A DNA stretch of 64,000 nucleotides from Bacteroidia bacterium (GTDB lineage: Bacteria; Bacteroidota; Bacteroidia; Flavobacteriales; Flavobacteriaceae), in NCBI GenBank assembly GCA_030427985.1, contig JAUIBH010000010.1, positions 1 to 64,000 on the forward strand. Direction: 5' to 3'. Within the stretch, counting starts at the first letter, position 1. Each line of letters starts with the position of its first letter. The notes beneath the pieces were generated by a model. That model saw only the letters and a list, made by a program, of their open reading frames with translations, searched no databases and was not told where the DNA came from. Positions 1 through 64,000 of the stretch are shown here, in pieces. The translations under genes and the position numbers were made by a program.

Positions 1-1
1 C

Positions 2-82
2 AATCGTTCTGATAATGTAAAACAAATCTATGTCCAAGACCCAGAAGGGTATTGGATTGAAATTAACACCGCAACACATTAA
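2..82 (+). CDS. VOC (glyoxalase) family protein, C-terminal fragment
   Basis: An open frame runs in from the window edge and stops at the TAA at 80-82, leaving 26 residues. The tail contains VQDPEGYWIEI, which matches the conserved C-terminal strand of vicinal-oxygen-chelate (glyoxalase/bleomycin resistance) proteins, where the Glu is a metal ligand. The start lies outside the window, so the substrate cannot be inferred. The pirin gene begins 2 nt after the stop, so the two are probably cotranscribed. Confidence 0.6.
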   Translation, partial: NRSDNVKQIYVQDPEGYWIEINTATH

Positions 83-84
83 TT

Positions 85-1089
85 ATGAGCAACCCCATAT
101 TACAGACTTTTCCGTTAGGTTTTCCTTGGCAGACCCAAGACCCCTTTTTATTCTGCGTTTACCATTTAGATCATTACCCCAATGGAAATGGAAAAATGGG
201 CCCAGATTCGTCTTTACTTGAGGCACGGAGTCTAGGAAATGATTTTAACCCTGGAGCCAAATGGCGCATGTACCATGGACAGACCATTCCGGGATTTCCC
301 TACCACCCGCATCGTGGATTTGAGACCATTACCATTGTCAACAAGGGCTATTGCGATCATTCCGATTCCTTGGGAGCGGCGGGAAGATTTGGAGAAGGCG
401 ATGTACAATGGATGACCGCTGGGCGTGGTGTACAACATTCTGAGATGTTCCCCCTACTCCATGACGATTCGGACAACCCATTGGAATTATTTCAAATCTG
501 GTTGAATCTGCCCAAAGCCAATAAATTTGTGGAACCCCATTTTAAAATGCTCTGGCATGAAGACATTCCTGTAATTGAAGAGGGAAATGCCAAAATCAAA
601 ATCATTGCGGGAAACTATAAAAATACACAGGCCATTGATCCTGCCCCTGACTCTTGGGCGGCCGATGACGAAAATGAAGTGGCCATTTGGAACATTCATG
701 TTGAAGCTAATTCTGAATATACCTTGCCAAAGGCCAATTCCAAGGTAAACCGTACCCTCTATTTTTATGAAGGCTCTGAAATTTTCTTTGAAGATGGAAA
801 AATCATTCCCAACTTTGGGGTTGACTTGGATCCCTATCAAGAAGTTACCATAAAGATAGGTGAGGAAAAAGCCCATTTTTTATTACTGCAAGGTAAACCT
901 ATTGAAGAGCCCGTAGCCAAATACGGTCCGTTTGTAATGAACACTGAGCAAGAGATTCAGAAAGCGATGGAAGAATATCGCCTAACCCAATTTGGTGGGT
1001 GGCCATGGCCCTATCCAGATAATGTGCACGACAAGGAAAAAGGGCGTTTTGCACTTTATCCGGATGGTAAATTGGTGGAAAAAGGGTAG
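85..1089 (+). CDS. Pirin family protein
   Basis: A 334-residue cupin protein of the pirin family. The metal-binding set is visible: His74 and His76 in HPHRGFE, and His118 and Glu120 in GRGVQHSEM. These match the two-His plus His/Glu ligands of known pirins. A second cupin half fills the C-terminal part. Characterised bacterial pirins are quercetin dioxygenases or regulators of metabolic enzymes; which applies here cannot be told. It is somewhat longer than the usual 230-300 residues. The ATG lies 2 nt after the upstream VOC gene, indicating an operon. Confidence 0.88.
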   Translation: MSNPILQTFPLGFPWQTQDPFLFCVYHLDHYPNGNGKMGPDSSLLEARSLGNDFNPGAKWRMYHGQTIPGFPYHPHRGFETITIVNKGYCDHSDSLGAAGRFGEGDVQWMTAGRGVQHSEMFPLLHDDSDNPLELFQIWLNLPKANKFVEPHFKMLWHEDIPVIEEGNAKIKIIAGNYKNTQAIDPAPDSWAADDENEVAIWNIHVEANSEYTLPKANSKVNRTLYFYEGSEIFFEDGKIIPNFGVDLDPYQEVTIKIGEEKAHFLLLQGKPIEEPVAKYGPFVMNTEQEIQKAMEEYRLTQFGGWPWPYPDNVHDKEKGRFALYPDGKLVEKG

Positions 1090-1240
1090 TCTCAAAACAA
1101 TTAGGCCTAAAAAAATTGTCGAAATTCAAAACATCGACATAAGGAAGATTCACTTGCTATATGGTTTAAAAAGATGGTATTACAAACACCAAAAGATGAT
1201 TTAATTTGCTTTATCTTACCTTAATGGTAAAATATTAGGA

Positions 1241-3211
1241 ATGAAGTTGCTCAAATCATCCTTCTGCTCAGTCATCATTTACTGCCATGCCTTACTCAGT
1301 GGTCATGCCCAAACCCAAGAAATTGATAGTCTACTAAATGTCTTAAAAACCGCCAAGGACACCACTGAAATCAATACAATGAACACCCTTGGGGTTCGTC
1401 TGCGTTCCCATGATAAGGAGAAAGCTCTTGAGTATCTCCATCAGAGTGTGGATAAATCCAAAGAAATTGGATTTTCCCAAGGAGAGATACTAGGACTCTA
1501 TTCTATAGCGCTAACGCATGGCATGACCGGAAGTTATGCAGAATCCCTTGACTATTTAAACCGGTGTCTGGTCTTGGCCAAAGAGCACCAAGATTATGAA
1601 CGAATGAATTACATCTATAATTCAATGGGCATCGTCTATAAAAGCATTGGAGATTATCCAACCAGTCAAAGCTACTACTTGAAACGCATTGAGCTCATTG
1701 ATTCATTACAGCTAGATCAGGATACATCCTCCCCATATATTAATTTGGGGGTACTTTATGATTTAATGGGGGAACAGGACAAGGCTATAGAAAGTTATGA
1801 GAAGGCATTGGAAGTTTACAAAGGGGATGAACGAGATGAAAGGGAGAGCACCGTGCTAATCAATCTGGCGCTTATTGATTTTGAGAATGAGAATTATGAG
1901 GATGCTTTGGAAAAATTACTTAAAGTAGCTGCCTATGATGAAAAACAAGGAAATAATATTGACCTAAGTAATAGCTATTCGGGAATTGGACATTGCTACA
2001 TGGAGTTAGAGCAATGGACACTTGCCCAAGAATATCTATTAAAATCCTTGAATCTTGCCAAACAACTCTCCATTAAACAAGAAATTGCGACGGCCTACTA
2101 CCGGCTTGCTGATTTAATGTTCCGGCAAAAGAAGTTTGCTGAAGCAATCCAGTATTCCAATCAAAGCCTTGAGACCCTGTATAATATGGAAGGGTACGAA
2201 AAAAAAATAGAAGCCCATGAAATTGCCTACAAAATTTATGAGGCGGCAGGTCAGTTACCCAAGGCCATTCATCATCTTAACCAAACCATGGTCTATAGGG
2301 ACAGTCTTTTGAACGAGACCAAGATCAAGGAAATCCAAAACCTACAGATACAGCATGATGTTTATCTCAAGGATAAAGAAATTAAAGAGAATGAGCTACA
2401 ACTTACCCTACTTAACACACGGGTGGCACTGAACAACAAACGGTTGATTTATCTAGCCATTATCGCAATTTTATTATTGTTCTCTGCAAGTTTGCTCTAT
2501 TACAGATACCAGAATAAGATAAAAATCACCAAAATCCTTCAACAAAAAAACTTCAAGATCTCCCATCAAAAAGAGGTCATTGAAGATATGAACAGCCAAT
2601 TGGAAAAGCGCATGCTACGCGCCCAGATGAACCCCCATTTTATATTTAATTCTTTGAGTTCCATCAGGTACCTTGTCAGTTCTGGGGATAAGGAAGCGGC
2701 GCTTACCTACTTGAACAAATTTTCTAAACTGTTAAGGCAGGTGTTGGAAACTTCCATTAATGTTAGTTTGGTGCTACATGAGGAAATTGAACTGCTCAAA
2801 ATCTATGTGGAATTGGAAGCGTTGCGCTTCGACAACTCCTTCAGTTACACCTTTAATATTGACAAAAATCTGGATCTCTACCAATATGAAGTTCCCATGC
2901 TTTTGGTACAACCTTATATAGAAAATGCCATTTTACACGGGCTTCTACCCAAAGAGGGGCCAAAGAAATTATCTGTTTCATTTGAAAATGAAAAGGATCA
3001 TGTAGTTTGCATTATTGAAGACAACGGCGTAGGGATTGATACGCAAAAAAATCAAAATAAGTCTACCAAACAATCTAGGGGAATGTCCATTACCGCCAAG
3101 AGAATCGAAGCCCTTAAAAAATTCTCCAACGAGGAATTGGTAAAAGTAGAAAACCTAAAAAATGGAAAAGAAACAGGTACTAAGGTCACTATTCTAATTC
3201 CAAAAGAATAG
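1241..3211 (+). CDS. TPR-repeat sensor histidine kinase, LytS/YehU type
   Basis: A 656-residue membrane sensor. It has a signal-like N-terminus (residues 1-23), then about seven tetratricopeptide repeats to about residue 370, one membrane helix at about 401-421 (LIYLAIIAILLLFSASLLYY), a short coiled coil, and a His_kinase domain. The phospho-acceptor motif MNPHFIFNSL puts the His at residue 466. An N-box (QPYIENAILHG) and DNGVGI G-box follow. Such kinases normally signal to LytTR response regulators, but none is adjacent here: the next gene is a separate ArsR unit. The partner regulator is therefore elsewhere. Confidence 0.88.
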   Translation: MKLLKSSFCSVIIYCHALLSGHAQTQEIDSLLNVLKTAKDTTEINTMNTLGVRLRSHDKEKALEYLHQSVDKSKEIGFSQGEILGLYSIALTHGMTGSYAESLDYLNRCLVLAKEHQDYERMNYIYNSMGIVYKSIGDYPTSQSYYLKRIELIDSLQLDQDTSSPYINLGVLYDLMGEQDKAIESYEKALEVYKGDERDERESTVLINLALIDFENENYEDALEKLLKVAAYDEKQGNNIDLSNSYSGIGHCYMELEQWTLAQEYLLKSLNLAKQLSIKQEIATAYYRLADLMFRQKKFAEAIQYSNQSLETLYNMEGYEKKIEAHEIAYKIYEAAGQLPKAIHHLNQTMVYRDSLLNETKIKEIQNLQIQHDVYLKDKEIKENELQLTLLNTRVALNNKRLIYLAIIAILLLFSASLLYYRYQNKIKITKILQQKNFKISHQKEVIEDMNSQLEKRMLRAQMNPHFIFNSLSSIRYLVSSGDKEAALTYLNKFSKLLRQVLETSINVSLVLHEEIELLKIYVELEALRFDNSFSYTFNIDKNLDLYQYEVPMLLVQPYIENAILHGLLPKEGPKKLSVSFENEKDHVVCIIEDNGVGIDTQKNQNKSTKQSRGMSITAKRIEALKKFSNEELVKVENLKNGKETGTKVTILIPKE

Positions 3212-3285
3212 CACTAACTTTTCTGTTTTATAGTACCCCACTCTCTTTAAGAATCCAGTCAAATTCCAAAGTTTTCAAAAATAAA

Positions 3286-3317
3286 TTTGCGTAGCCAAAT
3301 GACTTCATATATATTTG
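3286..3317 (+). promoter_or_regulatory. Bacteroidota-type promoter of the ArsR-SRPBCC operon
   Basis: TTTG at 3286-3289 and TATATTTG at 3310-3317 are separated by 20 bp, which fits the Bacteroidota sigma-A consensus (TTTG, 17-23 bp, TAnnTTTG). Transcription would start near 3324, about 28 nt before the preferred ATG at 3352. Confidence 0.75.
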
Positions 3318-3336
3318 TAGCCATATAGCTTCATAT
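3291..3336 (+). promoter_or_regulatory. Paired operator repeats for the ArsR-type regulator
   Basis: Two 20-bp direct repeats, 3291-3310 and 3317-3336, match at 17 of 20 positions and lie 26 bp apart. The core of the second, AGCCATATAGCT, is palindromic at 10 of 12 positions. The first copy fills the promoter spacer and the second covers the expected start site, so a bound repressor would block RNA polymerase. Autoregulation by the gene at 3352 is inferred. Confidence 0.6.
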
Positions 3337-3351
3337 TTGCATAACTTTTTC

Positions 3352-3696
3352 ATGATGAAACTAAGACGTGATCCTTTTCAGGCCATTGCAGACCCCACAC
3401 GTAGGGCCATTTTGGTGCTTCTGGCCACACAAACCATGACAGCCGGTGAGATTGCCCAAAACTTTGATGCCGCCCGTCCCACAATTTCCAAGCACTTGCG
3501 CATACTTGACGAATGTGAACTAGTGACCTCCAATCAAGCGGGACGCGAAGTTCATTATGAGTTGAAAATGGATAAGATAAAGGAAATTGACTTATGGCTA
3601 GAGCAATTCAAAAAGATTTGGGAAGACCGATTTGACAATCTGGATAAATACTTGGCCAAACTTCAAAAAGAAAGAAACAATGGAAATACAAAATAG
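3352..3696 (+). CDS. ArsR/SmtB-type winged-helix transcriptional regulator
   Basis: About 114 residues from the ATG at 3352; an upstream TTG at 3337 is less likely. The motif [14 protein letters not shown] followed by [20 protein letters not shown] is the typical ArsR winged helix. The metal-binding cysteines of ArsR/SmtB sensors are absent. This subgroup is usually encoded with SRPBCC/AHSA1 proteins, as here: the next gene overlaps by 17 bp. It probably represses its own operon through the repeats at 3291-3336. The ligand is unknown. Confidence 0.85.
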
Positions 3697-4126
3697 GTCA
3701 GTACATATAAAAAGAACACTCCAAGCCCCTATAGAATTAGTTTGGGAGGTGTGGTCAAAACCTGAGCACATTGCGCAATGGTGGGGTCCCAGTGGTTTCA
3801 CCAATACCATTTCTACAATGGATTTTGAGGAAGGTGGTGAGTGGATTTTTATGATGCATGGACCAGATGGTAAAAATTATCCGAACAGAAGTGTTTTTAA
3901 GGAAATTGTTCCTTTGAAAAAAATTGTCTATGAACATTCCAATCCACACTTTATAACAACCGTATTGTTTGACGCTAAAGAAAAAGAAACCACAATCGAT
4001 TGGACCGTAGTGTTTGACACAGCAGAAATGCTTCAGACCTTGATTAAAACACAAAAAGCGGACGAGGGCTTAAAACAGAACTTAGAAAAACTTGCCAACT
4101 ATTTATCTAAACAAAAACTAATATAA
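3680..4126 (+). CDS. SRPBCC (AHSA1-like) domain protein
   Basis: 148 residues from the internal ATG at 3680, chosen because [17 protein letters not shown] begins at the normal first strand of the fold. It shows the family signature [17 protein letters not shown] and [16 protein letters not shown]. These START-like folds bind small hydrophobic ligands in a deep cavity. It overlaps arsR upstream, and its stop TAA shares one base with the next ATG (4126), so translation is coupled. Confidence 0.82.
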
Positions 4127-4623
4127 TGAAGACAAATCTTTTTTTTGATTTCACCGTAGATAAGAAAAACAGTACCGTCTTGGTAAAACGCGAGTTCGCC
4201 GCAATACATGATGTAATATGGGACGCCTTTACAAAACCGGAAATTTTAGATCAATGGTGGGCTCCAAAACCCTGGGTATCAAAAACCAAATCCATGAATT
4301 TTGAGGTGGGTGGAACAAGGCTTTATGCCATGTGCGGCCCTAACGGAGAGGAACACTGGGCCTTGGCCGATTTCACCTCTATTTCTCCAAAGACCAATTT
4401 TCAGTTTACGGATGCTTTTTGCGATTCCGATGGTAACATCAATGATGAATTTCCCCAGTCTAAATGGAATTTGGATTTTGAAGATCAAGAAAATATCACT
4501 TTGGTCAATATTACCATTAAGCACGAGAGTCTGGAGGATTTGGAAAAAATAATTGAAATGGGCTTCAAGGAAGGCTTTACCATGGCTTTGGATGGATTGG
4601 ATGTTGTACTTTCAAATTCATAA
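4126..4623 (+). CDS. SRPBCC (AHSA1-like) domain protein
   Basis: 165 residues and a paralogue of the preceding gene. It has [21 protein letters not shown] and the [18 protein letters not shown] strand pair of the AHSA1 family. It is the third gene of the ArsR operon, starting in the stop codon of the second. The ligand is unknown. The presence of several divergent SRPBCC copies in one operon suggests related ligands or heteromeric use (inference). Confidence 0.82.
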
Positions 4624-4626
4624 ACA

Positions 4627-5007
4627 ATGAAGCAAAAAATCATTACTGTAATCAGTGTAGTATTTGGATTGATGTTCATTAATGCAGGATTGAACAAATT
4701 TTTCAACTATATGCCTGTTCCTGAAGACCTTCCAGAAAGTCTAATGCAAATGATGGAAGCCTTTATGTCAGTTGGTTGGTTATTGCCCTTGGTAGCCCTT
4801 GTGGAGATTGTGGGTGGTCTGCTGTTCATTTTCACAAAAACCAGGGCACTTGGTGCCATTGTCATTCTCCCTGTTATGGTGGGAATATTATTGACCAATA
4901 CCATAACCCATACTTCAGGGCTTCCCATAGCCTTGGTATTTGCTGCCATTAACTTTTATATCATAGTTGAAAACCGGGACAAATATCGCCCCATGATACA
5001 CCCATAA
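4627..5007 (+). CDS. DoxX-family small membrane protein
   Basis: 126 residues with four predicted membrane helices: around residues 5-25, 50-70 (GWLLPLVALVEIVGGLLFIF), 78-95 and 100-118. The pattern INAGLNKFFNYMP, then VALVEIVGGLL, is that of DoxX/DoxD-like proteins. It lies 3 nt after the preceding SRPBCC gene and 12 nt before the next, inside the ArsR operon. DoxX proteins have been linked to quinone or thiol redox processes, but no specific role is shown here. Confidence 0.75.
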   Translation: MKQKIITVISVVFGLMFINAGLNKFFNYMPVPEDLPESLMQMMEAFMSVGWLLPLVALVEIVGGLLFIFTKTRALGAIVILPVMVGILLTNTITHTSGLPIALVFAAINFYIIVENRDKYRPMIHP

Positions 5008-5019
5008 ATCAGAAAAGAA

Positions 5020-5436
5020 ATGGAAACAAAACAAATAACAATAGATACCCACATTACTACAAATCTGGATAAGGTTTGGGACTTCTATACGAAACCCGAA
5101 CATATTACGCAATGGAATTTTGCCGATGACAGTTGGCATTGTCCATCAGCAAAGAACGATTTACGAAAAGGTGGAAAATACTTCGCCCGAATGGAAGCCA
5201 AAGACGGTAGTTTTGGTTTCGATTTTGAAGCTGTTTACAACGAAGTCATTCCCAAAAAGAAAATTGGCTACACCCTTGAAGATGGAAGAAAAACCGTCAT
5301 TCTTTTTGAGGAATCCAATAAGGAAACCAAAGTGACCATCACCTTTGATGCCGAAAAAGAGAATCCCATCGACATGCAAAAAAATGGCTGGCAGGCCATT
5401 TTAAACAATTTTAAAAAGTACACCGAATCACATTAA
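5020..5436 (+). CDS. SRPBCC domain protein
   Basis: 138 residues. VWDFYTKPEHITQWNFADDSWHCPSA and LRKGGKYFARMEAKDGS are the marks of the AHSA1/SRPBCC superfamily. It is the last gene of the ArsR-SRPBCC-SRPBCC-DoxX-SRPBCC operon. murA reads towards it and their ends are 4 bp apart, with no clear terminator hairpin between them. Confidence 0.82.
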   Translation: METKQITIDTHITTNLDKVWDFYTKPEHITQWNFADDSWHCPSAKNDLRKGGKYFARMEAKDGSFGFDFEAVYNEVIPKKKIGYTLEDGRKTVILFEESNKETKVTITFDAEKENPIDMQKNGWQAILNNFKKYTESH

Positions 5437-5440
5437 GGCA

Positions 5441-6748
5441 TTAGACCCTAACAATATCAGCGCCAATAGCTCTCAACCGCTCATCGATATTTTCGTAACC
5501 ACGGTCTATCTGTTCAATGTTATGGATGGTTGATGTGCCTTTGGCCGATAGCGCGGCTATCAATAGGGAAACTCCGGCTCTAATGTCTGGAGACACCATA
5601 GTTGTGGCCTTCAAGGTGGATTTAAAATCGTGACCAATCACCGTGGCCCTGTGCGGGTCACATAGAATGATTTTTGCCCCCATATCAATCAACTTGTCCA
5701 CAAAGAAAAGTCGACTTTCAAACATTTTTTGATGGATGAGCACCTCTCCCCTTGCCTGAGTGGCCACCACAAGGATGATGCTCAACAAATCTGGGGTGAG
5801 CCCTGGCCATGGTGCATCAGCAATGGTAAGAATGGAACCATCTATGAAGTTTTGAATCTGGTATCCTTTATCATGTTTCGGGATAAAAATGTCATCATCC
5901 CTTTTTTCTACTGTAATCCCTAGTTTCCTGAACACCGCTGGAATAAGCCCCAAATCGTCCCAACTTACATTTTTAATGGTCAGCTCGCTTCGGGTCATGG
6001 CCGCCAAACCGACCCAGCTACCAATCTCAATCATATCGGGCAGCATGGTGTGTTCCGTACCTCCCAATCGCTCAACACCCTCAATGGTCAATAAATTGGA
6101 GCCAATACCGGAGATTTTTGCTCCCATTCGGTTCAACATCTTGCACAATTGTTGTAGGTAGGGTTCGCAAGCTGCATTGTAGATGGTGGTAGTGCCTTCT
6201 GCCAAAACTGCGGCCATTACAATATTTGCGGTACCGGTAACTGAGGCTTCATCCAAAAGCATATAGGTGCCTTTGAGCTTTTTGGCTTCCACACCATAAA
6301 AATACTCCTCCCTGTTGTACCTAAACTTAGCACCAAGTTTAATGAAGCCCTCAAAATGGGTGTCAAGCCGGCGTCTTCCAATTTTATCCCCACCTGGTTT
6401 TGGAATGTACCCCTTCCCAAATCGAGCCAAAAGTGGACCCACCAACATAATGGAACCTCTTAGACCACGACCATCTTCCTTAAATTTTGAAGATTGTAGA
6501 TATTCCAAGTTGATGTCATCTGCCTTAAACGTATAAGAACCTCTACCCTTTTTTTGAATTTTTACGCCCAAATCCTCTAAAAGGGAAATAAGTTTGTTGA
6601 CATCCAGAATATCTGGAATATTGTTTATGGTAATTTTTTCTTCGGATAGCAATACGGCACAAAGAATTTGAAGTGCCTCGTTCTTTGCCCCTTGGGGTGT
6701 TATTTCACCGTGCAATTGGTGTCCACCCTCTATACGAAATGTTCCCAT
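5441..6748 (-). CDS. murA: UDP-N-acetylglucosamine 1-carboxyvinyltransferase
   Basis: 435 residues, full length for MurA. It transfers enolpyruvate from PEP to UDP-GlcNAc in the cytoplasm, the first committed step of peptidoglycan synthesis. The N-terminal GGHQLHGEITPQGAKNEAL contains the conserved KN pair (Lys22, Asn23). The catalytic loop reads PGGDKIGRRRLDTH, so Asp121 stands where most MurA enzymes have the Cys that fosfomycin alkylates. Asp at this position keeps activity and gives fosfomycin insensitivity in Mycobacterium and Chlamydia. It is followed upstream on the same strand by the DUF4290 gene, 15 bp away. Confidence 0.95.
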   Translation of the reverse strand: MGTFRIEGGHQLHGEITPQGAKNEALQILCAVLLSEEKITINNIPDILDVNKLISLLEDLGVKIQKKGRGSYTFKADDINLEYLQSSKFKEDGRGLRGSIMLVGPLLARFGKGYIPKPGGDKIGRRRLDTHFEGFIKLGAKFRYNREEYFYGVEAKKLKGTYMLLDEASVTGTANIVMAAVLAEGTTTIYNAACEPYLQQLCKMLNRMGAKISGIGSNLLTIEGVERLGGTEHTMLPDMIEIGSWVGLAAMTRSELTIKNVSWDDLGLIPAVFRKLGITVEKRDDDIFIPKHDKGYQIQNFIDGSILTIADAPWPGLTPDLLSIILVVATQARGEVLIHQKMFESRLFFVDKLIDMGAKIILCDPHRATVIGHDFKSTLKATTMVSPDIRAGVSLLIAALSAKGTSTIHNIEQIDRGYENIDERLRAIGADIVRV

Positions 6749-6763
6749 GGATTGCTCTGGAAT

Positions 6764-7408
6764 TTAGTACCTTTTTTTTCTACCGCGTTTTCCTTTCTGA
6801 TTATTGTTGCTTCGGTTGGACTTGGATTGCCTGTTTTTGAGGAACTGTCCACTGTCGGTTAAGTTTTCCCCACTATTGGCCAAGTCAATTTGCCCATCGC
6901 TCAACTCCTTTAAATGTCCAAAAATAACCACATCTTCAACAGAGTCCTTGTTCCAATTCAGATAGCATTTCTTCATGTGGTTGGCAATGGCATACTCCAA
7001 ACCAGAACGCATATCCCCTTTTTCCCATTTTACGGCCACATCGATCATACGCTTGATGTTGTTTCCATAAAATCTGTATTTAGGGTGATTCTGTGGATAC
7101 TCCAATGGCTCGGGACGTTGTTGCAGGACTTCTTGTGAAGTAATGGGAAATGGTGAGTCCACATCCAGTTTAAAATCGGACATGATGAACAGTTGATCCC
7201 ATAATTTATGCTGAAAATCCGGAACATCCCTTAAGTGTGGTTGAAGATTTCCCATGACACTGATGATGGCTTGTGCCACTTTATTGCGTTCATCCCGGTC
7301 TGGAATGGACACGGCGTGATCTACCATTTTTTGAAAATGACGACCATATTCGGGAATAATGAGCTGTGAACGTTCTGTATTATATTCTAAGTTTTCTACT
7401 GTGTTCAA
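6764..7408 (-). CDS. DUF4290 domain protein
   Basis: 214 residues. It is soluble and mostly helical, with a basic Lys/Arg/Asn-rich tail (residues about 190-214, SNNNQKGKRGRKKRY). The body (MNTVENLEYNTERSQLIIPEYGRH) resembles the Bacteroidota family DUF4290, typically encoded just before murA as here. Function is unknown. The position suggests a cell-envelope or growth-linked role, and the basic tail could bind nucleic acid or membrane (inference). Confidence 0.8.
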   Translation of the reverse strand: MNTVENLEYNTERSQLIIPEYGRHFQKMVDHAVSIPDRDERNKVAQAIISVMGNLQPHLRDVPDFQHKLWDQLFIMSDFKLDVDSPFPITSQEVLQQRPEPLEYPQNHPKYRFYGNNIKRMIDVAVKWEKGDMRSGLEYAIANHMKKCYLNWNKDSVEDVVIFGHLKELSDGQIDLANSGENLTDSGQFLKNRQSKSNRSNNNQKGKRGRKKRY

Positions 7409-7491
7409 ATTGAAATGTTTAAAGAAATTAAATTAAAGGGAAGTCTATCCGATAACGTCTGCAAAATAATAAAATTATGGCAATTGTAGGT

Positions 7492-7779
7492 TTACAGTGA
7501 AATTACCCCTTCCACCACGGCTACTTCTTTGTATTTTAGGATCACTTCATCCGGACTTTCTAGGTAAACTGTAATGGAAAGACTGGTGTAGGTGCCTTTT
7601 TTGGATTTTTTGGATTCAATGACCGCACCTGTATTATCAAAAATATCGTGGATTTGCTCTATTTTTCCTTTATCCGTTGGAACAATAAATTTGTACAGAT
7701 AATCTGAAGGCCAACTGGTATTTTCCAACAACTGCTCCTTGAGTCTCTCATAAAACTCATCCGTGTTCTCCTTCTCCAT
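7492..7779 (-). CDS. DUF493 family protein
   Basis: About 95 residues from the ATG at 7779 (MEKENTDEFYERLKEQL). A longer frame reaching 7926 overlaps the facing gene and begins with unrelated residues, so it was rejected. WPSDYLYKFIVP and the KKGTYTSLSITVYLESPDEV segment fit the small ferredoxin-like DUF493 (YbeD) family, an ACT-like fold of uncertain regulatory role. It is divergent from the ATPase gene that follows. Confidence 0.75.
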   Translation of the reverse strand: MEKENTDEFYERLKEQLLENTSWPSDYLYKFIVPTDKGKIEQIHDIFDNTGAVIESKKSKKGTYTSLSITVYLESPDEVILKYKEVAVVEGVISL

Positions 7780-7861
7780 GCCTATTATTTTTACAAATAT
7801 ATGGCTTAAGGAGCAATTTTTTTTCTTTGGGGCTATTTCATTACTTTGTAATGTTAAATTA

Positions 7862-8431
7862 TTGTGCTTGGGCAAGAACAAAGTAGTTATCACAGGAGCT
7901 CCGGGAACCGGAAAAACCTCCATCATAAAAGGGTTGGAGCATATGGGCTTTCATTGCTTCCATGAAATTATCCGAGACATGACCTCAAAGGCCAAACAGG
8001 ATGGGAATTCCACTACTTTTGTTTCAAACCCCCTGGTCTTTGTGGATGATGCCATGCAGTTCAACAAAGACTTGCTTTTTGGAAGAGCCCAACATTATAA
8101 GGAATCAGAGAATATTCAAGTTCCTATAAGTTTTTTTGATCGAGGCATTCCGGATGTCCTTGCTTATATGGACTTTTTTGGACAAGCCTATGGAAAGGAT
8201 TTTATAGATACGTGTACAAATCACCGATATGATAGAGTGTTCATCGTACCTCCATGGGAGGAAATCTATGTTTCCGATGGTGAACGTCTGGAAACTTATG
8301 AGGAAGCAGAAAACATTCATCATGCGTTGATGAGTACCTATACCCAATTTGGCTACCACCCCATTTCAGTGCCAAAAGATGTAATCCAAAAACGGATTGA
8401 CTTTATTTTGGAAACCCTTAATCAACTTTAG
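7862..8431 (+). CDS. AAA-family ATPase/kinase-like protein
   Basis: About 189 residues if it starts at the TTG at 7862. The frame is open back to 7763, but those residues look non-coding and no good ATG is present. The start is therefore uncertain. Walker A is GAPGTGKTS near the N-terminus. FFDRGIPDVLAYMDFFG and RYDRVFIVPPWEEIY follow the pattern of the AAA_28 predicted-ATPase family, related to small-molecule kinases. The substrate is unknown. Its stop shares a base with the recQ start. Confidence 0.72.
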   Translation: MCLGKNKVVITGAPGTGKTSIIKGLEHMGFHCFHEIIRDMTSKAKQDGNSTTFVSNPLVFVDDAMQFNKDLLFGRAQHYKESENIQVPISFFDRGIPDVLAYMDFFGQAYGKDFIDTCTNHRYDRVFIVPPWEEIYVSDGERLETYEEAENIHHALMSTYTQFGYHPISVPKDVIQKRIDFILETLNQL

Positions 8432-10326
8432 TGCGGAAAGAAACCAAAGCTATTTTAAAGGAATACTGGGGACACAATGATTTTAGGGGCTCCCAGGAAA
8501 CCATCATAGATACTGTACTTTCGGGAAAAGATGTGCTGGCACTGATGCCCACCGGAGGTGGTAAATCCATTTGCTATCAAGTTCCAGCGCTTTCCATGGA
8601 AGGGCTATGTATTGTGGTTTCCCCTTTGGTTGCATTGATACAGGACCAAGTGAGTCAGTTAAAAAAACGCTGCATAAAAGCCATTGCGCTTACTGGAGGC
8701 ATTCCATTTACGGAACTCAATGACCTATTGGACAATTGTCTCTATGGAAATTATAAGTTTCTCTACTTGTCACCAGAGCGATTGCAACAATCGTTGATCC
8801 AAGAACGTATCCAGGAAATGGATGTGAACCTTATCGCCATTGATGAGGCGCATTGTATTTCGCAGTGGGGGAATGATTTTAGACCAGCGTATTTAGAGTG
8901 CGCCGTTCTTAAAGAGTTGATTCCAAACACGCCGATGATAGCCTTAACGGCTACTGCAACACCCAAGGTAGTGGATGATATTGTGCAGAACCTTAAGTTG
9001 GAAGATGTAAGTATCTACAAAGATTCGTTCTCCCGGTCCAACATTGTTTTTAAAGTGAAACGAACGGAGGATAAGCTCTACCAACTCAAAAAATATATGG
9101 GGAAAATTCCCGGGAGTTCCATTGTATATGTCCGTTCCCGAAAGATGTCCGTTTCCCTTTCTGAATTTTTGAACAAAAACGGTTTTAAGGCTTCTTTTTT
9201 CCATGGAGGAATTTCAAAATCGGACAAAGAGAGCAAACTTAAGGATTGGTTGGAAGGGAACGTAAATGTAATGGTGGCCACCAATGCCTTTGGAATGGGC
9301 GTGGACAAACCTGATGTTCGTTTAGTAATCCATTATCAAATTCCCGATAGCTTGGAAAGTTATTTTCAGGAAGCCGGAAGAGCTGGAAGGGACGGCAAAC
9401 CATCCACCGCTATTATCATTACCACCAAAGAGGATGAAGAACGGGCCAAACAACAGTTCTTGTCCAACCTACCCGATGTTTCCTTTATTAAAAAGGTATA
9501 TTCCAAGCTCAACAATTTTTTTCAGATTTCTTATGGTGAATCTGTATTGGAACCCATGGCCTTTAAATTCAATGCCTTCTGCAAACGGTATGAATTCAAC
9601 CCGAACATGACCTTTAATGCCTTGCGTATTTTAGACCAAAACTCGGTCATAGCCCTATCCGAGAATTTTCAGGAGAAGACCTCCTTGCAATTTGTGGCAT
9701 CCAAGGCAGGAATTTTTGAATATCTGGACAAAAACCGGAAAACGGCCCCTGTCATTCAAACCATATTACGGACATACGGGGGCATTACAGAGTATGAGAC
9801 CAAAATCAATCTTCATCTGCTTTCAAAAAAAACCGGGGAGAGTGAAAAATCCTTAAAAAAGATACTAAAGCAACTTGAAAAGGATGGCATTGCAGAATAT
9901 AAGAACACGACCAGCGATTTGGAAATCACCTTTCTGGTTCCTCGTGAAGATGACCACACCATAAATCCGTTTGCCAAAAAAGTGCAGGATTTTAATCAGG
10001 TGAAACAAAATAATATGGCTGCCATGTTGGGCTACATTAAAAATAAGAAGCTCTGCAGAAGCGTCTATCTATTAAAATATTTTGGTGAAAACACTGCGGA
10101 AAAGTGTGGCACTTGCGATATTTGCACCAAGAAGGAAAAACAGGGCTCTCCTATAAAATTGGAAGAGCGGGTGGTAGCTCTTTTAAAGATTGGTCCAAGT
10201 ACCTCCAGAAAATTGGAAAAGGCAACCGGCGCAGATGAAAAGACCCTTTTAAAAACGCTACAGCGACTACTTGAGGACGAAGTGGTTGAATTAAATGACA
10301 TCAATGAATATACCCTCAGAGAATAA
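8431..10326 (+). CDS. recQ: ATP-dependent DNA helicase RecQ
   Basis: 631 residues from a GTG start that overlaps the preceding TAG by one base. It is a 3'-5' superfamily 2 helicase of DNA repair and recombination. Visible motifs are Walker A LMPTGGGKSICYQ, the DEAH box AIDEAHCISQWG, motif III ALTATATPKV and motif VI QEAGRAGRDGKPS. The RecQ zinc site reads CRSVYLL then CGTCDIC. A winged-helix region follows, but no clear HRDC domain, so this is the shorter of the RecQ types common in Flavobacteria. Confidence 0.93.
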   Translation: MRKETKAILKEYWGHNDFRGSQETIIDTVLSGKDVLALMPTGGGKSICYQVPALSMEGLCIVVSPLVALIQDQVSQLKKRCIKAIALTGGIPFTELNDLLDNCLYGNYKFLYLSPERLQQSLIQERIQEMDVNLIAIDEAHCISQWGNDFRPAYLECAVLKELIPNTPMIALTATATPKVVDDIVQNLKLEDVSIYKDSFSRSNIVFKVKRTEDKLYQLKKYMGKIPGSSIVYVRSRKMSVSLSEFLNKNGFKASFFHGGISKSDKESKLKDWLEGNVNVMVATNAFGMGVDKPDVRLVIHYQIPDSLESYFQEAGRAGRDGKPSTAIIITTKEDEERAKQQFLSNLPDVSFIKKVYSKLNNFFQISYGESVLEPMAFKFNAFCKRYEFNPNMTFNALRILDQNSVIALSENFQEKTSLQFVASKAGIFEYLDKNRKTAPVIQTILRTYGGITEYETKINLHLLSKKTGESEKSLKKILKQLEKDGIAEYKNTTSDLEITFLVPREDDHTINPFAKKVQDFNQVKQNNMAAMLGYIKNKKLCRSVYLLKYFGENTAEKCGTCDICTKKEKQGSPIKLEERVVALLKIGPSTSRKLEKATGADEKTLLKTLQRLLEDEVVELNDINEYTLRE

Positions 10327-11269
10327 TCCATTACGAATCGTATTTATGGGCACCCCCGATTTTGCCGTAGCAAGCTTGAAGGCCATCGTGGAAGCAGGTT
10401 TTAAGGTGGTAGGTGTAATCACAGCTCCTGATCGCCCCGCGGGTCGTGGTCGTAAAGTACAGGAGTCCTCGGTAAAACAATTCGCCGTTCAGCATAACTT
10501 AAAGGTGTTGCAACCCACCAACCTTAAAAACGAAGACTTTCTTGAAAAGCTTAGAGGTCTAAATGCCAATTTACAAGTAGTGGTGGCTTTTAGAATGTTG
10601 CCCAAGGTGGTATGGCAAATGCCAGAGTATGGCACCTTTAATCTGCATGCCTCCCTCCTTCCCCAATATCGTGGCGCAGCTCCTATAAATTTGGCCATCA
10701 TCAATGGTGAAACGGAAACGGGCGTCACCACTTTTTTCATTGATGAAAAAATCGATACAGGCAGCATCATCCTGCAAAAGACCGAGAAAATCACCGAAGA
10801 GGACAATGTGGGGAGTTTACATGACCGCTTGATGGAGTTAGGTGGAAAACTTGTAGTGGAAACCTGTGAACAGATAGCTTCTGGCGCAGTAAGCAGTACC
10901 CCACAAAAATATTTTGAAGATTTAAGGTCTGCTCCCAAGATTCATAAAGACACGTGTAAAATAGATTGGAATGCTTCTTTGGATACCATCCATAACTTAA
11001 TACGAGGGCTGAGTCCCTACCCTGTTGCCTGGACTTTTTTAGTAAATCATGGAAAGAAAGAATCCATCAAAATTTACAAAACCAAGAAAGAACCAGGTCA
11101 GCACAATTACAAAATTGGAAAACTGATTGCGGATAAAAAATCACTCAAAGTTGCTGTTTCGGATGGCTATCTTTATCTATTGGAAATACAGTTGCCAGGG
11201 AAACGAAAAATGGAAACCTCGGCGGTTTTAAATGGCCTTGATCTAGATGAAAATGCACACCTGCGCTAA
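10304..11269 (+). CDS. fmt: Methionyl-tRNA formyltransferase
   Basis: About 321 residues from the ATG at 10304; an alternative ATG at 10295 adds three residues. It formylates initiator Met-tRNA using 10-formyl-tetrahydrofolate. The N-terminal LRIVFMGTPDFAV and the active-site region NLHASLLPQYRGAAPIN with GVTTFFIDEKIDTG identify it. The C-terminal OB-like domain is complete. The gene start overlaps the 3' end of recQ by 23 bp, implying cotranscription. Confidence 0.94.
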   Translation: MNIPSENNPLRIVFMGTPDFAVASLKAIVEAGFKVVGVITAPDRPAGRGRKVQESSVKQFAVQHNLKVLQPTNLKNEDFLEKLRGLNANLQVVVAFRMLPKVVWQMPEYGTFNLHASLLPQYRGAAPINLAIINGETETGVTTFFIDEKIDTGSIILQKTEKITEEDNVGSLHDRLMELGGKLVVETCEQIASGAVSSTPQKYFEDLRSAPKIHKDTCKIDWNASLDTIHNLIRGLSPYPVAWTFLVNHGKKESIKIYKTKKEPGQHNYKIGKLIADKKSLKVAVSDGYLYLLEIQLPGKRKMETSAVLNGLDLDENAHLR

Positions 11270-11372
11270 TCCCTTGCTATGATTGGGCTGGCAAAAAGTT
11301 GTCATTTTTTTCCGACTTTATCAACAAACGTTTCAAGTTATTAACAAAAACCCCTATTTCCCTAGGTTTTAC

Positions 11373-11402
11373 TTGCGTTAATAGCAAATCCATATAAATT
11401 TG
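11373..11402 (+). promoter_or_regulatory. Promoter of the HU gene
   Basis: TTG at 11373-11375 and TAAATTTG at 11395-11402, 19 bp apart, fit the Bacteroidota sigma-A promoter. The predicted leader before the ATG at 11447 is about 38 nt. Confidence 0.65.
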
Positions 11403-11446
11403 TTCAGCATTAAAATTATTTTAACAACAATTAATTTAATTCCATT

Positions 11447-11719
11447 ATGAACAAAACAGAATTAATCGATGCTATGGCAGCTGATGCTGGCATCACTAAG
11501 GCAGCAGCCAAAAAGGCATTGGAATCTTTCTTGGGAAATGTAGAGGGATCACTTAAAAAAGGGAACAGAGTTTCTCTAGTTGGTTTTGGTTCTTGGTCAG
11601 TTTCCAAAAGAAGCGCCAGAGAAGGTAGAAATCCACAGACTGGACAAACCATTCAAATCGCAGCTAAGAACGTTGTAAAGTTCAAAGCAGGAGCAGAATT
11701 GAGCGGTGCAGTAAACTAA
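11447..11719 (+). CDS. hup: HU family DNA-binding protein
   Basis: 90 residues, the standard length of a bacterial HU/IHF subunit. MNKTELIDAMAADAGITKAAAKKALESF forms the dimerising helices. GFGSWSVSKRSAREGRNPQTG is the beta-arm signature, which includes the RNPQTG minor-groove tip. It compacts and bends DNA as a homodimer. It is monocistronic, with its own promoter (11373-11402) and a strong terminator just downstream. Confidence 0.95.
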   Translation: MNKTELIDAMAADAGITKAAAKKALESFLGNVEGSLKKGNRVSLVGFGSWSVSKRSAREGRNPQTGQTIQIAAKNVVKFKAGAELSGAVN

Positions 11720-11742
11720 TCAATTATTTTTATAATATAAGT

Positions 11743-11778
11743 AAAGCACTTCTATGCATAGAAGTGCTTTTTTATTTT
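11743..11778 (+). terminator. Rho-independent terminator of hup
   Basis: A perfect palindrome at 11743-11770 (arms AAAGCACTTCTATG and CATAGAAGTGCTTT) runs directly into a T tract. It is a textbook intrinsic terminator. Confidence 0.9.
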
Positions 11779-11839
11779 AGGACATTTCAGTTTTTTTGGA
11801 AAAATTGTATATTAAACAACGATTTGAAGTACTAACTCT

Positions 11840-12406
11840 ATGGAAATGGTGAGCCATAAGCCTCAAAAAGGTAAGTTACTTGTTGCGGAACCTTCGCTTA
11901 CGGGAGACGTTTCCTTCAACAGGTCTGTGGTTTTGCTCGCTGAGCACAACCATGAAGGCTCCGTCGGATTTATCCTTAACAAACCCTTGGATTACACCAT
12001 TTGTGACCTTATTTCCGAAATTACCATTCCGTTTAAAGTGTTTAATGGCGGTCCTGTGGAACAGGATAATCTCTATTTTATCCATAAGGTTCCCGATTTG
12101 ATCCACGATAGCATTGAAATTTCCGATGGAATATTCTGGGGCGGTAATTTTGAAAAGACCGTAGAGCTCATCAATAATGGTGTGATCACCGAACAGGATA
12201 TCCGATTCTTTTTGGGATATTCTGGATGGGGCTCCCAACAGTTGGACCAAGAACTGTTGTCCAAATCATGGGTGGTGGTCAAAAATGAATATGAGAGTGG
12301 CATCTTGGAGAAATCGGCAAGTGCCTTTTGGAAGGAAAAAATGGTAGAATTGGGTGGAGATTATCTGCTGTGGTCCAATTCCCCTGAAAACCCTTCCCTT
12401 AATTAG
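11840..12406 (+). CDS. YqgE/AlgH family protein
   Basis: 188 residues (ATG at 11840, second ATG at 11846). GKLLVAEPSLTGDVSFNRSV and EGSVGFILNKPL, with FNGGPVEQDNLYFIH and GYSGWGSQQLDQEL, match the AlgH/YqgE (DUF179) family throughout. The biochemical function of the family is not established. The gene converges on the aminotransferase gene and the two 3' ends overlap by 8 bp. Confidence 0.9.
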   Translation: MEMVSHKPQKGKLLVAEPSLTGDVSFNRSVVLLAEHNHEGSVGFILNKPLDYTICDLISEITIPFKVFNGGPVEQDNLYFIHKVPDLIHDSIEISDGIFWGGNFEKTVELINNGVITEQDIRFFLGYSGWGSQQLDQELLSKSWVVVKNEYESGILEKSASAFWKEKMVELGGDYLLWSNSPENPSLN

Positions 12407-13259
12407 CCCCAGTTGAAGTCATTCTGGCTTTTGCATTTAATTTACCCACCAATTTTTTAGCAACTGTAGTTGGAAACTGTTTTTTACGGTATTTACTTAT
12501 GGGTTGAATGCCCACAATACTATTAGTGACAAATAGTTCATCTGCCTTTTGAAGCTCGAATGGTGATATGGATTCTTCCATCAACTCTAACTCATCCGTT
12601 GCCTCAATAACCTCCATTAATTTTTTTCGGATGATTCCGTTTAAACAGCCATCGCTTAGAGGAGGTGTTTTTATGGTATTGCCCTTCACCAAAAAAAGAT
12701 TTCCATTGATAGCTTCTACCACCTGTTTGTCCGTGTTCACCAGAAGGCAATTGGCATAGCCGTTCTCCTTGGCATAAACACTGGCAACTACGTTCAAAAT
12801 CTTGTTCGTGGTCTTTAGAGTGGATAGCAAATCCTTGTTTACGTAGTAATCTTTAAAGAGCTCCACCTCATAATCTCCTTCATTGATGATATAAAAAGGG
12901 GAATCCAAAAGACTGGTTTCAATAGTAAAGGAGACATCATTAGTTTTAGGCAAATACAGCCCATCTTCTTTACGAAAAACAGTCAATCTTACGCGAACAG
13001 CTTTATTTTCGAGCTCATTTTCGGTAATGGTCTTTTTGATTTCTTCTTCCAAAAATTCCAAGGTGAATTCCATGGGAATCTCCATTCGGAGCATACGCAT
13101 GGAGGCCATCAACCTAAAATAATGGTCTTCCCAAAAAAATAAGGTTCCATTTACATACCGAAGCGTTTCAAAAAGGGCATCTCCATATTTTAACCCTCTA
13201 TTTTTAGAGGTCAATATCTCCCTGTCTTCTGGAAAGAGTGTGCCATTAAAATTCACCAT
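12399..13259 (-). CDS. Class IV PLP-dependent aminotransferase
   Basis: 286 residues. RGLKYGDALFETLRYVNG near the N-terminus and STLKTTNKILNVVASVYAKENG around residue 145 (with the PLP Schiff-base Lys region) belong to fold-type IV aminotransferases. The group includes branched-chain and D-amino acid aminotransferases and aminodeoxychorismate lyase (PabC); the length and lone position do not decide which. The start codon follows directly on the T tract of a terminator hairpin (13260-13283), so read-through or a leader-internal signal may set expression. Confidence 0.85.
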   Translation of the reverse strand: MVNFNGTLFPEDREILTSKNRGLKYGDALFETLRYVNGTLFFWEDHYFRLMASMRMLRMEIPMEFTLEFLEEEIKKTITENELENKAVRVRLTVFRKEDGLYLPKTNDVSFTIETSLLDSPFYIINEGDYEVELFKDYYVNKDLLSTLKTTNKILNVVASVYAKENGYANCLLVNTDKQVVEAINGNLFLVKGNTIKTPPLSDGCLNGIIRKKLMEVIEATDELELMEESISPFELQKADELFVTNSIVGIQPISKYRKKQFPTTVAKKLVGKLNAKARMTSTGAN

Positions 13260-13283
13260 AAAAAATCCCGATTTTAATCGGGA
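13260..13283 (-). terminator. Terminator hairpin upstream of the aminotransferase start
   Basis: On the minus strand the stem TCCCGAT/ATCGGGA with a 4-nt loop is followed by TTTTTT and then at once by the aminotransferase ATG. It is well formed to end transcription from the START-like gene at 13314-13697, while overlapping the leader of the next gene. Confidence 0.75.
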
Positions 13284-13313
13284 CCAAAGATACGGTATAG
13301 TTGAGAATCCGTT

Positions 13314-13697
13314 CTAGGTAGAGCCCAATACTTGTTTTAGATCTGAAACTTGGTTTTCCCAAAGCATTTTAGCCTCATCCACTTCATCCTCTTCAGCAAA
13401 ATCGGTAATAAACAGGGAAACATCCTTGGTAATCTCATCTACTATGATGCGCATTTCAAAAAAGGTATCATCCTCGTTCTCGATCCACGTAAATTTGACA
13501 AACTCTTCGCTTTTTCGTTTCAGCATTTTAGCCTGTTCCTCGGCTCCATCCCAGATAAACGTAAATATTTCACTTCGGGAATTTACATTGTCGGCATACC
13601 ATTCAGATAGGCCAGATGGGGTAGAAATATATTGGTAAAGCAACTGTGGGGAAGCTTGGATGACAAATTCAATTTCAAATTTTACCTTATCACTCAT
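13314..13697 (-). CDS. START-like (SRPBCC superfamily) domain protein
   Basis: 127 residues from the ATG at 13697 (MSDKVKFEIEFVIQASPQLLYQYISTPSGLSEWYADNVN). The longer frame to 13796 begins with a non-conserved hydrophobic stretch in the tRNA promoter region and was rejected. The fold belongs to the SRPBCC superfamily (START-like family of Bacteroidota), lacking the AHSA1 WWGP motif. The tail is acidic. The ligand is unknown. It is divergent from the tRNA-Met locus. Confidence 0.8.
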   Translation of the reverse strand: MSDKVKFEIEFVIQASPQLLYQYISTPSGLSEWYADNVNSRSEIFTFIWDGAEEQAKMLKRKSEEFVKFTWIENEDDTFFEMRIIVDEITKDVSLFITDFAEEDEVDEAKMLWENQVSDLKQVLGST

Positions 13698-13783
13698 GTA
13701 GTGCGCAATTAGTCCTTTTTCAAGTATAGATATAATTTGGGAAGATAAAAAAATAAATATCAAATAATAAATTAATCCTGAAT

Positions 13784-13815
13784 TTTGATTCAGCAAAAAT
13801 TATACTCTATATTTG
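13784..13815 (+). promoter_or_regulatory. Promoter of the tRNA-Met locus
   Basis: TTTG at 13784-13787 and TATATTTG at 13808-13815 with a 20-bp spacer match the Bacteroidota consensus. The start site would be near 13822, just before the broken tRNA copy, so the intact tRNA-Met at 13937 is reached only by reading through the broken one. Confidence 0.75.
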
Positions 13816-13835
13816 CACCCGCTAAAACGAATCAT

Positions 13836-13902
13836 GGCGAGGTAGCTCAGCTGGTTACCCGCCCGTTCCGGACGGCACGTTCGGGCGGGGAGCGTCGGAT
13901 TC
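13836..13902 (+). pseudogene. Truncated tRNA-Met copy split by a GC-rich palindrome
   Basis: Bases 13836-13857 are identical to the first 22 nt of the intact tRNA-Met at 13937. A 32-nt insert (13858-13889) with arms CCCGCCCG and CGGGCGGG then interrupts the D-loop. The tRNA sequence resumes at 13890 (GAGCGTCGGATTC) and ends before the anticodon. The anticodon, variable and T arms are missing. It cannot give a working tRNA. It lies directly behind a good promoter. Confidence 0.85.
13858..13889. repeat. 32-bp GC-rich palindromic insert in a tRNA D-loop
   Basis: Perfect 8-bp arms (CCCGCCCG, CGGGCGGG) enclose a 16-nt centre containing TCCGGA. The composition is strikingly GC-rich against AT-rich flanks. 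It sits exactly between two stretches that are contiguous in the intact tRNA. Confidence 0.75.
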
Positions 13903-13936
13903 TAGTTAGGCTAGTTTAAAAGTACACAATGATTAT

Positions 13937-14010
13937 GGCGAGGTAGCTCAGCTGGTTAGAGCGTCGGATTCATAACCCGGAGGCCGAGGGTTCAAGTCCC
14001 TCTCTCGCTA
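13937..14010 (+). tRNA. tRNA-Met (CAT), elongator type
   Basis: A 74-nt cloverleaf. The acceptor stem GGCGAGG pairs with TCTCGCT, with G-U at the first and last pairs as in Bacillus tRNA-Met. The D stem is GCTC/GAGC, the anticodon loop is TTCATAA, and the T arm is GAGGG-TTCAAGT-CCCTC. Discriminator is A, and CCA is not encoded. The three consecutive G-C anticodon-stem pairs of an initiator are absent. A lysidine-modified Ile tRNA with the same CAT anticodon is the only other possibility. Confidence 0.92.
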
Positions 14011-14012
14011 CA

Positions 14013-14045
14013 AAAAAAGACCATTTTGTGAAATGGTCTTTTTTT
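14013..14045 (+). terminator. Terminator of tRNA-Met (first of two identical hairpins)
   Basis: The stem AAAAGACCATTT/AAATGGTCTTTT with loop TGTG begins 2 nt after the tRNA and ends in a T run. Positions 14015-14042 are repeated exactly at 16631-16658. Confidence 0.9.
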
Positions 14046-14202
14046 ATGCCTATTGTTTTCCAGCTATCTCAAACGGCCCTATAATTTCACCTGTTTCTTA
14101 CAACATTTCAATCTCCACCAGTGGCAATTGAAAGCTAAAAATGTCCAAGCCTCAATGAGAATGGGAAAATGCGTAAATTTAAAGAACGTATAAAAACGCA
14201 TC

Positions 14203-14796
14203 TTGAAATTGGAGCACCCACATCAACTAATTCTTGATAATGTCAGTAGGTTTGTCGACTTAACCGAGCTTGAAAAACAGAAGTATCTCTCTCTGCTTAC
14301 GGCAATAAAAGTAAAAAAGAAAGCATTTTTAATGCAAGCCGGTGAGATTGCCAAGTACGAGTATTTTATCACTAAAGGTTGCTTAAAAGTGTATACATTG
14401 GATGAAGATGGAGCACCTCATATCTCCATGTTTGCGGTTGAAGATTATTGGACGGGAGACATGGCCAGTTTTATCACCAAAGAACCGTCACGCTATTTCA
14501 TAAAAGCTACCGAGGATTCAGAATTATTAGGTATCTCTAGACTTAACTATGATTTACTTTTTCAAGAAATCCCAAAATTTGAAAGGTTCTATCGTATACT
14601 TTATCAAAAGTCACTCATAAATTATATCAGGCGTTCCAATCATGGCATTTCCTTAACGGCTGAAGAAAGGTATATTGAATTCAAAAAGAAATATCCTAAG
14701 ATTGTCAATAGAATTACCCAGAAAGACTTAGCAGGCTATATTGGCATTACGCCAGAATTTATGAGTAAAATCATCACGAAAGTCAACAGAATGTAA
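14203..14796 (+). CDS. Crp/Fnr family transcriptional regulator
   Basis: 197 residues from a TTG start at 14203. It has an N-terminal cyclic-nucleotide-binding-like beta barrel (residues about 30-115, KAFLMQAGEIAKYEYFITKGCLKVYTLDE) and a C-terminal winged helix (RITQKDLAGYIGITPEFMSKI). No Fnr-type iron-sulfur cysteines are present, and the cAMP-binding Arg-Ser pair is not evident. This Bacteroidota group usually controls a neighbouring operon, so the genes at 14850-16618 are likely targets. It is the first gene of the block bracketed by duplicated hairpins. Confidence 0.85.
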   Translation: MKLEHPHQLILDNVSRFVDLTELEKQKYLSLLTAIKVKKKAFLMQAGEIAKYEYFITKGCLKVYTLDEDGAPHISMFAVEDYWTGDMASFITKEPSRYFIKATEDSELLGISRLNYDLLFQEIPKFERFYRILYQKSLINYIRRSNHGISLTAEERYIEFKKKYPKIVNRITQKDLAGYIGITPEFMSKIITKVNRM

Positions 14797-14849
14797 AAGT
14801 CTTAAACTAGTTCATTTTTTTTCATGTGTTCCTCCCGGAATTTTGAGGC

Positions 14850-15494
14850 ATGAAAAAAATAGTACGAATCACTTCCTTATTAATACTTGGCATTGCTCAA
14901 AATTCAAACGCGCAATTTACACAGGTAGAACTGTTTACAGGGCTTGATAAAACGGATTTTACGTTTTATTCAAGCTATCCAATCAATAAAAAAAACACCC
15001 TCAGCATTGCAACCCTTGCATTCTTTCAAAAATTCAATAAAAAAGAGAATGCGGATTTTGATGAGGTTGGTGTCCAACCCACCTTATTTTGGAATATAAA
15101 TAAGACCATTTCGGTTGGCCCCTCAGTTTATTACAATAGCATTTCAGGCTATTCAGGGCGTTTGTCGGGAAAATTTACATTGAAGAGTTCCAGACTATTA
15201 CTTGTGGTCATTCCTACCGTGGGGCGCTATCAAAAAACAAAAAATACTTACACTGAAACCTTTGCCCAAATCCAGTTTAATACGCCTATCAGTGAAAAAA
15301 TCACACTATGGCTCAACGGTCAGTTTTTAACGGTTTGGGACGAATTCCGGAGGCATTCAAGAAGTTTTCAGCAGTTGCGTGCAGGAGTGTCGTTCAACGG
15401 ACACCAACTCGGTATCGGTTTCGACCTTGACCAGTATGGGCCCAATCCAATTGAAAAATCATCTTTCGGTCTGTATTACCGAAAAACTTTATAA
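14850..15494 (+). CDS. Secreted outer-membrane beta-barrel-like protein
   Basis: 214 residues with a signal peptide (residues 1-21, cleavage after SNA). The rest alternates polar and hydrophobic residues in strands ending in aromatic residues, with a C-terminal SSFGLYYRKTL typical of outer-membrane barrels. About eight to ten strands are possible. No family is recognised with confidence. It follows the Crp-type regulator and precedes the DoxX-like gene on the same strand. Confidence 0.6.
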   Translation: MKKIVRITSLLILGIAQNSNAQFTQVELFTGLDKTDFTFYSSYPINKKNTLSIATLAFFQKFNKKENADFDEVGVQPTLFWNINKTISVGPSVYYNSISGYSGRLSGKFTLKSSRLLLVVIPTVGRYQKTKNTYTETFAQIQFNTPISEKITLWLNGQFLTVWDEFRRHSRSFQQLRAGVSFNGHQLGIGFDLDQYGPNPIEKSSFGLYYRKTL

Positions 15495-15516
15495 ACAATT
15501 TTAAATCTTAAACATC

Positions 15517-15888
15517 ATGAAAAATTTAGTACAAATTTCACATTGGGTAGCCTATGGATATTTAATCTATGCCTTTGGTTATGCCAGTCTTTTTAAAGTT
15601 TTCCAAAAGCAAAGTATGATGGAAAACATGAGCAATTTTGGTTTCGGAAAAATATGGACCTTATTTATTGGTTATGGCGAATTGTTTGGAGTAATTGGTT
15701 TGGTTGTTGGGTTTTGGATGCATCAAGTTAAAAACCTATCAACTTTATGGTTATTGCCATTCGCAATTGGTGCATTGATAACTCATTTCGCACATAATGA
15801 CTATGAATACTTTTACACTGCTTTGTTTTGCTGTATTGCTTGTATGGTTGTACTGGGTACAGATAAAAATTTCAAAGTAATACTATAG
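15517..15888 (+). CDS. DoxX-like small membrane protein
   Basis: 123 residues with four hydrophobic segments, at about 12-28, 45-65, 75-90 and 97-115. ASLFKVFQKQSMMENMSNFGFGKIWTLFIG is like the lipid-facing pattern of DoxX_2/DoxX-like proteins. It lies 22 nt after the barrel gene and is probably cotranscribed. It differs from the DoxX protein at 4627, so the two are not a recent duplication. Function is unknown; a redox or quinone-linked role is suggested by the flavin reductase two positions downstream (inference). Confidence 0.65.
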   Translation: MKNLVQISHWVAYGYLIYAFGYASLFKVFQKQSMMENMSNFGFGKIWTLFIGYGELFGVIGLVVGFWMHQVKNLSTLWLLPFAIGALITHFAHNDYEYFYTALFCCIACMVVLGTDKNFKVIL

Positions 15889-15930
15889 TGCTTTAATCTT
15901 CGAAATTTTAAATAAACGCATGGTTTTTCC

Positions 15931-16050
15931 ATGAACTGGTTCGGGAATCAATCTAGTGAAGGTATCGAATGTTCTCTTTTGGCAATCGGTATTGTCTTAA
16001 CCATAGTAAATGGCATTGTAAAATGGCCAATAGACAATTTAATTTATTAA
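15931..16050 (+). CDS. Possible 39-residue single-span membrane peptide
   Basis: A short ATG-started frame (MNWFGNQSSEGIECSLLAIG and on) with one hydrophobic segment, LLAIGIVLTIVNGIV, ends in TAA 10 nt before the flavin-reductase start at 16061. It lies in the operon direction between DoxX-like and reductase genes. No family is recognised. It could also be the eroded tail of a longer gene. Coding status is uncertain. Confidence 0.3.
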   Translation: MNWFGNQSSEGIECSLLAIGIVLTIVNGIVKWPIDNLIY

Positions 16051-16060
16051 AAAAACAATC

Positions 16061-16618
16061 ATGAAAAAAATAATCACAATAGCAGGGAGCAATAGTCAAA
16101 AATCCATCAATAAAAGTTTATTGACCTATACCCATAATTTATTGGAAAATGTAGAAATCATCTCAATTGACTTAAATGATTATGTATTGCCTATTTATGG
16201 TATTGATTTTGAATCTGAAAATGGTATCCCCACTGCGATTAAAAGGCTGGACAAGTTATTTGATACGGCAGATGGATTTATAATATCTCTTGCAGAACAT
16301 AATGGCTCTTACGCAGCGGTATTCAAAAATACCATAGACTGGTTATCCCGCTTAAACATGAAAATATGGCGAGAAAGGCCTATGCTGTTAATGGCAACCT
16401 CACCAGGTGGTCGAGGTGGTTCAACCGTATTGCAATCTGCAAGTACCTACTTCCCGTTTATGGGAGCTAGCATCACTGATACTTTTTCATTACCCTCTTT
16501 CTATGAGAATTTCAATAACGGAGAAATTAGTGATGAAAACTTGAAAAAGGACCTTCAAACCAAGGCTACCAAATTTCAAACAAAAATTAAAGCCGGAAAT
16601 CACCAATTCCAAGTCTAA
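16061..16618 (+). CDS. NADPH-dependent FMN reductase family protein
   Basis: 185 residues with a flavodoxin-like fold. The N-terminal IAGSNSQKSINKSLLTYTH contains the FMN phosphate loop (GSNSQKSIN). IISLAEHNGSYAAVFKNTIDWLSR matches the SLAEHNGSY-K-IDWLSR motif of the quinone/azo reductase subgroup. It probably reduces quinones or similar electrophiles with NAD(P)H. It is the last gene of the Crp-regulated block and is followed by the hairpin repeated from the tRNA terminator. Confidence 0.87.
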   Translation: MKKIITIAGSNSQKSINKSLLTYTHNLLENVEIISIDLNDYVLPIYGIDFESENGIPTAIKRLDKLFDTADGFIISLAEHNGSYAAVFKNTIDWLSRLNMKIWRERPMLLMATSPGGRGGSTVLQSASTYFPFMGASITDTFSLPSFYENFNNGEISDENLKKDLQTKATKFQTKIKAGNHQFQV

Positions 16619-16630
16619 AAAAGCAAATTG

Positions 16631-16664
16631 AAAAGACCATTTTGTGAAATGGTCTTTTTCTTTT
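16631..16664 (+). terminator. Terminator, exact copy of the tRNA-Met hairpin
   Basis: 28 bp (16631-16658) are identical to 14015-14042: stem AAAAGACCATTT/AAATGGTCTTTT, loop TGTG, then T-rich sequence. It ends the flavin-reductase transcript and faces the acs 3' end. Confidence 0.88.
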
Positions 16665-16691
16665 TATCTCTACTACCTAGTGGAACGAAAT

Positions 16692-18599
16692 CTATAAGCT
16701 TTCTTCAATAATCTGCTCTACCACTTCTGGGTTCAACAAAGTTGAAATGTCACCCAGATTATCGGTTTCCTTGGAAGCAATTTTTCGCAGTATACGACGC
16801 ATAATCTTGCCACTTCGGGTTTTTGGCAATCCGGGCACAAATTGAATCTTATCCAACTTGGCAATAGGGCCAATATGCTCCGTAATCATTTGGTTGATTT
16901 CCCTTTTCAGGTTATCACGATCTCGGGACTCACCAGTTTCCTTTAAGATGACATAGCCATACAAGGCATTTCCTTTTACATCATGCGGGAATCCTACAAT
17001 GGCAGATTCTGCCACAGCAGGATGCTCGTTGATAGCATCCTCTATCGGTGCTGTACCCAAATTATGTCCGGAAACAATGATGACATCGTCTACCCTACCC
17101 GTGATTCGGTAATAACCGACTTCGTCCCTTAATGCACCATCACCTGTGAAATATTTTCCTTCAAAAGCAGAAAAATAAGTGTCCTTATAGCGTTGATGGT
17201 CTCCCCAAATGCTTCGGGCAATAGAGGGCCATGGGAATTTAATGCACAACCGTCCATCTACTTGATTGCCCTTGATTTCCTTCCCATTTTCATCCATCAA
17301 AGCGGGTTGCACCCCAGGCATGGGTAAAGTGGCATAGGTGGGCTTTGTTGGAGTTGAAAAAGGAATGGGTGAAATCAAAATACCGCCTGTTTCGGTTTGC
17401 CACCACGTATCCACTATGGGACATTTTTTCTCTCCGACATGGTCATTGTACCAGTGCCATGCTTCTTCGTTGATAGGTTCTCCAACGGTACCCAAAACTT
17501 TCAAACTAGAAAGGTCATATTTGGTGACAAAGTCTAAATTTTCCTTTGCCAAAGCACGGATTGCAGTAGGAGCTGTATAAAATTGGGTCACTTTGTGTTT
17601 TTGCACCACTTCCCAAAATCTCCCAAAATCTGGATAGGAAGGAACTCCTTCAAACATCACTGTAGTGGCCCCATTGGCCAAAGGTCCGTACACAATATAG
17701 GAATGGCCCGTAATCCATCCAATATCGGCGGTACACCAGTAAATATCTTCTTCACGGTATTGGAACACATTTTTAAAGGTATACGCTGTATACACCATGT
17801 ATCCCGCCGTGGTATGCATCATCCCTTTGGGTCGACCTGTGGAACCTGAGGTATACAAAATGAAAAGCGGGTCTTCCGCTTCCATAATTTCAGGAACACA
17901 ATCTGAGTATGCTTTATCCAGCAAGGGTTGCAGCCACTGGTCGCGTCCCTCCATCATGTCAATTTTTTCTCCAGTCCGTTTTGCGACCAGGACACTGGCT
18001 ATACCCGGACATTGTTTTAAAGCTTCATCCACAATTCCTTTGAGGTCGATGGTCTTGCTTCCTCTATACGAACCATCAGAAGTAATGACCATTTTAGCAT
18101 CACAATCGTTGATTCTTGTGGCCAATGCGGTAGATGAAAATCCGGCAAATACTACGGAGTGGATGGCTCCAATCCGGGCACAGGCCAATACGGAAACCGC
18201 CAGTTCGGGGATCATAGGTAAATAAATCACCACACGATCTCCTTTTTTTATGCCCTTTTCCTTGAGGACATTGGCAAACTTGCACACGCGTTCATGCAAA
18301 TCATGATACGTAATATGCTCCGCCTCTTCGTTTGGGTCATTGGGCTCAAAAAGAATCGCCGTTTTATCGCCACGACTTCGCAAATGACGGTCGATACAAT
18401 TTTCGGTAATATTGAGCTGGGCACCATCAAACCATTTGACTTCAGGTTTTGTAAAATCCCATTCCAAAACCGAATTCCATCTTTTGCGCCAGTAAAAGTG
18501 CTCTTCTGCGACTTCTTCCCAGAACGCCTCTGGATTTCTTACTGATTTACGATAGACCTGAAAATATTCTTCCAAATGTTTAATATGGTAGTTGCTCAT
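16692..18599 (-). CDS. acs: Acetyl-CoA synthetase
   Basis: 635 residues, the normal length. It activates acetate to acetyl-AMP and then acetyl-CoA in the cytoplasm. Visible motifs are the adenylate P-loop YTSGSTGRPKGMMHTT, the A5 region WWQTETGG, and the C-terminal TRSGKIMRR, whose Lys is the acyl-transfer and acetylation-control residue. Upstream on the same strand are a sodium/solute symporter and DUF4212 gene, forming an acetate uptake and activation cluster. Confidence 0.96.
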   Translation of the reverse strand: MSNYHIKHLEEYFQVYRKSVRNPEAFWEEVAEEHFYWRKRWNSVLEWDFTKPEVKWFDGAQLNITENCIDRHLRSRGDKTAILFEPNDPNEEAEHITYHDLHERVCKFANVLKEKGIKKGDRVVIYLPMIPELAVSVLACARIGAIHSVVFAGFSSTALATRINDCDAKMVITSDGSYRGSKTIDLKGIVDEALKQCPGIASVLVAKRTGEKIDMMEGRDQWLQPLLDKAYSDCVPEIMEAEDPLFILYTSGSTGRPKGMMHTTAGYMVYTAYTFKNVFQYREEDIYWCTADIGWITGHSYIVYGPLANGATTVMFEGVPSYPDFGRFWEVVQKHKVTQFYTAPTAIRALAKENLDFVTKYDLSSLKVLGTVGEPINEEAWHWYNDHVGEKKCPIVDTWWQTETGGILISPIPFSTPTKPTYATLPMPGVQPALMDENGKEIKGNQVDGRLCIKFPWPSIARSIWGDHQRYKDTYFSAFEGKYFTGDGALRDEVGYYRITGRVDDVIIVSGHNLGTAPIEDAINEHPAVAESAIVGFPHDVKGNALYGYVILKETGESRDRDNLKREINQMITEHIGPIAKLDKIQFVPGLPKTRSGKIMRRILRKIASKETDNLGDISTLLNPEVVEQIIEESL

Positions 18600-18662
18600 C
18601 TAGTTTACTTAATTTTTATTGAGGCTTAAAATTATGAAAAAGGGGGCAATTAATTGCGGATA

Positions 18663-20378
18663 TCAGTGGTCAATAGCGTCTCCTGCACCACTTGGAATAC
18701 GGATATTTTCAACAATTTCCTGAACATCTTCTGGAGGATCATCTGTAAAAGTGTTCACGGCTATGGCCACAATAAAGTTCACCACCATTGCGATGCTTCC
18801 GAATCCTTCTGGTGAAATTCCAAACCACCAATCATCCTGTAAACCAGCAACAGCTTCCTGTCCTCCATCAAAAATTCCAAATTTGAATTTCAACATGTAG
18901 AAAAGCATGAGACAGAGTCCTACCACCATTCCTGATATGGCCCCTTGGCTGTTCATCTTTTTGTAAAAGATGCCCAAGATAATCGCAGGGAAGAACGAGG
19001 CTGCCGCAAGACCAAAAGCCAGTGCTACCACCGCGGCCACAAAGCCAGGCGGATTGATTCCAAAATACCCCGCAATCACCACAGCTACTGCAGCAGAAAT
19101 CCGTGCCGCCCAAAGCTCTCCTTTTTCGGAGAGGCCCGGATTAAGGACATTTTTTATCAAATCATGGGATACGGATGAGGAAATGACCAATAACAACCCC
19201 GCTGCGGTTGACAACGCGGCTGCCAATCCACCTGCGGCAATTAAACCAATTACCCAAGCAGGCAAATCCGCTATTTCCGGGTTGGCCAAAACCATGATAT
19301 CCCGGTCAACCGTAAGTTCGTTTACTTCCGGTGCGGCCACATACTGAATTTTACCATCCCCGTTTTTATCCTCATGGGCAATGAGTCCGGTAGTTTCCCA
19401 TCGGCTGAACCATTCAGGCATGTTGCCATATTCTTTTCCGCTTACCGTTTCAATTAAGTTTGTTCTTGCGAAAACAGCCACTGCGGGTGCCGTGGTATAC
19501 AAAATAGCAATGAACAATAAGGCGAGACCCGCTGATTTCCGGGCATCGCGAACCCTTTTTACGGTAAAAAAGCGAACAATTACGTGCGGCAGACCAGCCG
19601 TACCCACCATCAATGCCAATGTAATGGCAAATACGTCAATCGTAGTTTTTGAGCCAGAAGTATACTCTGCAAAACCGAGTTCAGTAGAGAGGCCATCCAA
19701 TTTATCCAAAAGATAGGTTCCAGAACCATCGGATAAGGTGTCACCAAAACCAAACTGTGGAATTGGGTTTCCTGTCATCTGAATTGAAATAAATATGGCG
19801 GGTACCATGAAAGCGAAAATCAATACGCAATATTGCGCCACTTGGGTGTATGTAATCCCTTTCATTCCGCCGAGGACAGCATAGAACAAAACAATCACCA
19901 TACCGATAACGACCCCCGTGTTGATGTCAACCTCCAAATATCTTGAAAACACAATGCCCACGCCTCGCATCTGACCTGCTACATAGGTGAAAGAAACAAT
20001 AAGAGCACAAAAAACCGCCACTACACGCGCTGTTTTGGAGTAATACCGTTCTCCAATAAAATCAGGTACGGTGAACTTTCCGAATTTTCGAAGATAGGGC
20101 GCCAATAGCAAGGCCAAAAGTACGTAGCCTCCTGTCCATCCCATTAAATAAACAGCTCCATCGTAGCCTGCGAAGGAGATAATTCCCGCCATGGAAATAA
20201 AAGAGGCAGCCGACATCCAATCTGCTGCGGTAGCCATTCCATTGGCCAATGGGGAAACCCCACCTCCAGCAACATAAAATTCTTTGGTTGAAGCAGCACG
20301 GGACCAAATGGCAATTCCTATATACAGACCAAAGGATAACGCGACCAACACATAGGTCCAAATTTGAACATCACTCAT
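18663..20378 (-). CDS. Sodium:solute symporter, acetate-permease (ActP) type
   Basis: 571 residues with about 13 membrane helices. EFYVAGGGVSPLANGMATAADWMSAASFISMAGI is the N-terminal signature of SSS transporters of the ActP/VC2705 subfamily. A periplasmic insertion at about residues 310-370 (KNGDGKIQYVAAPEVNEL) separates helix groups. It is preceded by the DUF4212 small subunit and followed by acs, so acetate or a short monocarboxylate is the probable substrate. Confidence 0.88.
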   Translation of the reverse strand: MSDVQIWTYVLVALSFGLYIGIAIWSRAASTKEFYVAGGGVSPLANGMATAADWMSAASFISMAGIISFAGYDGAVYLMGWTGGYVLLALLLAPYLRKFGKFTVPDFIGERYYSKTARVVAVFCALIVSFTYVAGQMRGVGIVFSRYLEVDINTGVVIGMVIVLFYAVLGGMKGITYTQVAQYCVLIFAFMVPAIFISIQMTGNPIPQFGFGDTLSDGSGTYLLDKLDGLSTELGFAEYTSGSKTTIDVFAITLALMVGTAGLPHVIVRFFTVKRVRDARKSAGLALLFIAILYTTAPAVAVFARTNLIETVSGKEYGNMPEWFSRWETTGLIAHEDKNGDGKIQYVAAPEVNELTVDRDIMVLANPEIADLPAWVIGLIAAGGLAAALSTAAGLLLVISSSVSHDLIKNVLNPGLSEKGELWAARISAAVAVVIAGYFGINPPGFVAAVVALAFGLAAASFFPAIILGIFYKKMNSQGAISGMVVGLCLMLFYMLKFKFGIFDGGQEAVAGLQDDWWFGISPEGFGSIAMVVNFIVAIAVNTFTDDPPEDVQEIVENIRIPSGAGDAIDH

Positions 20379-20398
20379 AATTACGTTTTAGGGATTGG

Positions 20399-20656
20399 TT
20401 AATCTTCGTTGAAGCCGTATTTCTTGTCCAATTTGTTCATAAGCCGGACGTATACAAAAATGAGAATCACGAAGACATAAATGGAGCCTTGCTGGGCAAA
20501 CCAAAAGCCAAGTTTAAAGCCGCCTATTCGGATGGTGTTCAGTTCATCTACCAATAGGATTCCGAAGCCGTAAGAGACCAGGAACCAAATTGCCAATAAG
20601 ATTGATAGGTATTTTAGATTTTCATTCCAGTACTTTTTGCGAAGGTCGGTATCCAT
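20399..20656 (-). CDS. DUF4212 domain protein (small symporter subunit)
   Basis: 85 residues with two membrane helices (about residues 17-36 and 50-70). KKYWNENLKYLSILLAIWFLVS and GFKLGFWFAQQGSIYVFVILIF fit the DUF4212 family, which is almost always encoded just before an SSS symporter, as here (20 bp gap). It is likely to form a complex with or stabilise that transporter. Confidence 0.88.
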   Translation of the reverse strand: MDTDLRKKYWNENLKYLSILLAIWFLVSYGFGILLVDELNTIRIGGFKLGFWFAQQGSIYVFVILIFVYVRLMNKLDKKYGFNED

Positions 20657-20729
20657 CTGTTAGGTTTGATTGAAGAAATATAAGGAATCCTCAGTAAAAA
20701 CCACCAAAAATTGGAAAGTGCAACACTTT

Positions 20730-21689
20730 TCAAGAAATACTGTTCAAATAGTTTGAAACGTTAATCCCAATCCGTTCGTGAATATTGGAGACATCGGCCT
20801 TGATGAAATTTTCCCCAGTGATGCTTTCATACAGTTCAATGTAGCGTTCTGAAACGGATTCGATGTAGTCGTCACTCATTTCTGGAACAGTTTGCCCTTC
20901 CAAACCTTGGAATCCGTTGGAAATCAGCCATTGGCGCACAAACTCTTTGGACAATTGTTTTTGTGCTTCGCCTTTAGCCTGACGTTCTTCGTAGCCTTCG
21001 GCATAGAAATAGCGGGAAGAATCAGGAGTGTGGATTTCATCAATCAAAACGATTTCACCTTCCTTGGTTTTCCCAAATTCGTATTTGGTATCCACCAAAA
21101 TCAATCCGCGTTTTGCAGCGATTTCTGTTCCTCTTTGGAAAAGCGCTTTGGTATATTTTTCCAAAACTTCATAATCGGCTTGGGAAACAATACCTCTTTT
21201 TAAAATATTTTCTTTGGAAATATCCTCATCGTGATCTCCCTTTTCGGCTTTTGTGGCTGGGGTGATGATGGGCTCCGGAAATTTATCGTTTTCCTTCATC
21301 CCTTCGGGCATGGGTTCGCCACATAACTGTCTTTTTCCAGCTTTGTATTCTCGAGCAGCGTGACCTGAAAGATACCCCCGAATCACCATTTCCACCTTAA
21401 AGGGGTCACACGCTTTTCCGATGGCAACATTAGGGTCTGGCGTAGCCATCAACCAATTGGGCACGATATCCTCCGTGGCCTGCATCATTTGGGTGGCAAT
21501 CTGATTCAAAATCTGACCCTTATACGGAATGCCTTTGGGCATCACCACATCAAAAGCAGAAAGTCGGTCTGTGGCTACCATCACCAAAATGTCGTTATCC
21601 AAGGTATAAACCTCTCGTACTTTTCCTTTATATATTGATTTTTGGCCCGGAAAGTGAAAATCCGTGTCCATAAGTGTGTTCTGCCCCAT
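20730..21689 (-). CDS. purC: Phosphoribosylaminoimidazole-succinocarboxamide synthase
   Basis: 319 residues, the longer PurC form that is common outside gamma-proteobacteria. It joins CAIR and aspartate with ATP to form SAICAR in purine synthesis. [33 protein letters not shown] and [20 protein letters not shown] are the conserved substrate loops. Two starts are possible (ATG at 21689 or at 21671, MDTDFHFPG). It follows the PhoH gene by 1 bp on the same strand. Confidence 0.95.
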
Positions 21690-21690
21690 C

Positions 21691-22647
21691 TTAAAATTGG
21701 TTTTGGTGCTCTATGTTCTTGTACGCGTCAATGACTTTCTTGACCAGCTTATGACGTATCACATCCTTATCGTCCAAATAAATAATGCTGATGCCATCCA
21801 CATTTTTAAGGATAAGCAAAGCTTCCTTCAAACCTGAAATCACACGCCTTGGCAAATCGATTTGGCCAGGGTCGCCTGTCAATAAAAATTTGGCATTTTT
21901 CCCCATACGGGTCAGGAACATTTTCATTTGGGCATGGGTGGTGTTCTGGGCTTCGTCCAAAATCACAAAGGCATTGTCCAGTGTACGTCCACGCATAAAG
22001 GCCATGGGCGCAATCTGAATGGTACCGTCTTCAATATATTTTGCCAATTTTTCCGCTGGAATCATATCACGGAGTGCATCATACAATGGCTGCATGTACG
22101 GATCTAGTTTTTCTTTGAGGTCCCCAGGAAGAAATCCCAAATTTTCTCCAGCTTCCACGGCAGGTCGGGTCAAGATAATTCTACGCACCTGTTTTTCTTT
22201 CAACGCTTTCACGGCCAAAGCCACTCCTGTATAGGTTTTACCCGTTCCCGCGGGGCCGATGGCAAAGACCATATCGTCAACTTTACAGGCATCCACCATT
22301 CTTCTTTGGTTGAGTGTCTGGGCCTTGATCAAGCGACCACTGACCCCGTGTACCAAAACATCACCACTACTTTTGGAGGCTGTTTCCTCCTGTCCATTGG
22401 CGGTAAGGACCCGCTCAATCATGTTTTCATCCAGCTTGTTGTACTTGGCAAATTGACTGGTGAGCATATCGAAACGTTTGTCAAACTCTTCCAAGAGTTC
22501 TTCATCACCATACACTTTAATTTTGCTGCCCCGGGCAACAATCTTTAGCTTTGGGAAATATTTTTTTAGAAGTTCAATATTCTCATTTTGCTGCCCAAAA
22601 AAGTCCTGTGGGCTAATATCCGTGAGTTCTATGATGAGTTCGTTCAA
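21691..22647 (-). CDS. PhoH family P-loop ATPase
   Basis: 318 residues. Walker A is [15 protein letters not shown] at about residue 130 and Walker B is [33 protein letters not shown] and [22 protein letters not shown] are PhoH signatures. An N-terminal KH-like region precedes the ATPase. PhoH-like proteins are cytoplasmic ATPases linked to RNA metabolism. It is divergent from the SAM-hydrolase gene. Confidence 0.93.
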
Positions 22648-22772
22648 AAAGTGTGGGGTATTTTTATGTTGTTCTTTACAAGAATTGTATTCTTTCTTTT
22701 TTAATGTAATTTTACTTCACAAACTTAACCAAAAATCAATTTGAGCAGGCAAAAACATATCAACAGTATTGC

Positions 22773-23603
22773 ATGGCAATCATAACCTTAACTACGGATT
22801 TTGGAATTAAAGACCACTTTGTTGGTGCCGTGAAAGGGACTATTCTGAGCAACCTTCCCGATGTGAACATTGTTGATATTTCCCATGCCATCAGTCCATT
22901 CAACATTCAGGAATGCGCCTATATCCTTAAAAATGCTTATCGTTCCTTCCCCGAAGGAACGGTACATATTGTTGGGGTGGATTCTGAACTTTCGCCCGAA
23001 AACCAGCATATTGTGGTACAGGTGGACGGACACTATTTTGTAAGCGCCAATAGTGGGGTGATTTCGTTGATTACTTCTGAAGTGAAACCTGAAAAGGTGG
23101 TGGAAATCAAGATTCCGAATATCATTTCTGGATCGTTTCCCGTGTTGAACGTCTTTATTCAAGTGGCCTGCCATATTGCCCGAGGCGGAAAATTGGAGGT
23201 GATTGGAAAACCATTTGATGAGTTGCGTGAACTGCGCGACTTCGAGCCAAGAATCATCAACAACGGAAAAACCATTTCAGGAAATGTCATTTATATTGAT
23301 AACTACGGTAATGTGGTAACCAACATCCAACGAAGTCTATTCAACGCCTATAGAAATGGTAGAGCTTTTGAAATAAATGCGCGTACCACCAAAATCAGTC
23401 AAATCCATGACAGTTATAATGGTATCATCAATTTTGAGTTGGATAAAAATCAACGCAAAGGCCCCGGTGATGCATTGGCCCTGTTCAATTCGGCAGGCTA
23501 TATTGAGCTGGCCATTTATAAAAGTGACCTGAATTCTGTGGGTGGGGCCTCTTCCCTTTTAGGCCTGAATTATAGGGATACCGTAACCATAAATTTTCTG
23601 TAA
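22773..23603 (+). CDS. SAM hydrolase/hydroxide adenosyltransferase (DUF62)
   Basis: 276 residues. ITLTTDFGIKDHFVGAVKG, DISHAISPFNIQECAYIL and YIDNYGNVVTNI are the conserved segments of the DUF62 family, which hydrolyses S-adenosylmethionine to adenosine and methionine using an activated water, and is related to fluorinases. The stop is directly followed by the ATG of the next gene. It heads a short operon leading into gldFG. Confidence 0.9.
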   Translation: MAIITLTTDFGIKDHFVGAVKGTILSNLPDVNIVDISHAISPFNIQECAYILKNAYRSFPEGTVHIVGVDSELSPENQHIVVQVDGHYFVSANSGVISLITSEVKPEKVVEIKIPNIISGSFPVLNVFIQVACHIARGGKLEVIGKPFDELRELRDFEPRIINNGKTISGNVIYIDNYGNVVTNIQRSLFNAYRNGRAFEINARTTKISQIHDSYNGIINFELDKNQRKGPGDALALFNSAGYIELAIYKSDLNSVGGASSLLGLNYRDTVTINFL

Positions 23604-23906
23604 ATGCTGATACGTATCGTAAAACTCACCTTTAAACCCGAAAATATTCCTAGTTTTGAGCGAATTTTTAAGGAATCAAAAAACGGAATCTTGGCGTTTG
23701 AGGGCTGCAATTTGGTAGAGCTGTACCAAGACCTCAAAAATCCATGTGTATTTTTTACGTATAGTTTTTGGGAAAACGAATCAGATTTGGAAAGATATCG
23801 GACATCAGATTTTTTTAAAGACGTGTGGGGAACCACCAAACAACTGTTTAGTGAAAAGCCCGAAGCTTGGAGTGTCAACAGAGTTCAATCAACAAACCCA
23901 TCGTAA
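23604..23906 (+). CDS. Antibiotic biosynthesis monooxygenase (ABM) domain protein
   Basis: 100 residues, a single ferredoxin-like ABM domain (MLIRIVKLTFKPENIPSFERIF, then PCVFFTYSFWENESDLERY). Small ABM proteins are often quinol monooxygenases or haem-degrading, but the substrate is unknown here. It starts immediately after the SAM-hydrolase stop, and its own stop overlaps the gldF ATG at 23906. Confidence 0.82.
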   Translation: MLIRIVKLTFKPENIPSFERIFKESKNGILAFEGCNLVELYQDLKNPCVFFTYSFWENESDLERYRTSDFFKDVWGTTKQLFSEKPEAWSVNRVQSTNPS

Positions 23907-24637
23907 TGTTCGCGATTTTTAAGAGAGAGGTACGATCTTTTTTCACTTCGCCCATTGGGTATTTGATTGTGGGTGCCTTTTTGTTGCTCAACGGTCTTTT
24001 TTTATGGGTATTCCGCGGTGAATACAACATTTTCGATTATGGTTTTGCCGATTTGGGCAATTTCTTTTTGCTCGCCCCTTGGGTTTTTATCTTTTTGGTT
24101 CCGGCCATCACCATGAAAAGTTTTTCCGAAGAACGTAAAATGGGGACCTTGGAACTGTTACTCATCAAACCCATTTCGATTTGGAAATTGGTCTTCGGAA
24201 AATTTTGGGGTGCGGTGCTTTTGTGCGTCATTGCTGTAATTCCCACAATTATTTATGTGTTTGCCATTTCCAGTTTAGGAATGATTGAAGGCAATTACGA
24301 CCTTGGAATGGTGCTGGGTTCCTATTTTGGACTCTTATTTTTGATTTCAACCTATGCATCCATTGGACTATTTGCGTCTACCCTCTCGGATAACCAAATC
24401 ATTGCCTTTTTGGTGGGCATTTTGTTGTGCTTTTTGGTCTTTAATGGATTTGATGCGGTTTCCTCACTATTTTCAGATGGGGAATCCCAACAATGGGTGC
24501 AGAGTTTAGGAGCCCAATCACATTTTGAAAGTATTGCCCGAGGGGTCATTGATACTCGGGATTTGATGTATTTTATTTCAATGACACTGCTCTTTTTGTA
24601 CCTCACATTTCAACGCCTAAAACAACTTCCCCGATGA
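23906..24637 (+). CDS. gldF: Gliding-motility ABC transporter permease GldF
   Basis: 243 residues from the ATG at 23906 (MFAIFKREVRSFFTSPIGYLI), which overlaps the preceding stop. There are six membrane helices, and TMKSFSEERKMGTLELLLIKP is the ABC-2 permease motif. With GldG (next, overlapping by 4 bp) and the ATPase GldA encoded elsewhere, it forms an ABC transporter required for gliding in Flavobacterium johnsoniae. The longer open frame upstream was rejected because its residues lie inside the ABM gene. Confidence 0.93.
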   Translation: MFAIFKREVRSFFTSPIGYLIVGAFLLLNGLFLWVFRGEYNIFDYGFADLGNFFLLAPWVFIFLVPAITMKSFSEERKMGTLELLLIKPISIWKLVFGKFWGAVLLCVIAVIPTIIYVFAISSLGMIEGNYDLGMVLGSYFGLLFLISTYASIGLFASTLSDNQIIAFLVGILLCFLVFNGFDAVSSLFSDGESQQWVQSLGAQSHFESIARGVIDTRDLMYFISMTLLFLYLTFQRLKQLPR

Positions 24638-26298
24638 AAAAGTTTCTCATTTCAGTAGTCGTGGCTATTGTTGCCGTTGTGGTGTTAAACCTCTTGGCCA
24701 GTTTTGCCTACACCCGTTTCGATTTAACCGAAGACAAGCGGTATACCCTATCCGAACCCGCGATTGAAGTCGTCCAAAAATTTGCTTCCCCCGTAGTTAT
24801 CGATGTGCTTTTGGATGGGAGCATTCCTCCGGAATTCTCCAAGCTCAAAACAGAGACCATACAATTGTTGGAATCCTTTGCTTCCAAAAATAAAAATATT
24901 ACCTACAACTTGGTGGATCCATTGGAAAATGAAAGTCAAGCACAGCAAACCATTGCCGAATTGCAAGGTTTGGGGCTTCAACCTGCCAACGTAACCGTTG
25001 AGGAAAACGGAAGGGTTTCCCAAGAATTGGTCTTTCCTTGGGCCATGGTGAATCATGGAGACCGAACCGTGAAAGTGGCGTTGCTCAAAAATAAAATTGG
25101 TTCATCTGCGGAGGAGCGCATCAACAATTCCGTGCAACAATTGGAGTATGCGTTTGCCGATGCGTTTACCAAATTGAACATCAAAGAGAAGAAAAGCATA
25201 GCCGTCATCAAAGGAAATGGAGAACTCCCAGATATGTACTTGGCGGATTATTTGACCACCATTAGAGAGTATTACAACATTGCAGCCATTACCTTGGACT
25301 CTGTGGCTTCCAACCCGCAAAAGGTGTTGAATCAATTGGAAGGTTTTGATATGGCCTTAATTGCAAAACCCACCGAGCCGTTTTCCGACCAAGAAAAATA
25401 TGTGATGGACCAATACGTAGTGAACGGAGGGAAATCCATTTGGTTAGTAGATCAGGTGGCCATGGAAATGGACAGCATTTTAGCTGGTGGTGGTAGCGCC
25501 TTTGCCCTTCCCCGAGAACTCAATCTGAAGGATTTCTTTTTTAAATATGGAGTTCGAATCAACCCGGTGCTGGTCAATGACATGTACTTTACCCAAATTG
25601 TTTTGGCTACCGGCGAGGGAAACGATTCCCAATTTGACCCGGTTCCGTGGTATTACAACCCCATGGTGTTTTCCAAAAACAACCACCCTATCAATACCAA
25701 TATTGAGGCGGTTCGGTATCAGTTTACAAGCCCAATGGATATTTTAGAGAATGATTATGAAAAAACTATTCTTTTACAAAGTTCGCCTTTGTCCAAAACC
25801 GATGGTACACCGCGACAGGTCAGTCTGGATATCTTGAATAATCCTCCAAATCAGGAAAACTATACCCCCGGAAATATGCCTTTGGCGGTCTTGATCGAGG
25901 GTGATTTTGTATCCATGTACAAAAACCGAGTAAAGCCTCTCAAATTACAGAACACACTTGAAGAAGGCCCTGCCAACAAAATGATTGTGATTTCCGATGG
26001 GGATGTCATCAAAAACCAATTGCGTAATGGCAGACCACTGGAATTGGGATACGACAAATGGACCAGCAGTTTCTATGGCAACAAGGAATTTCTCGTTAAC
26101 TGCACCAATTACCTATTGGACAATACTGGACTTATAAACATTCGAAGCAAAAAAGTATCCATTCCTTTACTGGATGTAAAGAAAATTGCAGCCGAAAAAA
26201 CCAAATGGCAATTCATAAACATTGGGGTTCCCGTACTTCTGACCTTACTTTTTGGAGTTTTCTTCAGCTATTACCGAAAGCGGAAATTTGCCGCCTAA
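24634..26298 (+). CDS. gldG: Gliding-motility ABC transporter auxiliary protein GldG
   Basis: 554 residues. It has an N-terminal membrane helix (about 3-25), a large periplasmic ABC-type domain (FDLTEDKRYTLSEPAIEVV at the start, SIAVIKGNGELPD in the middle) and a C-terminal helix (about 527-546). This is the GldG architecture. It is translationally coupled to gldF. It occurs only in gliding Bacteroidota, so this locus supports the lineage assignment. Confidence 0.93.
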   Translation: MKKFLISVVVAIVAVVVLNLLASFAYTRFDLTEDKRYTLSEPAIEVVQKFASPVVIDVLLDGSIPPEFSKLKTETIQLLESFASKNKNITYNLVDPLENESQAQQTIAELQGLGLQPANVTVEENGRVSQELVFPWAMVNHGDRTVKVALLKNKIGSSAEERINNSVQQLEYAFADAFTKLNIKEKKSIAVIKGNGELPDMYLADYLTTIREYYNIAAITLDSVASNPQKVLNQLEGFDMALIAKPTEPFSDQEKYVMDQYVVNGGKSIWLVDQVAMEMDSILAGGGSAFALPRELNLKDFFFKYGVRINPVLVNDMYFTQIVLATGEGNDSQFDPVPWYYNPMVFSKNNHPINTNIEAVRYQFTSPMDILENDYEKTILLQSSPLSKTDGTPRQVSLDILNNPPNQENYTPGNMPLAVLIEGDFVSMYKNRVKPLKLQNTLEEGPANKMIVISDGDVIKNQLRNGRPLELGYDKWTSSFYGNKEFLVNCTNYLLDNTGLINIRSKKVSIPLLDVKKIAAEKTKWQFINIGVPVLLTLLFGVFFSYYRKRKFAA

Positions 26299-26309
26299 GT
26301 GTTAATAAA

Positions 26310-26345
26310 TTTGTTTCTCTGCTTCGACCTTTTAAGATATATTTG
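26310..26345 (+). promoter_or_regulatory. Probable dnaN promoter
   Basis: TTTG at 26310-26313 and TATATTTG at 26338-26345. The 24-bp spacer is slightly long for the Bacteroidota consensus. The -7 element lies about 72 nt before the dnaN ATG. Confidence 0.5.
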
Positions 26346-26417
26346 CTTTTATCGATTTATAAGCCCAGTTTTATCGACCTCAAGTCGGTTGGGCCACAAT
26401 ACTAAAGGATTTCTTTG

Positions 26418-27536
26418 ATGAAGTTTATTGTATCCAGTACATATTTATTGAAACAACTACAGGTTTTGGGAGGAGTTATTAACAATAGTAACACGCTCCC
26501 CATCCTAGATAATTTTCTGTTCGATTTAAAACAGAACCAACTTACGGTCTCCGCATCCGACCTAGAAACTACCATGAGCTCCGTGCTTGAAGTGGATTCC
26601 GATGCAGAAGGTACTATTGCCGTTCCTGCGCGTTTGCTGTTGGACACTCTAAAGACATTTCCTGAGCAACCCCTTACCTTTGTGGTAGAGGACAACAATA
26701 CGGTAGAAATCAGTTCCAACCATGGTAAATATGCCTTGGCGTATGCTGATGGGGCTGAGTTCCCTAAAGCAGTGGAAGTTTCCAATCCGAGCTCCACTAC
26801 CCTATTGGGTGATATTTTGGCCACCGCCATTAACAAGACCATTTTTGCAGCGGGGAACGATGACCTTCGCCCGGTGATGAGTGGTGTGTTCTTTCAATTT
26901 TCTCCCGAAAATTTGACTTTTGTGGCCACAGATGCGCACAAATTGGTAAAATATCAACGGCAAGATGTTACAGCTTCGCAAGTAGCGGAATTCATTATGC
27001 CCAAAAAACCATTGACCCTTTTAAAGGGGATTTTGGCAGGTTCTGAATCCGAAGTGACCATTGAGTACAATGATAGTAATGCCAAATTCATTTTTGACAA
27101 TTCAGAATTGATTTGTCGCTTGATTGATGGAAAATACCCCAATTATGAGGCGGTTATTCCAAAGGAAAATCCCAACAAACTGACCATTTCCAGAAATCAG
27201 TTTCAAAGTTCAGTACGAAGGGTTTCCATTTTCTCCAACAAGACCACGCACCAAATCCGATTGAAGATTGCTGGAGCTGAGCTAAACATTTCCGCTGAAG
27301 ATGTGGATTATAGCAACAAGGCCGAAGAACGTCTTTCGTGCTCTTATCAGGGAGATGATATGCAGATTGGGTTCAACTCGCGATTCTTACTGGAAATGCT
27401 GAATAATTTATCTTCGGACGATGTTTCATTGGAAATGAGCCTGCCCAACCGAGCTGGAATCCTCACACCTATTGACGGATTGGATGAAGGCGAACATGTT
27501 ACCATGCTGGTGATGCCAGTAATGCTGAACAGCTAA
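26418..27536 (+). CDS. dnaN: DNA polymerase III sliding clamp subunit beta
   Basis: 372 residues from ATG 26418 (MKFIVSSTYLLKQLQ); the in-frame TTG just before adds one residue and is not needed. Three clamp domains are recognisable (LPILDNFLF; ISNHGKYALAYADGAEFP; FVATDAHKLVKYQ; SRFLLEMLNNL; C-terminal MLVMPVMLN). It forms the ring dimer that tethers the replicative polymerase. It has its own promoter region and a terminator. Confidence 0.97.
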   Translation: MKFIVSSTYLLKQLQVLGGVINNSNTLPILDNFLFDLKQNQLTVSASDLETTMSSVLEVDSDAEGTIAVPARLLLDTLKTFPEQPLTFVVEDNNTVEISSNHGKYALAYADGAEFPKAVEVSNPSSTTLLGDILATAINKTIFAAGNDDLRPVMSGVFFQFSPENLTFVATDAHKLVKYQRQDVTASQVAEFIMPKKPLTLLKGILAGSESEVTIEYNDSNAKFIFDNSELICRLIDGKYPNYEAVIPKENPNKLTISRNQFQSSVRRVSIFSNKTTHQIRLKIAGAELNISAEDVDYSNKAEERLSCSYQGDDMQIGFNSRFLLEMLNNLSSDDVSLEMSLPNRAGILTPIDGLDEGEHVTMLVMPVMLNS

Positions 27537-27563
27537 CTACTCAAACATAATACCCATACACTT

Positions 27564-27596
27564 AAAGCTGGAGCGAAATGTTCCAGCTTTTTTTTG
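27564..27596 (+). terminator. Terminator of dnaN
   Basis: Stem AAAGCTGGA (27564-27572) and TCCAGCTTT (27582-27590), 9-nt loop, followed by a T run. It also lies at the 3' end of the converging DUF4870 gene. Confidence 0.9.
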
Positions 27597-27597
27597 T

Positions 27598-27957
27598 TTA
27601 AATGAACCGTATCGTAAGAAAATAAGAGGGTGCTTCACCATTGGAAGCCTTTACCGCATTGGCTATGGGTAAAATAAACCCTAAGATTCCTGTAGCGACC
27701 AAGCCTAAAATTCCCAACCCCAAAAGTAGAATGGCCGGAATACTTATAATAATGTAAAGTATCAAGCTTAACTGCAAATTAATGGCGGCCTTTCCGTGTT
27801 CATCCACACCCTCTACATCATTTTTTGAAGATACCCAGATGACCAAAGGAACAATAAGACTTCCAAACCCAACAACATAAGTCAGCAACTGGGTTAGGTG
27901 GATGATGGACAACAGCGTGTTGTCCTTTCTCATAACATTTTGATTAACAACTTCCAT
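27598..27957 (-). CDS. DUF4870 domain membrane protein
   Basis: 119 residues with three membrane helices. HLTQLLTYVVGFGSLIVPLVIWV, DEHGKAAINLQLSLILY and GILGFILPIANAVKASNGE form the standard DUF4870 pattern. Family function is unknown. It diverges from mnmE across an 87-bp gap. Confidence 0.9.
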   Translation of the reverse strand: MEVVNQNVMRKDNTLLSIIHLTQLLTYVVGFGSLIVPLVIWVSSKNDVEGVDEHGKAAINLQLSLILYIIISIPAILLLGLGILGLVATGILGFILPIANAVKASNGEAPSYFLTIRFI

Positions 27958-28031
27958 TTTTCGATTGATTTTGATGATGTACCTTATTAGTATATAATTT
28001 ACGTAAAATGTTACAGCTTTCTGCGAATTTG

Positions 28032-28039
28032 TACTTTTG
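28032..28039 (+). promoter_or_regulatory. -7 element upstream of mnmE
   Basis: TACTTTTG fits TAnnTTTG and sits 5 nt before the mnmE ATG, implying a nearly leaderless mRNA. No convincing TTTG upstream element is visible at the expected spacing. Confidence 0.45.
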
Positions 28040-28044
28040 CCCCT

Positions 28045-29415
28045 ATGTCATACACGGATAATATAGTAGCCTTGGCAACCCCTTCTGGTACTGGGGCCAT
28101 TGCGGTGATTCGCGTTTCGGGTCCAGATGCCATCTCTTTGGCCGATTCTATTTTTAAATCGGTTAAAGGAAAAAAATTGTCCAAACAAAAGAGTCACACC
28201 ATTCATTTGGGACATATTGTGGATGACGGAAAGGTTTTGGACGAGGTACTCGTTTCTATTTTTAAGGGCCCACATTCCTATACTGGCGAAAATGTAGTGG
28301 AAATATCCTGTCATGGATCTCCCTACATTCAACAGCAGATTATTCAATTAATCTTGCGAAAAGGGTGCCGAACCGCATCAGCGGGAGAATTTACCCTCCG
28401 TGCTTTTTTGAATGGGAAAATGGATTTGAGTCAGGCAGAAGCTGTGGCCGATTTAATTGCGAGCGACAGTGAAGCTGCCCATGATATTGCCATGCAGCAA
28501 ATGCGGGGTGGCTTCAGTAACGAAATCCAGAAACTGAGAGAGGAACTGTTGAATTTTGCTTCATTGATTGAGTTGGAACTCGATTTTTCACAGGAAGATG
28601 TTGAATTTGCAGATCGCACCCAATTCAATGAACTATTGACCAGAATTAGTGAAGTCCTAAAAAAATTAATTGATTCCTTTGCATTGGGGAATGTCATCAA
28701 GCACGGCATTCCAGTTGCTATTGTGGGACAGCCCAACGTAGGGAAATCAACGCTTCTCAATGTTTTATTAAATGAAGAAAGAGCAATTGTAAGTGATATT
28801 GCTGGGACTACCCGAGATACGGTTGAAGACCAAATCAGTTTGAATGGCATCAATTTTAGATTTATTGATACCGCCGGTATCCGCGAAACTGCAGATGTGG
28901 TAGAAAAAATAGGAATTGAACGTACATTTGATAAAATCGATAAAGCTAGACTAATCATCTTTCTTTTTGACCGAATGGACTTTGATCGTTCAGAACTGGA
29001 ACGTATCAAAAATCGCTATCCCAATAAACAATTGGTACCTATCTGCAATAAGGTAGATTTGTTGGAGCAATCCCAAATGGAAGAATTGCGGAAGGAAATT
29101 CCAAATGTTCTTTTTCTTTCAGCCAAGAACAAAACGGGAATACCAGAATTAGAAAAGGAACTGCTTGCCTTGGTGGACTCCGGCGCGTTGAGCGGTGACG
29201 AGACCATCATTACCAATAGTCGGCATTATGATGCCCTATTAAAGGCCTTGGAGGAAATCCAGAAAGTAAAAGAAGGTATGGAAATGGGATTGGCCAGTGA
29301 CCTTATGGCCATTGACATTCGCCAAGCTTTGTTTCATCTCGGAGAAATTACCGGAAGCGTCACTACGGATGATCTATTGGGAAATATTTTTTCCAATTTT
29401 TGCATCGGCAAATAG
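28045..29415 (+). CDS. mnmE: tRNA uridine-5-carboxymethylaminomethyl modification GTPase MnmE
   Basis: 456 residues. With MnmG it modifies U34 of certain tRNAs. It has an N-terminal folate-binding domain, a helical domain and an inserted G domain: G1 GQPNVGKST, G2/G3 TTRD and DTAG, G4 NKVD. It ends with the invariant CIGK, whose Cys is needed for modification. The last five codons and stop (29401-29415) coincide with an integration site. The 3' end now present was probably supplied by the inserted island, which preserved the protein sequence. Confidence 0.96.
   Translation: MSYTDNIVALATPSGTGAIAVIRVSGPDAISLADSIFKSVKGKKLSKQKSHTIHLGHIVDDGKVLDEVLVSIFKGPHSYTGENVVEISCHGSPYIQQQIIQLILRKGCRTASAGEFTLRAFLNGKMDLSQAEAVADLIASDSEAAHDIAMQQMRGGFSNEIQKLREELLNFASLIELELDFSQEDVEFADRTQFNELLTRISEVLKKLIDSFALGNVIKHGIPVAIVGQPNVGKSTLLNVLLNEERAIVSDIAGTTRDTVEDQISLNGINFRFIDTAGIRETADVVEKIGIERTFDKIDKARLIIFLFDRMDFDRSELERIKNRYPNKQLVPICNKVDLLEQSQMEELRKEIPNVLFLSAKNKTGIPELEKELLALVDSGALSGDETIITNSRHYDALLKALEEIQKVKEGMEMGLASDLMAIDIRQALFHLGEITGSVTTDDLLGNIFSNFCIGK
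29401..29415 (+). repeat. Attachment core attL in the 3' end of mnmE
   Basis: TGCATCGGCAAATAG encodes Cys-Ile-Gly-Lys-stop of mnmE. The same core recurs at 52855-52869 and 57191-57205 with only synonymous changes. An integrase gene begins 140 bp downstream. The 3' end of mnmE (thdF/trmE) is the known target of Salmonella genomic island 1. Confidence 0.85.
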
Positions 29416-29514
29416 ATTAGGAAAACAAAGGTCATTAAAAGAAACTAAACACCACTCTTTCAGTTAATTACTTATTTTTTATTTTTCCATTATTTCCTTT
29501 TTAGGTACATTTAT

Positions 29515-29566
29515 TGTGTCTCAAGTGTGTCTCATATTTAAATGAGACACAAAAAATGTGTCACAT
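29515..29566. repeat. Arm-type repeats at the integrase start
   Basis: Four copies of a TGTGTCTCAT-like decamer: 29515-29524, 29526-29535, inverted at 29542-29551, and a variant TGTGTCACAT at 29557-29566. The middle pair forms a perfect 10-bp inverted repeat. A fifth exact copy is at 52807-52816, near the other end of the element, which fits integrase or excisionase arm sites. Confidence 0.65.
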
Positions 29567-30713
29567 GATAAAAATTCATCTTAGAAAGAAAAAGCTAAAA
29601 ACAGGGAAACTGAGTATTTATATTGAGTATTACAAAGGAGCTACACAATTGGCCAATGGTAAGACCAAGCACCATAGGGATTACGAATATTTGCAACTCT
29701 ATTTAATACAAGACCCAAAAACCGCAGCTGAAAAGAAAAAAAACAAAGAACAGCTTGAACTGGCGGAGAAAATCCTAGCCATCCGGAAAGCCGAAGTCTA
29801 TCAAGGAAAGTACGATATTCAAAACAACCATAAAGGGAAAACCCAATTTTTGGAATACTATGAACTCAAAAAAGAGGAACGCTATCAAACCAAGGGAAAC
29901 TACGACAATTGGGATGCCGCTCAAAAGCATTTAGAAGCCTATTGTCCTAGGCACATCACATTTAATGATGTCAACCTAGTTTTTGTGAAGGGCTTTAAAA
30001 AGTATTTAGATACGGTGGCCGTTACTAAAAGTCAAAAAACACTTTCCCAAAATACTAAGCACACCTATTATAATAAATTCAAAGCCTGCCTTAATGCTGC
30101 CTTTGAAGAAGGTTATTTAAAAGAGAATTTTAATCGAAAGGTAAAAGGATTTAGTATGGGTGAGTCTACAAGGGAATACCTTACAGCCGATGAATTACAA
30201 CGCTTATCGAAAACTCCCTGCGATTTACCAATATTGAAAAATGCCTTTCTATTTTCAGTACTTACGGGTATCCGTTGGTCAGATGTCAATAAATTAAAAT
30301 GGTCGGAGGTCAGAGATGAGGGAATTGATGATAGTGGCAATCCTGTTTACCGAATCATTTTCAAACAAAAGAAAACCGATGGTGCTGAATATCTTTATAT
30401 ATCTCAACAGGCCAGACAGTTATTGGGGACACGAAGCGATTCCAAAGAAAGGGTATTTAAAGGCTTGCGATATAGCGCATATATGAATCTAAAATTGCTA
30501 CGTTGGTGTATGGATGCCGATATAAAAAAACATATAACCTTTCATTCCGCTAGGCATACAAATGCGGTTTTATTGCTGGAAAATGGGGCCGATATCTACA
30601 CCGTTTCCAAAAGATTGGGCCATCGAGAAATTAGAACTACTGAAATCTATGCCAAGATTGTGGATCAAAAAATGAAGGAAGCGGCTAATTTAATACCTCA
30701 TTTAAATCTGTAA
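29556..30713 (+). CDS. Tyrosine recombinase (integrase) of island B
   Basis: About 385 residues from the ATG at 29556 (or 29565). An arm-binding N-terminus (KIHLRKKKLKTGKLSIYIEY) and SAM-like core-binding domain precede the catalytic domain. The latter has Arg in TGIRWSDVNKLKW, HSARHT (His-x-x-Arg), His in LGHREIRTTEIY and the Tyr nucleophile in the same segment. The family is common in Bacteroidota integrative elements. Its place beside attL and the arm repeats identifies it as the enzyme for the mnmE site. Confidence 0.93.
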   Translation: MCHMIKIHLRKKKLKTGKLSIYIEYYKGATQLANGKTKHHRDYEYLQLYLIQDPKTAAEKKKNKEQLELAEKILAIRKAEVYQGKYDIQNNHKGKTQFLEYYELKKEERYQTKGNYDNWDAAQKHLEAYCPRHITFNDVNLVFVKGFKKYLDTVAVTKSQKTLSQNTKHTYYNKFKACLNAAFEEGYLKENFNRKVKGFSMGESTREYLTADELQRLSKTPCDLPILKNAFLFSVLTGIRWSDVNKLKWSEVRDEGIDDSGNPVYRIIFKQKKTDGAEYLYISQQARQLLGTRSDSKERVFKGLRYSAYMNLKLLRWCMDADIKKHITFHSARHTNAVLLLENGADIYTVSKRLGHREIRTTEIYAKIVDQKMKEAANLIPHLNL

Positions 30714-30715
30714 GG

Positions 30716-31447
30716 ATGGATAAAGCGTTTATTGTCGAAGCAATAATTATTTCCATCTGTCTATATTTTGGAGTAAGATTACTCTGGCGATATGGAAAAA
30801 TGTTTGTTTTATTCATGCTAAATGAGCCAACAAAATGGGACAAACAAATCGATAAGCCACGCTTGCTATTTCATTTAATTGGTCTAATTCTTTTAGCTTC
30901 GCCTTTTTATTCCAACGGCATTCAGCAGCTTATTCATTCCAAAAGCTTATTAGTTCAACTTAGCTATTGGATGCCATTTATAGCAGGAGCGTTTATTACT
31001 CAACTTTCCTGGACAACCAAATTCAGGGATGTCTATGGGGGAATCAAACGAAAAATAAGTCCATTCCGAAACCTTGAAACCACGTTTTCATCTGAAACCG
31101 AGGCTACAAAAATTTATGAACGTTTTAGCCAAGAGGGATATATCCAAACCGATATTGTCTCATTTATGGCATTCGTGAACCTAGAAACACCCATAAAAAG
31201 AATCATTTGGCAAGATAAAATAGCAAGACAGCCAAAACGTATCAACCGACAATCTCTCATTGAGTTTATGAGTAATTTGATTATCGGTTTTGAATCCTTG
31301 GAAAACCAACAGATTATAGCCCTTATTGACCGTTATTTCTGCAATCCATCCAACCAGTCCATAAAAATTTCATCAAAAAATGTTACGGATTGGAGAAATA
31401 ATGATTCAGCTTATCTACGAAAAATATCCAATCTAATTAAGGCGTAA
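30716..31447 (+). CDS. Hypothetical membrane protein of the island core
   Basis: 243 residues, 2 nt after the integrase stop and likely cotranscribed. It has hydrophobic segments at about residues 5-20, 48-66 and 80-100, then a soluble C-terminal half (about 110-243) with a conserved-looking ETEATKIYERFSQEGYIQTD stretch and many basic residues. I recognise no family. Its place between integrase and excisionase-like genes suggests a mobility or host-interface role (inference). Confidence 0.7.
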   Translation: MDKAFIVEAIIISICLYFGVRLLWRYGKMFVLFMLNEPTKWDKQIDKPRLLFHLIGLILLASPFYSNGIQQLIHSKSLLVQLSYWMPFIAGAFITQLSWTTKFRDVYGGIKRKISPFRNLETTFSSETEATKIYERFSQEGYIQTDIVSFMAFVNLETPIKRIIWQDKIARQPKRINRQSLIEFMSNLIIGFESLENQQIIALIDRYFCNPSNQSIKISSKNVTDWRNNDSAYLRKISNLIKA

Positions 31448-31567
31448 TTACATTCCATTTACAATTACGCTATTCTTTCCACTTGCCTTTTTAAAGACAT
31501 TCGTTTCCGTTAACAAAAAACAGCAACAAAGCGCTTTGTTCATTTTTAATCTTAAAAGCATGAAAAA

Positions 31568-31852
31568 ATGGACACTATTCAATTGGCTGAAAAGCTAGAT
31601 CGTATCGAAAAACTATTACTTGGTTCAAAAAAAGTTTTGAATCTTGAGGAAGCGGCAGAATACACAGGTATTTCGAGAAGCTATCTATACAAATTGACCT
31701 CAAGGGGCATTATTCCACACAGCAAGCCTAACGGCAAAATGATATTCCTATCAAAGGAAAAATTGGATGATTGGTTATTAACCAATGGTAGGAAATCCTC
31801 CCTAGATATCTCCAGGGAGGCAAACAGCTATATACTGAAGCATAAAAAGTAA
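31568..31852 (+). CDS. Helix-turn-helix protein, excisionase-like
   Basis: 94 residues. LNLEEAAEYTGISRSYLYKLTSRGIIPHSKPNGKMIF is the HTH_17/MerR-like DNA-binding domain of excisionase-type proteins of Bacteroidota mobile elements. It probably directs excision or regulates the following vapE/primase genes. The downstream gene begins 7 bp after its stop. Confidence 0.85.
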   Translation: MDTIQLAEKLDRIEKLLLGSKKVLNLEEAAEYTGISRSYLYKLTSRGIIPHSKPNGKMIFLSKEKLDDWLLTNGRKSSLDISREANSYILKHKK

Positions 31853-31859
31853 ATTTTTT

Positions 31860-33065
31860 ATGAAGACTGATCACGAAACTGGGCTTTACACGGTAAGAGA
31901 TCCCAAAAAGAAAACCATCTATGACTATACCCATGAGTATTTGATTGAGAAGTACGATATCATGTACAATGAAATATCGCACGATTTTCAAATTTCTTTG
32001 AAGGGTCTAAAAAAGTGGCATTACCTCAATTTGAACTCATTGATCATTGAACTGGCAAAGGCCAGCATTGATATCAGTACGGCAAAACTGGAAATCCTGA
32101 TTAAGTCCGAACTCATTCTGAAATACAATCCCATCAAGGAATATTTTGAGAACCTAACACCATGGGACGGTTTGGACCATATCGAAAAACTGGCTTCTTA
32201 TGTTCCTACCTATGAGCAGGAAGCTTTTATATACCATTTTAAAAAGTGGTTGGTAAGAGCTATAAAATGTGCCTTGGAACCGAACTATTTCAATAAGCAG
32301 GCCCTTATTATCAGTCATAAAGGTCAAAGCTCGGGAAAATCCACGTGGTGTCGTTTTATCTGTCCTCCGGAATTATCGGAATACATGGCGGAAGATATTA
32401 GTAACGACAAAGATGCCAGGATCCAGTTATGCCGAAATTTCCTGTACAACTTGGACGAACTGGCCGTTTTATCCAAAAAGGATGTGAACGCTTTAAAAGC
32501 TTTCTTTTCAAAAACATTTATCAATGAGCGACTACCCTACGATAGAAAGAACACGACCCTGCCCCGAATCTGTTCCTTTATCGGATCCACCAATATGTCT
32601 TCATTCTTGAACGACGAAACGGGTTCCGTACGTTGGTTGTGTTTTGAACTAATGGACAAAATCGATTTTGCCTACTCGAAGGAGGTTCAAATTTCGGATG
32701 TATGGTCACAAGCCTTTCATTTAGCCTATCACGATAAGAAATTCAATCCAGAATTGACACTTAAAGACATTGCAGAAAATGAAGAGCGGAATAAAAAGTA
32801 CACCCAGCTCACCACGGAACAGGAACTCGTGGCCAAGTATTATGAAAAATCCAATCATATGGATGATTTTGTTACTGCGGCTGACATTCAAATCAAACTG
32901 TCTTGCCTAAACCTAAGACTCAACAAAATCAATTTGGGAAAAGCTTTATCCGGATTCAACTTTCAGCGGGTCAAACATCCGAAACGGCAAGTGTATGGAT
33001 ATTTGGCAAAAGCCAATTTCACAGATACCCCTTGGGAACTGGAAATACCAATTAAGCGGAAATAA
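31860..33065 (+). CDS. VapE-like P-loop helicase/primase-associated protein
   Basis: 401 residues. The VapE-type ATPase domain (residues about 100-330) has Walker A HKGQSSGKSTWCRF and the acidic Walker B in LYNLDELAVLSKKDVNALKAF. DETGSVRWLCFEL is the sensor/Arg-finger region. The N-terminus (residues 1-90) is element-specific. VapE proteins act in replication of phages and islands. It lies directly upstream of the iteron-like array and primase gene. Confidence 0.85.
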   Translation: MKTDHETGLYTVRDPKKKTIYDYTHEYLIEKYDIMYNEISHDFQISLKGLKKWHYLNLNSLIIELAKASIDISTAKLEILIKSELILKYNPIKEYFENLTPWDGLDHIEKLASYVPTYEQEAFIYHFKKWLVRAIKCALEPNYFNKQALIISHKGQSSGKSTWCRFICPPELSEYMAEDISNDKDARIQLCRNFLYNLDELAVLSKKDVNALKAFFSKTFINERLPYDRKNTTLPRICSFIGSTNMSSFLNDETGSVRWLCFELMDKIDFAYSKEVQISDVWSQAFHLAYHDKKFNPELTLKDIAENEERNKKYTQLTTEQELVAKYYEKSNHMDDFVTAADIQIKLSCLNLRLNKINLGKALSGFNFQRVKHPKRQVYGYLAKANFTDTPWELEIPIKRK

Positions 33066-33070
33066 AGCCT

Positions 33071-33247
33071 ACCTACTTACCTATAGGCAAACAACACCCG
33101 ATAGGGAAAGGGAAATCTTTAGGTAAGATGAATAACCCCCAAATTACCTACATATTACCTAACCTACCTAAAACAACACTTTAGGTAAGTAAAATAGACA
33201 CCTACCTAACCAAAAAGACCCGTAAATAGGGCTTTAGGTAACTAGGT
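33071..33247. repeat. Iteron-like array of ACCTA/TAGGT motifs (candidate origin)
   Basis: Twelve ACCTA or TAGGT pentamers fall in 177 bp: 33071, 33079, 33120, 33146, 33157, 33162, 33166, 33182, 33200, 33204, 33235 and 33243. Several are in tandem or inverted pairs, as in TTTAGGTAAG and CCTACCTAA. About 0.35 would be expected by chance on two strands. Between a helicase and a primase gene this suggests a replication origin. Confidence 0.7.
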
Positions 33248-33273
33248 AGGCGAAATCAAGAAAATAAAAACTG

Positions 33274-34137
33274 ATGAAAGAAAAAAGAATAACCTGCGAA
33301 AAAGCCCGCAACGTTTGCATCGTCCAAACGCTTGCAACGTTGGGGCACTTTCCCAGTAAACAATCGGAAAAAGAAGCTTGGTTTCCAAGTCCGTTCCGGT
33401 CGGAAACCCAAGCCTCTTTTAAGGTCTCCAAAACCCTCAACCGATGGTACGACCACGGGGAGGGTATAGGGGGTAATGTAATCGACCTGGTGTGCAAATT
33501 GAAACAGATTTCAGTAAAGGAGACTCTGGAATTTTTGAGTGACAATAGTTGTTCTTTTTCCTTTCAGCAGCAACCGATTAAAAAGGAATCCCCGAAGCTT
33601 GAAATAACCCAAGAACTTCCGATTCGGCATCCGGCCCTATTCGATTATCTCACAGAGAGGAAAATACCCCCTACCCTCGCCCATGGTTATTTGAAGCAAG
33701 TCCATTTCATTTTGAACTCCAAAAAATATTTCGCACTTGGTTTACGGAACGATATGGGGGGATGGGAACTTCGGAACAGATTTCAAAAGCATTGTTGTTC
33801 CCCAAAGGCAATCACCCTCATTAGTAGAGGAAAACAAAACATTACTGTTGTCGAAGGCATGTTCGATTTTCTTTCCCTATTGGTCATTCGACCTAAATGG
33901 TTTGTGGATTCGGATGTGTTGGTTCTAAACTCATTGGCTTTTGCCTCCAAAATCAGCTCCATTTTAGAAAACTACAATGGTATCTATCTCGCCCTGGACA
34001 ATGACGCATCGGGTGAGAAATGGACGCAATATCTAATCAAGGCATATCCAAGGGCCATAGATGAAAGAAATTGCTTTACCAGTTTCAAGGATATAAACGA
34101 AAAATTGATAGCCCATGACCAGCGATACTATCCATAA
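33274..34137 (+). CDS. Toprim-domain DNA primase of the mobile element
   Basis: 287 residues. An N-terminal zinc-finger-like region (residues 40-75: FRSETQASFKV, RWYDHGEGIGGNVIDLV) keeps the CHC2 fold pattern but lacks its cysteines. The Toprim domain follows with VVEGMFDFLSLL (catalytic Glu) and LALDNDASGEKW (acidic DxD). It probably primes replication at the adjacent array. It overlaps the mobC-like gene by 23 bp. Confidence 0.85.
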   Translation: MKEKRITCEKARNVCIVQTLATLGHFPSKQSEKEAWFPSPFRSETQASFKVSKTLNRWYDHGEGIGGNVIDLVCKLKQISVKETLEFLSDNSCSFSFQQQPIKKESPKLEITQELPIRHPALFDYLTERKIPPTLAHGYLKQVHFILNSKKYFALGLRNDMGGWELRNRFQKHCCSPKAITLISRGKQNITVVEGMFDFLSLLVIRPKWFVDSDVLVLNSLAFASKISSILENYNGIYLALDNDASGEKWTQYLIKAYPRAIDERNCFTSFKDINEKLIAHDQRYYP

Positions 34138-34585
34138 AAAATATAGCCCCGTCGAACATTCCGAGTTGGTTGCTCTTGATGTATCAGGAAAACCAAAATG
34201 TAATTCTGATAAGAATTCGAGATGTGTGTCTGTGGACACAATCTCGCCCGCTCCCGATGGTCGCAGGGAAAAAAAGAAGTGTTTTAAGGGGAAAAGGGAA
34301 TTGGTAAAATTCCGCTGTACAACCTACGAGAAAAAACTATTGATGGCAAAGGCGAAGCTCTGTGGGCTGACGTTGAGCGAATTCCTAAGGAGAGCGGCCA
34401 TGGAACAAACCACCCTGGAACGATTGTCCGACGAGGAAATCGAAATCTATCAAATGCTGGCCAAGTACCATAACAACTTTAAGTCGATTGGAAACATGTT
34501 CCGGAAAAAGAGTCCGAAACTGACCGAGATGGTCTATGATACGGCCAAGCAAATCAAGGAACACCTCAAAAGATTCGGGTCATGA
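34115..34585 (+). CDS. MobC-like relaxosome protein
   Basis: 156 residues. After a variable N-terminus, residues 62-150 (LVKFRCTTYEKKLLMAKAKL, GLTLSEFLRRAAM, NNFKSIGNMFRK) match the ribbon-helix-helix MobC/MbpA accessory proteins that bind oriT and help the relaxase. It overlaps the primase gene upstream and the relaxase downstream by 4 bp. Confidence 0.82.
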   Translation: MTSDTIHKKYSPVEHSELVALDVSGKPKCNSDKNSRCVSVDTISPAPDGRREKKKCFKGKRELVKFRCTTYEKKLLMAKAKLCGLTLSEFLRRAAMEQTTLERLSDEEIEIYQMLAKYHNNFKSIGNMFRKKSPKLTEMVYDTAKQIKEHLKRFGS

Positions 34586-35439
34586 TAGGCAAGGGTAAAT
34601 CAATTTCCCATACCCGGGCTTCCATGGGATATGGTTGGAACCAGGAAAAGAATGCCGAAGTAGTTTTCAGGCAACATTTGGTTGGTGAAAACCCCAAAGA
34701 AGTCACCGAAGAATTCCGACGTATTCAAGAAATGAACCATGTCTGTGAACGCAATACACTTTCCTTTGTATTAAGCCCGACCATAAAAGATGGCCAACGC
34801 TTAAAGAAGGAAGAACTGGAAAGGATTGCCAAGGAGTTTATGGAGAGAATGAAGCTCGGGGAACGACAGGCCATTGCCTTTGTGCACCGAGATAAGGAAC
34901 ACACCCACATTCATTTGTACGTCAACCGTATCGACTTCAAAGGGGTCGCATACAATGACAGCTTTATTAGCAAACGAAGTCAGAAAGCCGCCGAAAACGT
35001 AGCGGAGACCATGCAATTGACCACCGTAAGGCAAGTACAAATGGAGCGGGAATTCAACACCCAAGAACTACGAAATGAAATAAAACGAAGGCACGAACTG
35101 ACCTTGAAATATCAAAAACCTGAAAACTATCATCAATTTATGGAAGGAATGAAGTCCAATGGTGTCGAAGTCAAACCGAGTATCAATAGACAGGGGCAGC
35201 TCCAAGGCTTTCGGTTCGAATTCCAAGGGCATAGCTTTAAAGGCAGTGAAATCAACCGGAATATGTCCATGGCCGGAATTGGTAGGGAATTGACACGATA
35301 CAATACCCCACAGAAAATCATTTCGCCAAAGAACACCATAAAGCTATTGGACAAAGTGGTGCCAGTTCCCGAAAAGCTCTTGGCATCCCTGGTTAAAAGG
35401 GCAATCAAAAAATCCATCGACATTGGAATGGGCATTTAA
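34582..35439 (+). CDS. Relaxase/mobilization nuclease, HUH type
   Basis: 285 residues. The metal-binding HUH motif is HTHIHLYVNRI, with His107, His109 and His111 (HxHxH). The N-terminal segment SISHTRASMGYGW begins the nuclease domain. The size matches small relaxases of Bacteroides mobilizable elements. It would nick oriT and pilot single-stranded DNA through a helper conjugation system. Coupled to the MobC-like gene (ATG within its stop region). Confidence 0.88.
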   Translation: MIGKGKSISHTRASMGYGWNQEKNAEVVFRQHLVGENPKEVTEEFRRIQEMNHVCERNTLSFVLSPTIKDGQRLKKEELERIAKEFMERMKLGERQAIAFVHRDKEHTHIHLYVNRIDFKGVAYNDSFISKRSQKAAENVAETMQLTTVRQVQMEREFNTQELRNEIKRRHELTLKYQKPENYHQFMEGMKSNGVEVKPSINRQGQLQGFRFEFQGHSFKGSEINRNMSMAGIGRELTRYNTPQKIISPKNTIKLLDKVVPVPEKLLASLVKRAIKKSIDIGMGI

Positions 35440-35451
35440 ACCTGAAATCTT

Positions 35452-35907
35452 ATGAACAAACTTGAAACCATTACTGAACTATTGATCAACGAGCTGGCCG
35501 ACTTCGAAAAGAACGTACAACAATTAGGCGACCAAATAGAAAGGGCCGAATCTCTTCGGATAAAATTCGATTTATCACCTATTAAGGGTTTAATCTCACA
35601 ATTGGAAGAACTTGGCAGACGGGAAACAGAAAGACGTGAACAATACCTGGACCGTTTGCAACGAAACCTACAACAAGCCAAGATCTACCCGAAATGGGCG
35701 GTTATAACCTTTATGGTCTTCTTTGGAATTTCATTATCAACTGGGTTCTATGCATACAATTTAAAATCAGATATGGAAAATGAAAAAAATGAGGCTTTTT
35801 TGCAGGGTGAAAGAAATGGAATAATGCATTTAGAACAGTTTTTAAAAGAAACACCTGGCGCAACTAAACTTTACGACCAATGGCGCATTCATAAAAGCAA
35901 AAAGTAG
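35452..35907 (+). CDS. Coiled-coil, single-span membrane protein of the mobilization operon
   Basis: 151 residues. A helical coiled-coil N-terminal half (residues 1-78, with heptad-like NVQQLGDQIERAESLRIKF and LISQLEELGRRETERREQYL) leads to one membrane helix at about 83-101 (WAVITFMVFFGISLSTGFY) and a charged tail. It lies 12 bp after the relaxase. It resembles the third gene of Bacteroidota mobilization operons; it may link the relaxosome to the membrane (inference). Confidence 0.7.
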   Translation: MNKLETITELLINELADFEKNVQQLGDQIERAESLRIKFDLSPIKGLISQLEELGRRETERREQYLDRLQRNLQQAKIYPKWAVITFMVFFGISLSTGFYAYNLKSDMENEKNEAFLQGERNGIMHLEQFLKETPGATKLYDQWRIHKSKK

Positions 35908-35939
35908 ATTGTCGTGAACATCCGAAAAGAAAACTATTC

Positions 35940-36995
35940 TCATTTGACAGCTGTTTCCGGTCTATCGTAATATTTTTTTCGTAACCAAAAGGAAACCCGA
36001 ACCAATAAAATCAAAGCGGGAACTTCGACCAATGGACCAATTACCCCTGCAAATGCCTGTCCTGAATTAAGCCCAAAAACCGCAATTGCCACGGCAATCG
36101 CCAATTCAAAATTATTTCCTGCAGCCGTGAAAGCTACCGAAGCAGTTTTGTCATATTCCGCACCCATTGCTTTGGTGAAGAAAAATCCAATGATGAACAT
36201 TACCGTAAAATATATTAACAATGGTATAGCAATGATGATTACATCCATTGGGATTTCAACTATTAGTTCGCCTTTAAGTGAAAACATTACCACAATGGTA
36301 AACAACAATGCAATTAGGGTTAAGGGTGAAATGGTTGGTATAAATTTTTGGGTGTACCATTCTTCCCCTTTTAATGTAACTAAAATTAGTCGGCTTAAAA
36401 TTCCCATTACAAACGGGATGCCTAAATAGATTGCGACACTTTCTGCTATTGTGCCGATTGAAATATCTACAATTGCTCCTTCAAATCCAAAATGGGGTGG
36501 AAGAACGGTTATAAAAATCCAAGCATAAAAACTGTAGGCAAACACCTGAAATATGCTATTTAACGCAACTAAACCTGCTCCATACTCGCTACTTCCCTCA
36601 GCAAGGTCATTCCATACAAGAACCATAGCAATACAGCGTGCCAGACCTATTAAAACAAGCCCGACCATATATTCCGGATAATCGCGCAAAAACGTGATTG
36701 CCAAAACGAACATTAGAACCGGACCTATTATCCAATTGAGAACAAGGGATATGGAAAGAATCTTTGTGTTTCTGAAAACCTTGGGCAAGAGCGAATAATT
36801 GACCTTTGCCAAAGGTGGGTACATCATCAATATCAGACCTATGGCGATCGGGACATTGGTAGTTCCCTTATTGAAGGTATTTATCAAATCGGGAAAGGTC
36901 GGAACGAAATATCCAATTCCGACGCCAATGGCCATGGCCACGAATATCCACAAGGTTAAATTTCTATCGAGGAAGCTTAGTTTTTTTGAGGCCAT
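35940..36995 (-). CDS. acr3: ACR3-family arsenite efflux transporter
   Basis: 351 residues with ten membrane helices. It exports arsenite from the cytoplasm using the membrane potential. [22 protein letters not shown] contains the Cys of ACR3 carriers, and the N-terminal [20 protein letters not shown] is typical. It is the last gene of the island's arsenic operon, 3 bp after arsC. Confidence 0.94.
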
Positions 36996-36998
36996 TTG

Positions 36999-37631
36999 TT
37001 AGTTATTGATTTGAGAGAAAACATAGGATAGTTCGGTTGCTATTTGCAGACTTCTTTCTTTGTATTTTTCGGCTTGTTGTGGCGTATTGTCAAATGCTTT
37101 TGGGTCTTCAAAAGTTATAGCAATGCGTTTTTCTGCTCCGGGAACAAAAGGACAAGCTTCATTGGCCGAATCACAGGTCATAATAGCGGCAAAACCGGAT
37201 TTTGGGTTAAAATCATCATCCAACTTCTTTGAAAAGCCTATGATGGGGTGCTCATTGTCCGCATATTTAATGCTATAAACAGGGTTTTCGTTTTTTGAAA
37301 TCTGGTTTATTTTAAATCCTGAATTTTGTAACGTTTTAGCAATCATTGGAAAAAGTGCCGTGGCCTCCGTTCCCCCTGAATAACAGAACACATTTTTAAT
37401 AGTAAAGTAGTGTGCCATGGTCTGTGCCCAAACTTGCGATAAATGGCTTCTTCTTGAATTATGGGTACAAATGAAATTGATACGTATTTCTTGGTTTTCA
37501 GAAACCTTTGACCGTATAAAATCGATTAGCGGCATTAAAACTTCTTTTCGTCCCTCCGAAATAGTCGAGGTATCTAAATTTTTGATTGTCTTTTCAATTT
37601 CAGGAAAAACGGTTGGTGGTGCGTCTATCAT
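36999..37631 (-). CDS. arsC: Arsenate reductase, low-molecular-weight phosphatase type
   Basis: About 210 residues from the ATG at 37631; a longer frame to 37682 adds non-conserved residues. The signature CX5R loop FICTHNSRRSH places Cys55 and Arg61. A second cysteine pair is in TCDSANEACPF. It is longer than Bacillus ArsC (about 140 residues) because of an N-terminal helical region. It reduces arsenate to arsenite for export by the adjacent ACR3. Confidence 0.9.
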   Translation of the reverse strand: MIDAPPTVFPEIEKTIKNLDTSTISEGRKEVLMPLIDFIRSKVSENQEIRINFICTHNSRRSHLSQVWAQTMAHYFTIKNVFCYSGGTEATALFPMIAKTLQNSGFKINQISKNENPVYSIKYADNEHPIIGFSKKLDDDFNPKSGFAAIMTCDSANEACPFVPGAEKRIAITFEDPKAFDNTPQQAEKYKERSLQIATELSYVFSQINN

Positions 37632-37651
37632 TTTTTTGTTCTTAGTTCTGG

Positions 37652-38119
37652 TTAGCAACAATTTCCATCCGGTGCGCAGCACGGTTCTTCAGATAGGTTG
37701 GATAGTTTTAATCTTGGCTTTTCCGATGGGATGTTACATTTCTCCCTAGCAAGACAATCGGTTTGTTTGGTGGTAAGCAGAAAGTTCTTTCCGTTGAAGT
37801 CAAGACCGAACTTCCCTATGGTCTCCCCTTGGTATTCTACCTCAATTTCCAAATCTTCAATACCTAAAACTTTTTCTGATAGTTCAATGATATTGAGTAG
37901 TTTTTCTGGATGTAACCTATGGTCATAATCATCAGCGTTCCAAAGTTGAAAATTGGCAACTTCCTCATTACGTACAGTCCCACCGCAATCTATAAAGTGT
38001 TTGGTAATCCTGCCAACTTCAGTAACGTGAAAATGGCTGGGTACTAAATCACCATTGGGTAATTGAAAAGCAATTCTGTCCAACTGGGTAAGCTTTTGTT
38101 TGATTTGTGATAGCTTCAT
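37652..38119 (-). CDS. Ars-operon protein with cysteine-rich tail
   Basis: 155 residues. It resembles a family of small proteins found beside arsC in Bacteroidota (DUF6428-like, from memory). Residues 1-110 form a compact domain with FHVTEVGRITKHFIDCGG. The tail ends EEPCCAPDGNCC, four cysteines in ten residues, with two more at about 127 and 133. The thiols could bind As(III) and pass it on (inference). It lies between the dead ArsC paralogue and arsC. Confidence 0.72.
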   Translation of the reverse strand: MKLSQIKQKLTQLDRIAFQLPNGDLVPSHFHVTEVGRITKHFIDCGGTVRNEEVANFQLWNADDYDHRLHPEKLLNIIELSEKVLGIEDLEIEVEYQGETIGKFGLDFNGKNFLLTTKQTDCLAREKCNIPSEKPRLKLSNLSEEPCCAPDGNCC

Positions 38120-38124
38120 AATTC

Positions 38125-38760
38125 TTATTGTTTTTGTGATCGGGTCAAATAATCGATTCTAGATGCCACATAAAGCATTTCCCTGGCTATGACTCCATGG
38201 GAATATAAGGGAACCGATATTTGCATCGGGTCATCTTCCTTAAACATGGTATCTTCCACAAAAATCTTCAAGCTTTTTTCTGAATTTTCAATGGAATTTT
38301 GGTCTTTATAGTTCACATTCCAACTATCGGACCCGAAATTGACATTGTATGAGTAGGGCTTCTTGCCGCTAGCATTGCTAACCTTGAAGCCATACTTCTT
38401 TAACGATGCCAGCCCGGATAAGGGCTCGCTTGCCACCTTAAGTCCCGCGGATTGAATGTCATAACCGTTAAGTTCATACTTTATTAGACCTGTTTGTAAC
38501 CAAATAGCAGCAAGTTGGCTCTTTGTTTTGTTAGTGCTATCTATGAATACTATGCTTGCATTACCATTGGTCCTTTTTTCCTTAGAGATTCTTGAGGCCA
38601 ATTGGTCCAGCAGAACGCTCCTTTCCTTTTCAATACTCGAAAAGGTAGTTTCAATGGAAGTTATCGATTTCACGATTTTGTTTCTTAGCTTTTGTGCATG
38701 TATCCCATTCTGGAATAAAATAAGCAAGGTTAAAATGATGTTGGTTCTGATTGTTTTCAT
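38125..38760 (-). CDS. Secreted, catalytically dead ArsC paralogue
   Basis: 211 residues with a signal peptide (residues 1-22, cleavage after HAQ). The remainder aligns with the neighbouring ArsC in length and pattern: IEKTIKNLD against IVKSITSIE, then SQVWAQT against AAIWLQT, then GFKI against GFKV. The CX5R loop has become FIDSTNKTKSQ, with Asp74 for the catalytic Cys and Lys80 for the Arg. It cannot work as a phosphatase-type reductase, yet the frame is intact. It is the first gene of the ars operon after arsR. A periplasmic oxyanion-binding or sensing role is possible (inference). Confidence 0.75.
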   Translation of the reverse strand: MKTIRTNIILTLLILFQNGIHAQKLRNKIVKSITSIETTFSSIEKERSVLLDQLASRISKEKRTNGNASIVFIDSTNKTKSQLAAIWLQTGLIKYELNGYDIQSAGLKVASEPLSGLASLKKYGFKVSNASGKKPYSYNVNFGSDSWNVNYKDQNSIENSEKSLKIFVEDTMFKEDDPMQISVPLYSHGVIAREMLYVASRIDYLTRSQKQ

Positions 38761-38777
38761 AATATATTTAATTTGTT

Positions 38778-38796
38778 TATCGCAATAAAACGATTA
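38778..38796 (-). promoter_or_regulatory. ArsR-type operator before the ars structural genes
   Basis: TATCGCAATAAAACGATTA matches the sequence in front of arsR (39157-39175) at 14 of 19 positions and is an imperfect inverted repeat (ATCG/CGAT). It lies in the 52-bp gap before the operon's first structural gene. Confidence 0.5.
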
Positions 38797-38812
38797 ATTA
38801 ATGTAAATTTTT

Positions 38813-39145
38813 TTAACAACAGTCTTCGTTCTCTGGAAGGTCCTGGTCTAGAAAATCCCCCATAACGGCTTTCATGACCGTCCAATTATCCTTGTCGATA
38901 CAATAGCACACACTCGTTCCCTCGACATTACCCTTGACCAATCCCAAGTTTCGCAATTCCTTAAGATGCTGTGATATCGTGGGCTGGGCCAAACCGATTT
39001 CATCGACCAAGCTCCCGCAGTAACAACTATCCATTTTGAACAATTGCTGCAGAATGGCAACACGCGCCGGATGCCCAAAGGCTTTGGCGAATATGGCGAT
39101 TTGATTCTGCTGGTCAGTGAATATCTCTGTTTTAGCAAGTCCCAT
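38813..39145 (-). CDS. arsR: ArsR-family arsenic-responsive repressor
   Basis: 110 residues. FGHPARVAILQQLF, then DEIGLAQPTISQHLKELRNLGLVKG, is the winged helix. Thiols for As(III) are plentiful: DSCYCG before the recognition helix, VCYCID after it and a terminal DCC. It is the first gene of the ars operon and presumably represses itself and the following genes through the two related palindromes. Confidence 0.9.
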   Translation of the reverse strand: MGLAKTEIFTDQQNQIAIFAKAFGHPARVAILQQLFKMDSCYCGSLVDEIGLAQPTISQHLKELRNLGLVKGNVEGTSVCYCIDKDNWTVMKAVMGDFLDQDLPENEDCC

Positions 39146-39155
39146 ATCTATTGTT

Positions 39156-39175
39156 TAATTGCAATATTACAATTA
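39156..39175 (-). promoter_or_regulatory. ArsR operator upstream of arsR
   Basis: TAATTGCAATATTACAATTA is an almost perfect inverted repeat (18 of 20 positions symmetric) 11 bp before the arsR ATG. A related sequence lies at 38778-38796. Confidence 0.6.
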
Positions 39176-39369
39176 ATAATTAAATCCAGCAATAGTAGTT
39201 AAATTAATCTTCCAACTAAAACGACTAAAATTTGGAACGTTTCGATAATAGGAAAAGTTCTTTGAATAGATACATGGTTTACTCAAATAAATATGTCCGT
39301 AAAATTTAGTTCTTTTGATACCATTCATTTTGATGTTTCCCGTAGCATAATTTTCTTTTTGATATTCTT

Positions 39370-39377
39370 TACTTTTG
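39370..39377 (+). promoter_or_regulatory. -7 element of the metal-receptor operon
   Basis: TACTTTTG (TAnnTTTG) lies 4 nt before the ATG at 39382, implying a very short leader. No TTTG at standard spacing was found. Confidence 0.45.
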
Positions 39378-39381
39378 AAGC

Positions 39382-39711
39382 ATGAAAATGCTTGCCGTTA
39401 TTTTGTCCTTGTTTACAATTTTCCTGTCTTCATACCCATGTTGTCAGGATGAATACTCATGTGAGGAACTATTAGAGATAAGGGATAACAGCGGGGATAG
39501 TTCCCAAAAGGAGGTACCTCACGAAAGTGACGGGCCATGCTCTCCATTCTATAATTGTGGCCGTTGCGTAGGGTTTACCTTAACTTTCAATGAGATGGTT
39601 TTTGTTCCTATTGAACATGAGTTGAAAAAGGCTCTTGTACCTTATCTTCGATTTCAGCCCAAAGAAGCACTTTTCATAGCCCTTAAGCCTCCACGATATT
39701 TTGAAATATAA
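39382..39711 (+). CDS. Small secreted Cys-rich protein before a TonB receptor
   Basis: 109 residues. The N-terminal signal segment (MKMLAVILSLFTIFLSSYP) is followed by paired cysteines: CCQDEYSCEE and PCSPFYNCGRC. It resembles the DUF6660-type proteins placed in front of metal-related TonB receptors in Bacteroidota (family name from memory). It may bind a metal in the periplasm (inference). The receptor starts 66 bp downstream. Confidence 0.65.
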   Translation: MKMLAVILSLFTIFLSSYPCCQDEYSCEELLEIRDNSGDSSQKEVPHESDGPCSPFYNCGRCVGFTLTFNEMVFVPIEHELKKALVPYLRFQPKEALFIALKPPRYFEI

Positions 39712-39777
39712 ATAAAATTACATGGTCGAACTCCCCCGACCAAAATCCCTTTTAAATATTTCAAAAAAATCCAAAAA

Positions 39778-41955
39778 ATGAATCCACGATTATTTTTGGT
39801 ACTCTCCCTTTTCGGGATGGTATCAACGTTTGCACAGAACAAACTTGAACTTACGGTAAAGGACTCCCTGACCGGAGAACCTTTATTGGGCGTCACTGCC
39901 CAAATCAAATCCATTGAAAAAGGCGCTATATCGGACTATAACGGTCAGATATATATGGAAGAAATTCCCTATGGTAATTATATTCTTAGATTGAGCTACA
40001 TAGGTTATGCACGAAAAGAACTAAATCTATCCTTTCCACTTAATACGGATATACAGGGTAAGACCATTTACCTGGTACCCCAAACGGAGGAAATCGAGGA
40101 AATTACATTGGTATCTACCAGAAGCACCCGTACAATCGATGATATACCCACACGTGTTGAAGTAATCGCCGGAGAGGAACTTTCCGAAAAGGGAAACATG
40201 AAACCAGGGGACATTCGAATGCTGCTGAACGAAAGTACCGGTATCAGGACCCAGCAGACTTCGGCAACAAGTTACAACTCCAGTATACGCATTCAAGGTC
40301 TTGACGGTAAATATACCCAGCTTCTAAGGGATGGGCTTCCCCTTTACTCTGGATTTGCCAGCGGATTGAGCCTTATGCAGATTGCCCCTTTGGACCTAAA
40401 GCAGGTCGAGGTCATTAAAGGTTCCAGTTCAACATTGTATGGTGGCGGCGCCATAGCCGGATTGGTAAACCTTATATCCAAGACCCCGGGTGAGGAAGCG
40501 GAACTTAGTTTTATGGCCAATGGGACTTCAGCGTTAGGTTTAGACTTGAGCGGATTCTATTCTGAAAAATTCAATAAGGTGGGAACAACGATATTTGCTT
40601 CCTATAATCTTGGTACCCCATACGATCCCTCCGATATTGGCCTGACCGCCATTCCAGAGTTCGATCGCTTTACATTAAATCCGAAAATTTATGCCTATCT
40701 CGGTACAGATACAGAATTGATGCTTGGCATTAATGCCATCTGGGAAAACCGTCTTGGAGGAAATCTGGATTTTATAAAGGGGGAAAGTGTGGTAGACCCA
40801 TACTTTGAATCCAATGAAACAGAGCGATTCTCTACCCAATTGAGCTTCAACCACTCCATTGATGAAAGAAACCGGTTCGAAGTAAAGAACAGTTTCAGTT
40901 TTTACGACCGAAGCATTCAAATTCCTGATTTCACTTTTTCGGGATATCAGAGATCTTCGTTCAGTGAACTTAATTTTTCCACGGATTCGGAGGAGGGCCT
41001 TGAATGGGTCTTTGGAGGCAATCTTTGGACGGAGTATTTCAATGATACCAGAGAAGATCAAAGTTTGGCCTTGGATCAATCCTATCAGATTTATGGACTG
41101 TTCGCACAGAACGTATGGCCCATCGACGACAAGCTATCCGTTGAGACCGGACTAAGGGTCGATTTTCACTCGGATTACGGTGCCTTAGCATTGCCTCGGA
41201 TATCCGTTCTCTATGAACCGGCCAATTCATTGACCTTTAGGCTTGGTGGCGGTATGGGATACAAGACCCCCACGGTTTTCATTGAAGATGCCGAACGGTT
41301 GCAGTTCAGAAATGTGTTGCCGATCGATACGAACGAATCCGATTTGGAACGCTCCTCGGGAGGAAATTTTGATATCAATTACAAGTGGGTTCCACTGGCG
41401 GGTTTGACCATGTCAATCAATACCCTGCTCTTTTATACCAAAATTGACGACCCGTTGCTCTTGGTTGCGGACGGGAACGGTCTTTATAGTTTTGACCAGC
41501 CCGATGGTTACGTGGACACGCGGGGAGCTGAGGTCAATCTTAAGGTCAAATACGGGGATTTTAAACTGTTTACCGGATATACCCATGCCAACGTAAAACA
41601 AAAAATAAATGGGACAGTTTCGGATTTTCCCTTGGTAGCAAAACATCGCCTGAACAATGTTTTGATGTATGAAAAGGAAGAAAACCTATGGGTCGGTCTG
41701 GAGGCATATTATTACAGTCCACAAAAATTGGGCAATGGGGAAATTGGGCAATCGTACTGGATCATGGGACTCATGAGCGAAAAGAAATTAGGCGAAAATT
41801 TTTCTATTTTTCTAAACTTTGAGAACTTATTGGATACCCGACAGACAAGATTCGGTACAATTTTTACGGGCAGCATTGGAAATCCCCAGTTCTTGGATAT
41901 CTATGCCCCCGTAGACGGTTTTGTTATCAATGGAGGCTTCAAGTTAAAGTTATAG
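39778..41955 (+). CDS. TonB-dependent outer-membrane receptor
   Basis: 725 residues with a signal peptide (1-19). A carboxypeptidase-like N-terminal domain (residues 20-105, LTVKDSLTGEPLLGVTAQI) precedes a plug domain (EEITLVSTRSTRTIDDIPTRVEVI, the TonB-box region and start of the plug) and a 22-strand barrel ending GGFKLKL. Its size and lack of a SusD partner point to a metal or metallophore receptor. It is followed by a Fur-family regulator (4 bp) and a P1B-ATPase. Confidence 0.9.
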   Translation: MNPRLFLVLSLFGMVSTFAQNKLELTVKDSLTGEPLLGVTAQIKSIEKGAISDYNGQIYMEEIPYGNYILRLSYIGYARKELNLSFPLNTDIQGKTIYLVPQTEEIEEITLVSTRSTRTIDDIPTRVEVIAGEELSEKGNMKPGDIRMLLNESTGIRTQQTSATSYNSSIRIQGLDGKYTQLLRDGLPLYSGFASGLSLMQIAPLDLKQVEVIKGSSSTLYGGGAIAGLVNLISKTPGEEAELSFMANGTSALGLDLSGFYSEKFNKVGTTIFASYNLGTPYDPSDIGLTAIPEFDRFTLNPKIYAYLGTDTELMLGINAIWENRLGGNLDFIKGESVVDPYFESNETERFSTQLSFNHSIDERNRFEVKNSFSFYDRSIQIPDFTFSGYQRSSFSELNFSTDSEEGLEWVFGGNLWTEYFNDTREDQSLALDQSYQIYGLFAQNVWPIDDKLSVETGLRVDFHSDYGALALPRISVLYEPANSLTFRLGGGMGYKTPTVFIEDAERLQFRNVLPIDTNESDLERSSGGNFDINYKWVPLAGLTMSINTLLFYTKIDDPLLLVADGNGLYSFDQPDGYVDTRGAEVNLKVKYGDFKLFTGYTHANVKQKINGTVSDFPLVAKHRLNNVLMYEKEENLWVGLEAYYYSPQKLGNGEIGQSYWIMGLMSEKKLGENFSIFLNFENLLDTRQTRFGTIFTGSIGNPQFLDIYAPVDGFVINGGFKLKL

Positions 41956-41959
41956 CACT

Positions 41960-42391
41960 ATGGAAGGAAAACAAGTTAAGGAGGATATGGAAGCAAGACT
42001 ACTTGAAGGTGGGGTCCGCCCCACCGCTATGCGACTACTGATATCCAAATTCATGCTGCAACAGGATACGGCGGTCGCCCTGACAGATATTGAGAACGCT
42101 TTCGCAAAAGTGGAAAGGACTACCATCTACAGAACTATAAAAACTTTTGAGGAAAAGGGAATTGTCCACCAAATAGACGATGGCACGGGAATCCAAAAAT
42201 ATGCACTTTGTGAAAAGGGTTGTAAATGTGATATAGCCCGGGACTTACACTTGCACTTCCATTGCAGGAACTGTAACCAAACCGTATGTCTAACAAACTA
42301 CAAGCTACCACATATCAATTTGCCCCAAGGATATTCAGCGGAGGACATAAGCCTAGTGGTAACAGGTATTTGTAAGAAGTGCGGTCTTTAA
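41960..42391 (+). CDS. Fur-family metalloregulator (Zur-like)
   Basis: 143 residues. VRPTAMRLLISKFML and ERTTIYRTIKTFEEKGIVHQI form the winged helix, and HLHFHCRNCNQTVCL, with a terminal ICKKCGL, supplies the two CxxC structural-zinc pairs. Such proteins repress metal uptake or efflux genes. Its position between the receptor and the P-type ATPase suggests that it controls this operon in response to zinc or a similar metal. Confidence 0.87.
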   Translation: MEGKQVKEDMEARLLEGGVRPTAMRLLISKFMLQQDTAVALTDIENAFAKVERTTIYRTIKTFEEKGIVHQIDDGTGIQKYALCEKGCKCDIARDLHLHFHCRNCNQTVCLTNYKLPHINLPQGYSAEDISLVVTGICKKCGL

Positions 42392-42434
42392 GTATGCACT
42401 TCCATTGCATTGGATGAATTAGGATATTGTGCCC

Positions 42435-44402
42435 ATGAGAAAGAAAAAAATAAACTTGCGTGATATCGGCACTGACAAACATGGAGGCGAACATGGCCAT
42501 GAGGATGGACATCATCATGGAAGCTCGAATATCAGGTCAATTTTTCGAAGCTATATACCCGCTATATTTAGCTTTTTGGCTTTGGTTACGGGTTTGGTCC
42601 TTGATAATTTCGGGAACTTTCCATTTTTTGAAGATTGGGCCAGGATTATATGGTATGTGGCCGCTTACCTACCTGTAGGATTACCAGTTTTGCAAGCGGG
42701 CTGGGACAGTATACTAAAGGGAAATTTTTTTACCGAATTTTTATTGATGTCCATAGCCACGTTAGGTGCTTTTGCCATTGGCGAATATCCCGAAGGAGTT
42801 GCCGTTATGCTCTTTTATTCCGTTGGTGAACTATTTCAGAGTGCCGCGGTAAAGCGCGCCAAGGGAAATATCAAGGCGCTTCTGGATGCAAGGCCCAAAG
42901 AAGCAACGGTTATTCGTAACGACAAGCTGGTTTCCGTCTCCCCTGAAACCGTTGCAATTGATGAAAGGATTCAGGTGCGGGTGGGCGAAAAGATACCTCT
43001 TGACGGTGTTCTGCTTTCCGAAAAAGCTTCGCTGAATACCGCTGCCATTACCGGTGAAAGCAAACCTGATACCATAGTCAGGAACGACAAGGTATTTGCG
43101 GGAAGTATAAACCTCGATGGGGTAATCGAAGTACGGACAACCAAAGAATTCAAGGACAGTTCCATTGCCCGTATTCTGGATATGGTACAGAACGCAACCG
43201 CAAGGAAGTCAAAGACGGAGTTGTTTATTCGGAAATTTGCCCGGATCTATACACCGATCGTGGTATTCCTAGCTATTGGTCTCACCTTCTTACCCTATTT
43301 TTTTGTCGACGATTATATTTTTCGGGACTGGCTCTACAAGGCCTTGGTATTTCTGGTGATTTCGTGTCCCTGTGCACTGGTGATTTCCATTCCCTTAGGG
43401 TATTTCGGTGGCTTGGGCGCGGCATCTCGCAATGGTATTCTGTTTAAGGGTGCATCCTTTTTGGATGCCATGACAAAGATAAATATGGTGGTAATGGATA
43501 AAACCGGGACCGTTACCAGAGGAGTCTTTAAGATCAAGGAAGTAGTAAATAAATCCGCTTTCGACGAAAAGGAATTTATGCGTTACCTGATGGCAATGGA
43601 GGAGCAATCCACCCATCCCATTGCCAAGGCCATTCTTGAGTACAAAGCCGATGGTGGGTATTTTGAAGCGACCGACGTTACGGAAGTTGCAGGAAAGGGG
43701 TTGATCGGTATGGTCAACGGGAAGCAGGTTTTGGTCGGAAATAAAGTATTGATGACTTCCAACGGTATCGAGGTTCCCTCAGAAACCAATACCATAGTCG
43801 AATCCATCGTTATGGTGGCCATCGATGGAAAGTTTGCCGGATATGTGACCATTGCCGATGAGTTAAAAGAAGACGCGCACCAAGCTATAAGGCAAATTCG
43901 AGACGCAGGAATTCCCAAAATAATTATGCTTTCTGGGGATAAGGATTCCATCACCCAGCAGGTTTCCCAAGAATTGAATATCGATTGGGCGAAAGGCGGT
44001 CTTCTACCGGAAGATAAACTCAATGAAGTTGAAGAACTTAAAAAACAACTCAATACTACGGTAGCCTTTATGGGCGACGGTATTAACGATGCGCCCGTAC
44101 TCGCCGCAAGTGATGTGGGTATCGCAATGGGTGGGTTGGGAAGCGATGTGGCCATCGAGACCGCGGATGTCATCATTCAGACCGACCAACCGAGCAAAAT
44201 AGCAAGAGCGGTAAACATCGGGCGTTCGACCCGCCAAATAGTTTGGCAAAACATCGGTTTGGCTTTTGGGGTGAAAGTAATCGTTCTTATACTAGGTGCA
44301 GGTGGCTTGGCCACCATGTGGGAAGCCGTTTTTGCCGATGTAGGCGTTGCTCTTTTAGCTGTCTTAAACGCCGTAAGGCTTCAACGGATGAAGTGGAAGT
44401 AA
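42435..44402 (+). CDS. Heavy-metal-translocating P1B-type ATPase
   Basis: 655 residues from the ATG at 42435 (an upstream GTG at 42429 is less likely). There is no HMA domain; instead the N-terminus is His-rich (KHGGEHGHEDGHHHGSS). Key sites are TGES (ITGESKP), the CPC transmembrane motif SCPCALVIS, the phosphorylated DKTGTVTRG and GDGINDAP. The CPC motif fits Zn/Cd/Pb transport. The other operon genes (receptor, Fur) leave open whether it detoxifies or exports metal to the periplasm. Confidence 0.93.
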   Translation: MRKKKINLRDIGTDKHGGEHGHEDGHHHGSSNIRSIFRSYIPAIFSFLALVTGLVLDNFGNFPFFEDWARIIWYVAAYLPVGLPVLQAGWDSILKGNFFTEFLLMSIATLGAFAIGEYPEGVAVMLFYSVGELFQSAAVKRAKGNIKALLDARPKEATVIRNDKLVSVSPETVAIDERIQVRVGEKIPLDGVLLSEKASLNTAAITGESKPDTIVRNDKVFAGSINLDGVIEVRTTKEFKDSSIARILDMVQNATARKSKTELFIRKFARIYTPIVVFLAIGLTFLPYFFVDDYIFRDWLYKALVFLVISCPCALVISIPLGYFGGLGAASRNGILFKGASFLDAMTKINMVVMDKTGTVTRGVFKIKEVVNKSAFDEKEFMRYLMAMEEQSTHPIAKAILEYKADGGYFEATDVTEVAGKGLIGMVNGKQVLVGNKVLMTSNGIEVPSETNTIVESIVMVAIDGKFAGYVTIADELKEDAHQAIRQIRDAGIPKIIMLSGDKDSITQQVSQELNIDWAKGGLLPEDKLNEVEELKKQLNTTVAFMGDGINDAPVLAASDVGIAMGGLGSDVAIETADVIIQTDQPSKIARAVNIGRSTRQIVWQNIGLAFGVKVIVLILGAGGLATMWEAVFADVGVALLAVLNAVRLQRMKWK

Positions 44403-44940
44403 ATCCGAATGTGTCCATATATAATCCCCTCCCGTAAAATGGCAGGTTAATTAGCTTGTATACCCACTCTTTAAAACCTAAAAATTTAACCCAAAATATG
44501 CATTAGGACTTCGTCATGAGGGTTCAAAATACAATAAACACAGATGTTTTCTTAATTTTAGCATAGCATCGCTATGGTTAAATTAAAAAACGGCTTAAAC
44601 AGCGCGTGTTTAAAGTAGTTTGAAGCCGTAATAGATTTTCTAATGCATATTTAGGGTTTAAGGTCTCAATTAAGGTCTTTTTGGTTATTCCTAATGAGTT
44701 AACCTTCTACAGAAGTAGTACCTTACGTAATTTGAACGAAAAAAAGGTTTTTTCACCATAGCGATATGGTATTAGGGCCTCCAAAAGAACCTCAAAGTTC
44801 AAACTATTAAGAGATACATAAGAAAATTCTTAATTCACATCGTAGTTAATTGTTAAACTGGAGTGTTATATCTATTTTGCTTCTTTATTGCTCCCCCATT
44901 TAACTTTACATAGTTTGAATAATTAATTACGTTGACATTA
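44403..44940. other. 538-bp gene-free, structured interval
   Basis: No coding frame is credible. It holds a 177-bp unit with near-perfect terminal inverted repeats (44485-44661, listed separately), inner hairpins CGGCTTAAAC/GTTTGAAGCCG (44591-44628) and a stem around AGCATAGC/GCTATGGT (44558-44578), and a small perfect palindrome ACCATAGCGATATGGT at 44756-44771. The promoter of the next gene must lie in its last 200 bp. Confidence 0.6.
44485..44661. repeat. MITE-like unit with 21-bp terminal inverted repeats
   Basis: The left end 44485-44505 (TTTAACCCAAAATATGCATT and so on) and the reverse complement of the right end 44641-44661 match at 19 of 21 positions. Between them lie nested hairpins but no gene. 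The size and structure are like a miniature inverted-repeat element or a structured RNA gene. Confidence 0.5.
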
Positions 44941-47900
44941 ATGCCAATATTCCAGACCTCGGTACTCAAAAAATATCTTTCACAACAGGATAATTTGCAG
45001 GTTGAAAAGGCCTACCAAGACTACTCCAGTTATTTTCTAAACCCGGAGATACAAGAGAATATCCGTAATAGCAAGGAGGAGCAATTCCAAGAGGGTTTTC
45101 TTAGGGAACTCTTTGTAAAGATATTGGGCTATACGCTAAACCCCGACCCCAATTTCAACCTGACTACCGAACTAAAAAACGAGAAAGGTTCCAAAAAAAC
45201 GGATGGGGCCATACTCAAGGATGGTAAAGCTTTGGGTGTCGTGGAATTAAAGGGCACGGACACCAAGGATTTGGACAAGGTCAACGAACAGGCGTTCAGT
45301 TACAAAAACAATCATACCGATTGCGTGTACGTCATCACTTCCAACTTTGAAAAGCTCCGTTTCTTCATCCACAATGCCGTGGAGCATATCGAGTTCAATC
45401 TGTTCAACCTTGGGTTCGGCGAATTTAAAGTGCTTTGGCTCTGTTTACAGGCCGAAAACCTTTTGAACGGTATTCCCCAAAAAGTTAAGGAAGAAAGCCT
45501 ATTGGCCGAGGAGAACATTACGAAGCAGCTTTATAAGGATTATTCGGCATTCAAGACGGCCCTGTGGCAGAACATGGTGAAAAACCATCCTGGGGACGAT
45601 GCGTTGATGCTCTTCAAAAAAACGCAGAAACTGCTGGACCGCTTTCTGTTCATCTTCTTTGCCGAGGACAGTGGTCTCCTCCCTCCCAACTCCATCCGAA
45701 AAATCATTGATAAATGGAAGGATGATACCGATTGGGGCGATGACCGAAAATTGTACGACATTTTTAAACAGTATTTTGGGTTTATCAATGCTGGCCGACC
45801 GGCAAAGGGAGACCGTGAAGCTATTTTTGGCTATAACGGTGGCCTGTTTATGGATGATCTGATTTTAGACAAAATCAATATTGACGATGATGTATTGCTC
45901 AAATACACCGAAAAACTTTCCGCATACGATTTTCAAAGTGAAGTAGATGTAAACATTCTCGGCCATATTTTTGAAAACTCCTTGAACGAGATCGAGAACA
46001 TAACGGCCGACCTGGAAGGGAAGGAAATTGAAAAGAGCAAGACCAAACGCAAAAAGGACGGGGTGTTCTATACGCCCAAATACATTACCAAATACATTGT
46101 TGACAATACCCTTGGCAAACTTTGTGAAGCTAAAAAAGCCGAACTCAATATTACTGACGAACGTTTTGGCCAGGCCAACAAGCGATCCCGAAAAGGAATC
46201 GAAGACCTACAGGCCTACCGGGATTGGCTATTGGATCTGAAAATCTGTGATCCGGCCTGTGGCTCCGGGGCCTTTTTAAACCAGGCCCTTGAGTTTTTGA
46301 TTGACGAACACCGCTATCTGGACGAACTCACGGCCCAATATCACAAATCACCATTGGTATTGAGCGATATAGAGACCCAGATACTGGAACAGAATATATA
46401 CGGGGTGGATATCAATGAGGAGAGTGTGGAAATCGCCAAACTTTCTTTATGGTTGCGTACCGCCCAAAAAGGCCGAAAGTTAACCTCATTGAACAACAAC
46501 ATCAAATGTGGGAATTCTTTGATCGATGACCCCGAAGTAGCGGGTGAAAAGGCCTTCAACTGGCAAAAGAAATTTCCAAAAGTATTTAAAAAGGGTGGGT
46601 TTGATGTGGTGATTGGGAATCCGCCTTATGTGAGGCAGGAACTTCTTGGAGAATTTAAAGGCTTTTTCGAACGAAGATTTATAGTCTATGAAGGTACTTC
46701 CGACTTGTTTGCCTATTTCTATGAGCAAGGTTTTAACTTACTAAAATCTGAAGGAGCATTTGGTTTTATTTCCAACACATTTGACAAGACTAAAGCCGCA
46801 TCCAAATTGAGGGAATACCTGCAAGAGGAAGTTAAATTTGAAAGTTACATTGATTTCACCGAGGTTCAGATTTTCGAAGGTGCTACAACCTATCCGATAA
46901 TCTTAATAGCTAAAAACACTCGACCCGATAATTCACCTTTTGATTATTTAAAAATCGATAAATCCCAACAGGGAAAGATAATCCAAATTAATCCATTTGA
47001 AGGTGTTGAAGTAGCCCAAAAATCTCTTGATCCCGAAAGTTGGAGCTTCAATTCGGTTGGGGAAACTTCCGTCCTCGACAAAATGAAGGTTAACAAGTCT
47101 GTAAGGGAGAAATACGGAAAGTGTTTTAGAGGCATTGTTACGGGTTATAACGAAGCATTTATTATTGATAAATCGACCAAAACAATTTTAGAGGCTGAGC
47201 ATCCAAACTCTACCCGTCTCATTAAACCTTTCTATGAAGGGAAGGATTTAGAAAAATGGCACTCTAATACAATTGAAAAGTATATCATATTTACGCGAAG
47301 AGGAACTAATATTGACGAATTTCCTGCAATTAAGAATTATTTGAATGCTTTTAAAGAAAGACTTACTCCAAGGAATTCGCCGGAAATTAAAATTGGGAGA
47401 AAACCAGGGCCCTACGAATGGTTTGAAATACAGGACTCTGTGGATTATTTTAGAAAATTTGAAGAGCCTAAAATTACTTGGCCCAATCTTCAGAATAAGA
47501 ACAAATTCTGTATTGATTTAAAAGGGTATTATATAAATGCTCCATCGGTAATATTGCCATCTGCGAGTAAACCATTGCTATGCATTTTAAATTCGAAATT
47601 GGTTTGGACATTTTTAAAGTCTATTTGCGTGGTACGTAGTGGTGGCTATATAGAAGTAAAGCCCCAGTATTTTGAACAGATTCCCATTCCTGAAATTGAA
47701 AACGAAGAATTATTTGAAAGTAGCGCGGATAAAATCATCAATCTGACAGATAATTTTCAGAAAACCGAGACAGCCTTAATTCAATTGTTACAATCAAAAT
47801 TCGATATTGAGAAACCTAGTAAAAAACTGCAAAACTGGCACGAACTAGAATTCAAAAATTTTCTAAAGGAACTAAAAAAGGCCAAAGTACAGTTAAACCT

Positions 47901-48066
47901 GTCAGAAGAAGCGGAGTGGATGCCCTACTTCAACGAACAGCGGAGAAAAGCCCATGAACTAAAAGTCCAAATAGACCAGGTCGATCGTGAGATAGACCAA
48001 ATGGTGTATCAGCTTTATGGGTTAACGGAGGAGGAGATTCAGATTGTTGAAAGTAGCCAAGCCTAA
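44941..48066 (+). CDS. Type IIG restriction-modification enzyme (Eco57I/TaqI-like)
   Basis: 1041 residues from the ATG at 44941. The N-terminal part (residues 1-160) holds a nuclease site of PD-(D/E)xK form: TDGAILKDGKALGVVELKGTD. The methyltransferase core has motif I CDPACGSGAFL (about 435-445) and motif IV VIGNPPYVRQE (about 555), typical of N6-adenine methylation. A TaqI-C/target-recognition region (about 700-1041) contains GGYIEVKPQYFEQIPIP. One polypeptide thus cuts and methylates. No separate S or R gene is adjacent. It is island cargo. Confidence 0.88.
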   Translation: MPIFQTSVLKKYLSQQDNLQVEKAYQDYSSYFLNPEIQENIRNSKEEQFQEGFLRELFVKILGYTLNPDPNFNLTTELKNEKGSKKTDGAILKDGKALGVVELKGTDTKDLDKVNEQAFSYKNNHTDCVYVITSNFEKLRFFIHNAVEHIEFNLFNLGFGEFKVLWLCLQAENLLNGIPQKVKEESLLAEENITKQLYKDYSAFKTALWQNMVKNHPGDDALMLFKKTQKLLDRFLFIFFAEDSGLLPPNSIRKIIDKWKDDTDWGDDRKLYDIFKQYFGFINAGRPAKGDREAIFGYNGGLFMDDLILDKINIDDDVLLKYTEKLSAYDFQSEVDVNILGHIFENSLNEIENITADLEGKEIEKSKTKRKKDGVFYTPKYITKYIVDNTLGKLCEAKKAELNITDERFGQANKRSRKGIEDLQAYRDWLLDLKICDPACGSGAFLNQALEFLIDEHRYLDELTAQYHKSPLVLSDIETQILEQNIYGVDINEESVEIAKLSLWLRTAQKGRKLTSLNNNIKCGNSLIDDPEVAGEKAFNWQKKFPKVFKKGGFDVVIGNPPYVRQELLGEFKGFFERRFIVYEGTSDLFAYFYEQGFNLLKSEGAFGFISNTFDKTKAASKLREYLQEEVKFESYIDFTEVQIFEGATTYPIILIAKNTRPDNSPFDYLKIDKSQQGKIIQINPFEGVEVAQKSLDPESWSFNSVGETSVLDKMKVNKSVREKYGKCFRGIVTGYNEAFIIDKSTKTILEAEHPNSTRLIKPFYEGKDLEKWHSNTIEKYIIFTRRGTNIDEFPAIKNYLNAFKERLTPRNSPEIKIGRKPGPYEWFEIQDSVDYFRKFEEPKITWPNLQNKNKFCIDLKGYYINAPSVILPSASKPLLCILNSKLVWTFLKSICVVRSGGYIEVKPQYFEQIPIPEIENEELFESSADKIINLTDNFQKTETALIQLLQSKFDIEKPSKKLQNWHELEFKNFLKELKKAKVQLNLSEEAEWMPYFNEQRRKAHELKVQIDQVDREIDQMVYQLYGLTEEEIQIVESSQA

Positions 48067-48104
48067 ACAAACCCCAAATCCGCCGTAGAAAACGGCTGTA
48101 TGCC

Positions 48105-48917
48105 ATGAACAAGGACCAAATAAGCATCTATACCAAAATCGATGGGTCTTCCACGATCAAGATAGCGCCCTTTGACGTTTCAAAAAGGTATACCAAGCCG
48201 CACAAACACAATAAATATTTGGAACTGGTCTATTTTAGTAAAGGTTCTGGGTTCCATTATGTAGATACGGTAGGCCATGCGATTACGCCTCCCATCGTTT
48301 TTTTGATTAAAAAGGACGAAGTGCACCATTGGGAAATAGATGTGGAGCCCAAAGGCTTTGTCATTATTTTCAAGGAGGCCTTCCTCAACGGCACCTTGGA
48401 TAAGCGCATAAACCAACAGTTGGAACAGCTCAGTGACGAACAGAGCCTTAAGATTCCCGCTGACCCGCACATAGACAGTCTTTTTGAGATACTTTGTACA
48501 GCATATGATGCGGACAACGCCCTGCAACCAGATGTGGTGGAAGGTGCCCTCAAGGCACTGCTGGCAAAAATCATTGGGCATGCCAACCCAGGAAATACCG
48601 CAAACACCGGGGATAGGCTTACTAGATTCCAACTATTATTGGAGGAAAAACTTAAGAACGATGTTACCTTTTATGCGGAAAAGCTCAATACCACGGCCCA
48701 GAACCTGACGGCCCAATGCAAGGTGCGATATTCAAAAACAGCTTCGGAGATCATTGCCCAAGAAATCATCAAGGAATCGAAACGAATGCTCCGCTACACC
48801 AATGCCACCGTTACCGAAATCGCCTATAACTTCGAGTTTAAGGACGTTTCCCATTTCGTAAAATACTTCAAAAGAAATACGGGAAAGACCCCTTTGCAGT
48901 TCAGGCGTAGGGAATGA
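48105..48917 (+). CDS. AraC-family transcriptional regulator
   Basis: 270 residues. The N-terminal half has a cupin-like ligand domain (KPHKHNKYLELVYFSKGSG) and the C-terminal 100 residues have the paired HTH (VTFYAEKLNTTAQNLTAQCK and TVTEIAYNFEFKDVSHFVKYFKRNTGKTPLQFR). It ends 86 bp before a TonB receptor on the same strand and probably activates it in response to a small ligand. Confidence 0.9.
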   Translation: MNKDQISIYTKIDGSSTIKIAPFDVSKRYTKPHKHNKYLELVYFSKGSGFHYVDTVGHAITPPIVFLIKKDEVHHWEIDVEPKGFVIIFKEAFLNGTLDKRINQQLEQLSDEQSLKIPADPHIDSLFEILCTAYDADNALQPDVVEGALKALLAKIIGHANPGNTANTGDRLTRFQLLLEEKLKNDVTFYAEKLNTTAQNLTAQCKVRYSKTASEIIAQEIIKESKRMLRYTNATVTEIAYNFEFKDVSHFVKYFKRNTGKTPLQFRRRE

Positions 48918-49003
48918 TACCGTACATTTTTCAAATAGACCACAAATGCCGCTTCCTTGGCCGTATTTTTACGTTTGGTTTTTCCTGTAAATCGTACCAT
49001 CCA

Positions 49004-51478
49004 ATGAGAATTTTTATAGCTGCCTACCTGTTCTTCATCACGTTTTCAACGAATTCATTCGGTCAGCTTAGCGGAAAGATTGTAGATGCATCCAACAATT
49101 ATCCCTTGGAATACGCAACGGCCGCCCTTTACCACCAAGAAAACGGTACCTTGATTACCGGGGTGATTACGGATATAGACGGTCTATTCTTGATAGAGGA
49201 CATTAAGAAGGGAACCTATTATCTGGAAGCATCTTTTATTGGCTACAACTCACAAACGGTTCGCGATATTATCATTGATAGCAAGAACGAAGAAATCGAT
49301 TTAGGAACCCTTGCATTGACCATTGGGGAAAACCAATTGGAGGAAGTGGTCGTGCAAGGCGAGATGGCAACGGTCATCAACAAAATAGACCGTCAGGTGT
49401 TCGATGCCAAGCAGTTCCAGAATAGCCAAGGGGGAACTGCGACGGACGTGCTTCGGAATGTACCCGCTGTATCGGTCAACGGTCTTGGTGAGATAAGCGT
49501 ACGGGGAAGTACCGGCTTCGTGGTGCTGCTCAACGGAAAACCGGTACAGGGCAGTGCATCCACCCTGCTCAACCAGCTCCCCGCCAATGCCATCGAGCGG
49601 GTGGAACTCATCACGGCACCATCCGCCAGATATGATCCCGAGGGCAAGGCGGGTATCTTGAACATCCTTACCAAAAAGGGTGCGGCCGATGGCAGCTTTG
49701 CACAGTTCAACCTACGGGGCGGTTTTCCGTCCATCGAGCGGTACGGCAATGCGGAGGCGCACCAACGTTACGGAATAGACGGCACCTATAACATCAGAAA
49801 GGGCAACTGGAACATATCCCTTGGAGCGAACTACCAGCGTAACGATCTAGGGGGAAGACGTGAAGGCGACGTGTTCACAATCATTCAGGATACCTTGACA
49901 CGGTTTCCTTCCAGTGGGGAACGCAGTTTTGACGAACTGAACTACAGTGGCCGTTTTACCGTGGATTTCACCCCAGATTCCCTGAACACTTTTTCATTGG
50001 GATTCTATGCCGGAAAACGAAGCAAGGATCGTACTGCGGATATCCTTTATTTTGACAACCATGCGATCACCCCTGCCGCTGGAGGGGAACGGCTGTATAC
50101 CTTACAATATTTCAACGAGAACCTTAGAATAAGACGTGGTGATTTTGTTCTGGGAAGTATTGATTATGCGCACACGTTCGGTGACGGTTCAAAACTTTCC
50201 ACTTCCTTTTTATACGAATATACATTGCTTGGGGGACCGACCACCAACCGCAACCTTGGCTTTCCAAATACCGATATTGTGCTGCAGGACGAGTTCAATA
50301 CCAATGATAACCCACTAAATGGGATCCGCTTTCAGGCCGATTATGCCTGGAAACCATGGTCCATAGGACAACTGGAGACCGGATATCAATATCGCTATCT
50401 TGATCATACAGGGGATTTTGTATACGAACGCCGGAACAATACCACCGGAGTTTTTGAACTGATCCCGGAATTTTCCAGTGAAGTGGATTTGAGACGCACC
50501 CTACATTCAGGATATGCACAACTAAGCGGGTCTAAAGGGAAATGGGACTATACGGCCGGTACCCGTGTCGAGGCAATGCAAAGGGATTTTGATTTGCGTG
50601 ACAAGACAAACACCATTGATACAACCTATGTTTATAACTACGTAAAATTGTTTCCTTCGGCATCATTACAATACACCTTTGAGAATAATACAAAGCTCAA
50701 GGCCGCCTATAGCAAACGGGTGGAACGTACCACGACCTTTAAGATGAATCCCTTCCCGGAAAGGGAACATTCAGAGACACTCGAACAAGGGGACCCTACC
50801 CTAAGACCCGAATTCATTGATCTTCTTGAAGTGGGCATCAGTAAGAACTTGCACCAGGGAAATTCCGTTTTTGCCACTGCCTATTACCGCAACACCGAAA
50901 ATTTGGTAAACAGGGTGAACACCGTTTTCAACGATACCATTTTGAACCGTATTTACAGTAATGTAGGAAAGGCCAAGGCTTTTGGGGTGGAATTAGGTGC
51001 GGAACTAAAACCCCTGAAAAATTGGAAGAATTTTATAGGTGCGAACCTTTATAAATATCGTATCGACGGAAACTTTGACAACAGGACGGTGGAAACGGAA
51101 GCTTTTATCTACTCTATCAATGCTAACAGCACCATTGATTTTTCGGATACGGCCTCGGCACAGTTCACCCTCAACTATCTATCTGCACAGAATACGGCCC
51201 AAGGGGAGGATTCACGGTTCTATTCCCCAAATCTGACGCTGCGAAAGACCTTTTTTGATGACCGTCTTACGGCCACGCTGCAATGGCAGAACATAGATTT
51301 GGGTTTGTTGGATTCCAACGAACAACGGATTACAACCTTTAGGGATGGCGAATTCTTTACAACTACCAATTACGTTTACGAAGTGGATATGGTCATTATT
51401 AACCTGTCCTATACCTTTAACAGGAACAAGGACAAGTCAAGGTTCATCGATAGTGAGTTTGGAAAGAAAGAGTTTTAA
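49004..51478 (+). CDS. TonB-dependent outer-membrane beta-barrel protein
   Basis: 824 residues from the ATG at 49004, which begins a proper signal peptide (MRIFIAAYLFFITFSTNSFG). The longer frame from 48914 was rejected. A carboxypeptidase-like domain (LSGKIVDASNNYPLEYATAA) leads to a plug (VINKIDRQVFDAKQFQNSQG, VRGSTGFVVLLNGKPVQGS) and an OMP_b-brl_3-type barrel. These siderophore- or peptide-type receptors lack a SusD. AraC regulation is likely. Island cargo. Confidence 0.88.
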   Translation: MRIFIAAYLFFITFSTNSFGQLSGKIVDASNNYPLEYATAALYHQENGTLITGVITDIDGLFLIEDIKKGTYYLEASFIGYNSQTVRDIIIDSKNEEIDLGTLALTIGENQLEEVVVQGEMATVINKIDRQVFDAKQFQNSQGGTATDVLRNVPAVSVNGLGEISVRGSTGFVVLLNGKPVQGSASTLLNQLPANAIERVELITAPSARYDPEGKAGILNILTKKGAADGSFAQFNLRGGFPSIERYGNAEAHQRYGIDGTYNIRKGNWNISLGANYQRNDLGGRREGDVFTIIQDTLTRFPSSGERSFDELNYSGRFTVDFTPDSLNTFSLGFYAGKRSKDRTADILYFDNHAITPAAGGERLYTLQYFNENLRIRRGDFVLGSIDYAHTFGDGSKLSTSFLYEYTLLGGPTTNRNLGFPNTDIVLQDEFNTNDNPLNGIRFQADYAWKPWSIGQLETGYQYRYLDHTGDFVYERRNNTTGVFELIPEFSSEVDLRRTLHSGYAQLSGSKGKWDYTAGTRVEAMQRDFDLRDKTNTIDTTYVYNYVKLFPSASLQYTFENNTKLKAAYSKRVERTTTFKMNPFPEREHSETLEQGDPTLRPEFIDLLEVGISKNLHQGNSVFATAYYRNTENLVNRVNTVFNDTILNRIYSNVGKAKAFGVELGAELKPLKNWKNFIGANLYKYRIDGNFDNRTVETEAFIYSINANSTIDFSDTASAQFTLNYLSAQNTAQGEDSRFYSPNLTLRKTFFDDRLTATLQWQNIDLGLLDSNEQRITTFRDGEFFTTTNYVYEVDMVIINLSYTFNRNKDKSRFIDSEFGKKEF

Positions 51479-52267
51479 GATAACTTAAAAAGAAGCCCGG
51501 AACACGAGGAATAGCTACAAAAGCAATTTTGAACGAAACGAATCAAAGAAAAATAATAATTGCCAATCCCATAATTCTTTTTCATTTCTATTTTAAACCT
51601 TCTTAAAATCAATTCGCAAAAAGTATTACATTCTAGGTTGAAAACGACCAATAAATGCACTTAACATTATATCTTGGCATATCACCACCCTTTTTGCCAG
51701 CCATTAAAAAACAAACCACTCTAAATCTAAAACTTAAAAGGATTTTCCGTGGCCCCACCTGTATCGGTTTTAGTTTTAAGGATTTCTAAGGTAATTTTTG
51801 GAATCTCTTGATGCCTAACGTCTCTAAGTTAGGATTCATGAAAAAATAGTAACGTTAACAATTTTTTTCCATAGGTAATTTCCAAATTGAAAGAAAACTC
51901 AATCCGTATTTTGAAACTGAAAAGCTCGACAGATTTAGCCTTTTTTCATAGGTTTAATGATAACCACACCTATACGTCACCTATCTCCTAAAACCAACAT
52001 AGGTAAACATATACTCAATGTAGCAGTTATTTTTTCCTACCTCCAACATTTACAGAGGTTTTCATTTGGTGGTGCTCATAAATGGGGGTTGACAATGTCC
52101 AGTTTTTTAATAAATAAACTGGACACTTAAGATTGAAGTAATTAAACAAAAAGATAGCTGAGTACTGGCAAACTATGGCATATAGACTTTTAACGAGAGT
52201 TTTTAATATATCCATATTTGCTAAATATCATTATATATTATATCTTTAATACTACAAAACGTTAAAA
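51479..52267. other. 789-bp gene-free AT-rich interval
   Basis: I see no credible gene. It includes a small hairpin CCTAAC/GTTAGG (51814-51833), and a perfect 10-bp inverted repeat TGTCCAGTTT/AAACTGGACA at 52096-52125 that looks like a terminator or the remnant of an insertion-sequence end. Degenerate direct repeats of a TTAAAAGGATTT-like sequence lie around 51730-51785. It may be a decayed insertion site. Confidence 0.5.
52096..52125. repeat. 10-bp perfect inverted repeat (hairpin or IS remnant)
   Basis: TGTCCAGTTT and AAACTGGACA are separated by 10 nt of A/T. There is no adjoining transposase. Confidence 0.5.
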
Positions 52268-52486
52268 ATGAATATCAGTTTCACTAAAAAGCAGGAAGAG
52301 TATATCTCTAAACAAGTAGCCTCAGGTGAATATCAGAACAATAGTGAGGTAATCAGGGATGCACTTAGATTACATGAAATTTATAGAGAAAAAGTGATTG
52401 CGGATTTGAGGGCTGAGATTGAAAAAGGATGGGATGGTCCCGACAGCGATATTTCCGTAGCAGACATTATAGCCTCTAGGAAATAA
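52268..52486 (+). CDS. parD: ParD-family antitoxin
   Basis: 72 residues. MNISFTKKQEEYISKQVASG and YQNNSEVIRDALRLHE make the ribbon-helix-helix DNA-binding half, and the acidic C-terminal part wraps the toxin. It represses its own promoter and neutralises the ParE-type toxin encoded 3 bp downstream. A decayed homologue is present at 56902-57009 beside the next attachment site. Confidence 0.88.
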   Translation: MNISFTKKQEEYISKQVASGEYQNNSEVIRDALRLHEIYREKVIADLRAEIEKGWDGPDSDISVADIIASRK

Positions 52487-52489
52487 TCA

Positions 52490-52783
52490 ATGAATCGTTT
52501 TATTCTTTCAGAAGCGGCCAAAAACGACCTTCAAGAAATTTATGATTTCGGAATCTATAAATTCGGTCATTCGCAGGCTGCCAAATATTTGGAAGGAATT
52601 CAAGTACATTTTGAAAAAATATCCAAAAATCCGGACATTGGAAGGCGCAGGAATGAGATAAAATTGGAATTATTTAGTTTTCCATATATGTCGCACATTA
52701 TTTTTTATCGAATTTTGCCCGACCGTATTAGGATTGTGAGGGTTTTACATGGCCGTCGTGATCTTCCAAAACACTTAAAATGA
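52490..52783 (+). CDS. parE: ParE/RelE-family toxin
   Basis: 97 residues. LSEAAKNDLQEIYDFGIYKFG, NPDIGRRRNEIKLELFSFPY and the C-terminal IVRVLHGRRDLPKHL are typical of ParE. With ParD it forms a type II addiction module at the extreme right of island B, where it would select against loss of the excised element. Confidence 0.88.
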   Translation: MNRFILSEAAKNDLQEIYDFGIYKFGHSQAAKYLEGIQVHFEKISKNPDIGRRRNEIKLELFSFPYMSHIIFYRILPDRIRIVRVLHGRRDLPKHLK

Positions 52784-52869
52784 AGCACAAATTTTTACAC
52801 CCCATTTGTGTCTCATACCACTTAAAACCCCGTAAACAGGAGATAGTTACTTCCTGCATCGGGAAGTAA
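52777..52869 (+). repeat. Right-end sequence of island B, homologous to that of island A
   Basis: From the last codons of parE to the attachment core. It aligns with 57111-57205: AAAATGAA, then an A/T and C-rich stretch, then GTAAACAGGAGATAGTT against ATAAACAGAAGACAATT, then the core. It includes the decamer TGTGTCTCAT (52807-52816) also present at the left end. Confidence 0.7.
52855..52869 (+). repeat. Attachment core between islands B and A
   Basis: TGCATCGGGAAGTAA codes Cys-Ile-Gly-Lys-stop, the conserved end of MnmE. It differs from 29401-29415 only at synonymous third positions and the stop. It serves as attR of island B and attL of island A. Confidence 0.85.
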
Positions 52870-53187
52870 ATCGAGTAAGTTATCTAATATCATCACAACG
52901 TAAGAAGCTTGGCTTACGTCATAAAAAGTAGAATAATCCATCACCGCTTTTAAAGGAATTTGTTTTTTAGATAGACTTGTAAAAATGGCAATGTTCCATT
53001 AAAGTAACCAATGGAACATTGTCATTCTTATACACCAAATACTATTGTCAAGACACTAAACCAGCTTAAGAACATCTTTCAGATGGAATGTTAATGGTAC
53101 AGAAACCCAAAAAATTTCATGGCCATGATACATTAATATTTAGTGCCATAATTACATCGAACCCATGTTATTTAATGTCATGTTGGG
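52870..53187. other. 318-bp gene-free interval with one long hairpin
   Basis: Contains a 17-bp inverted repeat with one mismatch, 52984-53000 and 53010-53026 (core ATGTTCCATT/AATGGAACAT), 9-nt loop. No T tract follows on either strand, so it is not a standard terminator. Otherwise nothing is recognised. Confidence 0.5.
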
Positions 53188-56100
53188 CTACTTCTTAATT
53201 AAGATCTTAAAGATTTTAATATCTCCCTGTTCAACTCTTAAGAAATAAACACCTCGGTCAAAACTTTGACCAAAGTTAATGACATCCTTAACAGAGTCGT
53301 TTTTCGTATATACCTTTCTTCCCCAAAGGTCAAATACATTTATATTCACTATTCCTTGTTCATTAAAGTTGATAAGATCGATCTTGAACTCATTCCATGT
53401 TGGATTAGGCCAAACCTTTACGTTTGGAGGGCCCTCAATTACTTTAATCTTAATAGTCGTGGCATCGGACATTCCATAATAATAGGAATTGACTTCGGCT
53501 ATTAATCCATAATTGAGACTTCCCAATTGGCTTGGAATTTCCATCTCATAATCTAAACTAGCTCTGGCAAAGGCTTTAACCGGAGTTTTAAATACTTCAA
53601 GATTTTCGATAAGATACCCATTATCATCTGTTTCGTTGGGCACTACAATAGGTTCACCATTGAGCAAAAATCTGATTTTGGCATTGCTCAAATCACCAAT
53701 TTCTCCACCTTGATCTTCTCCATTGTCTGTCAATAGTGCTTGTAATCTAAGGGTTACTGTACCTGAAGATGCTTGAACCACATAATTTTTTCTTCCAAAA
53801 AGAGATACCGTTGCATCCTCGGGTATAATCTCGAGTGTGGCTTGAGCCTCCTCTATGGAAGAATCCTTAAAAACCGCAGAAACCATCTTGGTGCCGGGTT
53901 CCAATAGACCACTATTTCCAGACTCCAACAGAGTTACTGTAATGCTCCCCGTTAGGTCTGTACCGCTGGGTGAAAGACTTACATCGCCATAGGCTTGACC
54001 ATCAATATAAATGGTTGCCATTTGTTCTCCCAATGCACAATTTCTATTTCCTCCAGGAATTTTTACACGTATGGTGACATCGTCAGAATATTGTTGAACT
54101 ACAGGTTCCACTGAAATTTCAGCAGTTTTGCCAATAAATGTTTCATTTAAAGGTGGGTTTTCACCATTTCGAATAACTGTATTCAAGTATTCTGCCATGG
54201 CCGGTTTTTCTGATCCATCGCATGGGTCCATGATATAGGCTTCCTGTGCTGTTCGCCATAGACCTGTTCTATAACCCCAGAGCGTTATTCCTATTACGGA
54301 CGGATGGTTCCAGTATAGGTCAAAAATACGCTCATATTCCGTGAGTTGAAAATTGTCCTGTTCTTCCTGTGTTCCATCATTGGTTCGAACACCATTTTCA
54401 TCCAAAGAAGCATCGCCATCAACATCCATTTCCGTTACCATAAGTGGTAAACCGGTTGAGGCCATAGTGTTTAAATTGTTTTCAAGGTTTGCAGTGGCAT
54501 CCTCAAAGGAACCATTCCCATACCTACGAGTGCTAAAGGAGTGTGCCTGCATACCAACCACATCAATTAGGTTGTCTTTCTTAAGCAGTTCAATGATCGC
54601 GACATATTCCTCTGTAAAAGCTGGCTCATTTTCTACTCGGTACTCATTGATCATGAGCTTTGTTTCACACGGAAAGTATTGTCTGGCCAGTTTAAAAGCA
54701 TTTACGATCCAATCATAAGGACCAGACTCTGTACCGAGTTCACCATTCAAGGATTTTAGTGCATTCACGTAATCTCCACTGGTATCATCTGTTGCATTGT
54801 TACCCTCGTTATTTGGTGGATCGTTGAGAATTTCGTTTACTACTTCCAAATACTCCAGTGTTTTTCTAGCATCCGAACTATTATCATAATGTTCTGCAAC
54901 CGCTTGAAACCACTCTTTGATTTGTATCACTTTTTCTTCATCACTCAAAGGTTTTAACCAAGTGGGTTGTTGATTGCCCCACAGGAGCACATGAAATCGA
55001 AACGGAAATCCATTCTGGGCAGCAAAGGCACGAGCTTCATCAAGTGCGGACCAATTGAACATCCCTTCAGTGGTTTCCACACTACCCCATTTGCCAGCAT
55101 TCTCTGGTGTTATTTGGTTAAAATATTTATCAATATAGGGATCGTTGGGATCATAGACCGTTCCTAAAAATTTATTTTTACCTGCAGCAATTGGTTGTTG
55201 ATCTGCTGGTGGAGCGTATAAGGTTTCACCACATATAGGTTGCACATTGACCTCATCTAAAAAATAGGTGTTCGCCAAAAGTCCCATATTGAAAACCACA
55301 CGGGAAGATGTTGAGGTGGCCACAAAGGACCATTCAATTAACCCATATTCAGTATCGGTGAAAAAATAGGGACTGTATGCTATATCCGAATTTCCATTTT
55401 CGTCATCTTTAGCTGAAAGTTGCACTGTAGTGTTTTCGGCGGATAGTGACTTTGCAAAAGCTTTAAACCGATATGTTGCTCCTGGTGTAGTGGGAAAAGC
55501 ATCACTGACCAATTGTACTTCGAAGGTTTGACCATCCTCCTCCACTTCAACCTTTACAGCCCTATTGCCTTCATATACATCAGAAGCCTCTGTAGTTGAC
55601 AAAAGAGACTCTGCTCCATTAAATTTATTCCAATTATTGAAATCATCACCACTTCCTTGTTCAAAGCCAGGATTTAGTAATAAGTTTGGTTCATCAAAAT
55701 CAGGCTCGATCATTTCCATGGCATCGATCAAGTAGGTATTGGTTGAACCTCCAATATCGAGGGCAATTCTAACATTGGAACTACTCGCTGTGAAAGACCA
55801 TGACATTTGACCCCAATCCGTAGGCACAACTTGACTTGCACCATATGACAAATCCGATCCGTCTTGGTCCTTAATAGTAACCCTAACAGTTTTGCCGGGC
55901 TCGGATGCATTAATGAACATAGAAAATGTGTAGGTAGCTCCCACTAGAACGGGAATAGCATCACTTACAAATTGCAGGTCATAAGGATTTCCATCTGATT
56001 CTACTGTAGCCTTCATAGCACGTGCCCCATCGTATACTTCGGAGGGATCAGTTGTCTCAACCATAAAATCTGCCCCATTGAATTTGCTCCAACTATTAAA

Positions 56101-56667
56101 ATCATTGCCGCTTCCTAGTTCTAGACTTGGGTTGGGCACTATATTCTCACCTTCAACAGGTGGGCCAACCATCTCCATATTATCAAGGAAATAGGTATTG
56201 GCCTGCGCTCCTAAATCCAGCACCATTCTGGTGGCGGTATCATTTGCAGTAAACGTCCAAGATAATTGTGTCCAATCATCTGATATGGTATAATTTGCAG
56301 AATATAAAGCGTTGGGATTGGTTGAAAATCGAATTTCTGTACCTGCTGTTTCAGCCTTTACGAAAATGGTAAATGTGTAACTTTGCCCTATCACCGTTGA
56401 AACAGGGTCACTTACCAACTGTACATCCCAAGGGTTTCCTGCTACGCCAACCACTGCTTTCAGAGCTCTGGCCCCTTCTTGCACCTCATCGGCTACTGTG
56501 GTTTGCAATAGGGCATCCGCACCATTGAATTTAGACCAATTCGTAAACGTATCTCCAGTGCCTACTTCAAAACTTGGGTTAGGAATCAGGTTTTGGGCAC
56601 TTACCCATGTGATACAAAAAAGGAGCAAAAGAGTGGCTTTCCATTTTAAAAAGTAATTTTTTTTCAT
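53188..56667 (-). CDS. Multidomain GH10 endo-1,4-beta-xylanase, T9SS-secreted
   Basis: 1159 residues with a signal peptide (1-24). Three consecutive CBM4_9-like carbohydrate-binding repeats (about 25-175, 176-330 and 331-485) each start with a NPSFE-like motif and WSKFNGAD or similar. A GH10 catalytic domain (about 490-840) has the acid/base Glu in EVVNEILND (about 612) and the nucleophile Glu in VTEMDVDG (about 746). Ig-like modules follow, and the last 80 residues (VWPNPTWNEFKIDL to FKILIKK) are a type IX sorting domain. It degrades xylan outside the cell. Confidence 0.92.
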   Translation of the reverse strand: MKKNYFLKWKATLLLLFCITWVSAQNLIPNPSFEVGTGDTFTNWSKFNGADALLQTTVADEVQEGARALKAVVGVAGNPWDVQLVSDPVSTVIGQSYTFTIFVKAETAGTEIRFSTNPNALYSANYTISDDWTQLSWTFTANDTATRMVLDLGAQANTYFLDNMEMVGPPVEGENIVPNPSLELGSGNDFNSWSKFNGADFMVETTDPSEVYDGARAMKATVESDGNPYDLQFVSDAIPVLVGATYTFSMFINASEPGKTVRVTIKDQDGSDLSYGASQVVPTDWGQMSWSFTASSSNVRIALDIGGSTNTYLIDAMEMIEPDFDEPNLLLNPGFEQGSGDDFNNWNKFNGAESLLSTTEASDVYEGNRAVKVEVEEDGQTFEVQLVSDAFPTTPGATYRFKAFAKSLSAENTTVQLSAKDDENGNSDIAYSPYFFTDTEYGLIEWSFVATSTSSRVVFNMGLLANTYFLDEVNVQPICGETLYAPPADQQPIAAGKNKFLGTVYDPNDPYIDKYFNQITPENAGKWGSVETTEGMFNWSALDEARAFAAQNGFPFRFHVLLWGNQQPTWLKPLSDEEKVIQIKEWFQAVAEHYDNSSDARKTLEYLEVVNEILNDPPNNEGNNATDDTSGDYVNALKSLNGELGTESGPYDWIVNAFKLARQYFPCETKLMINEYRVENEPAFTEEYVAIIELLKKDNLIDVVGMQAHSFSTRRYGNGSFEDATANLENNLNTMASTGLPLMVTEMDVDGDASLDENGVRTNDGTQEEQDNFQLTEYERIFDLYWNHPSVIGITLWGYRTGLWRTAQEAYIMDPCDGSEKPAMAEYLNTVIRNGENPPLNETFIGKTAEISVEPVVQQYSDDVTIRVKIPGGNRNCALGEQMATIYIDGQAYGDVSLSPSGTDLTGSITVTLLESGNSGLLEPGTKMVSAVFKDSSIEEAQATLEIIPEDATVSLFGRKNYVVQASSGTVTLRLQALLTDNGEDQGGEIGDLSNAKIRFLLNGEPIVVPNETDDNGYLIENLEVFKTPVKAFARASLDYEMEIPSQLGSLNYGLIAEVNSYYYGMSDATTIKIKVIEGPPNVKVWPNPTWNEFKIDLINFNEQGIVNINVFDLWGRKVYTKNDSVKDVINFGQSFDRGVYFLRVEQGDIKIFKILIKK

Positions 56668-56901
56668 GCGTGAGGTTTTAAGTTAATAATGAGAAAGGCT
56701 GTTTAAACAATTTGATCATAAATCAATTATACCTCTCACCTCATAAATTACATTTTTAAGCTTTAAAACTATAGAACAAATGTTTCATGGTTACGTAATT
56801 TTGATGCATTTACTATAAAAATCTCAAAATATCACCTCTTTTATTTCATATAATATAGATATTGACCGCCTGTTTTAACAAAGTGAAAATCGAACACCCT
56901 T

Positions 56902-57009
56902 GAACAAGTAGTCTTAACTGAGTACCTAACAAGTGATAAGGTAATGCGAGATTCATTTGGACAGCATCCGATATATCGTGAGAAAGTCATTGTCTATATA
57001 AGGTCTTAA
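56902..57009 (+). pseudogene. Decayed ParD antitoxin gene
   Basis: Reading frame EQVVLTEYLTSDKVMRDSFG... to a TAA at 57007 aligns without gaps to residues 15-49 of the intact ParD at 52268, with 16 of 35 identical, including HxIYREKVI. The start region is broken by an upstream stop, and the partner toxin has been almost entirely deleted. It occupies the same place relative to its attachment core as the intact module does in island B. Confidence 0.75.
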
Positions 57010-57110
57010 TTTAAAAATAGAGGAACAGTTGTAGAAGCGTTTGTTCGTTCAAAATATTAGTGGTTCAAAACATTTTCTCCTAATAATTATGAACAATAAA
57101 ATATCCTGTC

Positions 57111-57205
57111 AAAATGAAATCTAAATTTAACCCTCCCCTTTTTTGGGTATCATAAAACTTATAAACAGAAGACAATTGCTTTATCTTTCTTGCATCGGAA
57201 AGTAA
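57111..57205 (+). repeat. Right-end sequence of island A
   Basis: Homologous to 52777-52869: starts with AAAATGAAATC and contains ATAAACAGAAGACAATT, then the attachment core. The alignment is about 65 percent by eye, with a 7-nt length difference just before the core. Confidence 0.65.
57191..57205 (+). repeat. Attachment core at the island-chromosome junction
   Basis: TGCATCGGAAAGTAA again spells Cys-Ile-Gly-Lys-stop. It is probably the original 3' end of mnmE, displaced 27.8 kb from the rest of the gene. Confidence 0.8.
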
Positions 57206-57207
57206 CA

Positions 57208-57840
57208 TTAATTCACCTTGCCCAACCGATTTGTACGTAACAAAACCATTTGTAAAACAACAAATCCTATAATCACAAGAAATACCAATTCCACTTTAGA
57301 AAGTAACGCATTCATCCCCAACGCTCGATTGGAACGTTCTGTCATTTGACCGCCTTCTGCGAATTGAACGCCTTCCAAATCGTCCAAATTTTTTCTTATC
57401 TCCAACAATTCTGTTTGAATATCTTTCCGAGTAGTTCCTGCGGATTCTTTTTGATGAAGCAGCTTATCCTCAAGTGAGGTCAATTCCACATAGTTTTTTC
57501 GTAAATCAAAAAAGAAACCAGCCTCATTATGGGTCAATTTGGTTTCTCCAAAACGAGACAGCAAGCTGGCAATGGAATCGTTTGTGGCTTCAAAGAAGCC
57601 ATGGCTATCTTCAAGGGAGAGTTCTTTTTGATAAAACAGCCCACTCAATTGATAAATGTAATCTTGGGCCACTACGCGATCATTGTATACAGAATTTACC
57701 GTATTTTGGGTTCTTAGAATATATCCGTAATCCATTACGTTGGCCACCATTATGAGCATAAATGAAGTTGCCAGAACCAAAATTAAACGTAGTCGTTGCT
57801 TTTTTTTGGAACTTTTGGATGTAATGATTTTTTTTAACAC
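57208..57840 (-). CDS. Membrane protein with MCP-like four-helix-bundle domain
   Basis: 210 residues. Membrane helices at about 19-38 (LILVLATSFMLIMVANVMDY) and 183-202 flank a periplasmic helical region (about 45-180, RTQNTVNSVYNDRVVAQDYIYQL), the pattern of MCP four-helix-bundle sensor domains. There is no signalling output domain. It may sense for another protein (inference). It is the first chromosomal gene after the island junction and reads towards it. Confidence 0.72.
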   Translation of the reverse strand: MLKKIITSKSSKKKQRLRLILVLATSFMLIMVANVMDYGYILRTQNTVNSVYNDRVVAQDYIYQLSGLFYQKELSLEDSHGFFEATNDSIASLLSRFGETKLTHNEAGFFFDLRKNYVELTSLEDKLLHQKESAGTTRKDIQTELLEIRKNLDDLEGVQFAEGGQMTERSNRALGMNALLSKVELVFLVIIGFVVLQMVLLRTNRLGKVN

Positions 57841-57891
57841 GGCTATCTATTTTTTCCTATCGCATCTATTTATTTGAAATTCTAAAAATAA

Positions 57892-57944
57892 GCCCAGCTC
57901 CCATACCCCCTAATCGAGCAAATCTTGGAATACAGAAGCTGGGC
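57892..57944 (-). terminator. Possible terminator downstream of the 57974 gene
   Basis: GCCCAGCT (57892-57899) and AGCTGGGC (57937-57944) are perfect 8-bp arms around a 37-nt loop. On the minus strand the second arm is followed by TTATTTTTAG. The loop is long, so this is weak. Confidence 0.4.
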
Positions 57945-57973
57945 AAAACACCAATCAATCAATTAACTGCTAC

Positions 57974-58318
57974 TTACGCTTTTATCAATTCTCCAGAAGC
58001 TACAGCCTCTTTAAAATCGGCTCCTACTTGCCAGTGGCTTCCAAAGAAACGGCCGCCATCAGCTCGCTTGATTTTAACTTCCAGGGTACCATCTTTCTTT
58101 TCCTTCACAGAAGTGACCACAACTTTGTTGCCTTCCACCCTTTTATAGTTTGCAATTCCGCCACGTTTAATGATGAAATTGGCTCTGGGAAAATCTATAT
58201 GTTCATATTGTGGGGCATCTGGTCTTCCTATTTCAAAAACATCTCCTACAGACACCTCTTGGGCATTAAGACTAAACGCTCCAATCATAAACGCTACTAC
58301 TAAAACATATTTACTCAT
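57974..58318 (-). CDS. Small secreted protein, unknown
   Basis: 114 residues with a clear signal peptide (MSKYVLVVAFMIGAFSLNAQ). The mature part, FEIGRPDAPQYEHIDFPRANFIIKRGG and VTSVKEKKDGTLEVKIKRADGGRFFG, looks like a small beta-rich domain. No family is recognised. It lies 35 bp after the Rnk/GreA-like gene on the same strand and could share its sigma-54 promoter. Confidence 0.7.
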   Translation of the reverse strand: MSKYVLVVAFMIGAFSLNAQEVSVGDVFEIGRPDAPQYEHIDFPRANFIIKRGGIANYKRVEGNKVVVTSVKEKKDGTLEVKIKRADGGRFFGSHWQVGADFKEAVASGELIKA

Positions 58319-58353
58319 ATCTCAAATTAATTTAGGGTTATACAAAATTTATG

Positions 58354-58776
58354 TTATCCATTTTTTGTGGAATAGCTCATCCTATCGTTGGTCCCTATCC
58401 ATTCCACTTGTTCTATTGTAATCTGGTCAGAACCGTTGGGAAGTTTAACATGGTCCCCTACTGAACGACCGATCAATGCAGCTCCAAGAATGCTTCGTAC
58501 CGAAACTTTTTTGTCATCATTTACCTCCATAGGCTCAAGCACCAGTTGAAAGGTTTGTTTTTTTCCAGACCTCTCGGATACTGTTACCATGGAATGTAGA
58601 CCCACAATACCTTCGGGCAATTCAGAGCTGTCACAAATTTTCGCATGGTCCACGCTCATTTTAAGCATATCCCAAGCTTCATTCTGGAGATAATCATGGT
58701 AATACTTGTGAAAGTTCAATATCTTCTTAAGCGCCAAATAATCCGTTTTTTCCATAATTACATCTCCAAACTTCAT
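58354..58776 (-). CDS. Rnk/GreA C-terminal-domain protein
   Basis: 140 residues from the ATG at 58776 (a second start is at 58755). The C-terminal part (about 60-135, GLHSMVTVSERSGKKQTFQLVL, then SILGAALIGRSVGDHVKLP) is the FKBP-like domain of GreA/GreB. The long N-terminal coiled coil of GreA is missing, so it is closer to Rnk-type RNA polymerase secondary-channel proteins. A sigma-54-like promoter lies at 58851-58864. Confidence 0.82.
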   Translation of the reverse strand: MKFGDVIMEKTDYLALKKILNFHKYYHDYLQNEAWDMLKMSVDHAKICDSSELPEGIVGLHSMVTVSERSGKKQTFQLVLEPMEVNDDKKVSVRSILGAALIGRSVGDHVKLPNGSDQITIEQVEWIGTNDRMSYSTKNG

Positions 58777-58850
58777 GACTTGGATTTAGGGCTTTTGGTT
58801 CTAATGCATGACACAAAAATTAGCATGGCTATTCTATTTGCCCTAATAAG

Positions 58851-58864
58851 GCAAAGCGTATGCC
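58851..58864 (-). promoter_or_regulatory. Sigma-54 type promoter of the Rnk/GreA-like gene
   Basis: On the minus strand GGCATACGCTTTGC places GG and GC at the exact -24/-12 spacing (consensus TGGCACn5TTGC; only C to T at position six differs in the box). The start would be near 58840, 64 nt before the ATG. It lies 90-120 bp downstream of the enhancer-like repeats. Confidence 0.6.
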
Positions 58865-58953
58865 GAAAAATCCATACAATTTCATACTGAACACAAAGTG
58901 TTGTATATCAGTAAATTATAGATTAGTTTGAAATTATAAAGAATAATAGAGGT

Positions 58954-58987
58954 GGGGAATTTTTACCCATGCGGGGAATTTTTACCC
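58954..58987 (-). promoter_or_regulatory. Tandem enhancer-like sites for an NtrC-type activator
   Basis: GGGGAATTTTTACCC occurs twice, at 58954-58968 and 58973-58987, 19 bp apart. Each is an imperfect palindrome (GGGnAA/TTnCCC). The spacing puts both on nearly the same helix face. They follow the regulator gene's stop by 2 bp and precede a sigma-54 promoter. Confidence 0.6.
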
Positions 58988-58989
58988 GA

Positions 58990-60282
58990 TTATTTAAGCT
59001 TTTCGCGAAGTGTTTTGCGATCTATTCCCAAAATATTTGCTGCTTGGGTTTTGTTGTTTCCGGTTGAGGCCAATACTTTTTGGATGTATTCCTTTTCCAC
59101 CTGTCTTAAGGGTTTGAGAGACTCCTCAGGGAAATCAATTTTAAACTTGACCTGCTCTGGAAGGTGTTTTACGGTTACCTGTCCATCACACATAATCACC
59201 GCACGCTGAATGATGTTTTCCAATTCCCGAATATTGCCTGGCCAAGAATAGCGTTGTAGCACTTCAACAGCTTCTGGGGTAATGCTCACCAATCTATCCC
59301 TATATTCCACGCCATATTTTTGGAGGAATTTGTTGACCAAAAGGGGAATGTCCGATATTCGCTCACGTAAGGGCGGTACTTTTATGGACACAACGGTTAA
59401 ACGGTAATACAAATCTTCCCTGAAATGCTTCCCCGCTATCATTTCTTCCAAATTACTGTTGGTGGCCGCAAGGATTCTGACATTGAGTTTTTCGGGTTTT
59501 TGGGCGCCAACTTTAATTACTTCCTTTTCTTGAAGGACCCGAAGTAATTTTCCTTGCACTGCCAATGAAGCATTTCCTATTTCATCCAAAAAAATGGTCC
59601 CGTTGTTTGCTGCTTGAAAAAAACCATTTCGGGTTTCGTTCGCCCCGGTAAAGGCACCTTTGGTGTATCCAAAAAGCTCCGCTTCCAATAGATTTTCGGG
59701 AATGGCACCACAATTGACAGCAATAAACGGCGCTCTGGAGAATCTGCCAGAATAGTGAATGGCACGGGCCACAAGCTCCTTTCCTGTTCCACTCTCACCC
59801 TGAATCAGAACCGTGGCATGGTTGTCCTTTACCCGCTCAATGATTTCCGTAATATCTTCAAAAGCTTCCGAAGCACCTATCATTTCTCCATATGCCTTTG
59901 GGAGTTGTGATGTTGATTTTAAATCCCTGTTTTCAACGGCTTCTTCGAGTTCTGTTTTAGTGAAAGGTTTGGTCAAATATTCCGTTGCCCCAGATTTAAT
60001 AACGCTCATGGCATCATCAATGGAAGGAAAACCTGTCACCACAAGTTTGGGCATATCGGGGAAATGTTCTGCTGTATACTTTATCAACTCAATACCGTTT
60101 ATTCCAGGCATATTGATATCTGTAATCAAGAGGTCTATTTCGGTATCCTTTAAAATATATAGTGCCTCTTTAACCGATACAGCGCTATAGGTATGGTAGT
60201 GCATTCCATTAAGGTGTCTTTGGAGCAGTTCCAAAATTTGGATATCGTCATCTACCAGTAAAATATTTTCCTTTTTCAGCAT
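58990..60282 (-). CDS. Sigma-54-dependent response regulator, NtrC family
   Basis: 430 residues. A receiver domain (1-120, with the phosphorylated Asp in LLITDINMPG) is followed by an AAA+ domain (Walker A GESGTGKE, the sigma-54-contacting GAFTGA loop, Walker B IFLDEIG) and a Fis-type HTH (KTQAANILGIDRKTLREKL). It activates sigma-54 promoters in an ATP-dependent manner. Its kinase is the next upstream gene, 6 bp away. Confidence 0.95.
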   Translation of the reverse strand: MLKKENILLVDDDIQILELLQRHLNGMHYHTYSAVSVKEALYILKDTEIDLLITDINMPGINGIELIKYTAEHFPDMPKLVVTGFPSIDDAMSVIKSGATEYLTKPFTKTELEEAVENRDLKSTSQLPKAYGEMIGASEAFEDITEIIERVKDNHATVLIQGESGTGKELVARAIHYSGRFSRAPFIAVNCGAIPENLLEAELFGYTKGAFTGANETRNGFFQAANNGTIFLDEIGNASLAVQGKLLRVLQEKEVIKVGAQKPEKLNVRILAATNSNLEEMIAGKHFREDLYYRLTVVSIKVPPLRERISDIPLLVNKFLQKYGVEYRDRLVSITPEAVEVLQRYSWPGNIRELENIIQRAVIMCDGQVTVKHLPEQVKFKIDFPEESLKPLRQVEKEYIQKVLASTGNNKTQAANILGIDRKTLREKLK

Positions 60283-60288
60283 GCGATT

Positions 60289-61389
60289 CTAATTGAGCTT
60301 GGGAAATTCTATGGTGAATACGGTACCTCTGGGTTTGTTGGGAGCATGTGCAATGCTTCCTTTGTGGCTCTTAATGATGCCATGCACCACGCTCAAGCCA
60401 AGACCGCTCCCCTCTCCCACTGGTTTGGTGGTAAAAAACGGGTCAAAAACACTGTCTGCCTTGTCTTTGGGTATTCCGGTTCCTTCATCAGAAATGACCA
60501 TGACCACCTTATCTTTCTTATCCGTGACCTTAACCTTTATGGTGCTCTTTGGAGGTGAAAAATAAATGGCGTTTACAATTAGGTTGAAAAGCACTTGGGT
60601 CAACTGAATCTTATCCGTTCGCAATACAATATTTTTTGTATTGACCTGCAAATCACAAGAAACCTCGTTTTTGGCCAGGGTTGTACGCAATAGGTCTATG
60701 GCATCTTGAATAATGGGGACAATGTTGAGGCTACTGCGTTCCTCTGGCATTTCGCATGCAAAAAACATGAGCTTTTTTACTACTTCCCTTGAAAAAATGG
60801 TGTTTGTAATAATTTTGTCCAAGTCTTTTACGGCAAGGGAATCATTTTCAACCCTTTCCCGCAAGAGTTCGGCAAATCCCAAAATATTAGCTAGAGGTGT
60901 ATTGAGTTCATGGGCAATACCAGCTGTGATTTCCCCCAAAATCCGAAGTCGGTCTGTTTGCTCAACTTGCCTACGAATGTTTTCCTGATTGTCCTTTATT
61001 TCCTTTCGTTCCAAGAGATTTCCCACTTCCAGACAGACATTGTCCAGCAGTTGTTGTTCTTCCACCAGAAAATCATCAAGGGTATACTTGGGTGAAGGGT
61101 ATCCTACTTTTATGGAACCTTTTGGTTCATTGAAAACAGTAATGGGTGATTCCAAAAACACATAACCTTCCCCTTTTTCTTCTGTTTGGATAGAGGTTAC
61201 AGGAGTTTCTAGTTCCACATAGGTCTCTTCATCAAATTGCCAGGCCCGCTGTAAACAATTTGCAATGGCCTTTAAAACTTCTTCTATTTGTTCGTAATCA
61301 CTATGTACAATCAAGGAAGTCACCTCATAAAGACAGGTCAATTCCTTAATACGTTCTTTGAGTTTCTGTTCTGCTGTGTGCAAGGTCAT
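60289..61389 (-). CDS. Soluble sensor histidine kinase, partner of the NtrC-type regulator
   Basis: 366 residues. There is no membrane helix. An N-terminal GAF-like sensor region (about 1-130) with a coiled coil precedes the HisKA domain (GIAHELNTPLANILGFAELL, the phosphorylated His) and the HATPase (NLIVNAIYFSPP, DEGTGIP, GEGSGLGLSVVHG). It probably senses an intracellular signal and phosphorylates the regulator encoded 6 bp downstream. Confidence 0.93.
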   Translation of the reverse strand: MTLHTAEQKLKERIKELTCLYEVTSLIVHSDYEQIEEVLKAIANCLQRAWQFDEETYVELETPVTSIQTEEKGEGYVFLESPITVFNEPKGSIKVGYPSPKYTLDDFLVEEQQLLDNVCLEVGNLLERKEIKDNQENIRRQVEQTDRLRILGEITAGIAHELNTPLANILGFAELLRERVENDSLAVKDLDKIITNTIFSREVVKKLMFFACEMPEERSSLNIVPIIQDAIDLLRTTLAKNEVSCDLQVNTKNIVLRTDKIQLTQVLFNLIVNAIYFSPPKSTIKVKVTDKKDKVVMVISDEGTGIPKDKADSVFDPFFTTKPVGEGSGLGLSVVHGIIKSHKGSIAHAPNKPRGTVFTIEFPKLN

Positions 61390-61460
61390 GGCTTTGCCCG
61401 TAAATTACTAATTTCCCAATTATCAGAAAGAAATGGAAAGCCATTAAAGTTCGCTTCCCA

Positions 61461-61694
61461 TTATTTTGAATCCAATTTTTGGATTTCAATATTAGCCGCG
61501 GCGATTAAATTCTTAAGCTGCTCCGTATCTTTCTTTGGACAATTTTGGGACAGTTGGTACTTTGAGCTTTCAATAAGTCTTTGGCAATAAGCTATTTGTT
61601 CATTGACCGGTAGTTTGGATATGGTTTGACCAAAAAGGTCATCCAAATGGCACAATGAAGCTATTTTGGGCTTGTTACGTATGAATTTGAGCAT
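61461..61694 (-). CDS. Small helical protein, unknown
   Basis: About 77 residues from the ATG at 61694 (MLKFIRNKPK), preferred over the frame start at 61733. It is helical with one conserved-looking pair, CHLDD and CQRLIESS, and CPKKD. Family unknown. It lies 71 bp upstream of the kinase gene on the same strand. Confidence 0.6.
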   Translation of the reverse strand: MLKFIRNKPKIASLCHLDDLFGQTISKLPVNEQIAYCQRLIESSKYQLSQNCPKKDTEQLKNLIAAANIEIQKLDSK

Positions 61695-61774
61695 TTTATT
61701 ATGTCGTTGGTTGGATTTTGTTGAAAACCACAAAAATCACGCCATAATTGTACGCCATACACTTGAAGGATGTG

Positions 61775-62473
61775 CTAATCATCCACCTTCAACATAAACC
61801 CTCTTCGGTTTACATTTACTATGCTTATTCTGGAATCCCTGCTCAAATGTTTTCGGAGATGTGATATAAAAACATTCAGGCTTTTTTTATTGAAATAGTC
61901 ATTTTTGTCCCAAATAGTGGTCAATATTTCTTTGTGGGTGCACAGTTGGTTCATGTTCATGGCCAGTAAAGTGAGTAGGTCAAATTCCTTTCCTGTTAAT
62001 TTTACGCCCTCCCCTTTGTACTTAAGTTCAAAACTTTCGGTGTTCAAGGTGTAGTCCCCTATCTCAAAATGGGTTTCTTGGGGCTCATTGCTTTCTTCTG
62101 TAACCAAACGGGACAAAAGTGCATTGATACGCACTACGAGTTCTTCTTCATCTATGGGTTTCTTCAAATAATCCACAGCACCAAGGGAAAACCCTTTTAG
62201 CACATCAATCTTTAAGGAACGTGCCGTTAAAAATAGAAAAGGGAGTTCCGGGTTAATGGCCTTCACCTTTTGTGAAAGCTCAAAACCATCCATATCCGGT
62301 AGCATTATATCCAAAATGGCCAAATCAAAAACATTGGTTTCCACTCTTTGAAGCGCTTCTTGTGCATTTTTGGCCCAAGAAACACCAAAACCTTTCATAC
62401 CCAAATACTCTGAAAGCAAATATCCCAAGGAAGCATCGTCCTCTACCAAAATTAATTTGTACTTATTTTCCAT
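61775..62473 (-). CDS. OmpR-family response regulator (RprY-like)
   Basis: 232 residues. The receiver domain has Asp in LAILDIMLPDMDG, with Thr in LTARSL and Lys in LKKPID. The C-terminal winged helix (GVKLTGKEFDLLTLLAMNMN) is of the OmpR/PhoB type. It overlaps the histidine kinase gene by 11 bp. Similar pairs in Bacteroides are called RprXY; the exact regulon is unknown. Confidence 0.92.
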   Translation of the reverse strand: MENKYKLILVEDDASLGYLLSEYLGMKGFGVSWAKNAQEALQRVETNVFDLAILDIMLPDMDGFELSQKVKAINPELPFLFLTARSLKIDVLKGFSLGAVDYLKKPIDEEELVVRINALLSRLVTEESNEPQETHFEIGDYTLNTESFELKYKGEGVKLTGKEFDLLTLLAMNMNQLCTHKEILTTIWDKNDYFNKKSLNVFISHLRKHLSRDSRISIVNVNRRGFMLKVDD

Positions 62474-63737
62474 TGTTGCTCATTTTAAGGGAAATAACAA
62501 AGGTTGTGCCCTCTCCCAATTTACTGTCCACCGAAATAGTACCACGGTGCATACTTACAATCTTGTGCACATAAGATAAGCCAAGCCCATATCCTTTTAC
62601 TTTGTGCACATCGCCATTTTTGATTCTATAGTATTTTCTAAAAATTCGTTTCTGGTCCTTTTTTGGAATCCCTGGGCCATTATCCGAGATAGCGATTATA
62701 AGCTTCCCTTTTTGAATCTGGGCATTTAGCCGTATCACAGGATCATCTGAATACTTTTTAGCATTTTCCAACAGGTTTCCAATGGCATTTTCTAAATGAA
62801 ATGTTTCTGCCCGCATAGGATAGTTCTCTCCCTGTAATTCATAATCAAAATCTACCTTTTCGTATTCCGAAAGTGTTTTAAAATCTTCACAAATTCGTAG
62901 TAGTACAGGTTTAAAATCCAATTGAGAAAACTGCATGATTTTTTTACCGGATTCCAAACTTGCCAATTCCAGCACCTTATCAATATGTCTTCTGAGCCTA
63001 TCCGTCTCACGCCGAATGAGTTCCAAAACAGGTTTTTTCTCTTCGGAAATACCCTCCTCCAATATTTTACTAGCCAGACCAATGGAAAACACTGGGGTCT
63101 TTAGTTCGTGGGTAAGGTTGTTGATGAAATCGTTTGTGGTTGTGATCAAACTACTCTGCCAATAAAATGAGCGTAGCACCCAGATTACCACCACAATAAT
63201 GGCCAATAGGAAAATTACCCCGGGAATAGTCAATCCATTCAACTGACTCATAAAGTACTTGTTGATGTCATCAAAACCCAATTCAAGTATCACCTCCTTT
63301 TTTAAAAGGTTGGGCAGGTATCCTTTGATTTTAATGGGATACGTAAGGATGTCATCACCTTTTATATGTGGTTTTATTGACGTAAGGTATTGTGTGGAAT
63401 CCCTGGCATACATTGAATAGGTAAAAGATGCATCAATCCCCGAAACACCAAGTTGATAGGAAATATAATCGTTCAAATAAAACTGCGAAAGCCGTTTTAG
63501 GCTATCCAAACTGATTTTTAATTCAGTGGTATCCTTTTTTATGGTGCTGCCAAGAGTATAAGAAAGGGAATTGAGTTCAGAAAGCTCACCATTTATATTT
63601 TCCCTGACTTCATCAATTTTTTGTGAAAATTGGACCTTGGCCAATCCCAAACCAACCCGAAGATATTGGTACTGTACCACAAGAAGACCAATTACAGATA
63701 CCACAAAAACGATGACATATATATTTCTTCGTGTCAG
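62463..63737 (-). CDS. Membrane sensor histidine kinase (RprX-like)
   Basis: About 424 residues from the ATG at 63737 (MLTRRNIYVIVFVVSVIG), chosen over 63770 because it begins with the membrane helix. The helices are at about 5-23 and 205-225, with a periplasmic domain between them. HisKA has NLTHELKTPVFS, and the HATPase has LLENAKKYSDDP, DNGPGIPKK and GYGLGLSYVHK. It pairs with the OmpR-type regulator downstream. Confidence 0.92.
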   Translation of the reverse strand: MTRRNIYVIVFVVSVIGLLVVQYQYLRVGLGLAKVQFSQKIDEVRENINGELSELNSLSYTLGSTIKKDTTELKISLDSLKRLSQFYLNDYISYQLGVSGIDASFTYSMYARDSTQYLTSIKPHIKGDDILTYPIKIKGYLPNLLKKEVILELGFDDINKYFMSQLNGLTIPGVIFLLAIIVVVIWVLRSFYWQSSLITTTNDFINNLTHELKTPVFSIGLASKILEEGISEEKKPVLELIRRETDRLRRHIDKVLELASLESGKKIMQFSQLDFKPVLLRICEDFKTLSEYEKVDFDYELQGENYPMRAETFHLENAIGNLLENAKKYSDDPVIRLNAQIQKGKLIIAISDNGPGIPKKDQKRIFRKYYRIKNGDVHKVKGYGLGLSYVHKIVSMHRGTISVDSKLGEGTTFVISLKMSNNGK

Positions 63738-64000
63738 CATATTGCGAAGTAAACAAAAAAAGCGAAGCATTTAACCTAATGGTTGCCTTCATTAATCTTT
63801 CATTAATCTTTTTGGTCTTTTGTTAACCCCTTTACATCCATCAATGTTTTACTTTAGCGATGAGTTTAGTTAGTCCTAAGTTAAATAGTGTAACATCTGT
63901 AAAAACGTAAAAAAACCGACCTTATTGGTCGGTTTTTTATTTTCCCATTCATAAATAAAGTCTGCATATCCTTTATCTTAGCAGTCCAAATTTTATTCAT
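63738..64000. other. Intergenic end of window
   Basis: Upstream region of the kinase gene (a minus-strand promoter is expected within 63770-63850) followed by a bidirectional terminator at 63909-63939. The last 60 bp show no convincing coding frame. Confidence 0.5.
63909..63942. terminator. Bidirectional terminator
   Basis: Stem AAAAACCGACC/GGTCGGTTTTT with a 5-nt loop and T tracts on both strands. Confidence 0.85.

Follow-up and report, generated by a model that had tools for sequence, protein, structure and literature searches.

A conserved ArsC-fold protein without catalytic residues and with predicted export lies behind ArsR-type sites in Flavobacteriaceae

The window analysed here is a stretch of 64,000 nucleotides from a bacterium of the Flavobacteriaceae (positions 1 to 64,000 of contig JAUIBH010000010.1). 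It contains an ars operon on its minus strand with the gene order arsR-X-DUF6428-arsC-acr3, where X denotes the gene under study. The genes and elements of the operon are as follows:

35940..36995, minus strand: Acr3 arsenite efflux transporter (TIGR00832, 8.6e-133, over the cut-off)
36999..37631, minus strand: long-form ArsC, intact, with CTHNSRR, Cys pair and DP loop by alignment (TIGR02691, 3.9e-9, under the model cut-off)
37652..38119, minus strand: DUF6428 protein with a Cys-rich C terminus (PF20001, 6.9e-67)
38125..38760, minus strand: X, predicted exported ArsC-fold protein without catalytic residues, 211 amino acids
38518..38541, minus strand: former catalytic P-loop of X by alignment, residues 74-81, DSTNKTKS (CTHNSRRS in ArsC)
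38695..38760, minus strand: signal peptide of X, residues 1-22, with predicted cleavage between Ala22 and Gln23 (by eye, from the conserved A22-Q23 and the Q-rule)
38776..38795, minus strand: ArsR-operator-like palindrome 5' of X, AATCGTTTTATTGCGATAAA (sequence pattern)
38813..39145, minus strand: arsR, ArsR/SmtB-family repressor (PF01022, 5.4e-13; NF033788, 7.7e-18)
39155..39174, minus strand: ArsR-operator-like palindrome 5' of arsR, AATTGTAATATTGCAATTAA (sequence pattern)

The reading frame of X starts with ATG and runs for 211 residues with no internal stops, in agreement with the preliminary description of the locus, where the frame was called intact. Read-through or a wrong start is ruled out by the family-wide conservation of the ATG and of the signal-like N terminus. 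The same description placed X between arsR and arsC, which holds for the adjoining arsR but not for arsC, from which X is separated by the DUF6428 gene. The DUF6428 protein (PF20001; window 37652-38119) recurs in the Bacteroidota ars operons read and carries CCAPDGNCC at its C terminus; the arsR product of the window also terminates in CC. In the stretch 28045-36000, a tyrosine-recombinase-like gene recognised by eye stands directly after an mnmE-like gene, and primase-, MobC- and relaxase-like genes, likewise recognised by eye, precede the ars operon. This stretch is probably an integrative mobilizable element, and no exact end repeat of at least 14 bases was found near the integrase-like gene. 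Tra-like genes were seen by eye near three other X loci (L038, L041, and L044).

X is recognisably related to the ArsC encoded in its own operon (BLASTP E = 3e-6, 24% identity over 118 columns). A Pfam scan of X gave no relevant match (best 0.19, unrelated), an NCBIfam scan gave none, and over 20 X proteins Pfam listed no LMW-PTP model, with scattered weak matches each in at most two of the 20 members. A sequence profile of X compared with the PDB reached a best E of only 0.44, and all six matches listed are LMW-PTP or ArsC proteins. The AlphaFold2 model of X built on a 38-row alignment including ArsC rows has a pLDDT of 91.1 and a pTM of 0.86, and the top PDB match of the first model in Foldseek is the arsenate reductase 3t38 (Corynebacterium Cg_ArsC1'; E = 4.3e-5). 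With an alignment of 20 X rows only, the model (pLDDT 88.0, pTM 0.85) keeps this fold and draws VIA-align matches of the same kind; the fold is therefore independent of the ArsC rows and is ruled out as an artefact of them. VIA-align comparison of both models with the PDB gave Z scores of up to 11.6 (rmsd 2.4, 120 aligned), and by title the 50 matches listed for each model are LMW-PTPs, related arginine phosphatases or arsenate reductases; the comparison spans residues 63-206 of X, the helices N-terminal to residue 63 being barely tested by it. As modelled, X has the LMW-PTP/ArsC fold. X had been described as an ArsC paralogue with the ArsC fold, for which structure prediction against arsenate reductases was the suggested check; the sequence and structure matches agree with that description, and no different fold was recovered.

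The active site of ArsC is not preserved in X. In the alignment, Asp74 stands at the Cys of the ArsC motif CTHNSRR and Lys80 at its second Arg. Across 20 aligned X proteins Asp74 and Gln82 are kept in all, Asn77 in 18, and Ser81 in 17, and four further members not included in the alignment (L032, L041, L097, and L098) likewise have the Asp. The Arg position is occupied by K in nine proteins, I in four, T in two, N in two, and S, L, and M in one each, with Arg in none of the 20; Glu79 is found in 11/20. The earlier reading of a CX5R loop turned into D-x5-K thus gave residues 74 and 80 correctly, and Asp74 extends to the whole alignment, while Lys80, with nine of 20, is no family feature. None of the 20 X rows has residues in the 22 columns that include the final redox Cys and the general acid of the DP loop, and at the second redox position, that of the other resolving Cys, X has non-Cys residues. 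Mature X contains no Cys at all in 18/20, a single Cys being present in L005 and L042. With long-form ArsC (window 36999-37631; 3t38) X has in common the ArsC-domain fold, the aligned stretch preceding it, the loop Asn/Ser and the operon, but in X the nucleophile Cys, the Arg, both resolving Cys and the DP loop with its acid are missing, and a predicted signal peptide is present. Through these losses X cannot run the ArsC reaction and is left without a thiol cluster for As(III). W87, Y95, W147, and Y197 are invariant across the 20 X proteins; the columns of Trp87, Tyr95, and Tyr197 are aromatic in most ArsC rows too, and Trp147 is common to five of the exported-looking ArsC rows described below.

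The N terminus of X, MKTIRTNIILTLLILFQNGIHA followed by Q, was divided by eye into a basic part, a hydrophobic part and an Ala-Gln part. Gln23 is present in 20/20 aligned X proteins and Ala22 in at least 90%. This N terminus was read with the Bacteroidetes Q-rule for signal peptide cleavage (PMC5837995), and the feature of that rule, a hydrophobic N terminus with cleavage before Gln, is judged by eye to be present in X; one member, L097, has no Gln. The SPI-type N terminus seen by eye, together with Gln23, bears out the signal peptide first proposed for X, and export of the protein is strongly suggested by these sequence features.

Homologues of X, for which a search elsewhere had been proposed, are present in other Flavobacteriaceae, and in the tree 20 X proteins form one clade with support of 100/99. 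Members that are 32 to 51% identical to the X of the window still all keep Asp74 (20/20). A protein search of 299 Flavobacteriaceae genomes retrieved six further clear members, most of the other weak matches being ordinary ArsC, and the full frames read among these (e.g., L009, L011, and L012) carry CTHNSRR. A profile search of genome_contigs retrieved 14 X loci, in Maribacter, Croceivirga, Allomuricauda, Arenibacter, Pricia, Lacinutrix, Saonia, Luteirhabdus, and others, and a single-sequence scan of genome_contigs with X was unproductive. The larger searches scored at most seven first-look candidates per genome (397 Flavobacteriaceae and 395 class genomes) or at most ten (the 299 Flavobacteriaceae and 296 phylum genomes), so that absences in them are not final. 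Of the 397 Flavobacteriaceae genomes sampled, 12, counting that of the window, have an X match of at least 204 bits, with three more matches at 69 bits or less, and the 395 class and 296 phylum genomes contained nothing above 90 bits besides the window's own X. In the window's genus, where all candidates were scored, X was found at no less than 197 bits in 12 of 60 genomes, again including the window's; many of these are near copies. Plasmid records gave no X match, and viral_contigs no relative of X. The class search passed 1e-12 in 61 of 395 genomes, counting that of the window; 18 regions among the weaker matches were read, and in all 18 the ArsC-like protein has the loop Cys and Arg.

The gene directly upstream of X is arsR in 20 of the 23 different loci assessed, near copies being counted once and L098, which ends at a contig edge, left out. 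The conserved operon position of the preliminary description is therefore upheld at these 20 loci and fails at L003, L076, and L040, where no arsR adjoins X. The remaining partners vary between loci and include DUF6428, ArsC, Acr3, a calcineurin-like phosphoesterase, an aquaporin-like channel, and a GcvH-like protein; X is therefore not bound to one operon partner. In a one-contig genome (G811), X is the sole gene behind arsR on that strand, and the genome gave no P0002-type (long-form) ArsC match at 1e-5 and no Acr3 match at 1e-20, so being a partner of these two proteins does not fully account for X. The statement that G811 has no ArsC would be wrong, since a short classical ArsC is present elsewhere in the genome. 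The idea of X as the partner of long-form ArsC is weakened by G811 and by the X loci without a local arsC. Acr3 matches were likewise absent from G113 and from G690, an assembly of many contigs that is 94% complete. The neighbours of X in G829 are OsmC- and Rrf2-like (by Pfam) and SDR-like (by eye) genes, with an ars operon elsewhere, and the arrangement in G236 is similar, its ars operon also being elsewhere.

Other genes recur in these neighbourhoods. A calcineurin-like metallophosphoesterase of about 257 residues, for which we know of no ars role, is found repeatedly in ars operons (L042 6627-7400, L038 7138-7911, L033 7499-8272, and others). A GcvH-like gene stands between the phosphoesterase gene and acr3 at L038 7924-8304 (by Pfam) and at L041 7897-8277 and L044 7920-8300 (by likeness). 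In L033 and L034, a MIP-family channel gene (6832-7497; L033 by Pfam) comes next after X, and no Acr3 or ArsC was recognised in the 12.6-kb locus.

A closely similar palindrome that resembles the site before arsR is present in 18 of the 18 arsR-X gaps examined, which measure 46 to 69 bases. As a degenerate 20-mer, the palindrome pattern, which was drawn from the X loci themselves, occurs exactly twice in the 3.63-Mb assembly to which the window belongs (88.9% complete), each time in the ars operon with X, and it has four matches in the window at up to three mismatches, compared with 0.46 expected. A looser pattern gave 44 matches in ten X-bearing genomes, some of them overlapping on two strands, and approximately 36 of these, by coordinate count, lie at an arsR homologue or at X. 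The X genes without an adjoining arsR (L003, L076, and L040) retain ArsR-operator-like elements, two each. A site behind arsR is not unique to X: a second similar site occurs there in Flavobacteriaceae ars operons without X (L103 at 5950, L104 at 5422, L105 at 2778, and L107 at 3837) and in X-less operons of other families (L062, L063, and L066; L068 shows only the site before arsR). The site may therefore simply pass to whichever gene comes first, and it is a fair claim that X stands behind an ArsR-type site rather than having brought one. Control of X by ArsR is suggested by the pattern of these sites.

The dN/dS ratio of X is 0.22 (L007/L008), 0.13 (L038/L044), 0.18 (L033/L034), and 0.16 (L035/L036) in four pairs, and 0.11 in a fifth (L003/L076) whose dS is close to saturation. 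The four pairs argue that X is selected, as had been supposed from the intact frame; judged from its coding sequences, X is under purifying selection. The X of Maribacter flavus, the nearest relative found (69%), has a premature stop at codon 50, and that of Lacinutrix neustonica (L041) a frameshift, sequencing error being possible in both. After the M. flavus stop dN is 0.146 and dS 0.871, and before it dN is 0.302 and dS 0.882; these values suggest a recent break. Erosion of the frame in close relatives, raised earlier as a point to look for, is thus seen at two loci, while the four pairs are purifying. As X is sparse (12 of 397 genomes) and broken in two relatives, it appears dispensable in places.

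Ten of the 18 regions read encode an ArsC-like protein that has a hydrophobic, signal-like N terminus and an intact CX5R:

L056 5104-5844, L058 4312-5028, L059 4109-4819, L061 4502-5209: exported-looking ArsC with CX5R and Cys pair, in ars loci
L062 3262-3984, L063 4595-5314, L066 4384-5121, L073 3936-4649: exported-looking ArsC with CX5R and Cys pair, in ars loci
L064 4585-5262, L067 4066-4731: exported-looking LMW-PTP/ArsC-like proteins with CETNTRR and a partial redox Cys set, no ars gene recognised adjoining

An Ala-Gln site was seen by eye in five of the ten (L056, L062, L063, L064, and L067), and the L067 protein had no Pfam or NCBIfam match at 0.01. The eight exported-looking proteins in ars loci (L056, L058, L059, L061, L062, L063, L066, and L073) resemble X in the hydrophobic N terminus, the ArsC sequence, the ars loci and, in L058, L059, L061, L062, and L063, the Trp at the column of residue 147, but differ in that they keep the full catalytic set. 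The Cys is therefore not always lost in signal-bearing ArsC homologues, a question posed at the outset: CX5R is kept in other Bacteroidota and Asp is present in every X read. Among the 18 regions, exported-looking Cys-ArsC are confined to families other than Flavobacteriaceae, and in the trees they fall outside the X clade. In a two-outgroup tree, which has long branches to both outgroups and a poorly fixed basal fork, X and the exported-looking Cys-ArsC may or may not share one origin of export. From their sequences, it is possible that the exported-looking CX5R ArsC of other Bacteroidota are extracytoplasmic arsenate reductases. The exported-looking ArsC of L056 adjoins a cytoplasmic-type ArsC, and L071 3898-5070 and L072 3788-4960 encode 390-residue proteins in which ArsC appears by eye to be fused to an N-terminal hydrophobic, membrane-like domain.

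We consider it fairly probable that X, which some marine bacteria carry next to their ars genes, is an exported, probably arsenic-induced pseudoenzyme derived from a long-form (LMW-PTP-type) ArsC, which acts by non-covalent binding. ArsR derepression in arsenic would switch X on, and the protein would be moved to the periplasm and work there without catalysis. With every catalytic residue lost, X probably binds something outside the inner membrane instead of doing chemistry; a partner protein is the most likely target, ahead of a small ligand that is neutral or cationic. The backbone amides of the LMW-PTP/ArsC loop form an anion hole; it accommodates the thiolate and, together with the Arg, the oxyanion. 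By the same chemistry, the invariant carboxylate of Asp74 would fill the old anion hole, making the Arg dispensable and shutting out arsenate and phosphate; the oxyanion pocket of X is probably closed in this way. By description, X can be likened to AioX and ArrX, which are periplasmic As sensors in arsenic loci but belong to a substrate-binding-protein family and are paired with a histidine kinase. Some receptor-PTP D2 domains carry Asp in place of the Cys; these domains are cytosolic and eukaryotic and have a PTP fold class different from that of X. According to passages of two papers, the pseudophosphatase domains of receptor PTPs (D2; PTPRU) are, like X as read here, PTP-type P-loop enzymes turned to binding or regulation (PMC7320164, PMC2638020).

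It is unlikely, although credible, that X binds a neutral or cationic arsenical, a metal ion or an organic amine through Asp74 and serves in periplasmic buffering or presentation. The invariance of Asp74, its acidic or polar loop neighbours, the four invariant aromatics (W87, Y95, W147, and Y197) and the arsenic-type regulation suggested by the palindromes are consistent with such a ligand. The conserved aromatics are, however, largely common with ArsC rows and may so be structural, and both a second invariant acidic residue and a conserved thiol for As(III) are absent.

The preliminary description also put forward a periplasmic arsenate or phosphate binder. In such a protein the P-loop would still cup the oxyanion for sensing or delivery. 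The length of the loop, the largely kept Asn77 (18/20) and Ser81 (17/20) and the link of X to ars genes agree with this proposal, but the Arg that grips the oxyanion is now K, I, T, N, S, L, or M, the thiolate position holds an invariant carboxylate with Glu79 as well in 11/20, and no thiol for As(III) is conserved, which makes such a binder improbable. A decaying relic, that is, an inactive secreted ArsC duplicate under loss that is kept by hitchhiking on mobile ars elements, is highly improbable. It would account for the premature stop in the closest relative, the frameshift in L041, the patchy distribution, and the relaxase- and integrase-like genes near the window operon and Tra-like genes near L038, L041, and L044 (by eye). 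Against it stand the dN/dS of 0.13 to 0.22 in four pairs, the dN of 0.146 with dS of 0.871 after the M. flavus stop, the constancy of Asp74 in such divergent proteins, and two g2 genomes in which X persists at a distance from ars genes and still has operator-like sites. Least probable of all is a dominant-negative partner or scaffold of another exported ArsC/LMW-PTP-like protein, for which exported-looking CX5R ArsC do exist in Bacteroidota, as does, in part of one paper, the precedent of a receptor phosphatase dimer with the active D1 of one molecule touching the inactive D2 of the other (PMC2638020), but a search with X at 1e-3 in the window's genome returns only X and the operon's ArsC, and the regions read place exported-looking Cys-ArsC only outside the Flavobacteriaceae.

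A literature search of open-licence papers, by titles and opening abstract lines, found no exported or catalytically dead ArsC described. The nearest case among these is an arsC-like gene pair of Pantoea without contribution to resistance (PMC5360009), and the word "periplasm" is absent from the main text of a 2018 review of arsenic resistance genes (PMC6205960). Tentatively, the exported pseudoenzyme X may found a class of ars proteins, that of an exported, thiol-free, dead arsenate reductase, arsenic-induced and with a periplasmic binding or regulatory role, even where no Acr3 or long-form ArsC is found. The usual account of arsenic resistance in bacteria is reduction in the cytoplasm plus efflux. 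A conserved dead ArsC, seemingly exported and standing behind an ArsR-type site, suggests a periplasmic arm of the arsenic response that is, as far as searched, undescribed. X offers a named gene for deletion and a small soluble protein for assay, and the exported-looking ArsC with intact sites raise the question of whether these bacteria reduce arsenate outside the cytoplasm. If this reading is true, X and the exported-looking catalytic ArsC together would mean that the ArsC fold was relocated by Bacteroidota to the outside of the cytoplasm and put to use again there.
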